IMG/VR virus record: IMGVR_UViG_3300044957_001619
Location: 1 to 40,012 of that record
DNA: 40,012 nucleotides
From: a virus
Strand: one strand, 5' to 3'
The notes under the pieces are model-generated. The model had not been told where the DNA came from, did no database searches, and was given only the letters and a program-made list of their open reading frames with translations. The stretch's first letter is position 1, and each line of letters begins with the position of its first letter. Of the stretch, positions 1 to 40,012 are shown in pieces. The position numbers and the translations under genes were made by a program.

Positions 1-348
1 CCGGCCGTTGTCCAGGGCCACCGCCAGGGAGCATCCGAACCCGTCGCCTTCTTCGGACGGCAGGGCGATCAGATCGCCGGGCAGGGCCGCCGCCGGCGCG
101 ATCCGCTCCAGGCCCATCGCGTCGATCAGATCGACCAGCGACGCGAACCCGGTTCGCTTCAGATAGGCCAGCGCGCCACGCCAGGTCTTGTGCCGCGAGG
201 CGTTCAGCAGCTTGGCCGACCGCCCCATGTTGTGCAGATCGTGCGCCGCCAGCTTGCCGCAGTCGCGCACGCCGGGTTCGACGGGCTTATAGGCGAACCG
301 GTCCATACAGGCCTGCGTCGCCGCAGCCCGTTTCAGCATCGTGGTCAT
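1..348 (-). CDS. DUF6950-like / NlpC-type tail assembly protein (C-terminus cut by window edge)
   Basis: The reading frame starts at ATG 348 (MTTMLKRAAATQACMDRF) and runs off the left window edge, so only about 116 N-terminal residues are seen. It has a DCGKLAAHDL stretch early on and later PGDLIALPS, the arrangement of small phage proteins related to NlpC/P60 peptidases or DUF6950, found after the tape measure gene in alphaproteobacterial siphophages. The role is inferred to be tail tip assembly or local cell-wall opening. It lies 10 bp downstream of the previous late gene in the same leftward operon. The family call rests on pattern and position only. Confidence 0.55.
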   Translation of the reverse strand, partial: MTTMLKRAAATQACMDRFAYKPVEPGVRDCGKLAAHDLHNMGRSAKLLNASRHKTWRGALAYLKRTGFASLVDLIDAMGLERIAPAAALPGDLIALPSEEGDGFGCSLAVALDNGR

Positions 349-358
349 GGATCAGTCC

Positions 359-994
359 CTAGTCGGGCAGGAAGGGCACGAAGGACTTCAGCAGGCGCTT
401 GAACACGCCGGGGTTTTCCGGACGGCTCCGCCATTCCTTCTTGCGGGTCACACCGTCCACGAACGAGAGGCCCAACTCGCCGGGCCAGATCAGCTGATGG
501 AAGGCGTTGTTCAGCCGCCAGTCGGCGTTCGGCTCCAGCTGGCGTTCCGCCTGGGTGCCGCACTCCAGGACCAGAAGCCAACTGTCGCCGACCTGAAAAC
601 GCGGCTTGTCGATCTCGCCGTCGAACTTCAGCTCGGGTGCGCCGATCAGCAGGCCTGCGCTTGGATCGACCGCGCCCTCCCACCACTGGACCCGGACGCC
701 TTGGACGTTCGGAGAGCCCAGCGCCGCCGCGGCGGTGTCTGAGGCCGGCAGAATGCCGATGTCGATCCGGGTTGTTTGGGCCTCGGCGCCGTCCTTAGCG
801 TTGCCGATCGTATCTAGCGATCCATAAACCGGATGATGGGCGACATAGGGCTCCGGGCCTTCACCTTCGCCAGCGTCGAAGACCACGAAGCCGCCGTCCG
901 TCAGGCAAATGGCGCCGCCGGGCATGTCCAGGCGGACGAGGGTGCATTTGACGAACGAGGGCTGCTGAAGCGCGGCGACGAGGTTGCTGTCCAT
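359..994 (-). CDS. distal tail / tail tip assembly protein
   Basis: 211 residues starting MDSNLVAALQQPSFVKC. An upstream in-frame ATG exists, but 994 is chosen because its ATG overlaps the TGA of the preceding gene (TGATG), the rule in this operon. The protein is rich in beta-type segments and Trp (VQWWEGAVDPS, DSWLLVLECG) and ends in a basic tail. Position two genes after the tape measure and just before an NlpC-like gene matches the distal tail or tail-hub proteins of lambda-like tails (DUF2163-like neighbourhood). No catalytic motif is visible. Function is inferred from gene order. Confidence 0.6.
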   Translation of the reverse strand: MDSNLVAALQQPSFVKCTLVRLDMPGGAICLTDGGFVVFDAGEGEGPEPYVAHHPVYGSLDTIGNAKDGAEAQTTRIDIGILPASDTAAAALGSPNVQGVRVQWWEGAVDPSAGLLIGAPELKFDGEIDKPRFQVGDSWLLVLECGTQAERQLEPNADWRLNNAFHQLIWPGELGLSFVDGVTRKKEWRSRPENPGVFKRLLKSFVPFLPD

Positions 995-1575
995 CAGCGC
1001 TCCCTCACCGTGAACTGGAGTCCGACCAGCCTGTTCACGCCGACCGACCACTCCCCAAGATCACGGACGAAGCCCTCGATCATGGGCTGGGCGATTTCCA
1101 CCACGTCATTGTCGGCTGGCGGGAACCGCAGCATGGTCCGCAGCGGCACCGTTGCGGAACCGCCTGACACCGTGACGCTGGAGCGGGCGCGGTACAGGAA
1201 ACGCCGACCGGACGTCACCACAGACAGAAACTGACCCTTGCGAATGACATACCCGTTCGTCAGCCCGTCGATCACCAGAGACGACCCGGATTGTCCGGCT
1301 CCGTTCACGCGCGGCGTCCCTGGCGCGCCTGTGTCGAAGCCGGGCTGATGCACCTTCATGACGACCGTGTCGCCTTCGGCCATCAGGTCGTCCCAATCCA
1401 TCGATGTGACGTAGCGCATAGGCGGCATCTGGAACGTCAGGGCGTATCGACTGCCCTTCCGCAGAAGCTCCTGTTCGCCATCCCCGAAAGCCGGGGCCAG
1501 GACGTTCTTCGCCGTGATCATGGCGATGCCCATGCTGGCGGGCGCCGGATCGGTCGGCAGAACCAGAACGGCCAT
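994..1575 (-). CDS. minor tail protein downstream of tape measure
   Basis: 193 residues beginning MAVLVLPTDPAPASMGIAM. The start codon overlaps the tape-measure stop (TGATG), indicating translational coupling. The sequence is non-repetitive, predicted mostly beta, with RYALTFQMPPM and VRDLGEWSVGVNRL segments. Position directly after the tape measure is that of lambda M/L-type or Dit-type proteins that assemble the tail tip. No enzymatic signature is seen, and assignment is by synteny. Confidence 0.6.
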   Translation of the reverse strand: MAVLVLPTDPAPASMGIAMITAKNVLAPAFGDGEQELLRKGSRYALTFQMPPMRYVTSMDWDDLMAEGDTVVMKVHQPGFDTGAPGTPRVNGAGQSGSSLVIDGLTNGYVIRKGQFLSVVTSGRRFLYRARSSVTVSGGSATVPLRTMLRFPPADNDVVEIAQPMIEGFVRDLGEWSVGVNRLVGLQFTVRER

Positions 1576-3950
1576 CAGCGACGACGCCCCAGTGTGTAGC
1601 GGTCAGTCCGCGCCATATCGGAGGGGACGGTCTTGCGAGCGGTGCTGAAGGCTGCGGCGGCCGGCCGGGCGGCGCGGTCGTCCACATAGGCGTTGAACCG
1701 GTCGTCGTTCGTGGTCACCACGACGCGCGAGACGCTGCCCTTGCTGCCCATGGCTTGGACGGCATGCGCTGGGATCACGTCGGTGCCCTGAGGCAGGTTG
1801 GCCAGGATTTCGCCGGCATGAACATAAGCGAGCCCCCCGCCGAAGTTGCTGACGCCGCTGGAGAAGCCGGGGATCTTCAGCGCCGACTTGATGGCCGAAA
1901 AGATCGACGAGCCGATACCGCCACCTGATCCAGACCCAACCCCAGAGCCCGAGCCGCCGAACAGCATGTCCGCCAGCGGCTCGGTGATTCCCCTGCGAAC
2001 CGAAATCTTCAGCAAATCGGCAAGGATTTGCCGCGCCACGTTAGAGAAAACTTCACCCAGGTTGCGGCTGTTCATGATCGCATCGACGAGGCCATCGTTA
2101 AGCGCGTCCAGGCCGCGGGCCGCGACATTCTCATAGGCTTCCGCGATCTCGTCAGCCGTCTTCAGGCTCTCGTCGCGCCAGCGTTCCAGGGGTGACAGAT
2201 TGTTGCGGATGACGGCGTCGCGCTCGCCGCGCTCGATCCGGCCATTCGTCGCCATGGCGGCTTCGCGCTGCGCCTGGGTCAGATTGGGGTTGCGCTCCAG
2301 CTCCAGACGGAGAGCTTCGCGTCGCTCCCGCTGCCTGATTTCCAGCAGATCGAGTTCAATCCGCTGGCGCTCCTTTGCGGTGCGGGCGGCGCCGGATTGA
2401 AGCGACAGCAGGTCTGCGCTCAGCCCGGAGAGCAGCTTCTCCGTCGCCAAGCGTTCGTCTTGGATTTCGCGGAAGGCGTTGTCGGTCAGAAGCCGGTCTT
2501 CGAGGGCGTCGGCCTCGGCATTGGCGGCGTCAAGCTGGCGGCGTTCAGCGGCCTTGATCTCGCCCCGGTCAGTTTTGCTCTGGATCTCGGCGTCGCGCGC
2601 CTCGCGGTCCATCTTCAGCTGCTCGCGCGCCAGGTCATAACGCTGCTGGGCGGTCAGGATGTCGTCTTCGGCAACGCGGAGCAGGCGCTGGCGGGCTTTG
2701 AAGATATCCTGTTCGACCCTTTCGGCGCGGCGAGCTTCGCGCTCGGCGGCCCGTTGGGCGCTGTTGTCGGCGCGGGGCGGCGGAAGGGTTAGGCTTCCAC
2801 CTGACGAACGGCTTGTGAGGGAAGGGGCTGCAGTGTCTTCTCTCGCCTTGATCTGCTCGAAAATCTCGTTGAGGCGGCGCTGGTTGTTCTCATAGGTCTC
2901 GCGCGCGCCCGGCTGCATGCTCCGCACGACCATGGCGCCCCCGACACCGGCCGCACCTCCAGATGATCCGGGTACCGTGGGCCGGTCGGCTTCCCGGCCG
3001 TTCATCCCGAGCGGAGAGCCATATCGGCTGATCAGGTTGTTGTTCTCAGCAGAGAGCCGAGCGGCTTCGCGTTGAAGGCCTCGGGTCGTCTTGCTGTCGA
3101 GGTCACGCCAAGCGTCCATGGCATCGCTGAGAGCGCGAGCCAGATCAGCGACCAGGCCAATGGCGGCCATGATGGCCGGCGCCAGATCGATGAAAGCGCT
3201 CTTCAGATTGACGTCGATGATCTGGCTGAGGGTATCGAACTCGCCTTGGGCCTGGCTGGCGCGACGGACCATTTCCTGATCCATGACGACGCCAAGGCTC
3301 TGTGCCTCGTCACGCAGTTTGGCGATGTCGACAGCGCCGTCACGCAAGGCGGCAGATAGCGAACCGAGCCCTAGCGCTTCCGCTACAGCGGCGCGGTCCG
3401 CTTCTGACTTCAGCCCCTTTATGCGGTCGGTGATGGTGTCGAGGGCGTCCTCAGTCGATTTGAACGACCGCAACTCCTCCGGTCCGATGCCCAGTAGATT
3501 GAACGCCTTGGTCGCGCTCTTTGACGTTCCCGCCGTGGCCTGGGCCAGCTTGTCCGCAAACTTGTCCAGGGCAGCGTCGGCGTCCTTTGCGTCACCGCCT
3601 GTCTGCTTTGCGACGAAGCGCCACTCCTGCAGCGCGTTCGTCCCGACGCCGATTTTGCGGGCGGTGTTGGCGATGTCGTCCGCCATCTGCATGCCCTGCA
3701 TGCCGAGATTGAACGCTCCGACAGCAGCCAAGCCCAGCAGCGTCACAAGGCCGGTCAGAACCGTCGTGACGGACAGCGCCATGGATGAGATGGCACCCCC
3801 GATCCGTCCAGCGCCCGCGCCCGCTGTGCGCTCCGCGCCGTCGACGAAACCCTTGAGGTCGCGCTCCGACTCACGAAGATCTTGCTTCAGCTTGTCCTTG
3901 GTGGCGCGAAGCTCGAACGACGCGGAGCCGACGACGGGAGAATCGGTCAT
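1575..3950 (-). CDS. tail tape measure protein (lambda GpH-like)
   Basis: 791 residues, the largest tail gene in the window. It scaffolds tail-tube polymerisation, sets tail length and is later released on DNA injection. The N-terminal 50 residues form a charged helix; residues about 50-95 are strongly hydrophobic (AISSMALSVTTVLTGLVTLL) and a second hydrophobic patch lies near residues 255-275. A long charged coiled-coil region follows (about 390-600, rich in R, E, A). A Gly/Ser-rich segment (GGSGSGVGSGSGGGIGSS) precedes the C-terminus, as is common in the lambda family. It sits after the tail chaperones, separated from them by a probable moron gene and a terminator-like hairpin. Confidence 0.9.
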   Translation of the reverse strand: MTDSPVVGSASFELRATKDKLKQDLRESERDLKGFVDGAERTAGAGAGRIGGAISSMALSVTTVLTGLVTLLGLAAVGAFNLGMQGMQMADDIANTARKIGVGTNALQEWRFVAKQTGGDAKDADAALDKFADKLAQATAGTSKSATKAFNLLGIGPEELRSFKSTEDALDTITDRIKGLKSEADRAAVAEALGLGSLSAALRDGAVDIAKLRDEAQSLGVVMDQEMVRRASQAQGEFDTLSQIIDVNLKSAFIDLAPAIMAAIGLVADLARALSDAMDAWRDLDSKTTRGLQREAARLSAENNNLISRYGSPLGMNGREADRPTVPGSSGGAAGVGGAMVVRSMQPGARETYENNQRRLNEIFEQIKAREDTAAPSLTSRSSGGSLTLPPPRADNSAQRAAEREARRAERVEQDIFKARQRLLRVAEDDILTAQQRYDLAREQLKMDREARDAEIQSKTDRGEIKAAERRQLDAANAEADALEDRLLTDNAFREIQDERLATEKLLSGLSADLLSLQSGAARTAKERQRIELDLLEIRQRERREALRLELERNPNLTQAQREAAMATNGRIERGERDAVIRNNLSPLERWRDESLKTADEIAEAYENVAARGLDALNDGLVDAIMNSRNLGEVFSNVARQILADLLKISVRRGITEPLADMLFGGSGSGVGSGSGGGIGSSIFSAIKSALKIPGFSSGVSNFGGGLAYVHAGEILANLPQGTDVIPAHAVQAMGSKGSVSRVVVTTNDDRFNAYVDDRAARPAAAAFSTARKTVPSDMARTDRYTLGRRR

Positions 3951-3967
3951 TCAGCGCTCCATGCGAA

Positions 3968-3993
3968 AAGGGCGATCCAGATGGACCGCCCTT
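3968..3993 (-). terminator. intrinsic terminator after the membrane-protein gene
   Basis: On the minus strand the sequence folds as AAGGGCG-GTCC-atct-GGAT-CGCCCTT, an 11-bp stem with one G.T wobble and a 4-nt loop, followed by TT then CG. It lies between the stop of the 4032-4454 gene and the tape-measure start, so it would close or attenuate a transcript running leftwards. A terminator here is unusual in an otherwise gapless late operon. Confidence 0.6.
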
Positions 3994-4031
3994 CGTTCAG
4001 ATCATCGTGTCAGCGCCGGGAGGCTATTAGT

Positions 4032-4454
4032 CTACCTGCCGGTGCGAGCGTCTGAGACGCCCTTCAGGGCCGAGCATCGCTCAGCGGAGTCGTCTTCGCA
4101 GACCACTTCCACGGTAACGAACCGGACGCGGTCGCCTTCAGTCACCGCGCATTCCAGGATGGGAAAGGTGTCTGTTCCGCCAACCTTCACGATCGACCAA
4201 GGCACGACGACCGCTGACCGATCCGCATTGATCTGACCCTTGCCGCCCGCTTCGACTAAGGCATTCGCGCAATGGCTGGCGTAGGTGAGGCGGTTGAAAT
4301 CTTTGCCGCTGTCGTCGTCACGTTTGTCGTTCGCAGGGATGACCGCGGCGCAATGGCTGAGCGTTGCGAAGCCTACGATGACGAACACAATCGCCGCCAG
4401 GACGCCGAAGCATCCGAAGAACCCGCGCGTGAAGCCGGTTTTCGCTTCGCTCAT
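4032..4454 (-). CDS. small single-pass membrane protein, probable moron
   Basis: 140 residues starting MSEAKTGFTRGFFGCFG. The start at 4454 is chosen because GGGAGG lies 6-7 bases upstream; a longer in-frame reading overlaps the chaperone gene without a good ribosome site. Residues about 10-35 form one hydrophobic transmembrane helix (FGVLAAIVFVIVGFATL); the remainder has several Cys (ALVEAG, ILECAV, VVCEDD, ERCSAL) and is probably extracytoplasmic. It interrupts the conserved chaperone-tape measure order and has its own ribosome site and a downstream terminator, which is the architecture of moron genes. Superinfection exclusion or another lysogenic-conversion role is possible but not shown. 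Confidence 0.7.
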   Translation of the reverse strand: MSEAKTGFTRGFFGCFGVLAAIVFVIVGFATLSHCAAVIPANDKRDDDSGKDFNRLTYASHCANALVEAGGKGQINADRSAVVVPWSIVKVGGTDTFPILECAVTEGDRVRFVTVEVVCEDDSAERCSALKGVSDARTGR

Positions 4455-4479
4455 CCATTCCTCCCGAAAGAGGGACAGG

Positions 4480-4827
4480 CTAGGGCGCCGCGCCCTCATC
4501 CGACAAGTCCACGATCTCCACGCCAAAGACGCGGGCGATGCGGTTGAACTCGGCGTCGGCCATGGCCTCGGCATCTGAGGCGTTGCCGGACAGATCGAAG
4601 AACTCGCGGAAATAGTGCTGCGGTCCTGACAGGGTCGGCTCTCGCTCAACAGCGAGACGGGCGACCATCCATCCGGTCCAGAGCGCCGAGGCAGCTTCAC
4701 CGCGCCCGCGTTCGGTCAAGATCATGCCCAGACGATAGGGCGTCAGCTTCCAGAACTCGGCTTCGGACAGTCCGCCTTTCAGCGCCGCCCGAAGAGCCGC
4801 CTCCACAGCGTCGGCCGGCGCGTCTGA
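4480..4827 (-). CDS. tail assembly chaperone C-terminal (T) extension, reached by -1 frameshift
   Basis: This frame, minus 1 relative to the 4779-5159 gene, encodes 115 residues after a slippery heptamer. It contains LSEAEFWKLTPYRLGMILTE, typical of GTA/phage tail chaperone C-terminal domains (FW-LTP motif). There is no ATG before that motif and no ribosome site; the open frame extends upstream only with a TTG. If the frameshift works as in lambda G/GT, the fusion is 226 residues (111 from the first frame plus 115). The extension would bind the tape measure protein during tail assembly. The fusion is inferred from frame geometry and the slip site. Confidence 0.75.
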   Translation of the reverse strand, partial: SDAPADAVEAALRAALKGGLSEAEFWKLTPYRLGMILTERGRGEAASALWTGWMVARLAVEREPTLSGPQHYFREFFDLSGNASDAEAMADAEFNRIARVFGVEIVDLSDEGAAP

Positions 4828-5159
4828 GGGTTTGCGGGGCCAGCTTCGGCGGACCTCCCGGCCGGGCCGTATTGGGCAAGCTCCCAAGCATCCCAGCAGG
4901 CTTTCATGCAAGGCGACAGCGGGTAGACGGCGACAGGGGCCGCGATCACGTCCGCCTTGGTGATGGCGCCGGCGGTTAAAACCTCCAGCAGGTCACCGAG
5001 GGCAGACGACGCCCCGGCACGGCCCTTCTGGAGCACCTTGAAGCGGTCCAGCAGCCAATCGTGGCCCTTGGCATCCAAGGCAGCGAAGGTCAGTTGCAGG
5101 GCGACCTGCCGCTCGTCTGGGAGCGACAGGCGCACAATGCCGAGGCGGGCGTCGTTCAT
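4779..5159 (-). CDS. tail assembly chaperone N-terminal (G-like) protein
   Basis: 126 residues starting MNDARLGIVRLSLPDERQVA, one base after the tail-tube stop codon. Residues 10-80 resemble the short chaperones that follow the tail tube gene in GTA-like and lambda-like phages (helical, ALQLTFAALDAKGHDWLLDR). Full-length translation ends in a basic tail (TLWRRLFGRR) that is probably not conserved, because the biologically important alternative is frameshifting into the 4480-4827 frame. The protein binds the tape measure and recruits tail tube subunits. Assignment is by gene order and the frameshift architecture. Confidence 0.75.
   Translation of the reverse strand: MNDARLGIVRLSLPDERQVALQLTFAALDAKGHDWLLDRFKVLQKGRAGASSALGDLLEVLTAGAITKADVIAAPVAVYPLSPCMKACWDAWELAQYGPAGRSAEAGPANPQTRRPTLWRRLFGRR
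4827..4833 (-). promoter_or_regulatory. probable -1 programmed frameshift site A AAC CCT
   Basis: On the minus strand the heptamer A-AAC-CCT fits X XXY YYZ exactly in the frame of the first chaperone gene (codons 110 Asn and 111 Pro). Slipping back one base gives AAA-CCC in the frame that carries the FW-LTP domain. It lies about 50 bases before the stop of the first frame, as the GGGAAAG site does in lambda G/GT. Confidence 0.65.
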
Positions 5160-5160
5160 G

Positions 5161-5583
5161 TTACGGCGTGACCGTGGTGCGGGTCGGCTTAGCGTCGGGG
5201 GTCGCCGAGACGCTGTAGGTCACCACGCCGTTGACGGGGGCGGTCAGCGACACGGTCGGGACGCTCTTGAACTCCTGGGCCTTGGCGCCGCGCAGCAGGC
5301 GGAAGCCAATCGGCTCGTTGTCGTCGCAGGCCTCATGGATGGCGATCTGGGCTTCATCCGTGGGCTCATCGTGCATGGTGAAGGTCAGGGGCACGTTCGG
5401 CCGGGCGCCAGAAATGCTTTCCTGAGATCCAGGCGGGGTATCGAAGTCGGTGACGTCGATGCGGTTCTCGGAGAAGCCGAGGCCGTTGGCCACGGTGACG
5501 CCGGGAACGTTCGTCCAGTCGGGCGAAACATCGGTGCCGAGGTTGACCTCGACCTTGATCGCGCCTTGAGCCAGATAGGCCAT
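5161..5583 (-). CDS. major tail tube protein
   Basis: 140 residues starting MAYLAQGAIKVEVNLGT. Sequence features of siphophage tail tube proteins are visible: an N-terminal beta strand, a FSENRIDVTDFDTPPGSQES loop, and a C-terminal TVSLTAPVNGVVTYSVS strand pair. The same length class occurs in the HK97/GTA gp9-like tail tubes. It polymerises as hexameric rings around the tape measure. It follows the tail terminator gene and precedes the chaperone pair, the canonical order. Confidence 0.8.
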   Translation of the reverse strand: MAYLAQGAIKVEVNLGTDVSPDWTNVPGVTVANGLGFSENRIDVTDFDTPPGSQESISGARPNVPLTFTMHDEPTDEAQIAIHEACDDNEPIGFRLLRGAKAQEFKSVPTVSLTAPVNGVVTYSVSATPDAKPTRTTVTP

Positions 5584-5586
5584 AGG

Positions 5587-6015
5587 TCAGTCCTTTTTCA
5601 GTTGGAGGCGGAGCGTCACTCGCCGGCCGATCAGCGCAGGGTCTGTCGTCGGCGCCGCGACCGGCCCCGTGGCGGTCGCGATGTTGCAGGATCCGTCCTC
5701 GACCTCGATCTGCGAGGCCTTAAGGTGGAACAGGTCGCGGATCAGTCGGCCTAGATCGTCGATGGCAACCGTCGAACCTGTGTCGCGGGCGTAGAGGCGA
5801 ACGTCCTGCGTCACATCCCGGATCGTCTCGCTGAAGGTGCTGACGTCGATGTCGCCCATCGGAGCGGCGATCACCAAGGCGGCCTTACCCGTGAACTGGA
5901 AGTCGTCGGGGGCACGGTCGTTGAAGATGGCGGCGCGGTCTTCGAATACGTCGAGACGGTCGATGATCGACAGCGAGCCGTTCAGGCGGGCGAAGATGGC
6001 GGCGGTGCTGTTCAT
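5587..6015 (-). CDS. tail terminator / completion protein, DUF3168-like
   Basis: 142 residues beginning MNSTAAIFARLNGSLSIIDR. The middle has VIAAPMGDIDVSTFSETIRD followed by VRLYARDTGSTVAIDDLGRL, the pattern of DUF3168 and related tail-to-head joining proteins (an alpha/beta fold capping the tail tube). The start overlaps the previous gene's stop (ATGA). Only three bases separate its stop from the tail tube gene start. Role: caps the finished tail and docks it to the head-completion ring. Confidence 0.7.
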   Translation of the reverse strand: MNSTAAIFARLNGSLSIIDRLDVFEDRAAIFNDRAPDDFQFTGKAALVIAAPMGDIDVSTFSETIRDVTQDVRLYARDTGSTVAIDDLGRLIRDLFHLKASQIEVEDGSCNIATATGPVAAPTTDPALIGRRVTLRLQLKKD

Positions 6016-6410
6016 TCTCTCGCCCCCCTGACGAACGCCTCGGTCAGCTCGCGCTGGTTCTCTTTCGCCGGAACATCCATGAAGGGACGCGCCGCAATGC
6101 GCTCGGTGCCGTTGTGCAGGGGCATGGCGTAGGCGGCGTTGGCGGTGACCGTTCCGACCTTGGCGTCCCCGTCGTCGCGGATGGTCGGATCGGCGTTCGT
6201 GTTGGCGACGAGATTGCCGAGGTCGCTGGCAGGGGGCTCGCCGGGCGCTGAGGCTTGGTGTTTGCCGTATTGCTTCCCGGTCCCGGCGCGGTTCAGCACG
6301 TCGGTCTTGAGGATTCTCTCGTACTCTCCGAGAGCCTCTCTCAGGCCACCTTCAGCGGCTCGATCCGACATGGCCTCGATGGCGCCGAGATCGAGCGTGA
6401 CCTTCGCCAT
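6012..6410 (-). CDS. HK97 gp10-like tail completion protein
   Basis: 132 residues starting MAKVTLDLGAIEAMSDRAAE. The signature of the HK97-gp10/minor tail family is clear: YGKHQASAPGEPPASDLGNL in the middle and ARPFMDVPAKENQRE near the C-terminus. The start overlaps the preceding stop as TAATG. The family acts at the head-tail junction during tail completion. Its neighbours (head closure upstream, terminator downstream) agree. Confidence 0.8.
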   Translation of the reverse strand: MAKVTLDLGAIEAMSDRAAEGGLREALGEYERILKTDVLNRAGTGKQYGKHQASAPGEPPASDLGNLVANTNADPTIRDDGDAKVGTVTANAAYAMPLHNGTERIAARPFMDVPAKENQRELTEAFVRGARE

Positions 6411-6784
6411 TATCGCGCCTGGAGCTTGTAGAGGGCTGCCGCCGGGTCGCCTGTCTTCGCGATCACGTCGAAGGTCGTGGGGAGGAGGCCCTTAGCGGGA
6501 TCAGGGGCCGTGATCTGGTGGCCCTTGGCAGGGATGACGCCGGCGGGGAGACTGGCGCCCAGGACAAGTACCTGACGATCAGTGGCGGGGATGCCGAGCG
6601 TCTGCCGCCGATAGTCGCTGTAGTCGGTCAGCAGCACCCTGCAGGGATAGACCGTCGCCGGGCCTGTCTTGAATCCGCCCTGGCCATCGGGAATACGCGC
6701 GCCGGGCACCGTCAGGGCGCCGACTTCGAAGTCCTCGCCAAAGTCTTCCAGGGCTTCGGCCGCAACGCCGTCGATGATGCTCAT
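6410..6784 (-). CDS. head-tail adaptor / head closure protein
   Basis: 124 residues starting MSIIDGVAAEALEDFGEDFE. ATG 6784 is chosen over an upstream ATG because it overlaps the previous stop (ATGA). It is predicted mostly beta (TVYPCRVLLTDYSDYRRQTL, DRQVLVLGASLPAGVIPAKG), like gp16/gpFII-type head closure proteins. It sits between the connector genes and the gp10-like gene. Likely role: plug or closure ring below the portal. The family name is inferred from position. Confidence 0.6.
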   Translation of the reverse strand: MSIIDGVAAEALEDFGEDFEVGALTVPGARIPDGQGGFKTGPATVYPCRVLLTDYSDYRRQTLGIPATDRQVLVLGASLPAGVIPAKGHQITAPDPAKGLLPTTFDVIAKTGDPAAALYKLQAR

Positions 6785-7065
6785 TCTGGTTCTGGTCCCG
6801 CCCACTCAGGCCAGAGGGGATCGCCGTCTTGCATCGTCCATTCGTGCGCTTCGTGCATTGCTGCAAACCAGCGGTTCCATGGCTCTTGCGTACGTGGGCC
6901 GTCGCCGGTGAGCGCGATGCTCGCCTGATACAGCTCCCTGTAGGCCGCATAAAGAAAGTCCCGCTCTGTCCGCAGGGCGTCCAGAAGAGCGGCACCTCTG
7001 TCGTTCGGAATGCTGGTCGATTCGGTTTCGATCAAGGCCTCGCCCCCATTCGATCCGGTGATCAT
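6781..7065 (-). CDS. hypothetical small late protein
   Basis: 94 residues starting MITGSNGGEALIETESTS. Two in-frame ATGs (7071, 7065) are available; 7065 is preferred because AGGAG is seven bases upstream, whereas it would be one base from 7071. The protein is acidic and Trp-rich (EPWNRWFAAMHEAHEWTMQD, PLWPEWAG). It is not recognised. It lies just after the inserted LAGLIDADG gene and overlaps the head closure gene, so it is probably an original member of the late operon. Confidence 0.7.
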   Translation of the reverse strand: MITGSNGGEALIETESTSIPNDRGAALLDALRTERDFLYAAYRELYQASIALTGDGPRTQEPWNRWFAAMHEAHEWTMQDGDPLWPEWAGPEPE

Positions 7066-7084
7066 CGGCATACTCCTAGCGGCG

Positions 7085-7789
7085 CTAAGCCGCTTTGATC
7101 CCGCGCTTGTTCAATGCGCGGACGGCGGTCAGGATTTCGGCAGCCTGGGCTCTCTGGTTATCATTGACTGCCAGACTGAAGTCCCGGCCGCGTTGGGGAA
7201 GCGCAAACACTAGGTCCGCTTGCCGTTGCTTCACCCGCAGATGGGGCCGGATCAGAGAGATGAGCGATTGGGCTTTCCGCCCTGTCAGTTGATAGCGATG
7301 GACCTTGTTCCAGCGCTCCTTGCTCTGATCCGGCCGCTTCGGTTCTGTCTTCTGCTCGTAAGCGCACCCGGCACCGATTGTGGCCAGAAGCCATTCGATC
7401 AGCGGGTAGTGAGAGTTGGTGACGCACACCATCGGCATCACCAGATGATCGCGCCGCACGACGGTGATCATTCCGTCTGCATCGACCATTCCCGCGATAT
7501 AGGCGGCATCGACATCCGTCAGAGGTTGGATTGCTGCGTGCGCCGCGTGTCGTTGAAGGCGAAGCGGCGCCGATTTCGCCGACTGATAGTGGGCCGAACA
7601 CATGCCCTTTGAGGCCCGAGGCTCATCACAGTTCGCGACGCTGCACGGCAGGTCCATTCCGTCCCGCATGTATCGCGATATGAGCGGGTCCCCGTTCGCG
7701 TACCATCTCTTGTAATGCTTCAAGCACCAGCCGCGAGCTTCACTCAGCTTGTCGCAGCCTTCGATAGAGCATATCGCTCGGTCAGCCAT
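7085..7789 (-). CDS. free-standing LAGLIDADG homing endonuclease with two N-terminal zinc fingers
   Basis: 234 residues starting MADRAICSIEGCDKLSEARG; GGAGGG precedes the ATG. Two tandem fingers of form C-x4-C-x9-C-x2-H lie at about residues 7-25 and 49-67. A single LAGLIDADG-type motif, AAYIAGMVDADGMITV, lies at about residues 95-110 with its acidic residue present; single-motif enzymes act as homodimers making a 3' overhang cut. The basic middle (KRPDQSKERWNKVHR) fits DNA contact. The gene interrupts the late block between the MuF-like protein and a small structural gene. It shares the finger module and the upstream hairpin with the HNH gene at 13.1-13.5 kb. AVNDNQ occurs near residue 208. 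Confidence 0.85.
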   Translation of the reverse strand: MADRAICSIEGCDKLSEARGWCLKHYKRWYANGDPLISRYMRDGMDLPCSVANCDEPRASKGMCSAHYQSAKSAPLRLQRHAAHAAIQPLTDVDAAYIAGMVDADGMITVVRRDHLVMPMVCVTNSHYPLIEWLLATIGAGCAYEQKTEPKRPDQSKERWNKVHRYQLTGRKAQSLISLIRPHLRVKQRQADLVFALPQRGRDFSLAVNDNQRAQAAEILTAVRALNKRGIKAA

Positions 7790-7806
7790 TTTCGACCCTC
7801 CAATGG

Positions 7807-7857
7807 TCGTTGTGGTTAGGGCTGATGTTGGCGTTCCAGCGCCTCATCAGCCCGATA
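7807..7857 (-). other. structured hairpin element 5' of the LAGLIDADG gene
   Basis: The minus strand carries ATC, then a 35-nt hairpin (outer stem GGGCTGATG/CATCAGCCC at 7819-7853; inner stem GGCG/CGCC; loop containing TGGAA), then TAACCACAACGA (7807-7818). It starts a few bases after the TAG of the upstream gene and ends about 20 bases before the endonuclease ATG. A same-length copy with compensatory changes precedes the HNH gene (13524-13573). Confidence 0.75.
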
Positions 7858-7860
7858 ATC

Positions 7861-8886
7861 CTAGGCCCTTTTGGCTTTGATGGCGATATATTCGTCGCAT
7901 CTGCATGCGACCGTTTCCGCCGCGCCAGCCCCTCGACTTTGGTCACCGGGGAACATCATCTGCGCGCCGCTTGGGCTGACGAACGGCGCATCCAGGCCCC
8001 GGACCTCTTGCCCGTTCATGGCGCCGTGGGTGTCGCGCTCGCGACCGTCCGTCGTGGTGGACCAGCCGCGCACGATGTCCATGACGTCGATCCGGCCATC
8101 GTCGGCCAGTTGCTGATAGGCTTCGTGCTTCGCGGCCCGGATGGCCGGGAGGCCTTCGGTTCGGGCGATGATCTCGCCACGGCGGCGGACCAGGCGCGCG
8201 GAATAGCGGGTGACAGCGGTGCGGGCGGTCTCGGCGGGGACAGGCTTGCCGGTTTCGATGGCGCGGGTCACGGCCCGGTCGTATCGGCGATCCCGCTGTT
8301 TCCGGGTCAGGTAGTGGCGCAGAAGGGCGGGGTCCGTCGAGGCCAACTCGGCGCGGGCGGTGGCGACGTGGTCACGATAGGGGCCGGAGAGACCGATCAG
8401 GCCGCCTTCACGGTTTCCGGTGGCCCGACTGATCCGTCCGACCAGATCCAGCGCCACAGACCGGGGACTGGCGCCGCGCGCCATGCCATCGGCGAGGTGC
8501 TGGCGAGCTTGCTGGATCTCGGTGTCGATCAGCCCTGTGATGAGACGGGCCGCCCGTTCTCGGATGATCGCGGCCGCGCGCTGATTGCCGGGGTCGAACC
8601 TGAACCCGATGGAGACGGCGGCCGGCATGGATGCGACCGCGCCTTGACCCCCGGCCGTAAATGCCTCCGTGAGTTTGGCCTCCAGGGGCTGGAATGCGGC
8701 CCGGTTGAGGTGAAGGGCGTCCAATGCGGATTGCAGATCGCCTCGTTCCATGGCCGCGATGACGCGCTGGACCTGTGCATTCCGAGTCAGGTCTCGGATC
8801 GCCGCCATGAAGGCTTCAGCGACCTCTTGGCCATACTTCGCCGCCAGCTCCCGGAAGAGCCGTTTTTGCGTCGGACGTCTGGCCAT
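7861..8886 (-). CDS. phage head morphogenesis protein (SPP1 gp7 / MuF-like)
   Basis: 341 residues starting MARRPTQKRLFRELAAKYGQ. The N-terminal two thirds are helical and Arg-rich. The C-terminal domain contains WSTTTDGRERDTHGAMNGQE followed by FPGDQSRGAGAAETVACRCD, the defining D-R-D-H ... C-R-C pattern of the MuF family. These minor head proteins enter the capsid with or next to the portal and may be ejected with DNA. The gene sits a few genes after the portal and before the endonuclease insertion. It ends in IKAKRA and TAG, immediately before the conserved hairpin. Confidence 0.85.
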   Translation of the reverse strand: MARRPTQKRLFRELAAKYGQEVAEAFMAAIRDLTRNAQVQRVIAAMERGDLQSALDALHLNRAAFQPLEAKLTEAFTAGGQGAVASMPAAVSIGFRFDPGNQRAAAIIRERAARLITGLIDTEIQQARQHLADGMARGASPRSVALDLVGRISRATGNREGGLIGLSGPYRDHVATARAELASTDPALLRHYLTRKQRDRRYDRAVTRAIETGKPVPAETARTAVTRYSARLVRRRGEIIARTEGLPAIRAAKHEAYQQLADDGRIDVMDIVRGWSTTTDGRERDTHGAMNGQEVRGLDAPFVSPSGAQMMFPGDQSRGAGAAETVACRCDEYIAIKAKRA

Positions 8887-8890
8887 GTGG

Positions 8891-9145
8891 TTAGGGCTTG
8901 AGAGCCCGGACGTGGGTGGCGGCTTGGGCCGTCAGGTCGAGATAGGCCTCGGCCTGACCCATGGCGACTTCCCGGATGCGAGCCACGGCGGCGGCGCCGC
9001 GATCTTCAATGATGGCGGCCTCCAGCGCGCGGGCCGAGGCGACCAGATCGAGAAGCGTCTCGGTCGCCATCTCAGCCGGCATGCGGTGAGCCGTTTCAGG
9101 ATCGTCGGGAATGATCGCCACGACGGGGAAAGTCGCACAGGTCAT
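8891..9145 (-). CDS. hypothetical small helical late protein
   Basis: 84 residues from ATG 9145 (MTCATFPVVAIIPDDPETAH); a longer reading would overlap the preceding gene deeply. The start is 5 bases after the previous stop. The C-terminal half is an amphipathic Ala-rich helix (TLLDLVASARALEAAIIEDR). No family is recognised. The position between the connector and MuF-like genes suggests a head-tail accessory function. Confidence 0.6.
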   Translation of the reverse strand: MTCATFPVVAIIPDDPETAHRMPAEMATETLLDLVASARALEAAIIEDRGAAAVARIREVAMGQAEAYLDLTAQAATHVRALKP

Positions 9146-9149
9146 CGCG

Positions 9150-9653
9150 TCAGCCAACCGACCATACACCGAGGCCGGAACCTGCGACTTCGGGAAGGAG
9201 AAACGGAGCGAGCAGCCCTTCAACGGCGCTCAGCTTGATCGTGGCGTCGGCGGCGGCATTTCCCGAGCCCTCGAAATACTCTCTCTCGATGGTGTCGATC
9301 TTCTTGCGCTTCAGGGCTTCGCTGGACCGTGCAGCAGCCGCCAGGCTGCCAGGGTTCTGCGCTTCATGCAGAGCAGCGTGATAGCTGGCGATGACGACAT
9401 TGCGAGGGATGGCGTCAGCGGGGACGGAAGCCTTCCAGAAAGTGGCGTTGACCCGGGGCCAGGCGCGCTCCTGGTCGATACCTCCAGCGGGTTCGCCCCT
9501 GAACCGCTGGCCATAGAGGGCGTCGATGTAGTCGCTGCCCCGTTGGCGCAGCTGGGCTACGGTCAGATCATCGTCGGAGCCGGTCGTGTAGCCGTTCTCC
9601 GCGATCCAGTCGGTGAAACTGCCCGCGCCGGTGTCTGATCCGTAGCCCGCCAC
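9150..9653 (-). CDS. head-tail connector protein (DnaT-like/gp6-like family)
   Basis: 167 residues with a GTG start at 9653 (MAGYGSDTGAGSFTDWIAEN), preceded by AAGG. It contains SDYIDALYGQRFRGEPAGG, which resembles the phage proteins annotated as putative DnaT-like ssDNA-binding proteins; these occupy the head-tail adaptor position. Helical throughout. Probable role: first adaptor ring below the portal. The alternative, DNA binding, is less likely given the neighbours. Confidence 0.65.
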   Translation of the reverse strand: MAGYGSDTGAGSFTDWIAENGYTTGSDDDLTVAQLRQRGSDYIDALYGQRFRGEPAGGIDQERAWPRVNATFWKASVPADAIPRNVVIASYHAALHEAQNPGSLAAAARSSEALKRKKIDTIEREYFEGSGNAAADATIKLSAVEGLLAPFLLPEVAGSGLGVWSVG

Positions 9654-9656
9654 GGC

Positions 9657-10064
9657 TCAGGCCTTCGCGTGTTCGACGACGAACGCGGCCTTGTCCTCGT
9701 CGGACAGGCCGTTGAACGCCGTCGCGTCGGCTTCAGACAGAGCGGCGCCCTGTTCCTTGCCGTCGGTGTCGAAGATGAACCACTCTTCGCCCTTGGCCTT
9801 GGCCTCGTAAGTGATCGGGTCCTTGCCCGGGTTGGTGACGGCCTTCTTGCCGCCCTTGGCCTTGGCCTCGTAAGTGATCGGGTCCTTGCCCGGGTTGGTG
9901 ACGGCCTTCTTGCCGCCCTTGGCCTTGGGCTCAGCGTCGTCCGCCACGATCTCGTAGCGGCCTGCCCAGCCGGTCGGCTCGTCCTTCACGGTGAAATACG
10001 AGCCGACCGGCACTTCCTTGCCTTCGCCATCGAAGATGCCGCCGGCGGTGATCTTGATGCGCAT
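9657..10064 (-). CDS. small late protein with internal 21-residue repeats
   Basis: 135 residues starting MRIKITAGGIFDGEGKEVPV, with AAGGAG upstream. The first 45 residues look like a small beta domain (GSYFTVKDEPTGWAGRYEIV). The middle consists of just over two near-identical 21-residue Lys-rich repeats containing GGKKAVTNPGKDPITYEAKA. The acidic C-terminus (LSEADATAFNGLSDEDKAAF) is helical. It lies just downstream of the major capsid gene, a usual place for a capsid-associated or connector accessory protein. Not recognised by family. Confidence 0.7.
   Translation of the reverse strand: MRIKITAGGIFDGEGKEVPVGSYFTVKDEPTGWAGRYEIVADDAEPKAKGGKKAVTNPGKDPITYEAKAKGGKKAVTNPGKDPITYEAKAKGEEWFIFDTDGKEQGAALSEADATAFNGLSDEDKAAFVVEHAKA
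9788..9928. repeat. 63-bp in-frame tandem repeat, about 2.2 copies
   Basis: Copies at 9788-9850 and 9851-9913 are identical as far as can be read, and a partial third copy runs to 9928. The period of 63 bp preserves the frame and adds 21 residues each time. Exact identity at the DNA level points to recent duplication by slippage or unequal recombination. Confidence 0.9.
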
Positions 10065-10090
10065 GGTGCGCTCCTTCCGTCGAAAGGGAA

Positions 10091-10112
10091 GGCCCCGGCC
10101 GAAGCCAGGGCC
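10091..10112 (-). terminator. hairpin terminator/attenuator after the major capsid gene
   Basis: The minus strand reads GGCCCTGGC-TTCG-GCCGGGGCC: a 9-bp stem with one T.G pair and a stable TTCG tetraloop, followed by TTCCCTTT. It begins 11 bases after the capsid stop codon. It probably stabilises the capsid message or attenuates downstream transcription. Confidence 0.6.
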
Positions 10113-10122
10113 CGCCGGTGGG

Positions 10123-11178
10123 TTAGTTGACGACCGTCGAGTAGAAGACGCCCGACTTGCCGTTGAAGTCCGCTCGGACCTCCAGGCCCATCGCCCCCAT
10201 GTTGAGGAACTGATAGTTGTCGGTCGGACGCAGACGGGTCAGGGCCGTGGTGTTGACCGCCATGCCGATGATCGGACGGATGTAGCGAGCGTTCGGCACG
10301 AAGCCGAAGAACGCATTGCCCGACAGCTTGAAGGTCTTCTCGATCTTGGCGATCTGGGGGTTGGTCAGGACCTGCTGAAGCAGGGTTCCGTTCTTGAAGC
10401 CGGCCGAGCCCGAATAGGAACGCAGCAGGTTCCGATAGATCTCCGGCGAGACGTAGATGTTCACCGGTCCCGAGATGAGGTTGGCGTCCAGCATCGCCCC
10501 GAGGGTGCGAGTGAAGAAGCCGTCGATCGCGTCGGAAGTGGTCGCCGATGCGGACAGATCGATGTTGGCGCCGCCCGCTCCCGACCCGAGGTTGATCGCC
10601 TTGGACAGGGGGTTCGTGCGGATGCCGGTGGCGGCATAACCCTGAAACACGATGGTGCTGTCGCCGTCCAGCACATAGTCGGCCATGTCGCGGTTGATCT
10701 TGTCCAGCGCGGCTTCCTGATCGTCGGCCAGGGCGTCGAAGTTCTCCGACTGAAGGGTGTTCCATTCCCGCCATTCGCGGCCGAAGCCGTCTTGGAAGAT
10801 CGGAACCGGCGTGCCCCGGAAGTTGTAAGTCACCTTGTCCATGGGGACCGGCACTTGGCCCGTCATGGAGCGGACGACCGGGTTAGCGGAGTCCGACGCC
10901 ACACGGGTCATGTGGACCAGCTTGCCGATGTTCACCGGCTTCGCCAGGCTCATCAGGTCCGACATGTAGACGTTGCCGCCGTCGTCACGCATCACGCGCT
11001 GGGTGATGGTGTCGAACTCCTGCCAGGCGTCACGCGGCAGGACAGCCGCCGCGTTGCCGTGGAAAGTGGCGAAGTGGTCTTCCACGTGGTGGAAGTAGTC
11101 GCGCTCGACGCCAAGGTCGTCCCACCATTGAGCATGGGGGCGCGAGTTGGCGACGAGTTGATCGTCGAAGTAGCGCAT
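10123..11178 (-). CDS. major capsid protein, HK97 fold (DUF6260-like)
   Basis: 351 residues starting MRYFDDQLVANSRPHAQWWD. No separate delta domain is apparent, consistent with scaffolding by the upstream protease/scaffold gene. Typical elements include an N-arm (FDTITQRVMRDDGG), an E-loop-like segment (VPVPMDKVTYNFRGTPVPIF), a spine-helix region rich in D/E (EWNTLQSENFDALADDQEAA), and a C-terminal beta-rich domain (NIYVSPEIYRNLLRSYSGSA). It forms the icosahedral shell. The gene order protease/scaffold, decoration, capsid and the post-gene hairpin support the call. Confidence 0.85.
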   Translation of the reverse strand: MRYFDDQLVANSRPHAQWWDDLGVERDYFHHVEDHFATFHGNAAAVLPRDAWQEFDTITQRVMRDDGGNVYMSDLMSLAKPVNIGKLVHMTRVASDSANPVVRSMTGQVPVPMDKVTYNFRGTPVPIFQDGFGREWREWNTLQSENFDALADDQEAALDKINRDMADYVLDGDSTIVFQGYAATGIRTNPLSKAINLGSGAGGANIDLSASATTSDAIDGFFTRTLGAMLDANLISGPVNIYVSPEIYRNLLRSYSGSAGFKNGTLLQQVLTNPQIAKIEKTFKLSGNAFFGFVPNARYIRPIIGMAVNTTALTRLRPTDNYQFLNMGAMGLEVRADFNGKSGVFYSTVVN

Positions 11179-11190
11179 GTCCGACCCTCC

Positions 11191-11640
11191 TTAGGCGACG
11201 GCCACGTTCCGAGGAGCCTTGCGCACGCGCACAAGCTGATCGGAACCGGTGTTGTTGTTGAAGGCCTCTTCGGCGACCACGATGACGTTCTGCCCGCTCG
11301 TCGCGAGGACGAACTTGCCCGCGCTGTTGGTGGTCAGTTCGGCGTCCTTGGCGACGTTTACGCCCGTGGGGACGCGAACGTTGTAGAACTGCTCGTCCAG
11401 CAGCTCGAGGCCGACGCCTCGATCTCCGGAAAGCCAGGCATCATCGACGCCCTTCATGGCGAGATAGTTGTCCTGAAGGATGTAGATGCGGTCGCCGGAG
11501 TTGGCGCCGGCCTGAGCGAAGTTATTGCTGGACCGAACGACGGCGGTGCCGGGCAGATAGGCGCCGTTCAGGATGGCTTCCTGAACCTGGGGAAGGGTCT
11601 CGGTGACCGGACCCGCGAAGATCTTGTTGAAGCGGGGCAT
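11191..11640 (-). CDS. capsid decoration / stabilisation-like protein
   Basis: 149 residues starting MPRFNKIFAGPVTETLPQVQ. Predicted beta-rich and Gly/Asn-rich (ILNGAYLPGTAVVRSSNNFA, TSGQNVIVVAEEAFNNNTGS). In BcepNazgul-like and related phages a protein of this size separates the protease/scaffold from the capsid gene and is considered a head decoration or capsid-stabilising protein. It ends in a basic tail (RVRKAPRNVAVA). Function is inferred from position and composition. Confidence 0.55.
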   Translation of the reverse strand: MPRFNKIFAGPVTETLPQVQEAILNGAYLPGTAVVRSSNNFAQAGANSGDRIYILQDNYLAMKGVDDAWLSGDRGVGLELLDEQFYNVRVPTGVNVAKDAELTTNSAGKFVLATSGQNVIVVAEEAFNNNTGSDQLVRVRKAPRNVAVA

Positions 11641-11641
11641 C

Positions 11642-12019
11642 TTAGTTCACCGCCTTCGGGGGCGTGTGGCCCTTGCGCTCACCCGTGCGGGGGGTGAAGC
11701 CGTTGACGATGGGGGCGGCCTTGCCGGGCTCGGCCTTGGGAGCCAGGGCGCGGGCGGCGTTCAGGGTGAGCTCGCCGGCGGCGGCCTCGTCCATGATGTT
11801 GCCGGCGACGATCTTCTCGCGAAGGGTCTTGAGCTCCGCTTCCTCGGTCGCCTTGGCGCTGTTGGCCTGAGCCTCCAGCTGTTCGGTGATCGGCTTCAGC
11901 GCATTGGCGACCGCCTCGGCGACCGAAGTCCCGATGCTGGTGCCGATGGTCTTCACGCTTTCCGAGAGGGTCTTCACCTCGCCGGACAGCGCATCGAACT
12001 GTTCTTTCGAGACAGTCAT
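11642..12019 (-). CDS. nested scaffold protein from an internal start
   Basis: In-frame ATG at 12019 (MTVSKEQFDALSGEVKTLSE) is preceded by AAGGA with a 7-base gap. The 125-residue product is the helical C-terminal domain of the protease/scaffold gene and ends before the basic tail GERKGHTPPKAVN. This is the arrangement of lambda C/Nu3, where the scaffold is translated from inside the protease gene. Confidence 0.5.
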   Translation of the reverse strand: MTVSKEQFDALSGEVKTLSESVKTIGTSIGTSVAEAVANALKPITEQLEAQANSAKATEEAELKTLREKIVAGNIMDEAAAGELTLNAARALAPKAEPGKAAPIVNGFTPRTGERKGHTPPKAVN

Positions 12020-13054
12020 GTCAGCGTCCTTGTTTTGCTGTTCAGAGGGGACCCGCTCGGAGCCTTTGAGGGCCTCGATAAGGGCGGTTTTGACGCGCTC
12101 CAGCCACGACGCACGCTCGCGCCGGTCCAGAGCTTGGGCGAGGTTGTCCAGCGCCCAATCGACGCCACGCTCAGCATCCTCGGTGAGGGTGCTGTTGATG
12201 ACGCCGATCTCTTTGCCCGCCGAGTTGACCATCATGCCGACGCCCTGTTCCGGGGTGGCCGCGCCGTCCTCGTCCAAGAGGATCGCGTCGTGGTCGAACT
12301 CGATATCGCGAGCGGTGAACTTGTAGGGAACGTCGCCGTTGGCGGCGTCCATGATGGCCAGCAGGCCGGTAGAGGTATGGACCGGGTCACCGGCGTCGAT
12401 GGCCGCCAGCACCCGCTTGCCGCCCTCGGACTGGTTGGCGCGCTCGACGTCGATCACCTTGTCCAGCAGGACGCGGCCGCCTTCCTGACGGACGTTCTCA
12501 TTCCAGGCGCCGATCCAGCCTTGGTTCAGGCCCTCGGGGTCTCGCGCTGACAAAAACTTGCCGTTGACGCTGGGATGGCCCAGCGGAGCCGGGGTCCGCT
12601 CCAGCGACTTGAACGACTTCGCGATCTCCGCCGCCGGGTAGAGGATGTCGTTCATCACGACGTCGTCGGGCAGGGTGGCGGAGGGGACGATGATCACGTC
12701 GCGCCCGTTGCGCTTCTCGCGTCGGATCTTGGCCGAGTTGGCCAGGGTGCGGATGTTGACGCGGACCTGATCACCGGCAATGAGGGCCTTGTTGACGCGG
12801 ACGGCATCATTCATGGACGCCATGTCACCGCGAGACGATGACTCGCCGGTCAAGGCGCTTAGTGCCTCGACCATCATGTCCATCATCGCCTGCTGCGATT
12901 CCTCACCGGCTGCGCCTGTAGTGGGGGCCGTGCCGTTCATATGTTTCTTGTGAAGAGCAATCGCGTCCTGCAATTTGGCTTTGGCCAGCGCGATATCTTT
13001 CGTCCGATCCTTGTTCACGACGAACGTGCGGGCGTTCACGTCATGCTGTTGCAC
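11642..13054 (-). CDS. prohead protease fused to scaffold domain (DUF2213-like)
   Basis: 470 residues with a GTG start at 13054 (MQQHDVNARTFVVNKDRTKD), preceded by GGAGG. The central part (about residues 90-290) resembles the DUF2213 family, with LERTPAPLGHPSVNGKFLSA and DAGDPVHTSTGLLAIMDAAN, interpreted as a capsid maturation protease. Residues 345-470 are a helical, charged scaffold domain. A second translation start inside the gene (12019) could make the scaffold alone. The HNH insertion lies between this gene and the portal. Confidence 0.75.
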   Translation of the reverse strand: MQQHDVNARTFVVNKDRTKDIALAKAKLQDAIALHKKHMNGTAPTTGAAGEESQQAMMDMMVEALSALTGESSSRGDMASMNDAVRVNKALIAGDQVRVNIRTLANSAKIRREKRNGRDVIIVPSATLPDDVVMNDILYPAAEIAKSFKSLERTPAPLGHPSVNGKFLSARDPEGLNQGWIGAWNENVRQEGGRVLLDKVIDVERANQSEGGKRVLAAIDAGDPVHTSTGLLAIMDAANGDVPYKFTARDIEFDHDAILLDEDGAATPEQGVGMMVNSAGKEIGVINSTLTEDAERGVDWALDNLAQALDRRERASWLERVKTALIEALKGSERVPSEQQNKDADMTVSKEQFDALSGEVKTLSESVKTIGTSIGTSVAEAVANALKPITEQLEAQANSAKATEEAELKTLREKIVAGNIMDEAAAGELTLNAARALAPKAEPGKAAPIVNGFTPRTGERKGHTPPKAVN

Positions 13055-13114
13055 GCGCGCCTCCTTCGGATTGTGGATGTGGTCAGGACTCGGCGGCCGG
13101 GTCGTCTTCGGGGG
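13055..13114 (-). other. intergenic stretch with possible displaced portal C-terminal codons
   Basis: After the HNH stop, one minus-strand frame reads LAPEDDPAAES then TGA (stop at 13083-13085), an acidic tail similar in composition to the portal C-terminus, which ends SEDEERDALGSPDDDADVLG. It may be what is left of the portal 3' end after endonuclease insertion. The rest of the interval contains the AAGGAGG ribosome site of the protease gene. Confidence 0.3.
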
Positions 13115-13507
13115 CTAAGTCAGCCAAGCCCAAGTCGCGCCCGATGAGATCAGGCTGATAGTTGCTCTGGCCACGCCGAAGCGTTCGGCAATGGCTTCGT
13201 GACCGGACGTCGGCGGTGCGCCGTGCGCGAACTCACAGATGATCCGATAGGCTCGACGAGACCGGTGCGCTGGGTGACCGCCGTTGGCGTAGCCGTTCTT
13301 GTCGCGGGCAAAGGGCCAGATCAGGCAGTCGCTGCCGTCGTGCTTCAGAGCGACTTCGTCGATCCATTCTTTGACGGCGCCGTTGCGTGTTCCACCCGCC
13401 AGTTCGTCACCGTGTCGGCGCCAGCGCCGATAGTGGGATTCACACCAGCCACGCGCCAAGTGCGGCTTGCCGCAGCCGTCGATTTTGCATACCGCAGGGG
13501 TAGCCAT
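13115..13507 (-). CDS. HNH homing endonuclease with its catalytic core deleted
   Basis: 130 residues from ATG 13507 (MATPAVCKIDGCGKPHLARG), chosen because GAGG lies just upstream; the earlier ATG at 13519 has none. An N-terminal C-x4-C-x9-C-x2-H finger matches those of the LAGLIDADG gene. The HNH family core begins normally (DCLIWPFARDKNGYANGG, AYRIICEFAHGAPPTSGHEA). It then jumps to the C-terminal helix-turn-helix (IAERFGVARATISLISSGAT), lacking the family's usual C-G-N ... C-V-N-P-x-H-L segment. The reading frame is intact, but the enzyme is probably inactive. Confidence 0.75.
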   Translation of the reverse strand: MATPAVCKIDGCGKPHLARGWCESHYRRWRRHGDELAGGTRNGAVKEWIDEVALKHDGSDCLIWPFARDKNGYANGGHPAHRSRRAYRIICEFAHGAPPTSGHEAIAERFGVARATISLISSGATWAWLT

Positions 13508-13523
13508 GGCGAACCTCATCCGT

Positions 13524-13576
13524 TCGTTGTGGTTAGGCTCGGCGGGGCGCTTCCAACACCTCGTCGAGCCGATATA
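13524..13576 (-). other. structured hairpin element 5' of the HNH gene (second copy)
   Basis: The minus strand has ATC, a 35-nt hairpin at 13536-13570 (outer stem GGCTCGACG/CGCCGAGCC with one A.C mismatch; inner stem GGTGT/GCGCC; loop TGGAA), then TAACCACAACGA at 13524-13535. Length and layout equal the copy at 7807-7857. Four of nine outer-stem pairs differ by compensatory double changes. It begins just after the portal stop codon. Confidence 0.75.
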
Positions 13577-13578
13577 CC

Positions 13579-14976
13579 TTAGCTTCTTTCGCGCTTCCCC
13601 CCAAGCACATCAGCGTCATCGTCAGGCGACCCGAGCGCGTCTCGCTCCTCATCTTCCGAGACCTCATCCCCGAACTTATCGGCGTCGCTGAGCGGCTCGC
13701 GCCCGACTTCCGAGCGCATCTCATCGCCAGTGAAGACCAACTCATTGGAGGCGCGCATCTTGTCGTTGACGGCAGCCATTCGTTCGACCCGCTCAAGCAT
13801 TTCATTCGGGGAGGGGTCGAGCAGGCTCTTCCAGTCCAAGAACCAGTCCTTCGCCGGCAGGATGCCGAAGCGCTCCAGACGGTTGACGAAACCCATGATC
13901 GACGGGATCGCCTGATTGATGCGCCGGGCCATGTTGACCTTGGCCCATTCCTCGCTGTCCTCGGTCGAGGCGCGCTCGCCGGTCTGAGAGCCGATCAGCA
14001 CCTTCATCGGGATCGAGAACGAAGCCGCGAACGACTGCGCAGCCACGGCGAAGAAGTGTTCAGGCGAGGGCAGGTTCACCTGCATCGGCGTCGCCTTGAT
14101 GCCCTGGAGCAGCAGCGACTTGTCGAAGCCGGCGTTGAACCCCTCGACCTGCTCGTTGATCTTGTCGACCAACTCGGGAACGGGCACGTCCATGGCGCGG
14201 GCCATGTTCTCGACGTTGGCGTCCTTGTCGATCTCCAGGCTCAGGCCGGACTTAGCGTTCTTCCAGAAGCCCTCGCCGCCGCCGCCCCGGATCTTCTCCA
14301 TGTCCAGGAGGGCGTTGTAGCCGGGCTCGAGGGCGGAGCGGCCGTTGAGCGTCCCATCCGCCGACCAGACTATCACCCTGTCCGGGTGGATGTTGAAGGT
14401 GCGCGGCTGTTGCTGTTGACCGACCGCGCTCTCGGCGAAAGCGAACATCTTCGGCTGCCCGTAGGTCTCCGACCGTTCGTCCGTGTCCCATTCGCTGACG
14501 GTCAGCTGGCCTTCCCAGGCAGGGATGACTTCGGCTAGGCCGAGCAGCCCGCCATTCACCCGATCAACGGGCTCGCGGAAGGGCTTGTCATCGGCGAGGC
14601 GGAGGATCAGCCCGGCATAGGCGCCGACCAAGCCTCGGCGGTCGCACTCGGCCATGTGCTGCCAGACCCGGAGATCATCGAACCGCTGGCGGATATCGGC
14701 CTCGAGCTTAGTCTCGCCCTGGTCGCCGTCCTTGGTCCCGTCTCGTTGGAACTCCTGGAGGAAGGGATTGTCCTCCCAGGTCTTGCCGATGGTCTTGTCC
14801 ACCGCAGCGGCGGCGAGCGGGTAGCGGGTGTAGGCGTGATAGGCCTCGGCGAAGGTGACCCGGTCAGGATAGCCGAAGTCGGCGGCGTGATTGTGCTTCT
14901 GCCCGCCGAAGAAGCCGGGGAACATCGTCTGAAGCGACCGGGAAGCCGCGTTCAGCAGGAGGTGACGGGCACTCAT
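13579..14976 (-). CDS. portal protein, DUF1073 family
   Basis: 465 residues starting MSARHLLLNAASRSLQTMFP; the ATG overlaps the large terminase stop (ATGA). DUF1073 hallmarks include an early YPLAAAAVDKTIGKTWEDNP region, RTFNIHPDRVIVWSADGTLN, and a glycine-rich helix MEKIRGGGGEGFWKNAKSG. The late part (IPMKVLIGSQTGERASTEDS) is also typical of this portal class. It forms the dodecameric channel for DNA packaging. The C-terminus is strongly acidic (DEVSEDEERDALGSPDDDAD) and may have been changed by the endonuclease insertion next to it. Confidence 0.85.
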   Translation of the reverse strand: MSARHLLLNAASRSLQTMFPGFFGGQKHNHAADFGYPDRVTFAEAYHAYTRYPLAAAAVDKTIGKTWEDNPFLQEFQRDGTKDGDQGETKLEADIRQRFDDLRVWQHMAECDRRGLVGAYAGLILRLADDKPFREPVDRVNGGLLGLAEVIPAWEGQLTVSEWDTDERSETYGQPKMFAFAESAVGQQQQPRTFNIHPDRVIVWSADGTLNGRSALEPGYNALLDMEKIRGGGGEGFWKNAKSGLSLEIDKDANVENMARAMDVPVPELVDKINEQVEGFNAGFDKSLLLQGIKATPMQVNLPSPEHFFAVAAQSFAASFSIPMKVLIGSQTGERASTEDSEEWAKVNMARRINQAIPSIMGFVNRLERFGILPAKDWFLDWKSLLDPSPNEMLERVERMAAVNDKMRASNELVFTGDEMRSEVGREPLSDADKFGDEVSEDEERDALGSPDDDADVLGGKRERS

Positions 14977-16562
14977 CCGCGATGCCGCTTGGACAGGAAC
15001 AGGGCGACAGTGGATGTCTGCCCCAGAGCGAGTTCGTTGAAGGCGTCAGCCGCAGCATCGACCTGGTCGTCATGGGCGCCTGATGGAAAGACGCAAAGCT
15101 CGTCGATAAAGGGCTCAATCCAGGCGTCTCGCATGGGGTCACCTGTCGTCAGGAGAAAGACGTTGCCCGCTTCGGCCTGTGTCGCGAGGCCTGTAGCGCG
15201 GGTCAGCTTGGAGCCTGTGGGCTGCTCGGTTCGGACGGTGTAGCCGGGCAGCTTCTTTACCAGCGTCTGGACGTAGCCCTTGCCGGCGGCGCCTGGGTCT
15301 TGAGGGAGTCTCACCGTAACCGCCGTGGTGTCCGCCGCCGCCGTCAGTTTCATCTGCTGCTCGAACTGAGCCGGGCTCCATTGCCCGACCTTGGCGTCGG
15401 TAAAGACGTAGACGGCATCTTCCCCGTATCCGATCTGGGTACAGCGGACGCCGGCGCTGGGGTCTCCGCCGCCTTCCGTGGCGCCCACATCCCAGGCCCG
15501 TACAGTGCGCTTTGGTCCAGCGGGAAGAACTGAGATTGGCTTGAACCACTCCCGCTGGAATATCCCACCATCGCGAGGAGAGGGGCGCTGCTGGTATTGC
15601 CCAGCCCAGGCGTATGACCCCTTGGCCTTCTTGAGCCTGGCGACCTCGGCGGCCGGAAAGCGCTCGGGGAAGAGAAGCTCGCCCTCGACCGTGCGCGGAT
15701 CTTCGAAGAATAGCTCTCCGTTGACATAGGTCCGGCACGGCCCGCCGGTGACTTTGCCGTCGTCGCCGGTCCGCTCGGCTTCGAACTCCATGGGCAGGTT
15801 CAGGTGAACAAACCCGATGTCCAACTCGAGCGCTACCGCAGCAACGTCCTTGGCGTGCAGCCGCTGCATGATGATCACGATGGCCGACGTGGTGACGTCG
15901 TTCATGCGGTCGGAGATGCCTTCCCGGAAGATGCGGACGGCGGTCTCACGCTCGGCGTCGGATTCGGCGCTTTCCGTCGAGTGCGGGTCATCGACCTTGA
16001 CCCGGTCGCCCCTGCCACCGGTCATCGAACTGAACGGCCGGGCCTCGCTGAAGCCGTTGTCGGTGTTCTCGAACTTGCCCTTGGCGTTCTGGTCGGCGCG
16101 GAGAGTGAGGGGCCAGAGGGCGCGGTATTGGTCGCTCTCGATCAGGCGCCGGAGCTTGAGGTTGTCCCGCAGGACGTTGGCCTGGCTGTAGGAGGTTGCC
16201 AGGGTCTGAAGGTCGGGTCGGCCTTTCGGACCCCATTCCCATGCGGTCCAGAAGACCAGCAGAAGCGACTTCATCATCCCCGGAGGGACGGTCATCAGCA
16301 GGAACTGGATCTGGCCGGCGGTGACCGCCTCGAGGTGCCGACACATGGCCCGGAGAGCCCAGCCCGACTTGAACGGCCGCTTCGGCTCCAGGATGTGCCA
16401 GTGTTCCTCGATGAACCCGTGCAGACTGTCGCAACGGGCGCGGATTTCGCCCTGGTGGTCGATCAGGCGCTGACGGTCAGCCTCAGCCTTCCGCCTCGCC
16501 CGTTCCGCCCTGATCTCCTCCAGTGTTGGAAGCTCGACGACGGATGAAGCCTTCAAGGACAT
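14973..16562 (-). CDS. terL: terminase large subunit
   Basis: 529 residues from ATG 16562, chosen over a TTG one codon earlier because GAGGAG is correctly spaced. It is the packaging ATPase and headful or site-specific nuclease. Walker A-like VPPGMMKSLLLVF lies at about residues 92-104, with a Walker B/coupling region later (TTSAIVIIMQRLHAKD). The RNase H-like nuclease has VRAWDVGATEGGGDPSAG and the C-terminal HDDQVDAAADAFN with its acidic residues. It overlaps the small terminase by 80 bp and the portal by 4 bp. Confidence 0.92.
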   Translation of the reverse strand: MSLKASSVVELPTLEEIRAERARRKAEADRQRLIDHQGEIRARCDSLHGFIEEHWHILEPKRPFKSGWALRAMCRHLEAVTAGQIQFLLMTVPPGMMKSLLLVFWTAWEWGPKGRPDLQTLATSYSQANVLRDNLKLRRLIESDQYRALWPLTLRADQNAKGKFENTDNGFSEARPFSSMTGGRGDRVKVDDPHSTESAESDAERETAVRIFREGISDRMNDVTTSAIVIIMQRLHAKDVAAVALELDIGFVHLNLPMEFEAERTGDDGKVTGGPCRTYVNGELFFEDPRTVEGELLFPERFPAAEVARLKKAKGSYAWAGQYQQRPSPRDGGIFQREWFKPISVLPAGPKRTVRAWDVGATEGGGDPSAGVRCTQIGYGEDAVYVFTDAKVGQWSPAQFEQQMKLTAAADTTAVTVRLPQDPGAAGKGYVQTLVKKLPGYTVRTEQPTGSKLTRATGLATQAEAGNVFLLTTGDPMRDAWIEPFIDELCVFPSGAHDDQVDAAADAFNELALGQTSTVALFLSKRHRG

Positions 16563-16980
16563 CAAGCTCCTCGTCGGTCGCGTCGGACAAGTCGAAGGCG
16601 TGGGAGTGGCGAATCGGAGCGTCGTCCTTGCCGCCGCCGACCAGAGCGACCTTGTCGCCGTAGACCTTCGGCTTGCGCTTTCCGGCCGACCACTTCTTGG
16701 CGTCTATGGCGACGCGCGCCGCCTGGGGATCGAGGTCGCCCTTCTCGACGCGCCGCGCGATGTCACGGATGTCGTCGTCGTCAGCGTCGGCCGAAGCTTC
16801 GCGCGCGAGCGCGTACTGGCGGCGAAACTCGACATGCTCAGGATCGGCGAGCCACCGATTGACCGTCCGCCTGTCGGGGTAGTCGTCGCCCTCGCAGATG
16901 GACCTCAGGCTTTCGCCGTCAGCAATACGCTCGCAGATGTCTTCGGCCAGGCTCTCGTTGAAGAGGGTGGGGCGGGCCAT
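16483..16980 (-). CDS. terS: terminase small subunit
   Basis: 165 residues from ATG 16980 (MARPTLFNESLAEDICERIA), with GGGAG eight bases upstream. The N-terminal 70 residues form a helix-turn-helix of the phage terS type (GESLRSICEGDDYPDRRTVN, RWLADPEHVEFRRQYALARE). A helical oligomerisation region and an acidic C-terminus that binds the large subunit follow. It recognises the packaging start site. It is the first gene of the late block, located 143 bases after a strong terminator. Confidence 0.88.
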   Translation of the reverse strand: MARPTLFNESLAEDICERIADGESLRSICEGDDYPDRRTVNRWLADPEHVEFRRQYALAREASADADDDDIRDIARRVEKGDLDPQAARVAIDAKKWSAGKRKPKVYGDKVALVGGGKDDAPIRHSHAFDLSDATDEELDVLEGFIRRRASNTGGDQGGTGEAEG

Positions 16981-17122
16981 AAGCGCTCCCGTTATCAGCA
17001 CCCGGCGAACCGGGCGGCCTGCCGAGGCAGGTCTTTCAAGTCCCAGAGGGGAACCATTTCCCGCGCCATTCTCCCCAGCCAGCCATTGCCGCAGCGCCGA
17101 GCATGGAGGGTGTAGGACACGA
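16981..17122 (-). promoter_or_regulatory. leader region of the late block
   Basis: This 142-bp stretch has no convincing gene. On the minus strand it contains TTGAAA followed by two small hairpins, CCTGCC-tc-GGCAGG (17018-17031) and CCCGG-TTCG-CCGGG (17001-17014), then the terS ribosome site. Its position between terminator and terS makes it the likely site for a late promoter, packaging site or antitermination signal. No clear -10 box was found. Confidence 0.4.
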
Positions 17123-17157
17123 AAAAGGCCCCCGAGCGGTTGCTTGGGAGCCTTTTG
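17123..17157 (-). terminator. strong intrinsic terminator between early and late blocks
   Basis: The minus strand folds as AAAAGGCTCCC ... GGGGGCCTTTT with an 11-bp stem (one T.G pair), a 12-nt loop and a run of five T. The plus strand has a T tract too, so it could act in both directions. It would stop left early transcripts before terS, which implies either a late promoter or antitermination. Confidence 0.75.
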
Positions 17158-17220
17158 GGCGTGAAGCCCGATTTGCCGTGTGTCCACTCTTCGGCTTCCG
17201 ATGTCAAGATGTGGTGTTGA

Positions 17221-18045
17221 TCATCCTAGGCCGTACACGATCTCGCAGGTGTCGAGGGCAAAGGTCAGATCGTCCCTGATCCTGGCCCGAACCGATCCGC
17301 TCTCGCTCATGTAAGAGATGATGCGGCCCTTACCGGCGACTTCGTCTAGCGCATAGATCGCCCTCATGGCGGGGTGTCCCTTGGGTAGGTTTGGGATCGC
17401 GCCCCGCTCTCCGGGCTTGTTGTCGATGCCGCAGATCATGAGGTGGACGCGGAAGACCCGCTCCTCGATCTCGCGCCGCTTGTCGTCCCACCCTTCGCCG
17501 CCATGGGCGCTTTTGATCTTCTCCGGGTCGAGTTGGGGCGGGGTCAGACCTCCCTCTGGGTCCAAGGTCTCGTAATCGGCCCTGTAGCGAAGCCCGGCCG
17601 CGTGCTGGGTAGTGCTGATGGCCCCGGCAGAAAGCATAGTCTCCAGCCCATCGGTGTGCAGCCTGGGGACGCCTACGGCTCCCTCAACCTTGGACGGTTC
17701 GATACGGATACCCCGGAGCGCCTCCAGCCCCATGCGCTCGGTCAGGCCCGCCTTGGCCTCCTTCGCGGCTAGGATGGCGTCGATCTCGCGGTTCAGGGTT
17801 TCAAGGGCGACATGGCCGGCGCGCTGGATCTCAACGCTGGAGTGAGCCCGGTTCCTGACTGCGATATGGTAGCGATAGGCCTGGCCCTCGCTCAGCCTCA
17901 CCCCCCGGATCGTTACCGGCGCCGTGTAGTTGTCGTTGGCGTGGTTGTCGTTGGCCTCGGTCCCCAGACCTATGCGGCGGAGAGGGGAGGGCTTGGCGTA
18001 CCGGCCCTTGCGGAGCTTCGCCTTGGCTTTGGATTGCTTGCTCAT
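17221..18045 (-). CDS. unknown phage protein, possible late regulator
   Basis: 274 residues starting MSKQSKAKAKLRKGRYAKPS, overlapping the previous gene by ATGA. The N-terminus is very basic. Residues 30-42 contain two copies of the tag-like motif (TEANDNHANDNY). A central AAGLRYRADYETLDPEGG segment resembles the R-Y-R-x-x-Y-E element of DUF6456-type alphaproteobacterial proteins. The C-terminal part (VFRVHLMICGIDNKPGERGA) is helical. It is the last early gene, directly upstream of the terminator and late block, where lambda-type phages keep their late antiterminator. The regulator idea is inference only. Confidence 0.65.
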   Translation of the reverse strand: MSKQSKAKAKLRKGRYAKPSPLRRIGLGTEANDNHANDNYTAPVTIRGVRLSEGQAYRYHIAVRNRAHSSVEIQRAGHVALETLNREIDAILAAKEAKAGLTERMGLEALRGIRIEPSKVEGAVGVPRLHTDGLETMLSAGAISTTQHAAGLRYRADYETLDPEGGLTPPQLDPEKIKSAHGGEGWDDKRREIEERVFRVHLMICGIDNKPGERGAIPNLPKGHPAMRAIYALDEVAGKGRIISYMSESGSVRARIRDDLTFALDTCEIVYGLG

Positions 18046-18962
18046 GCGGCTTGCTCCGAGGTGGGAATGTTTTGGTTGGCGGCAACGCCCTCACACCAGC
18101 CGAAGCAGTCGGTGTCGGGCTCTTCGTCCTCAATTTCATCCAGCGGGATCAGCAGAGGGTTGTCGGCAATGTGCTGCTCAATCTCGGCGATGCTCATCCG
18201 GCCGAACGCGAAGTTTCTTTCCGCCTCGTGGCGCTTCCACCAGTCGAGGCCTTCCGGATTGCGCCGGGCCCGAGCGATGCGGGTCTTTTCGCCTAAGAAC
18301 GGACAGTGGTCGCAGTTGCCGGTGCCCTTCTTCAGTTCCAGGTCAAAGCCTTGGGGCTTGTCGTTGGCTTCGAAGGTGCCGCCGACGCCCCACCAAAAGG
18401 CCTCAACGTCACTTCGGCGAATGCCTGCCTTCGCGAGCGGGAAAGCAAACCGGCGTGTCACATTGCGGGGGCGAAGAGGTAGCTCAACGACCCGGTCGTA
18501 TTCGTCCGCGCGGAAGCCGATGACTTCGGTGAACTTGCCGGGCTCATACCCCAAAGTCGCCATGTAGTCGGTAAGCGTCCTGACCTTCGCGAAATCAGTG
18601 CACCAGCGGCCTCGCAGCGTTGAAAACAGCGATTGCTTGCGGGCGATCAGCCGGTCCAGCGGCTCGCCGTTGCGGCTCGCGCTGTTGAAGCCGACGATCT
18701 GAATGCGCCCTTCTGGGCCGACGCTCTTGAGGTCAGTGACGAACTCTAGCCAACGGATGTCGACCCCCCATCGAGCACCGCATTCGTATACGAAGCGTAG
18801 GGTTTCCTCGCGCTCCCGGCCGGTGTTTGCGAAAGCTACGATCACGTCGTCCGGAAGCCGACCTCCGTGTGCCTGGAGGATGCGCCACAGCATGTAGGCC
18901 GAGGTCCGACCGCCGCTGAACGAGATCAGCGCCGGGCCCTTGATTAAGAAGGGATCGCTCAT
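18042..18962 (-). CDS. PAPS reductase-like PP-loop protein
   Basis: 306 residues starting MSDPFLIKGPALISFSGGRT. The PP-loop SFSGGRTSAYML (about residues 14-25) binds ATP in the adenine nucleotide alpha-hydrolase superfamily. VIVAFANTGREREETLRFVY is the standard second element of phage PAPS reductase-like proteins. Cys pairs near NCDHCPFLGEKTR could hold a metal cluster. Such genes are frequent in phage early regions, with uncertain roles in sulfur or nucleobase modification. EANDKP occurs internally, and the C-terminus ends VAANQNIPTSEQAA, similar to a tmRNA tag. Confidence 0.75.
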   Translation of the reverse strand: MSDPFLIKGPALISFSGGRTSAYMLWRILQAHGGRLPDDVIVAFANTGREREETLRFVYECGARWGVDIRWLEFVTDLKSVGPEGRIQIVGFNSASRNGEPLDRLIARKQSLFSTLRGRWCTDFAKVRTLTDYMATLGYEPGKFTEVIGFRADEYDRVVELPLRPRNVTRRFAFPLAKAGIRRSDVEAFWWGVGGTFEANDKPQGFDLELKKGTGNCDHCPFLGEKTRIARARRNPEGLDWWKRHEAERNFAFGRMSIAEIEQHIADNPLLIPLDEIEDEEPDTDCFGWCEGVAANQNIPTSEQAA

Positions 18963-19984
18963 GCCGCTTCTCCTTTACCGAACAGGTCAGGCTTGGGGGT
19001 GTCGTTGGCCACAGCCAGGACGACGGTGAATTTCCACTTCGTGCAGATCGGAGCGAGGTCGGACTTCAGCTTTCCGAGCGCGAACGGGTTGGCGGCGAGA
19101 AGGGTGCGGTTGGCGCCGTCCCATCGGGCCGGATCGACGTAGGAACGGGCGTAGGGCTCGCCGTGGTGTTCAGCAGTCCAGGCGCGGATGTCGGGCGGGC
19201 CGTCGAAGACAGCGGCCGGGGCCGGGCCTGACGCTTGGTCCGCACCCGTCCAGGTCGGAAGCCAATGCTCCCATCGTCCATCCCTGAGCCAGCGGTCAAA
19301 CGCTGGGGGGCCGCACTCGCCCTTGTGGGTCGTGTCTTCGGCGACGTAGCGCCGCACCGCCGCCAAGAGCCGATCATCGCCGCCAGCGATCTTCGCCGCC
19401 GCGCGCCAAACCGGTTTGGTCTTGGCTTGCGATTTGGAGCGTGATCGACCCAGCGCAGGATAGGCTTTCCATGCGAGCGTGAACGCATCGTCCGGCACCG
19501 GGCGGACATAGGATGCGTTAGCATCCTTCTTTTCTTCTCTTGTCTTCTCTAGAGGCATAAGCGTTTGTTTTTCATCAGTTGAGGTGTCGAGAAGTGCCGG
19601 GTTCTGTTCGACACTTGCCGACTTCTCCTCGACTTCTCCCGACTTCTCCCTGATCTGAGCCCGTCCAGAGCGTGTCCCAGCACCGCCCTTGACGGCCTTT
19701 CGCTCGGCCTCGAAGGCCTCGTCCGAGATGTAGGTTCGCCCCCCCTCTTCGAAAGAGATGAGGCGTCCTCGCTCCAGCAGGCGATTGATGATCGGGTTCA
19801 GCTTCTGGACCGCACAGCCGCACCAATTGGCAATATAGCGGCGGTCGTCCTCAAGAGGTCGCCACGTCTGATAGAGCATGTCGAGGACGGTATTATAGAC
19901 ACCGCGCTCCTCCAGGCTGAGCCCGATCATGCCGGACAGAGCCTTGTTTGGGTCGCGCCGATAGAAGTTCTCCCTCTTGGCCAT
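18959..19984 (-). CDS. DUF1376 (YdaU-like) replication initiation protein
   Basis: 341 residues starting MAKRENFYRRDPNKALSGMI; ATG overlaps the helicase stop (TGATG). Residues 10-95 match the DUF1376 winged-helix domain (LSLEERGVYNTVLDMLYQTW, YIANWCGCAVQKLNPIINRL). A low-complexity, charged linker and a C-terminal domain follow, as in phage O-like proteins that load DnaB. It sits next to dnaB, supporting a helicase-loading role. The C-terminus reads VANDTPKPDLFGKGEAA, again tag-like. Confidence 0.8.
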   Translation of the reverse strand: MAKRENFYRRDPNKALSGMIGLSLEERGVYNTVLDMLYQTWRPLEDDRRYIANWCGCAVQKLNPIINRLLERGRLISFEEGGRTYISDEAFEAERKAVKGGAGTRSGRAQIREKSGEVEEKSASVEQNPALLDTSTDEKQTLMPLEKTREEKKDANASYVRPVPDDAFTLAWKAYPALGRSRSKSQAKTKPVWRAAAKIAGGDDRLLAAVRRYVAEDTTHKGECGPPAFDRWLRDGRWEHWLPTWTGADQASGPAPAAVFDGPPDIRAWTAEHHGEPYARSYVDPARWDGANRTLLAANPFALGKLKSDLAPICTKWKFTVVLAVANDTPKPDLFGKGEAA

Positions 19985-21471
19985 CAGTTGTCACCATAGG
20001 GCATACGCGCGGTCTCATAGTCTGACCCCCGCGCGAGGTTTCCAAACCGGGTCGTTTCGGCGTCGAAGGCGAGTTTGACCGTGCCGATGGGGCCGTGTCG
20101 CTGCTTGCCGATAATGACCTCGGCCTCATGCTCCTTGATGGCCATTTCGGCTTGCCATTCCATGTGCTCCGCCGTGCCTTCCTTCGGCTCAGACCGGCTC
20201 AGGTAATAGGCCTCGCGATAGACGAACATCACGGCGTCGGCGTCTTGCTCGATCGATCCCGACTCCCGAAGGTCAGAAAGCTGGGGCCGCTTGTCCTCGC
20301 GGTTTTCGACCTGGCGCGAAAGCTGAGACAGGGCGATGATCGGGACGTTCAACTCCTTCGCCAGGGCCTTCAAGCCGCCGGTGATGGCCGTGACTTCCTG
20401 CACCCGTCCGTTGCCCCTGGCGCCGTCTGTGGTGACGAGCTGCAGGTAGTCCACCACGATAAGCTCTAGGCCGAACTTGCGTTTATGGCGCCGGGCGCGG
20501 GCGGCGAGCTTGGCGATGTGCAGCCCGCCGGTCGCATCGATGTGCAGCGGGATCTTCTCGATCAGGTCGCGGCATTCGCGGATGCGTCGGAACTCGGCCT
20601 CGTTGATCTGACCTTTCCGCATCCGGTCGGATGACACGCCAGAAGCGTCGGCAAGGATGCGCTGGGCCAACTGCTCCTTGGACATTTCCAGGGAGGCGAA
20701 GAGCACACGACCGCCGGCAACGGTCTTTCGGCCATCCGGCGCGTCGGCGTCCTCGACCCAGCGATAGTTCTTGGCGACGTTGAACGCGATGTTGGTCGCC
20801 AGGGCCGTCTTACCCATAGACGGACGACCGGCGAGGATCAGCAGGTCGCTGTCGTGGAGCCCGCCCAGCTTCTGGTCCAGATCGACCAGAGTGGTCGCGA
20901 TGCCGGTCAGTTGCCCATCGGAGCGGAAGGCACCCTCAATGGCCTGCATGGCGCCGTCCAGGGCGCTGCTGAAGGTCTGGACGCCCTCGGACGCGCTACC
21001 GGTCTCAGCTAGGCCATAGAGCGCCCCTTCGGCCTCTGACAGCAGATCCTTTGCCGGTCGATCCGGGTCCGGGGCATTGGTGATGATCTCCCCGCCGATG
21101 CGGATGAGGTCGCGGCGTATGGCGAGGTCATGGATCGACCGGGCATAGTCCTTAGCATTGGACCCAGGGGGCGCGCGGTCAACGAGGTCTGCCAGATACC
21201 GAAGCCCGCCGAACTCGGCAAAGGCCGGGTCATTGGTGAACCGAGTCATGAGGATGGTCGGATCAGCCGCAGCGCCTGCCGTGATGCTCTCCGAGATCGC
21301 GTCGAAGAGGCGTTGGTGGAACGGTTCAAAGAAGTGCGAGCCGCGTAAGCCATCGGGCAGGCGCTCAAACACGGCGTTGTCAAACATGAGGATGCCGAGA
21401 AGGGCTTGCTCGGCTTCGATGTTCGACGGCAGGCTCTTGATGGCCTCGCCCTGGTCGCGGGGGGCCATCAT
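19984..21471 (-). CDS. dnaB: replicative DNA helicase DnaB
   Basis: 495 residues, usual length for DnaB. The N-terminal domain starts SLPSNIEAEQALLGILMFDN. The C-terminal RecA-like ATPase has Walker A GRPSMGKTALAT (about residues 215-226), Walker B-type LELIVVDYLQLV, and the Q-loop/arginine-finger region PIIALSQLSRQVENREDKRP followed by LSDLRESGSIEQDADAVMFV. It unwinds DNA at the phage fork and is probably loaded by the adjacent DUF1376 protein. The start overlaps the methyltransferase stop. Confidence 0.95.
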   Translation of the reverse strand: MMAPRDQGEAIKSLPSNIEAEQALLGILMFDNAVFERLPDGLRGSHFFEPFHQRLFDAISESITAGAAADPTILMTRFTNDPAFAEFGGLRYLADLVDRAPPGSNAKDYARSIHDLAIRRDLIRIGGEIITNAPDPDRPAKDLLSEAEGALYGLAETGSASEGVQTFSSALDGAMQAIEGAFRSDGQLTGIATTLVDLDQKLGGLHDSDLLILAGRPSMGKTALATNIAFNVAKNYRWVEDADAPDGRKTVAGGRVLFASLEMSKEQLAQRILADASGVSSDRMRKGQINEAEFRRIRECRDLIEKIPLHIDATGGLHIAKLAARARRHKRKFGLELIVVDYLQLVTTDGARGNGRVQEVTAITGGLKALAKELNVPIIALSQLSRQVENREDKRPQLSDLRESGSIEQDADAVMFVYREAYYLSRSEPKEGTAEHMEWQAEMAIKEHEAEVIIGKQRHGPIGTVKLAFDAETTRFGNLARGSDYETARMPYGDN

Positions 21472-22091
21472 GCCGCCTTCTCCGTGCTGATCTGGTCGTT
21501 GGCGGCGAACTTCGCGGTCTCATTCCCCCAGACCGTCCAGCCATCCCGAGGCGCGCGGGCGAAAAGCTCCAGGCGCGGGCCGTCGCAATAGCGCTCAATC
21601 CGGCTGTGTGCCTCCAGAGGCTTGCGGCTGTGTTCCTGGCGCGGCGCCGTGATGATCTGGTGGATGGACTTGGACAGGCGCTTGGGCGCGCCCCGGCGGC
21701 CTAAGAGAACCAGTTCTGCGTTCTGGCGCGTCGTGTAGCCCATGCCGGTGAAGAGGTCGCGGCGGTCCATGAACAGGACACCGTCGTCATCACCGTCCGG
21801 CTGCTTCCTGCGTTTAACCCATACAAAGGCGAGGCTGGAGTAGCGGAAGCCCCAGGCGTTCATGACCTCGAACGCCTGCTGAAGATGCGGGCCTGTGGTC
21901 CAGAGAAACAGGTGGCAATCCTTCGTCGCGACATCAGCGACGGGCATGGCCTTGATGTCGGCAAGCGGCATTGTCCGGTAGTGGTGCGAGGGCGAACGGC
22001 TGGTCTGCCCCTTCGGAGAGCGCGAGGCATGATGCCACGGCGGATCTGCGAGGATGCAGGCGAATGGGCCAGCGGGCAGGGGCTCAATCAT
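21468..22091 (-). CDS. MT-A70 family DNA adenine methyltransferase
   Basis: 207 residues starting MIEPLPAGPFACILADPPWH. DPPW (about residues 16-19) is the catalytic motif of MT-A70/Ime4-type N6-adenine methyltransferases; the SAM-binding motif is partly visible as CHLFLWTTGPHLQQAFEVMN and RLELFARAPRDGWTVWGNE. Phage versions protect DNA or modify regulatory sites. Target specificity cannot be read. It overlaps a small gene by 8 bp and lies close to the GcrA homologue. The C-terminus is KFAANDQISTEKAA, resembling a tmRNA tag. Confidence 0.88.
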   Translation of the reverse strand: MIEPLPAGPFACILADPPWHHASRSPKGQTSRSPSHHYRTMPLADIKAMPVADVATKDCHLFLWTTGPHLQQAFEVMNAWGFRYSSLAFVWVKRRKQPDGDDDGVLFMDRRDLFTGMGYTTRQNAELVLLGRRGAPKRLSKSIHQIITAPRQEHSRKPLEAHSRIERYCDGPRLELFARAPRDGWTVWGNETAKFAANDQISTEKAA

Positions 22092-22449
22092 CTGCGCCCC
22101 TATCGTTGGCCGCTCTGGTCAGTTTGGCGAAGGCCTGTTCTGCGGCCGCATTCTTGATGGCGCGCGGGAGCCGGAAGACGGCGCACACATCGGCAGCGAC
22201 GCTGTTCAGGGCGGTTGCGGTTTCCACCCGGCCCAGGATAGGCCAGCGGTATTCGGCGGCGACGTCGATCAGGTCGCCAAGGATAGCGGCCCGCTCATCG
22301 GCACATTCGATGTCGGCAAGGATCGAGGTCACAGCCCGGCGAGCCTGGGCCTTCAGATACATTGCCCTGCGTTGGCGTTCGGCCTTGATAGCGGGGGCTT
22401 CGCGGGCTCGGTCGATCTTCTCGACCATGTAATTCTCGCGGCGGGTCAT
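22084..22449 (-). CDS. unknown helical early protein
   Basis: 121 residues from ATG 22449 (MTRRENYMVEKIDRAREAPA), which overlaps the previous stop as TAATG. Mostly helical and charged, with no recognised domain (RAVTSILADIECADERAAIL). The C-terminus AANDRGADD begins like the Caulobacter tmRNA tag but ends in DD, the same ending used experimentally to stabilise tags. Probably co-translated with the GcrA-like gene upstream and the methyltransferase downstream. Confidence 0.7.
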   Translation of the reverse strand: MTRRENYMVEKIDRAREAPAIKAERQRRAMYLKAQARRAVTSILADIECADERAAILGDLIDVAAEYRWPILGRVETATALNSVAADVCAVFRLPRAIKNAAAEQAFAKLTRAANDRGADD

Positions 22450-23222
22450 TAGGCGGCCCACCTCTGCGCAGCCCGGTCCAGATTGTCCTTGGGCTTCGGC
22501 TGGGTCACATCACGGGCAAAGGCCCGCTTGGCGTGCGTGACGCAGTAGGGGCAGTTCTCGACCCCTTCATAGGTTGAGGCGCCACAGACGAGTTGATCGC
22601 GGGGCCGATCCGGCGTTCCGACAGGCCAGGCGCATTGACCGAACTTCCGCTCCATGAGGGGGACGGAGTTGTCGTTGGCGACGGCATCCATGCCGGTGAT
22701 CGCTCTTCGTCCTGTCGCCGCCCGAGCCGCACGCACTTCGTCGGTCTTTTCCGGCGAGAGCTTTGGGAAGGGCACGCCCAACATCGGGCCTTCGGCCTTG
22801 ACGGGCTCAGGCTTGACCTTCTGCGGCCTGATAGCGGCGTCCATAACGCACCGCTCCTTTTTGATCCTGACCGACTTGGGGCGGCGGATGGCGCTGGCCT
22901 TCATCGCCGCCAACTTCCGTTCCGGCGTGCTCAGGTTGTTCCTGTTGACGAGACTCACGACCATGTTTCGGGTCCAGCGCCCGCCGAAAGCTCTGGCTAT
23001 CTCTGAGGCTGACTTCCCTTCAGCCCAAAGGGTCGCGATGCGTTTGATCGTTTCGGGCGGATGCGTGTTGGTGTCCCTTTCCCGGTCCGGAAGACCCATC
23101 TCCAGGCGGACTCTCCGCAAGGTCGTCTGACTGACCCGGTATTTGACCACCATTGCTCGGATACTGACCCCTTTGGTCCAGTCGGCTTCGAATGCGTTCT
23201 GATTGATCTTGTCGGGGATCAT
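22449..23222 (-). CDS. GcrA-family cell-cycle regulator with extra N-terminal HTH
   Basis: 257 residues starting MIPDKINQNAFEADWTKGVS. Residues 15-50 form one predicted helix-turn-helix (IRAMVVKYRVSQTTLRRVRL). Residues 55-95 match the GcrA N-terminal domain (IATLWAEGKSASEIARAFGG then RWTRNMVVSLVNRNNL). The Cys-containing C-terminal domain has CAWPVGTPDRPRDQLVCGAS and CPYCVTHAKRAF, the GcrA C-W-P ... C ... Y-C-x-x-H signature. In Caulobacter, GcrA acts with sigma-70 at GANTC-methylated promoters. A phage copy could redirect host or phage promoters. AVANDNSV is internal. Confidence 0.85.
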   Translation of the reverse strand: MIPDKINQNAFEADWTKGVSIRAMVVKYRVSQTTLRRVRLEMGLPDRERDTNTHPPETIKRIATLWAEGKSASEIARAFGGRWTRNMVVSLVNRNNLSTPERKLAAMKASAIRRPKSVRIKKERCVMDAAIRPQKVKPEPVKAEGPMLGVPFPKLSPEKTDEVRAARAATGRRAITGMDAVANDNSVPLMERKFGQCAWPVGTPDRPRDQLVCGASTYEGVENCPYCVTHAKRAFARDVTQPKPKDNLDRAAQRWAA

Positions 23223-23680
23223 GCGGCCCTCCCGGCCATGAAGTTGAGGGGATGGACCTCGACGTCGACGCCCGGCGTCAGCGCGTAGGTCTTGCTGGCG
23301 GTCAGGCGGACGATCAGGGCGTCGTCCCGGAAGGCCACCTTGTTGCAGCCGTCGAGGACGGCCTTCACGACGTTGTCGAGGTCGGGGAGCTTCGTCGGGG
23401 CGATCTCACCCGCGATCATCGCCCGGCGCTTCTTCTCGCTGTGCGAGGCCGCCGGGGTCATGCGGACGATCACCGTCATGGCCAGCGGCTCGTCGAAGGG
23501 TTGACGGTCGCCCAGAGCCCGAGCCGCAGCCAGCTTCACGAGGTTCTCGTAGCTGACGGTCTTGCTGTCGGTGAACATACGGGCGCGGGCGGGCGCGCCG
23601 TCCTTGCCCTTGAAAACAGTGGCGCGGGGCCGGCCCTTACCGCGAGGGTCGCCCGGAATGGTAAAGGCCAGCCCCGACAT
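23219..23680 (-). CDS. rusA: RusA-family Holliday junction resolvase
   Basis: 153 residues starting MSGLAFTIPGDPRGKGRPRA. RusA signature elements: N-terminal PGDPRGKGRPRATVF, and the catalytic acidic stretch KLPDLDNVVKAVLDGCNKVA followed by FRDDALIV. RusA resolves four-way junctions formed in recombination and replication. It belongs to the early operon next to the GcrA-like gene; its start overlaps the stop of a 36-residue gene (TGATG). The C-terminus ends AGRAA. Confidence 0.92.
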   Translation of the reverse strand: MSGLAFTIPGDPRGKGRPRATVFKGKDGAPARARMFTDSKTVSYENLVKLAAARALGDRQPFDEPLAMTVIVRMTPAASHSEKKRRAMIAGEIAPTKLPDLDNVVKAVLDGCNKVAFRDDALIVRLTASKTYALTPGVDVEVHPLNFMAGRAA

Positions 23681-23790
23681 CAGGCCGCCTCGTCAGAAGC
23701 GGCGCCGTCGTCGTTCGCGGCGTCTTCGATGTCGATCTGACCGTCATCGTCATCGTCTTCTTGAGCGCCGAAGATGGTCTTGCCGGGCAT
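23680..23790 (-). CDS. 36-residue acidic small protein
   Basis: Starts MPGKTIFGAQEDDDDDGQID at 23790 and ends AANDDGAASDEAA. Both ends are coupled to neighbours by TGATG overlaps, so it is almost certainly translated. Five consecutive Asp in the middle and a tag-like C-terminus make up most of the protein. No family is recognised. It could be a DNA-mimic-like or purely regulatory peptide; that is speculation. Confidence 0.65.
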   Translation of the reverse strand: MPGKTIFGAQEDDDDDGQIDIEDAANDDGAASDEAA

Positions 23791-24269
23791 CAGCGCTTCC
23801 CCGATGCCGAAACGCAGTGGTGGTAGAGCGCCAGCAGCGGACGGAGGGCGTCCTTGATGTGCGGGAGCGAAGCCACAGCATCTTGCTGGCTGAAGCCGTC
23901 TGCATCGGCAGCACGGCGGATGATTTCGCCGACAGCCTCTCCGCTCTCGACTGAGAAGGCGGCGACGTGGGCCTGCAAGGCGGCTTCATCAATCACGCCC
24001 GATGGGACGAAGACGCCGCCGGCCTTCAGCGCGATGTGCTCGGCGAGAGCGACGCCGCCTTTTTCCGCCAAGGCGCAGGCGTCAGCGAATGAAAGGTTGG
24101 TGCGGGCGTTCGCCGCCGCGTCTTCATCGCTCACGGTGTAAGCCCACCATGGTTTGCGGTTCACCGCCGTCGCCATCGCATCGGCGCCGCCCAGCTGATC
24201 CATCGCGCGGCTGATCGCTGACCAGATCGTCCCGGGCGTGCGCGGCTTCATCGGAGAGAAGTTCGACAT
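23790..24269 (-). CDS. CII/CP76-like phage regulatory protein
   Basis: 159 residues starting MSNFSPMKPRTPGTIWSAIS. The pattern AISRAMDQLGGADAMATAVN ... LSFADACALAEKGGVALAEH ... ALKAGGVFVP resembles phage regulatory protein CII of the CP76 (PF06892) type, a helix-turn-helix activator family. AGGG precedes the ATG. Likely role: lysogeny-phase transcription control. Residue-level confidence is modest because only the spacing of hydrophobic blocks supports it. Confidence 0.6.
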   Translation of the reverse strand: MSNFSPMKPRTPGTIWSAISRAMDQLGGADAMATAVNRKPWWAYTVSDEDAAANARTNLSFADACALAEKGGVALAEHIALKAGGVFVPSGVIDEAALQAHVAAFSVESGEAVGEIIRRAADADGFSQQDAVASLPHIKDALRPLLALYHHCVSASGKR

Positions 24270-24328
24270 TTGTTGCCCTAAAGGCTGAGCTTCGGTTCAG
24301 GGGTGAGGGTGGGGGACCGGCGCCGTAC

Positions 24329-24559
24329 TCAGGCAGCCGGTTCAGGCTGGTTGGCGGTTTCGGGATGGGGTTCAGAATTGGCGGCGTCAGGCTGTGGCTT
24401 GGGTATGCCGATGCTGCAGATGACTTTGACGTCGGCCCGCTGAGAGAGATCACGAGCCTCTGCGGCCTGACGTTCGGCGAGGAGGACGCCGCGGAGGAGA
24501 GGCCGGTGCGGCTCCCTTGTCGGAAGCCGTGGCGTTATCGTTCGCCGCGTCAGCAGCAC
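24329..24559 (-). CDS. possible small early protein in a shifted frame
   Basis: 76 residues if the GTG at 24559 is used. The C-terminal 50 residues look coding: LLAERQAAEARDLSQRADVK, then VICSIGIPKPQPDAANSEPH, ending ETANQPEPAA. The first 20 overlap the tail of the 24450-24977 gene in another frame, and no good ribosome site was seen. It may be an independent overlapping gene or the true continuation of the upstream gene after a frameshift. Confidence 0.4.
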   Translation of the reverse strand: MLLTRRTITPRLPTREPHRPLLRGVLLAERQAAEARDLSQRADVKVICSIGIPKPQPDAANSEPHPETANQPEPAA

Positions 24560-24977
24560 GTTCCTGGGCCTTGGCCTTCAGCGCCCGGCTGTGTTCCAGC
24601 AGCGTTTTGCCAGCCTTCTCCAGCCGCGCAGCGTTCCACAGGAGTTCGTCGTGAGTGAGCGCCGAGGTCAACTTGTAAACCGGGTCGGAACCCTTCGGCG
24701 TCGGGACCGGGTAGCGCTCCTGCAGTGCGTTAGCGAACAACTCGCCCTGCGCCTCGTTCGGCGAACTGGTGGCGGCGCCGTAGCGCTTGCCAAGCCGGGC
24801 CCGCGCCATCTGCTTCAGATGCTCGAGGGAAGCATAGGCCAGATGAGGTTCGGCTTGGGCACCGCCATAGCGGTCGTGCAGGATCAGCGCGACCGATGCG
24901 GCGGAGATGACCTCCACTCCGTCGTGCTGTTCGATCACGTCGTTGATGTCGGTGGCGATTTGTTCGTGCAGGCTCAT
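24450..24977 (-). CDS. unknown early protein with internal tmRNA-tag-like sequence
   Basis: 175 residues from ATG 24977 (MSLHEQIATDINDVIEQHDG), overlapping the previous stop by ATGA; a longer upstream reading is implausible. The N-terminal half is helical, with SLEHLKQMARARLGKRYGAA. Near the C-terminus AANDNATASDKGAA appears, exactly the length and layout of the Caulobacter tmRNA tag. It is followed by a low-complexity basic run (SPPRRPPRRTSGRRGS) that looks like out-of-frame translation. A lost stop codon or frameshift just after GAA would explain this. Confidence 0.65.
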   Translation of the reverse strand: MSLHEQIATDINDVIEQHDGVEVISAASVALILHDRYGGAQAEPHLAYASLEHLKQMARARLGKRYGAATSSPNEAQGELFANALQERYPVPTPKGSDPVYKLTSALTHDELLWNAARLEKAGKTLLEHSRALKAKAQERAADAANDNATASDKGAAPASPPRRPPRRTSGRRGS

Positions 24978-25687
24978 TCGGGCTGCTCCAGGCTGGAAAG
25001 GGCGGCGATCACGTGAGGGACGAGACGCAACACATCGGCGCGCATGGCGTCGGTCATGTCGGTCAGGACGGGGGCGAGGGGGCGCGAAAGGTATCCGTCG
25101 TTCTCGAAGTCCCGGAGGGTGCCCCACAGCCACAGCGCGGCATCGGAGACGCGGGGCTTGGGGGCAGGATCGCGGACTTGGGCGCGGGCTTCCTGTGCCT
25201 GCTTCAGCATCCCGGTCGTGGTCGCTTTCTCAGGACCGGACAGGGCCTTTTCAAAGACGGGTTCCGGAATGTCCGCCAGGGCCTGATAGCGGCTCGCCTG
25301 CTGGCGGCTCATGCCCTGTTCGGAAAGCGCGGCGGCATAGGGAGAGGGGCCGCGAGAACGGGCCAGTTCGGAGATGGAGACGTTCGTCTCATCGGTGGAC
25401 GAACGTCCCATCGCTTCATTGGCGCGGACGGCCTTTTCAGCCGGTTCTGTCCTGGCGAGTTCCTTCAACAGTTCCCCGACCCGACGCTCGGCGCGAAGAC
25501 GGACGTTCGCCGCCTCACGCTCAGCATCCAGATTTCGGGCCTGCCGATAGTAGGCCTCCAGCGCCAGCGCCTTGTCGCGGATGTCCTTGGCTTCATCGAC
25601 GCGAACGCACTCGGCAATCGCCGTGCACATGCGTTCGTAGAGGGCGAGACCCTGACCGGCCTCGGGGGCGAGGGCCAGCGCCGTCAT
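24974..25687 (-). CDS. conserved phage/plasmid-type unknown protein
   Basis: 237 residues starting MTALALAPEAGQGLALYERM. The N-terminal 90 residues (ECVRVDEAKDIRDKALALEA, YYRQARNLDAEREAANVRLR) match a helical module common in phage and mobile-element proteins of unknown function. The middle has GMSRQQASRYQALADIPEPV, a possible DNA-binding helix-turn-helix reminiscent of ParB-type modules. The C-terminus is helical. It is the second gene of the left early operon; function is unknown. Confidence 0.75.
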   Translation of the reverse strand: MTALALAPEAGQGLALYERMCTAIAECVRVDEAKDIRDKALALEAYYRQARNLDAEREAANVRLRAERRVGELLKELARTEPAEKAVRANEAMGRSSTDETNVSISELARSRGPSPYAAALSEQGMSRQQASRYQALADIPEPVFEKALSGPEKATTTGMLKQAQEARAQVRDPAPKPRVSDAALWLWGTLRDFENDGYLSRPLAPVLTDMTDAMRADVLRLVPHVIAALSSLEQPE

Positions 25688-25899
25688 GCCGCGCGCTCCG
25701 AAGCGGCGTCATCGTTGGCGGCCTTCATCTCAGAGAGCGCGTCGCACACGCGTTCAAAGCTCTTGAGTGTGGGCGAGACCTTCCCTTCCTTCCACTTCCA
25801 CCACAGCGACGGGTGGACCTTCGCGTGGCGCAAGACACGTGGCGGGGTGATCCGAGCGGCTTGGCAGTCCGCTTCAAACTGGCGCAGGAGATGTGACAT
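25684..25899 (-). CDS. Cro-like small repressor
   Basis: 71 residues starting MSHLLRQFEADCQAARITPP, a compact helix-turn-helix (PPRVLRHAKVHPSLWWKWKE). It is the first gene of the left early operon and divergent from the S24 repressor, with the operator palindrome 10 bp upstream of its ATG; these are the marks of a Cro protein. No Shine-Dalgarno is visible, and the predicted transcript start is within a few bases of the ATG. The C-terminus MKAANDDAASERAA resembles the tmRNA tag, which would give a short-lived regulator. Confidence 0.75.
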   Translation of the reverse strand: MSHLLRQFEADCQAARITPPRVLRHAKVHPSLWWKWKEGKVSPTLKSFERVCDALSEMKAANDDAASERAA

Positions 25900-25908
25900 G
25901 ACGCGGAA

Positions 25909-25936
25909 GGTGCCGCATTAATGCTGCACCTGTCAA
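25909..25936 (-). promoter_or_regulatory. left early promoter with repressor operator
   Basis: A 22-bp near-perfect palindrome (25909-25930: GGTGC-n-GCATTAATGC-n-GCACC) directly follows a consensus -35 box TTGACA on the minus strand (25936-25931). With a 17-bp spacer the -10 would fall at about 25913-25908 and transcription start near 25901, just before the Cro-like gene. A repressor bound here would block the left operon. Confidence 0.75.
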
Positions 25937-25986
25937 CGCTTTCTTGCGGCTCAGATGCCGCCTTCTCCCCTGCTAGTCCGCTTTCC

Positions 25987-26673
25987 ATGGATGCAGCGGC
26001 GGCGATTAGAGAATGGATGAAGGCTGTCCTGGCTGAAAAGTCGTGGACAGCTCGCAAGTGGGCGCAGGTGGCCGAATTATCGCCCTCTACCGTGCAGCGC
26101 CCCCTCAAGGAGGACTACGCCAATGTCACCTCCACGAGGACGCTTCTGAAACTCGCGCGCGCCGCTGGCGTGTCGCCGCCGGACATCGGGGTGGCATCCG
26201 CACCCGCCCCTGAGTCCATGGAGCTTCCGATTGCCTATGAGGTGGCGGCCGGGGCGTGGCTGGCGGCTGACGAGGTGCGGGACGAGCCTTATGGGTACGC
26301 CGAGGCCCAGCGCATCGCGCCTTTTGTCGACTTTCCGCAGTGGTTGGAGCGTGTCGTCGGGGACTCCATGGATCGGCGCGTTCCCCCTGAGGCGCTAATC
26401 CACGTCGTGGACGCCATCGCCCTGGGGTATGCGCCCCGCGACCGGGATCTGGTGGTGGTGATCCGGCGCCGCGCCGGCGGCCAATTTTTTGAACGCTCGG
26501 TTAAGGAGGTCGAGGTGAACCGCGAAGGGATTCGTCTCTGGCCTCGATCACACAATCCGCGCTGGCAGGAGCCGCTCGAGTATCGCGCCGGGCTCAATGA
26601 CGACGAAGAGGCGGAGGTCGAGATCGTCGGGCTGGTTATTCGCGCGTATATCAGCACCCTGAGCCAGTACTGA
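25987..26673 (+). CDS. S24-type phage repressor (CI/LexA-like)
   Basis: 228 residues from ATG 25987 (MDAAAAIREWMKAVLAEKSW); an earlier ATG at 25921 lies inside the operator and adds only a non-conserved leader. The N-terminal 65 residues form a helix-turn-helix (ARKWAQVAELSPSTVQRPLK). The C-terminal S24 domain shows a possible Ala-Gly autocleavage bond in YEVAAGAWLAAD (88-89), catalytic Ser127 in VVGDSMDRR and Lys173 in FERSVKEVEV. It would hold lysogeny and be inactivated by RecA during SOS. It is transcribed divergently from the Cro-like gene. Confidence 0.9.
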   Translation: MDAAAAIREWMKAVLAEKSWTARKWAQVAELSPSTVQRPLKEDYANVTSTRTLLKLARAAGVSPPDIGVASAPAPESMELPIAYEVAAGAWLAADEVRDEPYGYAEAQRIAPFVDFPQWLERVVGDSMDRRVPPEALIHVVDAIALGYAPRDRDLVVVIRRRAGGQFFERSVKEVEVNREGIRLWPRSHNPRWQEPLEYRAGLNDDEEAEVEIVGLVIRAYISTLSQY

Positions 26674-27032
26674 GTTAGACAACCTGCTCAGTGGTGAGAT
26701 CGGTGTGACCGGACATAGGACCGCTCCCCGGCGGCCTTAGCCTACCGAGGGCGGTCCAGTCCGGGGCTTGTCTGCTCAGTGGAGCCGACCGGCGCTTACG
26801 GACCTCGAGGTGCCGACACGGCCCGCGAGTTGGTGGCTGCTTTCAGCGATGTGTCTCGCTGGCGGTCGGGGCTCCACCTTTCGGACTCCCCTTTGGCACG
26901 ACCGCATCCCGTGGTTCCTACTCCCGCGCCGCCACCGTTATCCGTCCGGTTCATCGGGAGCCCGCGCTTAGTTCCTGCGCGGGAAGGCAAACGACTCAAC
27001 AGACGCATACTTGAGCGTGTTCGCGCAGCCTG
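26674..27032 (+). other. structured intergenic region with weak small reading frame
   Basis: About 360 bp without a convincing gene. It holds an 11-bp direct repeat CTGCTCAGTGG (26684-26694 and 26772-26782) that brackets an imperfect hairpin, GGACCGC ... GCGGTCC (26718-26757). A perfect 7-bp GC stem, CCCGCGC/GCGCGGG, lies at 26961-26983. A weak frame from GTG 26779 to 27033 (84 residues, EGKRLNRRILERVRAA at its end) has no ribosome site. It may contain the repressor's terminator or a small RNA. Confidence 0.4.
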
Positions 27033-27120
27033 ACAAGCGCATGGTTGCGGCACATTCACTTTGCGTTCTGGCAAGTGCCGCTTTTTTGCGGTTGACGGAG
27101 CGCCGCATTATTGCTTCACT
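27033..27120 (+). promoter_or_regulatory. right early promoter with operator array
   Basis: A -35-like TTGACG at 27092-27097 is followed by an operator at 27099-27120 that matches the 25909 palindrome at 17 of 22 positions (CGCCGCATTATTGCTTCAC). A second partial site lies at 27074-27095 (AGTGCCGC core) and a third half-site in the other orientation at about 27033-27054 (TGCGGCAC). The layout resembles a lambda-type multiple operator. It would drive the plus-strand operon starting at 27145. Confidence 0.65.
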
Positions 27121-27144
27121 CTCTCCATCAACCGGGAGAGACCG

Positions 27145-27615
27145 ATGTCCATCCAACCCGCCACCGCCACCCGATCCGCCGTGCTGGAAACCGCCCGCTC
27201 GCTGATCGGCACCGCCTACGCCAGCGCCCAAGACGCTGAGACCTCCTTCAACGGCTGGACCATGATCGCCCGCTGCCTCGGCAGCCGGGCCCTGACCTTC
27301 GCCCCCGGCTGGGGGCCGCGTGAGCGCTCCATCGCTCTGAACACCTTCCTGGGTCGCGGCATGGCGCCGATCGCCCTGGCCCAGGCCAAGCCCGGCGACG
27401 TGCTGGTCTTCAACATGGGCCGTGACGGTTTCCATGCCGGTGTCCTCTCCGACATCAACGGCCCCGAACCCAAGATGATCTCCTGCCAGCTAGGCCGGGC
27501 CGTCTCGGAAAGCTGGGTCGGCAAGTTCTGGACCGACAAGCTGGTCGGCGTGTTCACGACGGCCCCGCGCGCTTTGACCGCCAACGACAACGCTCTGACG
27601 AACGAGGCGGCCTGA
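27145..27615 (+). CDS. NlpC/P60-like protein, possibly without nucleophile
   Basis: 156 residues starting MSIQPATATRSAVLETARSL; GGGAG lies upstream. The middle matches C40-type proteins: SLIGTAYASAQDAETSFNGW (19-38), then QAKPGDVLVFNMGRDGFHAG with the likely catalytic His. The usual D-C nucleophile site aligns with N36-G37 here; the only nearby Cys is C44 (ARCLG). It may be a degenerate or non-catalytic relative. First gene of the right operon. The C-terminus LTANDNALTNEAA resembles a tmRNA tag. Confidence 0.6.
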   Translation: MSIQPATATRSAVLETARSLIGTAYASAQDAETSFNGWTMIARCLGSRALTFAPGWGPRERSIALNTFLGRGMAPIALAQAKPGDVLVFNMGRDGFHAGVLSDINGPEPKMISCQLGRAVSESWVGKFWTDKLVGVFTTAPRALTANDNALTNEAA

Positions 27616-27617
27616 CC

Positions 27618-27935
27618 ATGGAACGCCTCGACACCATCTTGGGCCGGGTTCTGACCCGCGCTTCCGGCAATATCGACATGGCGGACGTTCCGCCCTGCCG
27701 CATCGTTTCCTTCGTCGCTGAGGGCGACCGCATACTGTGGCGCCATAACCGACGCTGGCTGACGATCAAGGAAGCCCGTGATCTGGTCCCCGAAGTGTCG
27801 GATCTCGCCGTCCGTGCCGCCGATCCGCTGGGCATCAGCATCTATGAGAACCAGCTTCTTGATCTGGTCAGGGCCATTCGGGCGGCGGAAGGGTTTGTCC
27901 CGACGCCTCCGGCGAACATGGCGAGGGCGGCGTGA
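27618..27935 (+). CDS. unknown early protein
   Basis: 105 residues starting MERLDTILGRVLTRASGNID, two bases after the previous stop. Segments CRIVSFVAEGDRILWRHNRR and LVPEVSDLAVRAADPLGISI suggest a small alpha/beta domain. No family is recognised. The C-terminus PTPPANMARAA ends in AA like many early proteins here, but the AND element is incomplete. Co-transcribed with its neighbours. Confidence 0.7.
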   Translation: MERLDTILGRVLTRASGNIDMADVPPCRIVSFVAEGDRILWRHNRRWLTIKEARDLVPEVSDLAVRAADPLGISIYENQLLDLVRAIRAAEGFVPTPPANMARAA

Positions 27936-28249
27936 TGGGCGAGCTTCCCTACATTCCGATCACCGATCAAGCCCAATACGCTGACATTGCAGACCGCTGC
28001 GCTGACACGACCTGCGATTTCATGGACGGCTTGCATGCCCTAGAGGCCGCAATCTCCGGCTCAACTGACGCGGGACCGATGATCCAAGGCGTGTTCCTGG
28101 GTCTCATCACCTACGCCATGACCATGTCGGATATGACCGTAGAGAGGCTTCGCGCCGATCTGCTCGTCATGTTTGACCAGCTCGCGCCGCAGATCGCGAT
28201 GCAGATGGCCGCTGAGGCTGCTGGCGGACACATGGCAGGTGAAGCATGA
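27935..28249 (+). CDS. unknown small early protein
   Basis: 104 residues from ATG 27935, which overlaps the previous stop (TGATG); a GTG one codon upstream is also possible. Starts MGELPYIPITDQAQYADIAD. Met-rich helical C-terminal half (MTMSDMTVERLRADLLVMFD). Acidic overall, no recognisable domain. Confidence 0.7.
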   Translation: MGELPYIPITDQAQYADIADRCADTTCDFMDGLHALEAAISGSTDAGPMIQGVFLGLITYAMTMSDMTVERLRADLLVMFDQLAPQIAMQMAAEAAGGHMAGEA

Positions 28250-28449
28250 CCCGCCACCCCATCACCGGCGCCCTTTCGAACCCCGAATGGGACCAAGTCA
28301 GGGACCGCTGGAACGAGCGGTATTGCAACGCAGTGATGGCCGCAAGCCGTCCTGAACCGAAGCCCCGCCGCTACCCCATCAACCTGATCAAAGCCTCTCT
28401 GGTCCTTGCGGCTGGGTGCGTGGTGATCAGCGCCTTCTGGCTTCTGTGA
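28246..28449 (+). CDS. small tail-anchored membrane protein
   Basis: 67 residues starting MTRHPITGALSNPEWDQVRD, overlapping the previous stop (ATGA). The first 45 residues are polar and basic; the last 20 are a hydrophobic helix (KASLVLAAGCVVISAFWLL) ending at the C-terminus, an N-in tail-anchored arrangement. Could be an accessory lysis or exclusion protein; nothing decides which. Confidence 0.7.
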   Translation: MTRHPITGALSNPEWDQVRDRWNERYCNAVMAASRPEPKPRRYPINLIKASLVLAAGCVVISAFWLL

Positions 28450-28476
28450 ACACCCTTCAATCCTAGAGGAAATCCA

Positions 28477-29118
28477 ATGACCGACACGCACATTGCCGAC
28501 ACTTCAGAGTTGGCCGACCTGCACGACTTCGACGAGGGCGAGTCTCCGCGTGAAGACCTGACAGCCACGACCGCAAGCGATCCTGAGGCCAAGATCGAGT
28601 TCCATGTCCAGATGCGGTCTTGGACCGTTCGAGACATGGAAGAGCTGGTGATCGAGGCAGCGGCCCGCCAACTCGTGGGTCGCAACGCCAGCGAAGGCGC
28701 TCTCGCCAAGGCCGTTCAAGAGGCGGCCATACGCCAGATCACCGCCAGGGCTGACGCGAAGATGGCGGCGGTCTCAGAGCAGATCATCGACCAGCCCGTG
28801 ATGGCCGGGCCGGGCTCAAAAGAGCCTGTGACCATGCGGGACATGATCGGCCTCTATGCCAAGGAATATCTGACTGAGATCGTCGGCCCAGACGGCAAAA
28901 TCTCGACGGATTACTACGGCCGCCAGTCCGGCAAACCCCGCATGGTCTGGATTGTAGAGCGTGCTCTCGACAGCAAGTTCAAGGCCGAGATCGAGAAGGC
29001 GACCAAGGACGCCATTCTCGAAATCCAGACAGCGATCCGAGCCCAACATGTCGCTTTGGTCAAGGCTGAAACGGCCCGCATTCGTGACGCCATCGCCAAG
29101 GCCACGGAACCGCAATGA
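28477..29118 (+). CDS. unknown early protein, recombination-module neighbour
   Basis: 213 residues starting MTDTHIADTSELADLHDFDE, with AGAGGA upstream. Acidic N-terminus, then a helical body (MRSWTVRDMEELVIEAAARQ, QEAAIRQITARADAKMAAVS) and a long C-terminal helix (KAEIEKATKDAILEIQTAIR). The helical layout resembles phage proteins that lie before RecE/RecT genes, but the family is not recognised. It overlaps a tiny membrane gene by ATGA. Confidence 0.75.
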   Translation: MTDTHIADTSELADLHDFDEGESPREDLTATTASDPEAKIEFHVQMRSWTVRDMEELVIEAAARQLVGRNASEGALAKAVQEAAIRQITARADAKMAAVSEQIIDQPVMAGPGSKEPVTMRDMIGLYAKEYLTEIVGPDGKISTDYYGRQSGKPRMVWIVERALDSKFKAEIEKATKDAILEIQTAIRAQHVALVKAETARIRDAIAKATEPQ

Positions 29119-29222
29119 CCCGCCGCTATCTCATCGCCCTTGTATGGGCCGCCGTCATCATTGGCTGTGTGGCGACCTGGGCTCTCGCGATCAGCTTCAT
29201 CGGGACGCTTCTGACCCGGTGA
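29115..29222 (+). CDS. 35-residue membrane peptide
   Basis: Starts MTRRYLIALVWAAVIIGCVA and is almost entirely one transmembrane helix after three basic N-terminal residues. ATGA overlaps with the preceding gene, and its own stop overlaps the next start, so translation is very likely. Function unknown; could be a small holin-like, spanin-like or inhibitor peptide. Confidence 0.65.
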   Translation: MTRRYLIALVWAAVIIGCVATWALAISFIGTLLTR

Positions 29223-29296
29223 ACGGCCTTTCCCTTCTTGTCCTAGCCGCTGGGGTTCTGGCGGTCCTTTCAATCCCATTGAGACGCGAGCGATGA
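29219..29296 (+). CDS. 25-residue membrane peptide
   Basis: GTG start at 29219 overlaps the previous stop (GTGA); its stop overlaps the RecE-like start (ATGA). The product begins MNGLSLLVLAAGVLAVLSIP and ends LRRER, one hydrophobic helix with a basic C-terminal end. The opposite charge arrangement to the 35-residue peptide suggests the two helices may insert in opposite orientations. Confidence 0.55.
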   Translation: MNGLSLLVLAAGVLAVLSIPLRRER

Positions 29297-30249
29297 CCCT
29301 TCACAACCCCCTCCCGTTGCCCGCCAGCGGCAAAATCAGCGAGCCGGGCGTTTATGCCTTGCCGATCGATCTTTATCACACCGACATCTGCCGGGGTCCG
29401 TCCGTCAGCAGCAGCGGCCTCCGCACGATCTGGGCGGAAAGCCCGGCGCACTTTTGGGCGCGTTCGGCCCTGAACCCGAAACGGCTCCCCGCCGAAGACA
29501 ACCCGGCCTTTTCGGTCGGTCGCCTCGCTCACAAGCTGCTGCTGGAGGGCAGGGAGGGGCTGGAGCAGGACTTCGCCATCCGGCCCGATGAATGGACGGA
29601 CTGGCGCACCAAGGCCGCCCAGGTCTGGCGTGACGAGCAAATCCTCGCCGGTCGCACCGTCATCACTCCGGCCGATCTGGAAACCGTAACCAGCATGGCC
29701 GAAAGCCTGGGCCGTCACCCCCTGGTCAAGGCGGGCATCCTCGACGGCTTCGTTGAGCGCTCGCTGATCTGGAAGGATGCGGAAACCGGGATCTGGCTCA
29801 AGTCCCGGCCTGACGTCATTCCGAACGGCTCCGGGGACTACGCAGACCTGAAGACGACCTCAAGCGTCGCCACCCGCGCACTGGAGCAGTCGCTCGCCAG
29901 CTTCGACTATGCAATGCAGGGGGCAATCGTCGGCATGGCGTCCGAGGCGGTTCTCGGCATCCCCATGCAGTCGTTCTCGCTCGTCTGGGTCGAGAAGACG
30001 GCGCCATTCTGCGTCCGCATCACCACCCTGACGCCCGCTGATCTGGAGCGCGGACGCCTGCAGGTCCGCGCCGCCCTGCGCACCATGGCCCGCTGTCTGG
30101 AGACTGGCGAATGGCCCGGTCCAGGCGGCGACAGGCGAGACGCCGAATATCTCGCTCTCCCGGCCTATGCGGCCAAGCGGATCGACACCGAGCTTGAGCT
30201 GCAAGACGCCGAAGCCAACGACAACAACCGCCACAACGAGGCCGCCTGA
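29293..30249 (+). CDS. RecE-like PD-(D/E)XK exonuclease
   Basis: 318 residues starting MTLHNPLPLPASGKISEPGV. Features of the phage DUF3799/RecE nuclease family: YHTDICRGPSVSSSGLRTIW, then FSVGRLAHKLLLEG, and the catalytic block SRPDVIPNGSGDYADLKTTS (D ... D-x-K). It makes 3' single strands for annealing. Directly coupled to the RecT-like gene (TGATG). The C-terminus AEANDNNRHNEAA resembles a tmRNA tag. Confidence 0.88.
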   Translation: MTLHNPLPLPASGKISEPGVYALPIDLYHTDICRGPSVSSSGLRTIWAESPAHFWARSALNPKRLPAEDNPAFSVGRLAHKLLLEGREGLEQDFAIRPDEWTDWRTKAAQVWRDEQILAGRTVITPADLETVTSMAESLGRHPLVKAGILDGFVERSLIWKDAETGIWLKSRPDVIPNGSGDYADLKTTSSVATRALEQSLASFDYAMQGAIVGMASEAVLGIPMQSFSLVWVEKTAPFCVRITTLTPADLERGRLQVRAALRTMARCLETGEWPGPGGDRRDAEYLALPAYAAKRIDTELELQDAEANDNNRHNEAA

Positions 30250-31283
30250 TGAACGCCGTCACCACCACCCCGCGTCCGCCGATCATGGCGGGAGGTCAGG
30301 TCGCCGCCCTGGTCCCGCAATCGCTGGACGAGGCCTTCCGCGTCGCCCAAGCGATCGCCGCCTCTGGTCTGGCCCCCCGTGGCTTGGACAAGCCGGAACA
30401 GGTCATGGTCGCGATCATGGCCGGCGCCGAGCTGGGTCTCGCTCCATTCCAGGCCCTGCAGTCCTTCGCCATCGTCAACAACCGCCCGACGCTGTGGGGT
30501 GACGGTCTAATGGCGGTCGCCCGCGCCCAAGGCATCAAGGCGCGCGAGTGGATCGAGGGTGACGGGGACAACGCCGTCGCATCCTGCGAAGTCACCCGGC
30601 CTGACACCGGCGAGACCATCGCGCGGTCATTCTCGGTCGCCGACGCCAAGAAGGCGGGCCTCTGGAATAAGCAGGGACCGTGGCAACAGTACCCGAAGCG
30701 GATGCTCCAGATGCGCGCCCGCGCCTGGGCTCTGCGCGACGGCTGCGCGGACATGCTGCGCGGCTTCCAGGTCCGTGAAGAGGTCGAGGACTTCCAAACG
30801 GTCACGGCGCGCCAGGTTCCGACCGAAGGCCCCGGCCTTGCCGCTCGCCTGTCCGCCCCGGCCGATGACGGCCCCCGCGAGGGCTTCAACACCGTTCAGG
30901 GCCTCGACCCTGAAGACACCATTCCGAGTTTCGAAGCGGACCCCCCTCCCGCTTCGGAAGAGCCCTCATCCGATGGGACTAGAGGCCCGCGTACGGATGA
31001 GGGCGACGACTTCCCTGGCGATGCTCCCCCGTCATCCAGGGAAGAGACGGCCGAACCCGCTGAGGCGAATGGCGCCAATGAAGGAACGGGTTCGGCCGTC
31101 GATGTCGTTTCCGGCGTTGATCGGTTCATTGCCGATCTGGCGTTCAAGACCCTCGCTGATCTGAAGACTCTCCAGGCCAGCCAGCACTACAAGGCCCGCA
31201 TCGCCCTGCTGATGACCACGGCGCCGGATCAGGCGGAACGGGTCGAAACGGCCATGCGGGAAGCTCTGGAGAGCTTTGGATGA
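30249..31283 (+). CDS. recT: RecT-family single-strand annealing protein
   Basis: 344 residues starting MNAVTTTPRPPIMAGGQVAA. RecT core: AIMAGAELGLAPFQALQSFA, then IVNNRPTLWGDGLMAVARAQ, and PKRMLQMRARAWALRDGCAD. The C-terminal 140 residues are an acidic, Pro-rich extension (SEEPSSDGTRGPRTDEGDDF), longer than the core family needs and possibly a protein-protein interaction tail. It pairs with the RecE-like exonuclease upstream for phage homologous recombination. Confidence 0.88.
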   Translation: MNAVTTTPRPPIMAGGQVAALVPQSLDEAFRVAQAIAASGLAPRGLDKPEQVMVAIMAGAELGLAPFQALQSFAIVNNRPTLWGDGLMAVARAQGIKAREWIEGDGDNAVASCEVTRPDTGETIARSFSVADAKKAGLWNKQGPWQQYPKRMLQMRARAWALRDGCADMLRGFQVREEVEDFQTVTARQVPTEGPGLAARLSAPADDGPREGFNTVQGLDPEDTIPSFEADPPPASEEPSSDGTRGPRTDEGDDFPGDAPPSSREETAEPAEANGANEGTGSAVDVVSGVDRFIADLAFKTLADLKTLQASQHYKARIALLMTTAPDQAERVETAMREALESFG

Positions 31284-31723
31284 AGCCCGATCAATCCATC
31301 ATGCCCCAGCGCGCCCGCGTCGTCGTCCCGCCGCGCCCGAAGTTCTCGGCAAAGCGCCGGGCCTCGATCTTCCTCGCTCACGGCGGCAAGTGCGGCATCT
31401 GCGGGCTCAAGATCCACGGGTCCGAATACGAGATTGAGCACCGCATCCCCCGCGCCATCAGCGCCGATGACAGCGACGAAAACCTCTACCCGGCACACAA
31501 GGGCTGCCATGCGGCGAAGACCCCGCTGGACCGCAAGGACATTGCCAAGGTCCAGCGTCTCGCGGGTGAGACGTGTAGCGGCGAACCGGCCCGCAAGATC
31601 CAGGGCCGGGGCTTCGGCTCCGTCTCTCGCGGCTTCGACGGTCGGCCGAAGCTGACGAAGAAGGCGATGCGAGAGCGCGCCGCCAACGACCGCACCCCTC
31701 AATCAGAAGGCTCTGAGAAATGA
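31280..31723 (+). CDS. HNH endonuclease
   Basis: 147 residues starting MKPDQSIMPQRARVVVPPRP; ATGA overlap with recT. HNH motif: HGGKCGICGLKIHGSEYEIE then HRIPRAISADDSDENLYPAH and KGCHAAKTPLDR, with zinc Cys residues and the catalytic His. Unlike the two endonuclease genes in the late block it has no intergenic hairpin and is coupled with neighbours, so it is more likely a recombination or packaging nuclease than a homing gene. AANDRTPQ near the end. Confidence 0.85.
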   Translation: MKPDQSIMPQRARVVVPPRPKFSAKRRASIFLAHGGKCGICGLKIHGSEYEIEHRIPRAISADDSDENLYPAHKGCHAAKTPLDRKDIAKVQRLAGETCSGEPARKIQGRGFGSVSRGFDGRPKLTKKAMRERAANDRTPQSEGSEK

Positions 31724-32163
31724 CCACTCTGCCGATTCAGACGCTCTACTACATCGACGATTACACAGACGAAGTTGTGCCCTGCGACTGCACACTTGAG
31801 GGCTGGGCCAAATGGCTAAGCGCGGCTGACTATGAGTGGAATCGCGAAGAGCCCGCCAAAGACGGCGAGTTGTTCAAGGCCTCGACCATTCAAGTGCTGG
31901 GGGATGTTCGGGTCGAGTTCATCGATGGAAAGTGGATTGCCGTCGAGACTATCCCTGATGGCACTGAGATGTTCTGGCGTCGCCACTTCAAGGGTGGCGC
32001 CGGCTGGGACGCTGAGTTCGCCGCCGACACGATAGCAGACGCGACGGACTGCATCGACGACGATGAAGGTCCTCTCTGGTTCGCCTGCACGAAAGATGGA
32101 CCCAAGGTCGTTCTGACCTACCGGGCTGACGGTCCGCGATTTGAAGTCGAGCCCGCCCAATGA
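31720..32163 (+). CDS. unknown acidic early protein
   Basis: 147 residues starting MTTLPIQTLYYIDDYTDEVV, overlapping the HNH stop. Rich in Asp, Glu and Trp (LEGWAKWLSAADYEWNREEP, FWRRHFKGGAGWDAEFAADT). Looks like a small alpha/beta domain. No family assigned. Confidence 0.75.
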   Translation: MTTLPIQTLYYIDDYTDEVVPCDCTLEGWAKWLSAADYEWNREEPAKDGELFKASTIQVLGDVRVEFIDGKWIAVETIPDGTEMFWRRHFKGGAGWDAEFAADTIADATDCIDDDEGPLWFACTKDGPKVVLTYRADGPRFEVEPAQ

Positions 32164-32525
32164 CCGACCTAATCGCAAGACTTGAAGCGGCTGAGGCGGG
32201 GAGCAGGGAGCTGGATTGGCTCATTGCCGACGCGACCGACCACCCGTCATTTGCCCGGAAGATCGAAGGCTTCTGGCCTCCATTTGGTGAGCGGTCGCGG
32301 GCGGATAAGGATGTCCCTGCTTCCTCGACATCCCTCGAAGCCGCCCTGGCGCTGGCTTCTCGGGTGTTTCCGGGTTTTGGCTGGGGGATGGTTCAAGGCA
32401 GCGGCGAGCGCGCCAAGGCAAATGTGACACCTGCCAACGCCGATCATGGATTCACCGCGACCGCCGCCACCCCCGCCCTAGCTCTATGCGCTGCAATCCT
32501 CCGCGCGAAAGGCTCTGACCAATGA
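32160..32525 (+). CDS. small phage protein, possible ABA-sandwich family
   Basis: 121 residues starting MTDLIARLEAAEAGSRELDW. The layout TSLEAALALASRVFPGFGWG ... TPALALCAAILRAKGS resembles the phage ABA-sandwich domain family seen in many accessory regions. Function of that family is unknown. Coupled by ATGA to both neighbours. Confidence 0.65.
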   Translation: MTDLIARLEAAEAGSRELDWLIADATDHPSFARKIEGFWPPFGERSRADKDVPASSTSLEAALALASRVFPGFGWGMVQGSGERAKANVTPANADHGFTATAATPALALCAAILRAKGSDQ

Positions 32526-32851
32526 GCGGGGGACATACGCTAACCGACCGTACGTCCTCGATCCGCTACGAGGCATGGGCGCGCAACGCGGTCGCCTTCA
32601 TTCGGTCGAAGGGACTGGAAACCGAGTTCAGCGATTGGTGTGGAGGCTGGCCCGTGCCGGTCGCGGGGACGGAGGCCCTTATCGCGGCGGCTCCTGATCT
32701 GCTCTGGCCGGTCGGCTCGTGGCTTTCTGCAGCCCTAGACGATCCAAACGTCTGCGAGGAAATGAAAGCCGATATCCGTCAATGGTTCAATGACGGCGGG
32801 CATGCCCGCCAATCCACCCCCGCACCGGACTGTGATGGAGAAGGGGAGTGA
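32522..32851 (+). CDS. unknown small protein
   Basis: 109 residues starting MSGGHTLTDRTSSIRYEAWA. It includes GLETEFSDWCGGWPVPVAGT and LIAAAPDLLWPVGSWLSAAL. The C-terminus is Asp/Glu-rich. Not recognised. It ends exactly where the endonuclease VII-like gene starts (GTGA). Confidence 0.7.
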   Translation: MSGGHTLTDRTSSIRYEAWARNAVAFIRSKGLETEFSDWCGGWPVPVAGTEALIAAAPDLLWPVGSWLSAALDDPNVCEEMKADIRQWFNDGGHARQSTPAPDCDGEGE

Positions 32852-33270
32852 TCCGGTACGGCTCCGTTTGCAGCGGCATCGAGGAAAAGACCTGCACCAT
32901 GTGCAGGGTCGAGAAACCGCTTTCCGCCTTCCATCGCCAAGGCGCGCGGCGGCATAGCTACTGCGCCGACTGCTACAATGCGAGGTATCGCGGCAAAGCC
33001 CGGAAGCCGCTCTCAGCCGGGGCGAGGCGCTGCCAGAACTTCCGTGCAAGATACGGCATCTCGGCGGCAGAGGCCGATGCTCTGTTGGTCGGGCAGGGCG
33101 GGGTTTGCGCCATCTGCCGGAAACCGCCAGCCCGGCCGGTTGTCGATCACTGCCACAAGACGGGCAAGGTCCGCAGCGTTCTCTGCCACCCCTGCAACGT
33201 CGCATTGCCGCACGTCGAAGATGAGGCGTTTCGGACGGCCGCGCTTGCTTATCTGCGGGAGCGCAACTGA
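32848..33270 (+). CDS. endonuclease VII-like gene with a methyltransferase-like N-terminus
   Basis: 140 residues with GTG start (MIRYGSVCSGIEEKTCTMCR). Residues 17-50 hold Cys pairs (CTMCRVEKPLSAFHRQ, YCADCYNARYR); the nuclease core has CAICRKPPARPVVDHCHKTG then VRSVLCHPCNVALPHVED, the DHCH motif of recombination endonuclease VII. Remarkably, the first 12 residues, IRYGSVCSGIE, are the usual N-terminus of phage C5 methyltransferases, and the next gene is such a methyltransferase with its own similar start. This looks like a homing insertion near the start of the methyltransferase gene. Confidence 0.85.
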   Translation: MIRYGSVCSGIEEKTCTMCRVEKPLSAFHRQGARRHSYCADCYNARYRGKARKPLSAGARRCQNFRARYGISAAEADALLVGQGGVCAICRKPPARPVVDHCHKTGKVRSVLCHPCNVALPHVEDEAFRTAALAYLRERN

Positions 33271-35177
33271 TGCGGTTTCTGTCCATGTTCAGCGGGATCG
33301 ACGCTGCCTCCGTTGCGTGGGGACCGCTTGGCTGGAAGGCGGCGGCGTTCTGCGAGATTGAGGCGTTTCCCTCTGCTGTCCTTGCTCACCACTACCCAGA
33401 TACGCCGAACCTCGGCGACGTAACTAAGGCGGACTTTGATGCGATCGGACCAATCGACCTTGCTGTTTTCGGAAGCCCCTGCCAGTCCTTCTCAGTCGCC
33501 GGACTGCGGCTCGGACTGGATGATGCGCGTGGTAACTTGGCCCTCATCGCCGGTCGCATTGTTTACCGAAAGCGCCCCCGTTGGTTCGTTTTCGAGAATG
33601 TGCCCGGCCTCCTCTCATCTGATGGGGGATCGGACTTCGGGACGCTCCTTGCTGCCTTCGCCGGATACCCAAGCGGATCTGTTTTCCAGCCCCCAGCCGA
33701 TGGGTGGGGCAACGCCGGCGTCGTTGTCCAAGCCAACGGCGACTCCTACGGGCTCGCCTGGCGCGTTCTCGATGCGCAATATTTCGGAGTGGCCCAGCGA
33801 CGCCGTCGTGTGTTCGTTGTCGGATACCTTGGAGACTGGCGACGTGCCGCAGCGGTTCTATTTGAGCGCCACAGCCTGTCGGGGCATCCTGCGCCGCGCC
33901 GAGAAGCGGGGAAAGCAGCTCCCACAATCCCTAGCCGCAGCTCTGCTGGCGGTGGCCTCGGAACCGACTTCGACTGCGACGGAGGGCTGATTTCGAGCAC
34001 CGGACACACCGCGCATTGCTTGAACGCGGGTGGCATGGGGCGGCAGGACTACGAAACCGAGACGCTGATAGCCCACACCCTCAAGGGCGAGGGGTTCGAC
34101 GCCAGCGAGGACGGGACGGGTCGCGGGACGCCCCTGGTTCCAATCTATGCGCCGGAAGTGACGGCAACCTTGGTCGGTCGTTCCAGCCGAGGGGGTGGGC
34201 AGACGAACAGCCCAGGTCACAACGCAGACGAACAGATCATCGCCTTCAGCGCCAAGGATCACGGCGCCGACGCCATGTCGGATCTGTCGCCGACCCTGCG
34301 AGCAGGCGGTCACAGCAAGAGCCATGCGAACGCTGGCGTCATGCCGGCGGTCGCCTTCTCCATCATGCCGATGAACAGCGGCAAGGACTTCAAGGGTCGT
34401 GAGACGGACGTGCCTCAACCTGTCATGGCCGCGGGGCCTGCGGGAGGAAATCAGGGTGGCGATTACATTGTCCACCCGATCAATCCTAACGCTCTTCGAG
34501 GCGACACGTCGGCAAAGACGCCGTCCAGGGACGCGGCGGGCGTCATGCGTTTGCGTGATCCAGGACTTGGCGTCGGCGACGACGGCGACCCTGCCGACAC
34601 GCTTCAAGCCGCCGGCCCTGGCGCCGTCGCCTTCGCCCTTCGGGGCCGTGAGGGCGGCGCCATGCCCGAGGTCGAGGGCGACGGCGACCGGATCGGCGCG
34701 CTGAGGGCGGCATCCGGCGGATCTAGCCGGGATTACGTCGCTTTCGCCCAGAACACACGCGATGAAGTCCGCGAAATGCCCTATGTCGGGGCGCTGTCTG
34801 CCGACTCTGGCATGAAGCAGACGTCATACATTCGAGGCGGTTCCGCCGTCCGCCGCCTGACGCCCCGCGAGTGCGAGCGGCTTCAGGGCTTCCCCGACGA
34901 CTTGACCCTGATCCCGACGTGGGCGAAGGGGGCGCCCAAAGCCGACGCTGAAGAAACCGCTCGCTGGATATTGCAGGGCGATGCGGCTTGGCGGTTTGGG
35001 ACGCCAGAGGAAAAGTCAGCGGCTTGGGAGCGCGGTCTGAAAATGGCCCGTCACCCGGACGGCCCCCGCTACAAGGCGCTCGGCAACTCAATGGCCGTCC
35101 CAGTGATGGCCTGGATCGGCCGGCGCATTGCCGCCGTCGATGCCCTCCTCATTCAATCCGAAAGGACAGCCGCATGA
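33270..35177 (+). CDS. DNA (cytosine-5) methyltransferase
   Basis: 635 residues starting MRFLSMFSGIDAASVAWGPL. Motif I FSGID at 7-11, catalytic motif IV GSPCQSFSVAG with Cys71, motif VI ENVPG at 109-113, motif VIII QRRRRVFVVG, and C-terminal motifs IX-X RRLTPRECERLQGFPD and YKALGNSMAV. The region between VIII and IX is long (about 300 residues) and made of degenerate Gly-rich units such as SPTLRAGGHSKSHANAGVMP, as in phage multi-specific enzymes. It probably protects phage DNA from restriction. Another frame inside it appears to be coding. The C-terminus ends SERTAA. Confidence 0.92.
   Translation: MRFLSMFSGIDAASVAWGPLGWKAAAFCEIEAFPSAVLAHHYPDTPNLGDVTKADFDAIGPIDLAVFGSPCQSFSVAGLRLGLDDARGNLALIAGRIVYRKRPRWFVFENVPGLLSSDGGSDFGTLLAAFAGYPSGSVFQPPADGWGNAGVVVQANGDSYGLAWRVLDAQYFGVAQRRRRVFVVGYLGDWRRAAAVLFERHSLSGHPAPRREAGKAAPTIPSRSSAGGGLGTDFDCDGGLISSTGHTAHCLNAGGMGRQDYETETLIAHTLKGEGFDASEDGTGRGTPLVPIYAPEVTATLVGRSSRGGGQTNSPGHNADEQIIAFSAKDHGADAMSDLSPTLRAGGHSKSHANAGVMPAVAFSIMPMNSGKDFKGRETDVPQPVMAAGPAGGNQGGDYIVHPINPNALRGDTSAKTPSRDAAGVMRLRDPGLGVGDDGDPADTLQAAGPGAVAFALRGREGGAMPEVEGDGDRIGALRAASGGSSRDYVAFAQNTRDEVREMPYVGALSADSGMKQTSYIRGGSAVRRLTPRECERLQGFPDDLTLIPTWAKGAPKADAEETARWILQGDAAWRFGTPEEKSAAWERGLKMARHPDGPRYKALGNSMAVPVMAWIGRRIAAVDALLIQSERTAA
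33439..33990 (+). CDS. overlapping protein encoded in the +1 frame of the methyltransferase
   Basis: 183 residues from ATG 33439 (MRSDQSTLLFSEAPASPSQS) wholly inside the methyltransferase gene. The sequence is not random: it contains CSLSDTLETGDVPQRFYLSA, then TACRGILRRAEKRGKQLPQS and LAAALLAVASE. From memory these are the same segments as in proteins annotated in other phages beside or inside cytosine methyltransferase genes. The methyltransferase frame is also conserved over the same bases. Expression is unproven and no ribosome site is obvious. Function unknown. Confidence 0.6.
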   Translation: MRSDQSTLLFSEAPASPSQSPDCGSDWMMRVVTWPSSPVALFTESAPVGSFSRMCPASSHLMGDRTSGRSLLPSPDTQADLFSSPQPMGGATPASLSKPTATPTGSPGAFSMRNISEWPSDAVVCSLSDTLETGDVPQRFYLSATACRGILRRAEKRGKQLPQSLAAALLAVASEPTSTATEG

Positions 35178-35455
35178 CCACCCAAGACAGGCCCACCGCC
35201 CTGACGACCAAACGTTACGAAGTCGTTCGGTTCGTCGATGTCACGTTAGACGAAAGCAAGTTCACAGAGACCTTTATGGAGGAGTTCAGGGAGTCGTTCT
35301 TCCCGTTCTTCACCATTGAAGATCACCGCGAACACTTGGCGATCCTGTACGCGCGCGGGGTGATCGATGGATGGAGCGACGAGTTTATCGAAGGCTACGG
35401 CCCGGCAAACGAGTTTGGCATCAAATTCAAGGATAATGGGAGCGAAGTTCAATGA
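35174..35455 (+). CDS. unknown small accessory protein
   Basis: 93 residues starting MTTQDRPTALTTKRYEVVRF; AAAGGA lies upstream and ATG overlaps the methyltransferase stop. Aromatic-rich helical middle (FTETFMEEFRESFFPFFTIE, DHREHLAILYARGVIDG). Not recognised. Confidence 0.75.
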   Translation: MTTQDRPTALTTKRYEVVRFVDVTLDESKFTETFMEEFRESFFPFFTIEDHREHLAILYARGVIDGWSDEFIEGYGPANEFGIKFKDNGSEVQ

Positions 35456-36954
35456 CCGACTCCACCCAAGACAAGCCCGCAGTGGGTCCGCTGAGTGCGA
35501 GGGATTTGAACCGCGCTCATGCCGCGTGGTTGCTGGCCCTTGCCAACCTCCCCGACGACGTCGAGGTCAACATGACCACGGAGGAGGCGCAAACCGCGCT
35601 CCGTGCCGCTTTGGAGGCCGTGAGCCTCGCCCCCACCGCTCCGGTCGAAGCGAGCGGGTCGGAGCGGGAGAGCGAAGCTTGGGAATGGCTCGGACAACTT
35701 TATCCGAACGACGCGCCGTCTGACCTTGCATACGACGCCAACGAAATGATCGACGCCTTCTTGGCTGGGTCGGGACGCTCTGATCGCATGGCGAAGGCGT
35801 TGGAGCGTATCGCAGGTGAACAGCAATACCGTTCCGGTTACTGCCAGACTGACATCACTGTAGAGCCTGCGCTGAGCGCTGATGAGGCGCAGACAGTGGC
35901 GCGAGAAGCGCTCGCTCACAATCCCGCCCTCCGCCCCCAACCGAGCGGAGAGACACTTCAATCCCTCGCGCAAGCCTTTGAGGACGCGATGGAAGGCAGT
36001 CATGGGGCCTGGGCGGTGTCGGGTGATGAGGGCCCTCTATCAGCAACGACCGTTGCCGACAAAATACAGGCCGATACTGACGCCAAGCTGACCGATTGTC
36101 CGAGCGGGGAGACGCGGGAGGCTGTGCTAAAGGGCGTCGGGAAGATCAATGGCGACGGCTGGAAAGACACCACGACCGAGGGCGAGATCGTCTTTGTGTG
36201 GAACGCAGAGAAACCGGCGCCTTACGCGCCGGGTCAGTATCCGCGCGTTGGAAACGAGGGATGGTCCGCTAGCACGTCGCAATACGACTTCACGCCCGCG
36301 ACAGCCGACGACGTTCCGGCAATCATCGCCCTCCTATCCGCTCGCCCCGCCCCTGTCGCCTCGTCCGACCAGCCCGAGCAGGGCGCGTTGGAGGTGGTGG
36401 CGTGGCCTGTTGTCACAGACCAATGGACCGAAACCTATTGCGAACTGACCGGCCGTGATCCTGACGGCAAGCAGGTAACGTTCGTGGACGGCGCGACCGT
36501 TACCACTTTCCGCGACATGGCCAAACGAGAGATTGAGGCGATGCTGTGCGCGGCCCCTAAGGCAGCGGTCCGCGCGATTGCCGCCCTCACCCCTCCCGCA
36601 GAGCCTGTCTCCCGCCCCGCTGGGGAAGGGGAACGGGAAGCGGTGGCGCGGATCATTCTCGAACACGTTTCTGGTAATGATCCTGACGAATTAATCCACT
36701 ACCCGTGGCAAAAGTCGTGGGAAGAGCCGTCGCGCCCGCGCTGGACCCAGTTTGAAGAAGCAGCCGACGCCATCATCGCCCTTATCCGCCCCGCCGCGCC
36801 CGATGGGGGAGGGCTTGCGGACCTAGCTGCTCGCGTGACGGCCGAAGTTAAGCGCGGCGCGGACGGATCGCATGTCCAAGCGCTCGGAGCCTTGTCCAAC
36901 ATTGAGGCGATGGTCCGCGCCGCCATCCCCGCGAGCGAAGGGGGTCGGGGATGA
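35452..36954 (+). CDS. large mosaic accessory protein
   Basis: 500 residues starting MTDSTQDKPAVGPLSARDLN. It appears built from several short helical modules separated by AP-rich linkers (RAALEAVSLAPTAPVEASG; DDVPAIIALLSARPAPVASS; LCAAPKAAVRAIAALTPP), a W/Y-rich beta region (KPAPYAPGQYPRVGNEGWSA), and a helix-rich end (RRPRWTQFEEAADAII-like and VQALGALSNIEAMVRAAIPA). Similar modules recur in the next genes. It may have grown by fusion of small accessory proteins. Function unknown. Confidence 0.7.
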   Translation: MTDSTQDKPAVGPLSARDLNRAHAAWLLALANLPDDVEVNMTTEEAQTALRAALEAVSLAPTAPVEASGSERESEAWEWLGQLYPNDAPSDLAYDANEMIDAFLAGSGRSDRMAKALERIAGEQQYRSGYCQTDITVEPALSADEAQTVAREALAHNPALRPQPSGETLQSLAQAFEDAMEGSHGAWAVSGDEGPLSATTVADKIQADTDAKLTDCPSGETREAVLKGVGKINGDGWKDTTTEGEIVFVWNAEKPAPYAPGQYPRVGNEGWSASTSQYDFTPATADDVPAIIALLSARPAPVASSDQPEQGALEVVAWPVVTDQWTETYCELTGRDPDGKQVTFVDGATVTTFRDMAKREIEAMLCAAPKAAVRAIAALTPPAEPVSRPAGEGEREAVARIILEHVSGNDPDELIHYPWQKSWEEPSRPRWTQFEEAADAIIALIRPAAPDGGGLADLAARVTAEVKRGADGSHVQALGALSNIEAMVRAAIPASEGGRG

Positions 36955-37112
36955 GCCGCCAGGAAATGGACGAACGCGAGAAGCTGGCTCGCGAGATCAA
37001 CCCGGAAGCTTTCGTTCCGATGGAAGACATCATCGGAATGCGGCTGGCCTATGCGGAGGCGGATCGCAGACTCGCCACCCAACAGAAGGACCGCTCTAAT
37101 GGCGCAAGATGA
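36951..37112 (+). CDS. 53-residue accessory protein
   Basis: Starts MSRQEMDEREKLAREINPEA with ATGA overlap to the previous gene and a 14-bp overlap with the next. Continues FVPMEDIIGMRLAYAEADRR, a charged helical peptide. Coupling on both sides supports translation. Unknown function. Confidence 0.65.
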   Translation: MSRQEMDEREKLAREINPEAFVPMEDIIGMRLAYAEADRRLATQQKDRSNGAR

Positions 37113-37584
37113 GAAGATGCTGGCGGTGCTTTCGCAAATCGCCAATTGGACGGACGACGATTGGGAAATGGTATTCGCGCATCGTCCCGATCTGGTCGAG
37201 CGCTTCTGCAAGGCCGCCCTCTCCGCAGCCCCCGCCCAACCCGCTGCTGTGGAAGGGGCGGAATGGCTTACGGACGAAGATCACGCGGTCATCAAACGCT
37301 GCGTTGAGCGCCAACCCAAGCTCTGCATGCGCGGTCAACACGAGGGGTATTACGTCCATTCCGACATCGCAGACCTGATCAACATGATCGGCCGCGCCCG
37401 CCCATCCCCGCCCGCCGATGACGCGCTTAGGGTGGCGGCCATCGTCGCTAAGAACATGGCGGACAATGCCTCGTTCAACTTGAACCAAGCGGGCTTGACA
37501 ATCGAAACGGCTGCTTGCGACCGGGCGTTCGTGGACATCTACCGCACACTGGACGCAGCACTGAAGGCGGGAGGGGTGAAGTGA
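37099..37584 (+). CDS. unknown accessory protein
   Basis: 161 residues from ATG 37099 (MAQDEKMLAVLSQIANWTDD), with AAGGA about 8 bases upstream; an earlier in-frame start would overlap the previous gene more. It repeats the AP-linker style of the preceding gene (FCKAALSAAPAQPAAVEGAE). Later DEDHAVIKRCVERQPKLCMR and MADNASFNLNQAGLTIETAA. No family assigned. Confidence 0.7.
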   Translation: MAQDEKMLAVLSQIANWTDDDWEMVFAHRPDLVERFCKAALSAAPAQPAAVEGAEWLTDEDHAVIKRCVERQPKLCMRGQHEGYYVHSDIADLINMIGRARPSPPADDALRVAAIVAKNMADNASFNLNQAGLTIETAACDRAFVDIYRTLDAALKAGGVK

Positions 37585-37787
37585 GCGCGTTCCATAGCGT
37601 TCTTCGCCCCAACTATCGCCGCGCGCGGGCGCTCGCCCTTGAGATGGAAGCACTAAAAGACGTGCTGGACGAAGCGCGAGGCAATCCGTCTTTCACACAA
37701 GAGCAGATCGACGAACTTCGCGCCGAACTGGATCACCTAAACCATGAGTTCTTCCTCACCGGCGTAACATCGGAGTATGACCTATGA
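37581..37787 (+). CDS. 68-residue coiled-coil accessory protein
   Basis: GTG start at 37581 with GGAGGGG upstream (MSAFHSVLRPNYRRARALAL). The central part is a charged helix (EMEALKDVLDEARGNPSFTQ, EQIDELRAELDHLNHEFFL). Couples to the next gene by ATGA. Unknown. Confidence 0.7.
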   Translation: MSAFHSVLRPNYRRARALALEMEALKDVLDEARGNPSFTQEQIDELRAELDHLNHEFFLTGVTSEYDL

Positions 37788-38503
37788 CCATCGTTTCCGA
37801 AACGCGGTCGGCTTGGCAGATTGAGCAGGGCAAAAAGTGCGGGTGCCGGGGGCTGGACGACTACTGCCCGTGCCAAAACACAGATCGGACGACCGCCGCC
37901 CCTCCCACAAACACGGCAGGGCTGGTCGCCGAGATCGACGCCGAAATGCAAGGGCGGCGGCGTGGCTATGCCGACGTGCGCGGCGAGTTGCTGTTCCGCT
38001 GCCGTGACTCCCTCGTAACCGCCGCATCTGCACAAGCCAGGATCGCGGAGCTGGAGGCGCGGATTTTGGACCTGGAGGCTGAGCGCGACAAGATCGCAGG
38101 CGAAAGCATCTGGTGGAAAGCTGTGATTGGCGACGGAGGATACACACCATCGGGCGAAGTTCCGTCGATCAAGCACCTTCACCCAGCGATGGTGAAGCCA
38201 ATCTATGAGGCGAACAAAGGAACCGCCGTCGCTGACGTGATTGCGGGCCTGATTTTCAGCCGGGCGATCACCGAGAACCGCGAACAGTTTCTCGTCACCA
38301 ACGCCAACGAACGCGCCCAAGCAGCAGAGGACCGAGCCGATAGGCTGGCTGGCGGGATCACGGCCGCCATGCTGATCCTGACACCCGAGCCCGGCAACAA
38401 GCCGCTGACCGACCGCGAGAAGACGGCGCGCCAATGTCTAGCCGCCCTACAGCAGGAGCCCACGACCTCCAGTGCCACCCTCAAAGGAGCCGACCATGAC
38501 TGA
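37784..38503 (+). CDS. Cys-rich N-terminus plus coiled-coil accessory protein
   Basis: 239 residues starting MTIVSETRSAWQIEQGKKCG. Four Cys in KKCGCRGLDDYCPCQN (residues about 17-32) form a likely small zinc knuckle. A coiled coil follows (ASAQARIAELEARILDLEAE, RDKIAGESIWWKAVIGDGGY) and the C-terminal half is helical. Similar DYCPCQN-type peptides are common in phage accessory genes. Role unknown. Confidence 0.7.
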   Translation: MTIVSETRSAWQIEQGKKCGCRGLDDYCPCQNTDRTTAAPPTNTAGLVAEIDAEMQGRRRGYADVRGELLFRCRDSLVTAASAQARIAELEARILDLEAERDKIAGESIWWKAVIGDGGYTPSGEVPSIKHLHPAMVKPIYEANKGTAVADVIAGLIFSRAITENREQFLVTNANERAQAAEDRADRLAGGITAAMLILTPEPGNKPLTDREKTARQCLAALQQEPTTSSATLKGADHD

Positions 38504-38807
38504 CAAACAAGTGCGGATGGTGCCTGTGGAGCCAGATGCAAACATGCTGGTCAACGGGCGCGAGGCTCTTCTGCCGATTACAGATGCGCCCCCCTCTGTC
38601 ATTCGCGCGATTTACCGCGACATGCTCGCCGCCGCCCCATCCGTTCAACCGGATAGGGAGGTGATCGCTCGCGTTCAACAAATGATCGTAGATTGTGAAG
38701 CCGAACCAGACGGCCCGTTAATGTTGTCGGCCTCTGTTTCTAAGGAACACGCCGACGACCTTCGCGCCCTTCTCGCCGCCCTCACCGTTCAGAAGGAGGA
38801 GGGGTGA
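38496..38807 (+). CDS. small accessory protein (MVPVEP type)
   Basis: 103 residues from ATG 38496 (MTDKQVRMVPVEPDANMLVN), with AAAGGAGC upstream. The MVPVEP ... YRDMLAAAPS layout is shared by many short phage proteins of unknown function. Later ARVQQMIVDCEAEPDGPLML. Overlaps the previous gene by 8 bp. Confidence 0.75.
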   Translation: MTDKQVRMVPVEPDANMLVNGREALLPITDAPPSVIRAIYRDMLAAAPSVQPDREVIARVQQMIVDCEAEPDGPLMLSASVSKEHADDLRALLAALTVQKEEG

Positions 38808-39031
38808 TGACTTCGAAGATCACAATCGAACGTGTCTTACGTGATCCTGATGATGCATCCGGTCAGACAGTCCGTGAATGGAAACTGGAACTTGAGGGCG
38901 ACACGCTGACCATCAGCGGAAGTCGTCACCGCCCGGCGTCCTGGCTTATCATCCGTCTGTCCGACGCTGACGAGTTCATGGCCGACATTAAGGGCCTGAT
39001 CTCTATTCACCATGGTGGGGAGATCAAGTGA
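38807..39031 (+). CDS. unknown small protein
   Basis: 74 residues from ATG 38807 (MTSKITIERVLRDPDDASGQ); AGGAGGGG precedes it. A compact beta pattern (VREWKLELEGDTLTISGSRH, PASWLIIRLSDADEFMADIK). Not recognised. Confidence 0.7.
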   Translation: MTSKITIERVLRDPDDASGQTVREWKLELEGDTLTISGSRHRPASWLIIRLSDADEFMADIKGLISIHHGGEIK

Positions 39032-39396
39032 TGACTGACCATATTGTTGAAGCCAACAAAAAGGTCATCGACCTAGACGGGCTGGAGAAGCTGTCGGATG
39101 AGGACTTGCCCGTGTTGATCGACAACATCGGCGGAAACTGCCCTGTTCAGGCCGAGGGAACAATAGACGGCGCGCCCTTCTATTTTCGCGCTCGCGGCGA
39201 GTGGTGGAGCATCGAAATCGGTGGCGGTTTCGTCCTTGAAGACCCCGACAAGGGAATCCCCCGAGACGGATTCTACATGGAGGAAGAGTGGGGCGGCGGA
39301 CCCTATGACGCCGGATGGATGGAGCCGGAAGAAGCGAAGTCGATCATATGCCGAGCCGCCCGCGCCTTCCTCTCTAAAGCACAGGGAGGGGAGTGA
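39031..39396 (+). CDS. unknown acidic small protein
   Basis: 121 residues starting MTDHIVEANKKVIDLDGLEK, with ATG overlapping the previous stop. Aromatic and acidic (FYFRARGEWWSIEIGGGFVL, FYMEEEWGGGPYDAGWMEPE). The surface would be strongly negative; DNA mimicry is a speculative option. Confidence 0.7.
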   Translation: MTDHIVEANKKVIDLDGLEKLSDEDLPVLIDNIGGNCPVQAEGTIDGAPFYFRARGEWWSIEIGGGFVLEDPDKGIPRDGFYMEEEWGGGPYDAGWMEPEEAKSIICRAARAFLSKAQGGE

Positions 39397-39596
39397 TGGC
39401 GCTTTGGATTCAAAACATCACCGACGAGCCGCGAGAAGACGACGCTGCACACGACTACGCCGTCAGGGTGAACAACAACCCGCCACTCGCTGTTTTACGG
39501 CACGTCAGGTCTCTTGGGGCCGCTCAATGCCTTCGCGACGCTGCTGACGCCATTGACGCCCAATCGACCCCACCACCACACCAGAGGGCAGAATGA
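39396..39596 (+). CDS. unknown 66-residue protein
   Basis: Starts MALWIQNITDEPREDDAAHD and contains AVLRHVRSLGAAQCLRDAAD. Coupled to both neighbours by overlaps. Not recognised. Confidence 0.7.
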   Translation: MALWIQNITDEPREDDAAHDYAVRVNNNPPLAVLRHVRSLGAAQCLRDAADAIDAQSTPPPHQRAE

Positions 39597-40012
39597 GCGC
39601 TGCAATCCTGATCTGTCTGACCCTCGCGATGTCTGACGGCGACAGCGGCCGGTGCGTCACCGCCGACGGCGAGCGCCACCGGGTGCGCCTGGCGGGGATC
39701 GACGCCGGGGAAGTCGCGCCGTTTACCCGGTGTCGCCAGCGGCCGAACGTCTGGGCTTGTTCGCCGGTCGCCAGGACCACCGGTTCGGAAGCCGCGCGCC
39801 GTGCCCGGCAGCTGGGCGCCGCCGGCGCCCGGTGCACCATCACGGACACCGACCGCTACGGCCGGAATGTCGCCGTCTGCACGGTCAATGGACAGGATCT
39901 AGGCGGGCAACTGGTCCGCGAAGGCCTGGCCATCAGCGAGACCAACTACGGCGACCCGTACAGGCGTGAGGAAGACGCAGCCCGGCGGGAGAGGAAAGGG
40001 ATCTGGAGATGA
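39593..40012 (+). CDS. secreted staphylococcal nuclease-like protein
   Basis: 139 residues starting MSAAILICLTLAMSDGDSGR; the first ~15 residues are hydrophobic and may be a signal peptide. The SNase fold signature is visible: VTADGERHRVRLAGIDAGEV with the Arg/Asp pair, then CTITDTDRYGRNVAVCTVNG and LVREGLAISETNYGDPYRRE. Paired Cys suggest an oxidising compartment. Role: extracellular or periplasmic DNA degradation, perhaps against competing DNA. It ends exactly at the window edge. Confidence 0.88.
   Translation: MSAAILICLTLAMSDGDSGRCVTADGERHRVRLAGIDAGEVAPFTRCRQRPNVWACSPVARTTGSEAARRARQLGAAGARCTITDTDRYGRNVAVCTVNGQDLGGQLVREGLAISETNYGDPYRREEDAARRERKGIWR

Follow-up and report, generated by a model that had tools for sequence, protein, structure and literature searches.

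Two homing endonuclease genes of different kinds, lying kilobases apart in one viral genome, are each preceded by a hairpin of the same length and layout, which raises the question of what is being maintained in front of such dissimilar genes and on which strand it acts. The window analysed here is the complete 40,012-nucleotide stretch of IMG/VR record IMGVR_UViG_3300044957_001619. The results lead us to propose, with a probability of roughly 0.87, that each element is a SymR/RepX-type antisense RNA gene which represses the endonuclease and is carried with it in a mobile cassette.

Results

The two elements and their genes

Both elements, E1 and E2, were found where the initial annotation had placed them (7807-7857 and 13524-13576), E1 between the stop of the MuF gene (7861) and the start of the LAGLIDADG gene, and E2 between the stop of the portal gene (13579) and the start of an HNH-derived gene. 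The layout, the TGGAA loop and TAACCACAACGA are as described in both copies, four outer pairs (positions 3, 4, 5 and 8) do differ by double compensatory substitutions, and both endonucleases contain the C-x4-C-x9-C-x2-H finger. The window copy of the HNH gene has lost 195 nt, the HNH core among them; this deletion sits at a 9-nt repeat, and the relative L216 retains the full 195-aa gene. A second covarying hairpin, missing from the initial annotation, lies after the linker and ahead of the ATG and carries the Shine-Dalgarno sequence in its loop (stems CGACC/GGTCG in E1 and CGAAC/GTTCG in E2). None of 1000 dinucleotide shuffles was as stable as E1 on either strand, while for E2 the sense-strand value was reached by 12 of 1000 and the antisense value by 0 of 1000 (z of -6.8 for E1 and -5.3 for E2 on the antisense strand, the + strand of the window). 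Outer pair 7 of E2 is A.C in the sense RNA and G.U in the antisense RNA.

Table 1 Features of the two loci in the window; RNA genes and promoter elements are predictions.
Feature	Position	Strand	Remarks
Antisense RNA gene E1 (SymR/RepX-like)	7784..7856	+	opposite 5' end and leader of LAGLIDADG gene
E1 antisense promoter -35, TTGTCG (4/6)	7749..7754	+	17 nt from -10; position-specific enrichment in unrelated genes
E1 antisense promoter -10, TATCGC	7772..7777	+	3/6 to TATAAT, weak alone
E1 stem-loop 1: base AGCCAT/GTGGTT, CGACC-CTCCAAT-GGTCG, anti-Shine-Dalgarno loop	7784..7817	+	
E1 stem-loop 2, terminator-like	7819..7853	+	the hairpin first annotated
E1 putative sense -10, TAGGAT	7858..7863	-	overlaps MuF stop codon TAG
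E1 weak sense -35, TCGCCA	7881-7886	-	from sequence
LAGLIDADG endonuclease gene, 234 aa	7085..7789	-	two fingers
Antisense RNA gene E2	13502..13573	+	opposite 5' end and leader of HNH-derived gene
E2 antisense promoter -35, TTGCCG (4/6)	13467..13472	+	
E2 antisense promoter -10, TACCGC (2/6), weak	13490..13495	+	17-nt spacing, position as in E1
E2 stem-loop 1: base AGCCAT/GTGGTT, CGAAC-CTCATCC-GTTCG	13502..13534	+	
E2 stem-loop 2	13536..13570	+	the hairpin first annotated
E2 sense promoter, TTGGGG-N17-TAAGGT	13576..13604	-	-10 overlaps TAA stop of interrupted portal gene
Finger-containing HNH gene, decayed	13115..13507	-	195 nt including HNH core deleted, junction near 13193

The structure is kept on the opposite strand

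The predicted antisense RNA, of about 72 nt, lies on the + strand of the window opposite each endonuclease start and consists of stem-loop 1 with an anti-Shine-Dalgarno loop, UUGUGGUUAG and stem-loop 2, in that order. Of 59 non-redundant copies, 54 form the more stable stem-loop 2 as antisense RNA and 3 as sense RNA, and stem-loop 2 contains 124 G.U pairs when read as antisense RNA against 19 as sense RNA; stem-loop 1 is neutral between the strands in the same copies, and selection on the strand opposite the gene is accordingly seen for stem-loop 2 and not for stem-loop 1. All nine pairs of stem-loop 2 have changes on both sides, with 240 double-changed cells compared to 80 in shuffles, and pairing stands at 94.7% in register as opposed to at most 51% when slid. 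The base of stem-loop 1 covaries as well, being AGCCAT/GTGGTT here and ATGACT/TAATCA in other copies, and the element thus has two covarying stem-loops linked by UUGUGGUUAG, as in SymR/RepX-type RNAs. The earlier suggestion that structure rather than sequence is kept was right; the covariance-model test returned strong covariation. The hairpin first annotated is one half of the feature, read on the wrong strand; on these comparisons the selected molecule is the RNA from the opposite strand and not the sense hairpin.

Promoter and terminator signals

An antisense sigma70 -10 box with at least 4/6 matches is found in 43 of 59 phage genes (control mean 6) and in 27 of the 39 genome genes found with the covariance model (control 3.6), and an antisense -35 box in 24 (control 6.7) and 12 (control 3.3) of these genes, respectively. 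An antisense promoter inside the open reading frame is therefore supported statistically across copies, the boxes of the two window copies being weak; a generic scan found no sigma70 promoter at 9/12 or better for either of them, and both are weak by E. coli standards. Nucleotide similarity between the LAGLIDADG and HNH genes declines just past the antisense -35, from about nt 45, and the -10 region is conserved. On the other strand, a sense -10 is enriched directly upstream of the hairpin across copies. A terminal stem-loop with a single-stranded U tail is a mark of FinO/ProQ client RNAs; the tail beyond stem-loop 2 has a mean of 4.6 T in 10 positions across copies, against a background of 2.8. 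This signal is weak in the window copies, where no strong U-run follows stem-loop 2, nor does one in E. coli SymR.

Relationship to SymR and RepX

The initial annotation did not recognise the element as a described RNA family. A covariance model, R1, trained on phage copies only and with SymR and RepX left out, recovered both: its match to E. coli SymR coincides with the annotated ends of that RNA (37.3 bits, E 1e-8), and RepX, which controls copy number in RSF1010, is matched over its full length (40.2 bits, E 1.5e-9); the window copies, themselves members of the training set, scored 60.4 (E1) and 62.4 bits (E2). By R1 the element belongs with these two RNAs, although the Rfam models miss it at their cut-offs: on the window, RF01809 symR gave 27.6 bits (E1; gathering threshold 61) and RF00043 Plasmid_R1162 gave 22.1 bits (gathering threshold 55). 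BLAST with the Rfam symR consensus in E. coli and with the L084 element in phages returned nothing. A third R1 match in the window, at 8858-8910 (8.5 bits, E 0.8), is regarded as chance. Because icd/Ant-type genes bear the element, the C4 antisense RNA of P1/P7 was also considered, and was rejected: RF01695 has no match in the window and one in L097, distant from the L097 element.

Distribution and mobility

The RNA is present in 39 of 299 sampled Pseudomonadota genomes. When 53 genomic matches of the covariance model were examined, an ATG stood at the predicted position in 48 and an open reading frame of at least 40 aa followed in 45. Whether the element always lies upstream of finger-containing endonucleases had been posed as a test: within this phage group 19 of the 21 distinct genes behind it are of that kind, while elsewhere many other genes follow it. 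The genes downstream of the RNA include HNH, EndoVII, GIY-YIG and LAGLIDADG endonucleases, Rha/Ant regulators, SymE toxins, RadC and others, and eight collected copies stand before SymE-family proteins; an association with endonucleases only is thus contradicted. Eight GenBank phage endonuclease loci were inspected, and the element is present in two (Rhizobium phage RHph_N3_2 and Sulfitobacter phage phiGT1) and absent from six. The DNA pattern GGAAN{10,20}TAACCACAACGA returned mostly chance matches, the real ones being L019, L056, L071 and L084 only, while a pattern also demanding a Shine-Dalgarno sequence and ATGGC succeeded. A search of viral contigs guided by the LAGLIDADG protein found no relatives, and a search of host genomes with the HNH protein found Martelella only.

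The insert at the portal site is present in some relatives and absent in others, and it includes its own sense promoter, whose layout in E2 recurs in four insert-bearing relatives (L240, L225, L224 and L217). The start of the insert precedes the hairpin by tens of bp, and the hairpin is consequently not the exact 5' edge of the mobile unit that it had been suggested it might be.

Discussion

Proposed mechanism

We propose that the mobile cassette comprises an antisense RNA gene, a sense promoter and a zinc-finger homing endonuclease gene. The antisense promoter would lie within the first 14 codons of the endonuclease, and the RNA would start opposite codon 2 and read back across the start codon, the Shine-Dalgarno sequence, the linker and the 5' hairpin. 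Folded as two stem-loops, it would base-pair with the endonuclease mRNA, whose leader is complementary to it, and block ribosome binding. The endonuclease would thereby stay off unless sense transcription outpaces the antisense RNA, for instance on entering a new cell. Cis-antisense repression of endonuclease translation is the most likely function of the element. The original idea of a translation control hairpin was thus probably correct as to purpose, with the antisense RNA taking the place of the sense hairpin as the agent. Strand asymmetry, covariation, the positional signal of the antisense promoter, the match to SymR and RepX and the presence or absence of the insert are read directly from the sequences; from these we infer that the RNA is made in the window phage, that it represses, and why it does so.

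Alternative explanations

Both hairpins form in the sense RNA too, and the leader might regulate translation in cis, with the Shine-Dalgarno sequence in a hairpin loop, hairpin 1 shielding or positioning the 5' end and an antisense RNA superfluous. Homing endonucleases of the T4 type offer a precedent, with hairpins that sequester the ribosome binding site, and seg43 of an Aeromonas phage has a hairpin just upstream of it (PMC2988022). We regard such cis regulation as improbable, as it leaves unexplained the excess of G.U pairs on the antisense strand, the conserved antisense promoter within unrelated coding sequences and the match to SymR and RepX; moreover, the Shine-Dalgarno sequence lies in the loop and not in a stem, so that the T4-type arrangement does not apply. 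A DNA function, as the 5' boundary or a recombination or cleavage site of the mobile endonuclease unit, would suit a hairpin placed towards the 5' end of inserts that some relatives have and others lack, and is very unlikely given that the portal-site insert begins upstream of the hairpin with the sense promoter within it, that the same element precedes non-homing genes such as SymE and plasmid repA, and that a DNA site needs neither G.U pairs nor an antisense promoter. The chance that the element is ordinary coding sequence or a terminator of the upstream gene which merely happens to fold is negligible: the tail TAA could end a short open frame that runs across the hairpin, but the upstream genes stop ahead of the element, covariation is strong, the sense side has no T-run, and the element also occurs behind unrelated upstream sequence and before unrelated genes. 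The reading of the hairpin as a coding remnant was rejected.

Convergence is the most serious of these alternatives, and still an unlikely one. Antisense RNAs over translation starts might repeatedly gain an anti-Shine-Dalgarno loop and a terminator hairpin, so that SymR, RepX and the phage copies would be alike and unrelated; the stems have no common sequence, and FinP and RepX have been called similar two-stem-loop RNAs with scattered identity (El Mouali et al., PMC8136791). Against this, the ten-base linker, the AGCCAU start with its partner GUGGUU, the spacing and the promoter position are common to different hosts and genes, SymR and RepX match over their full length at E values of 1e-8 to 1e-9, and swaps such as that between E1 and L056/L071 point to transfer of the RNA between gene types within phages. 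Common descent appears to us the better-supported account, albeit by a limited distance from even odds: SymR, RepX and the phage and bacterial copies would make up a single family of mobile RNAs. Antisense promoter and RNA gene together, about 110 bp in all, would act as a portable 'off switch' that has been swapped onto unrelated gene starts, serving here as an RNA antitoxin that silences homing endonucleases except during transfer.

Significance and comparison with known systems

SymR and RepX themselves were described before; what appears to be new is that both would belong to one group with an extensive phage family, and that such RNAs would be used on homing endonucleases. None of 5.39 million open-access papers names SymR and RepX together, and literature searches, mainly of open-access papers, gave no account of RNAs of this type at homing endonuclease genes. 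Two RNAs that have been studied apart for decades, one from a toxin-antitoxin locus and one that sets plasmid copy number, are brought together with an extensive, unannotated family in phages, and the proposed repression may explain how homing endonucleases are tolerated in phage genomes. The predictions are open to testing in isolated phages, and the RNA can be used to correct start-codon annotation, for example that of phiGT1_12.

In E. coli, SymR (RF01809) represses SymE in the type I symE-symR toxin-antitoxin system, and the symR promoter is located inside the symE open reading frame (PMC1891008). The elements described here share with SymR the promoter inside the open reading frame, the RNA start opposite nt 6 of it, the anti-Shine-Dalgarno stem-loop, the UUGUGRUUAG linker and the terminal stem-loop; they differ in their target, a finger-containing homing endonuclease in a phage insert in place of the SymE toxin, and are in that respect not type I SymE-SymR systems. 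RepX (R1162, RF00043), which sets RSF1010 copy number and is a two-stem-loop RNA bound by FinO (PMC8136791), likewise has two stem-loops with GUUAG between them, contains the complement of an AUGGCU start and overlaps the ribosome binding site of its target, which is the plasmid RepA. FinP, which acts on traJ with FinO, is also a two-stem-loop antisense RNA over a ribosome binding site, and RepX has been called FinP-like (PMC8136791); the FinP spacer, however, is GACA. The leader hairpins of I-TevI, segB, mobE and seg43 similarly limit homing endonuclease translation through leader RNA structure, but as cis-acting sense structures, an antisense RNA being absent from the sections of that account considered here (PMC2988022), whereas in the window the limiting structure would be an RNA from the opposite strand.

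Results

E1 and E2, the two copies of the element in the window (Table), were both confirmed in the sequence as the initial annotation had described them, including double compensatory substitutions at four outer pairs. The window is an IMG/VR virus record of 40,012 bases. Its structural genes lie on the minus strand, which is here the sense strand of the endonuclease genes; antisense is the plus strand. The folds of both elements lie far from those of shuffled sequences, the antisense strand further (z -4.7 sense and -6.8 antisense for E1; -2.4 and -5.3 for E2), and outer pair 7 of E2 becomes A.C when read as sense. A second stem, situated between the linker and the ATG, holds the Shine-Dalgarno sequence in its loop and has arms that co-vary: CGACC/GGTCG in E1 and the compared locus L056, CGAAC/GTTCG in E2 and CGACG/CGTCG in L071.

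Table. Features of the two insertion sites in the window
Feature	Position (strand)	Sequence	Setting
E1	7807-7857; predicted antisense RNA gene 7784-7856 (+)	GGGCTGATG-AGGCGCTGGAACGCCAA-CATCAGCCC + TAACCACAACGA	MuF stop (7861) to LAGLIDADG gene
Two-finger LAGLIDADG gene	7085-7789 (-)		MuF insert
96-aa ORF, no known family	6781-7071 (-)		MuF insert, after LAGLIDADG gene
E2	13524-13576; predicted antisense RNA gene 13502-13573 (+)	GGCTCGACG-AGGTGTTGGAAGCGCCC-CGCCGAGCC + TAACCACAACGA	Portal stop (13579) to fingered HNH-derived gene
HNH-derived gene	13115-13507 (-)	repeat CACGAAGCC (9 nt)	Deletion junction near 13193

Some portal relatives have the insert and others lack it. In L234, a relative without it, the portal terminates as GDPEDDPAAEA* directly ahead of the next gene, whereas in the window and L216 the portal end is interrupted and its old tail (CCCGAAGACGACCCGGCCGCCGAG..CCTGA) lies after the HNH stop. 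Ahead of the hairpin, all five insert-bearing relatives read carry TTGNNG-N17-TARNNY (TAAGGT, TAAACT, TAATAT, TAGAAC, TAGTCT), in which TAR does double duty as new portal stop and as the first bases of a -10. In MuF relatives that gene continues directly into the next one; at this site in the window sit E1, the LAGLIDADG gene and the 96-aa ORF. Up to nt 45 after the ATG, the LAGLIDADG gene matches the HNH genes of L056/L071 at 37-40 of 45 nt; beyond it only 2-10 of 15 nt per block agree. Because similarity falls just past the antisense -35, the swapped piece looks like the leader plus the antisense promoter. The window HNH gene is short of 195 nt, in frame and including the HNH core, with the break at the repeat; this represents either real decay or assembly collapse. 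The antisense element beside it is intact. L216 and L019 retain the full gene (195 aa in L216).

A permissive Rfam scan of 101 bases gave two matches below gathering, which suggested an antisense RNA: symR at 27.6 bits (E 7e-4), opposite the gene, and the R1162 antisense family at 22.1 bits, in the sense direction. At gathering, Rfam missed the window copies and those in 13 phage loci. A DNA pattern requiring the linker, GGAG and ATGGC found at least 119 stretches in viral contigs, of which at least 79 copies were left once chance groups were removed and at least 59 precede proteins with dissimilar N-termini. The set is selected on a stable hairpin 1 (stem-loop 2 of the antisense RNA), hairpin 2 being seen in most, and the pattern-imposed conservation of ATGGC and linker was left out of the evidence. 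Swapping arms between sequences abolishes both stems (0 of 300 permutations at the observed mean).

In 54 of the 59 copies stem-loop 2 folds more stably as antisense, and in 3 as sense (Wilcoxon p 2e-10); G.U pairs number 124 antisense and 19 sense. Every G.U pair of the antisense RNA would be A.C in the sense RNA, which indicates that selection on stem-loop 2 acts on the antisense RNA. The stability of stem-loop 1 has no strand preference. When the 59 unrelated genes are aligned at the ATG, nt 18 is A or T in 58 of them, and the commonest letters across nt 36-41 spell TGTCAA (nt 37 tied), or TTGACA on the other strand. An antisense -10 (at least 4/6 to TATAAT) stands at the expected place in 43 genes, whereas shifted positions within these genes average 6.1 (at most 11); a -35 occurs in 24 against 6.7. 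For 39 bacterial genes, chosen by covariance model and not by DNA pattern, the counts were 27 versus 3.6 and 12 versus 3.3. A sense -10 is enriched directly upstream of hairpin 1 (36/59 at peak), so that the putative promoters face each other and the predicted RNAs overlap by about 70 nt.

A covariance model (R1) was trained on the antisense strand of the 59 phage copies, outside which stood SymR, the E. coli antitoxin RNA, and RepX, the RSF1010 copy-number RNA. R1 recovered both at full length, SymR with 37.3 bits at its exact RefSeq coordinates (3336-3412 of L214) and RepX with 40.2 bits; neither fits the DNA pattern. The initial annotation had not recognised the element as a described RNA family; the model groups the window and phage RNAs with SymR and RepX. 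In 68 R1 matches, mostly new, each of the nine stem-loop 2 pairs is altered in both partners, pairing holds in 94.7% of cells, and covariation scores 0.64 versus 0.16 shuffled, figures made somewhat favourable by an alignment fitted to R1. The base of stem-loop 1 covaries, copies with ATGACT carrying TAATCA; symE has this combination too.

At E <= 0.001, R1 matched 39 of 299 genomes of Pseudomonadota, the only phylum sampled, and 17 of 240 in a sample of one alphaproteobacterial class. An ATG lies at the predicted place in 48 of 53 genome matches examined, and an ORF of at least 40 aa in 45. The proposed tie to fingered endonucleases held among relatives of the window phage, where one follows 18/18 matches read and the linker is present at 19 of 21 distinct fingered genes; elsewhere other gene types follow as well. 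In a descriptor control, reversed sequence yielded 0 against 14. Downstream endonucleases include HNH, endonuclease VII, GIY-YIG, NUMOD and AP2 types, and other proteins include Rha, Bro-N/Ant regulators, RadC and SymE toxins (SymE in six of 40 genome cases).

Two related fingered endonuclease genes of this phage group, on the minus strand towards the end of loci L302 and L322, lack the element and offer natural controls. Several bacterial genomes are multi-copy (G020, 5; G354, 7; G522, 7; G019, 9 matches), and there the RNA has possibly expanded as an element of its own; several of these copies precede very short ORFs starting MADSENTRT. A family of small prophage proteins (MAGTQHTQTHPKF..WLFLATP; L119, L141, L106, L173 and similar), resembling Icd/Ash-type proteins, repeatedly accompanies the element. 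The start annotated for phiGT1_12 of Sulfitobacter phage phiGT1 (818; gene at 701-1267 of L444) is probably an error, since both the finger and the antisense element put it at 701 (189 aa).

Discussion

The antisense RNA is of a type already known. What appears new is the joining of SymR and RepX with the phage copies, together with how widespread the family is and its link to homing endonucleases; these points are absent from the papers searched, a search that excluded most subscription journals and preprints. The SymR promoter lies inside the symE ORF and SymR represses SymE synthesis (PMC1891008), and RepX, a FinO-binding RNA, holds back the replication of RSF1010 (PMC8136791). By analogy with these two, the antisense RNA should repress endonuclease translation, pairing with the leader and blocking ribosome binding. 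Such control would silence a DNA-cutting enzyme in resident phages or lysogens, and would permit a burst of enzyme when the cassette enters a cell that lacks the antisense RNA. Homing endonucleases of T4 are likewise translationally restrained, although by sense hairpins (PMC2988022).
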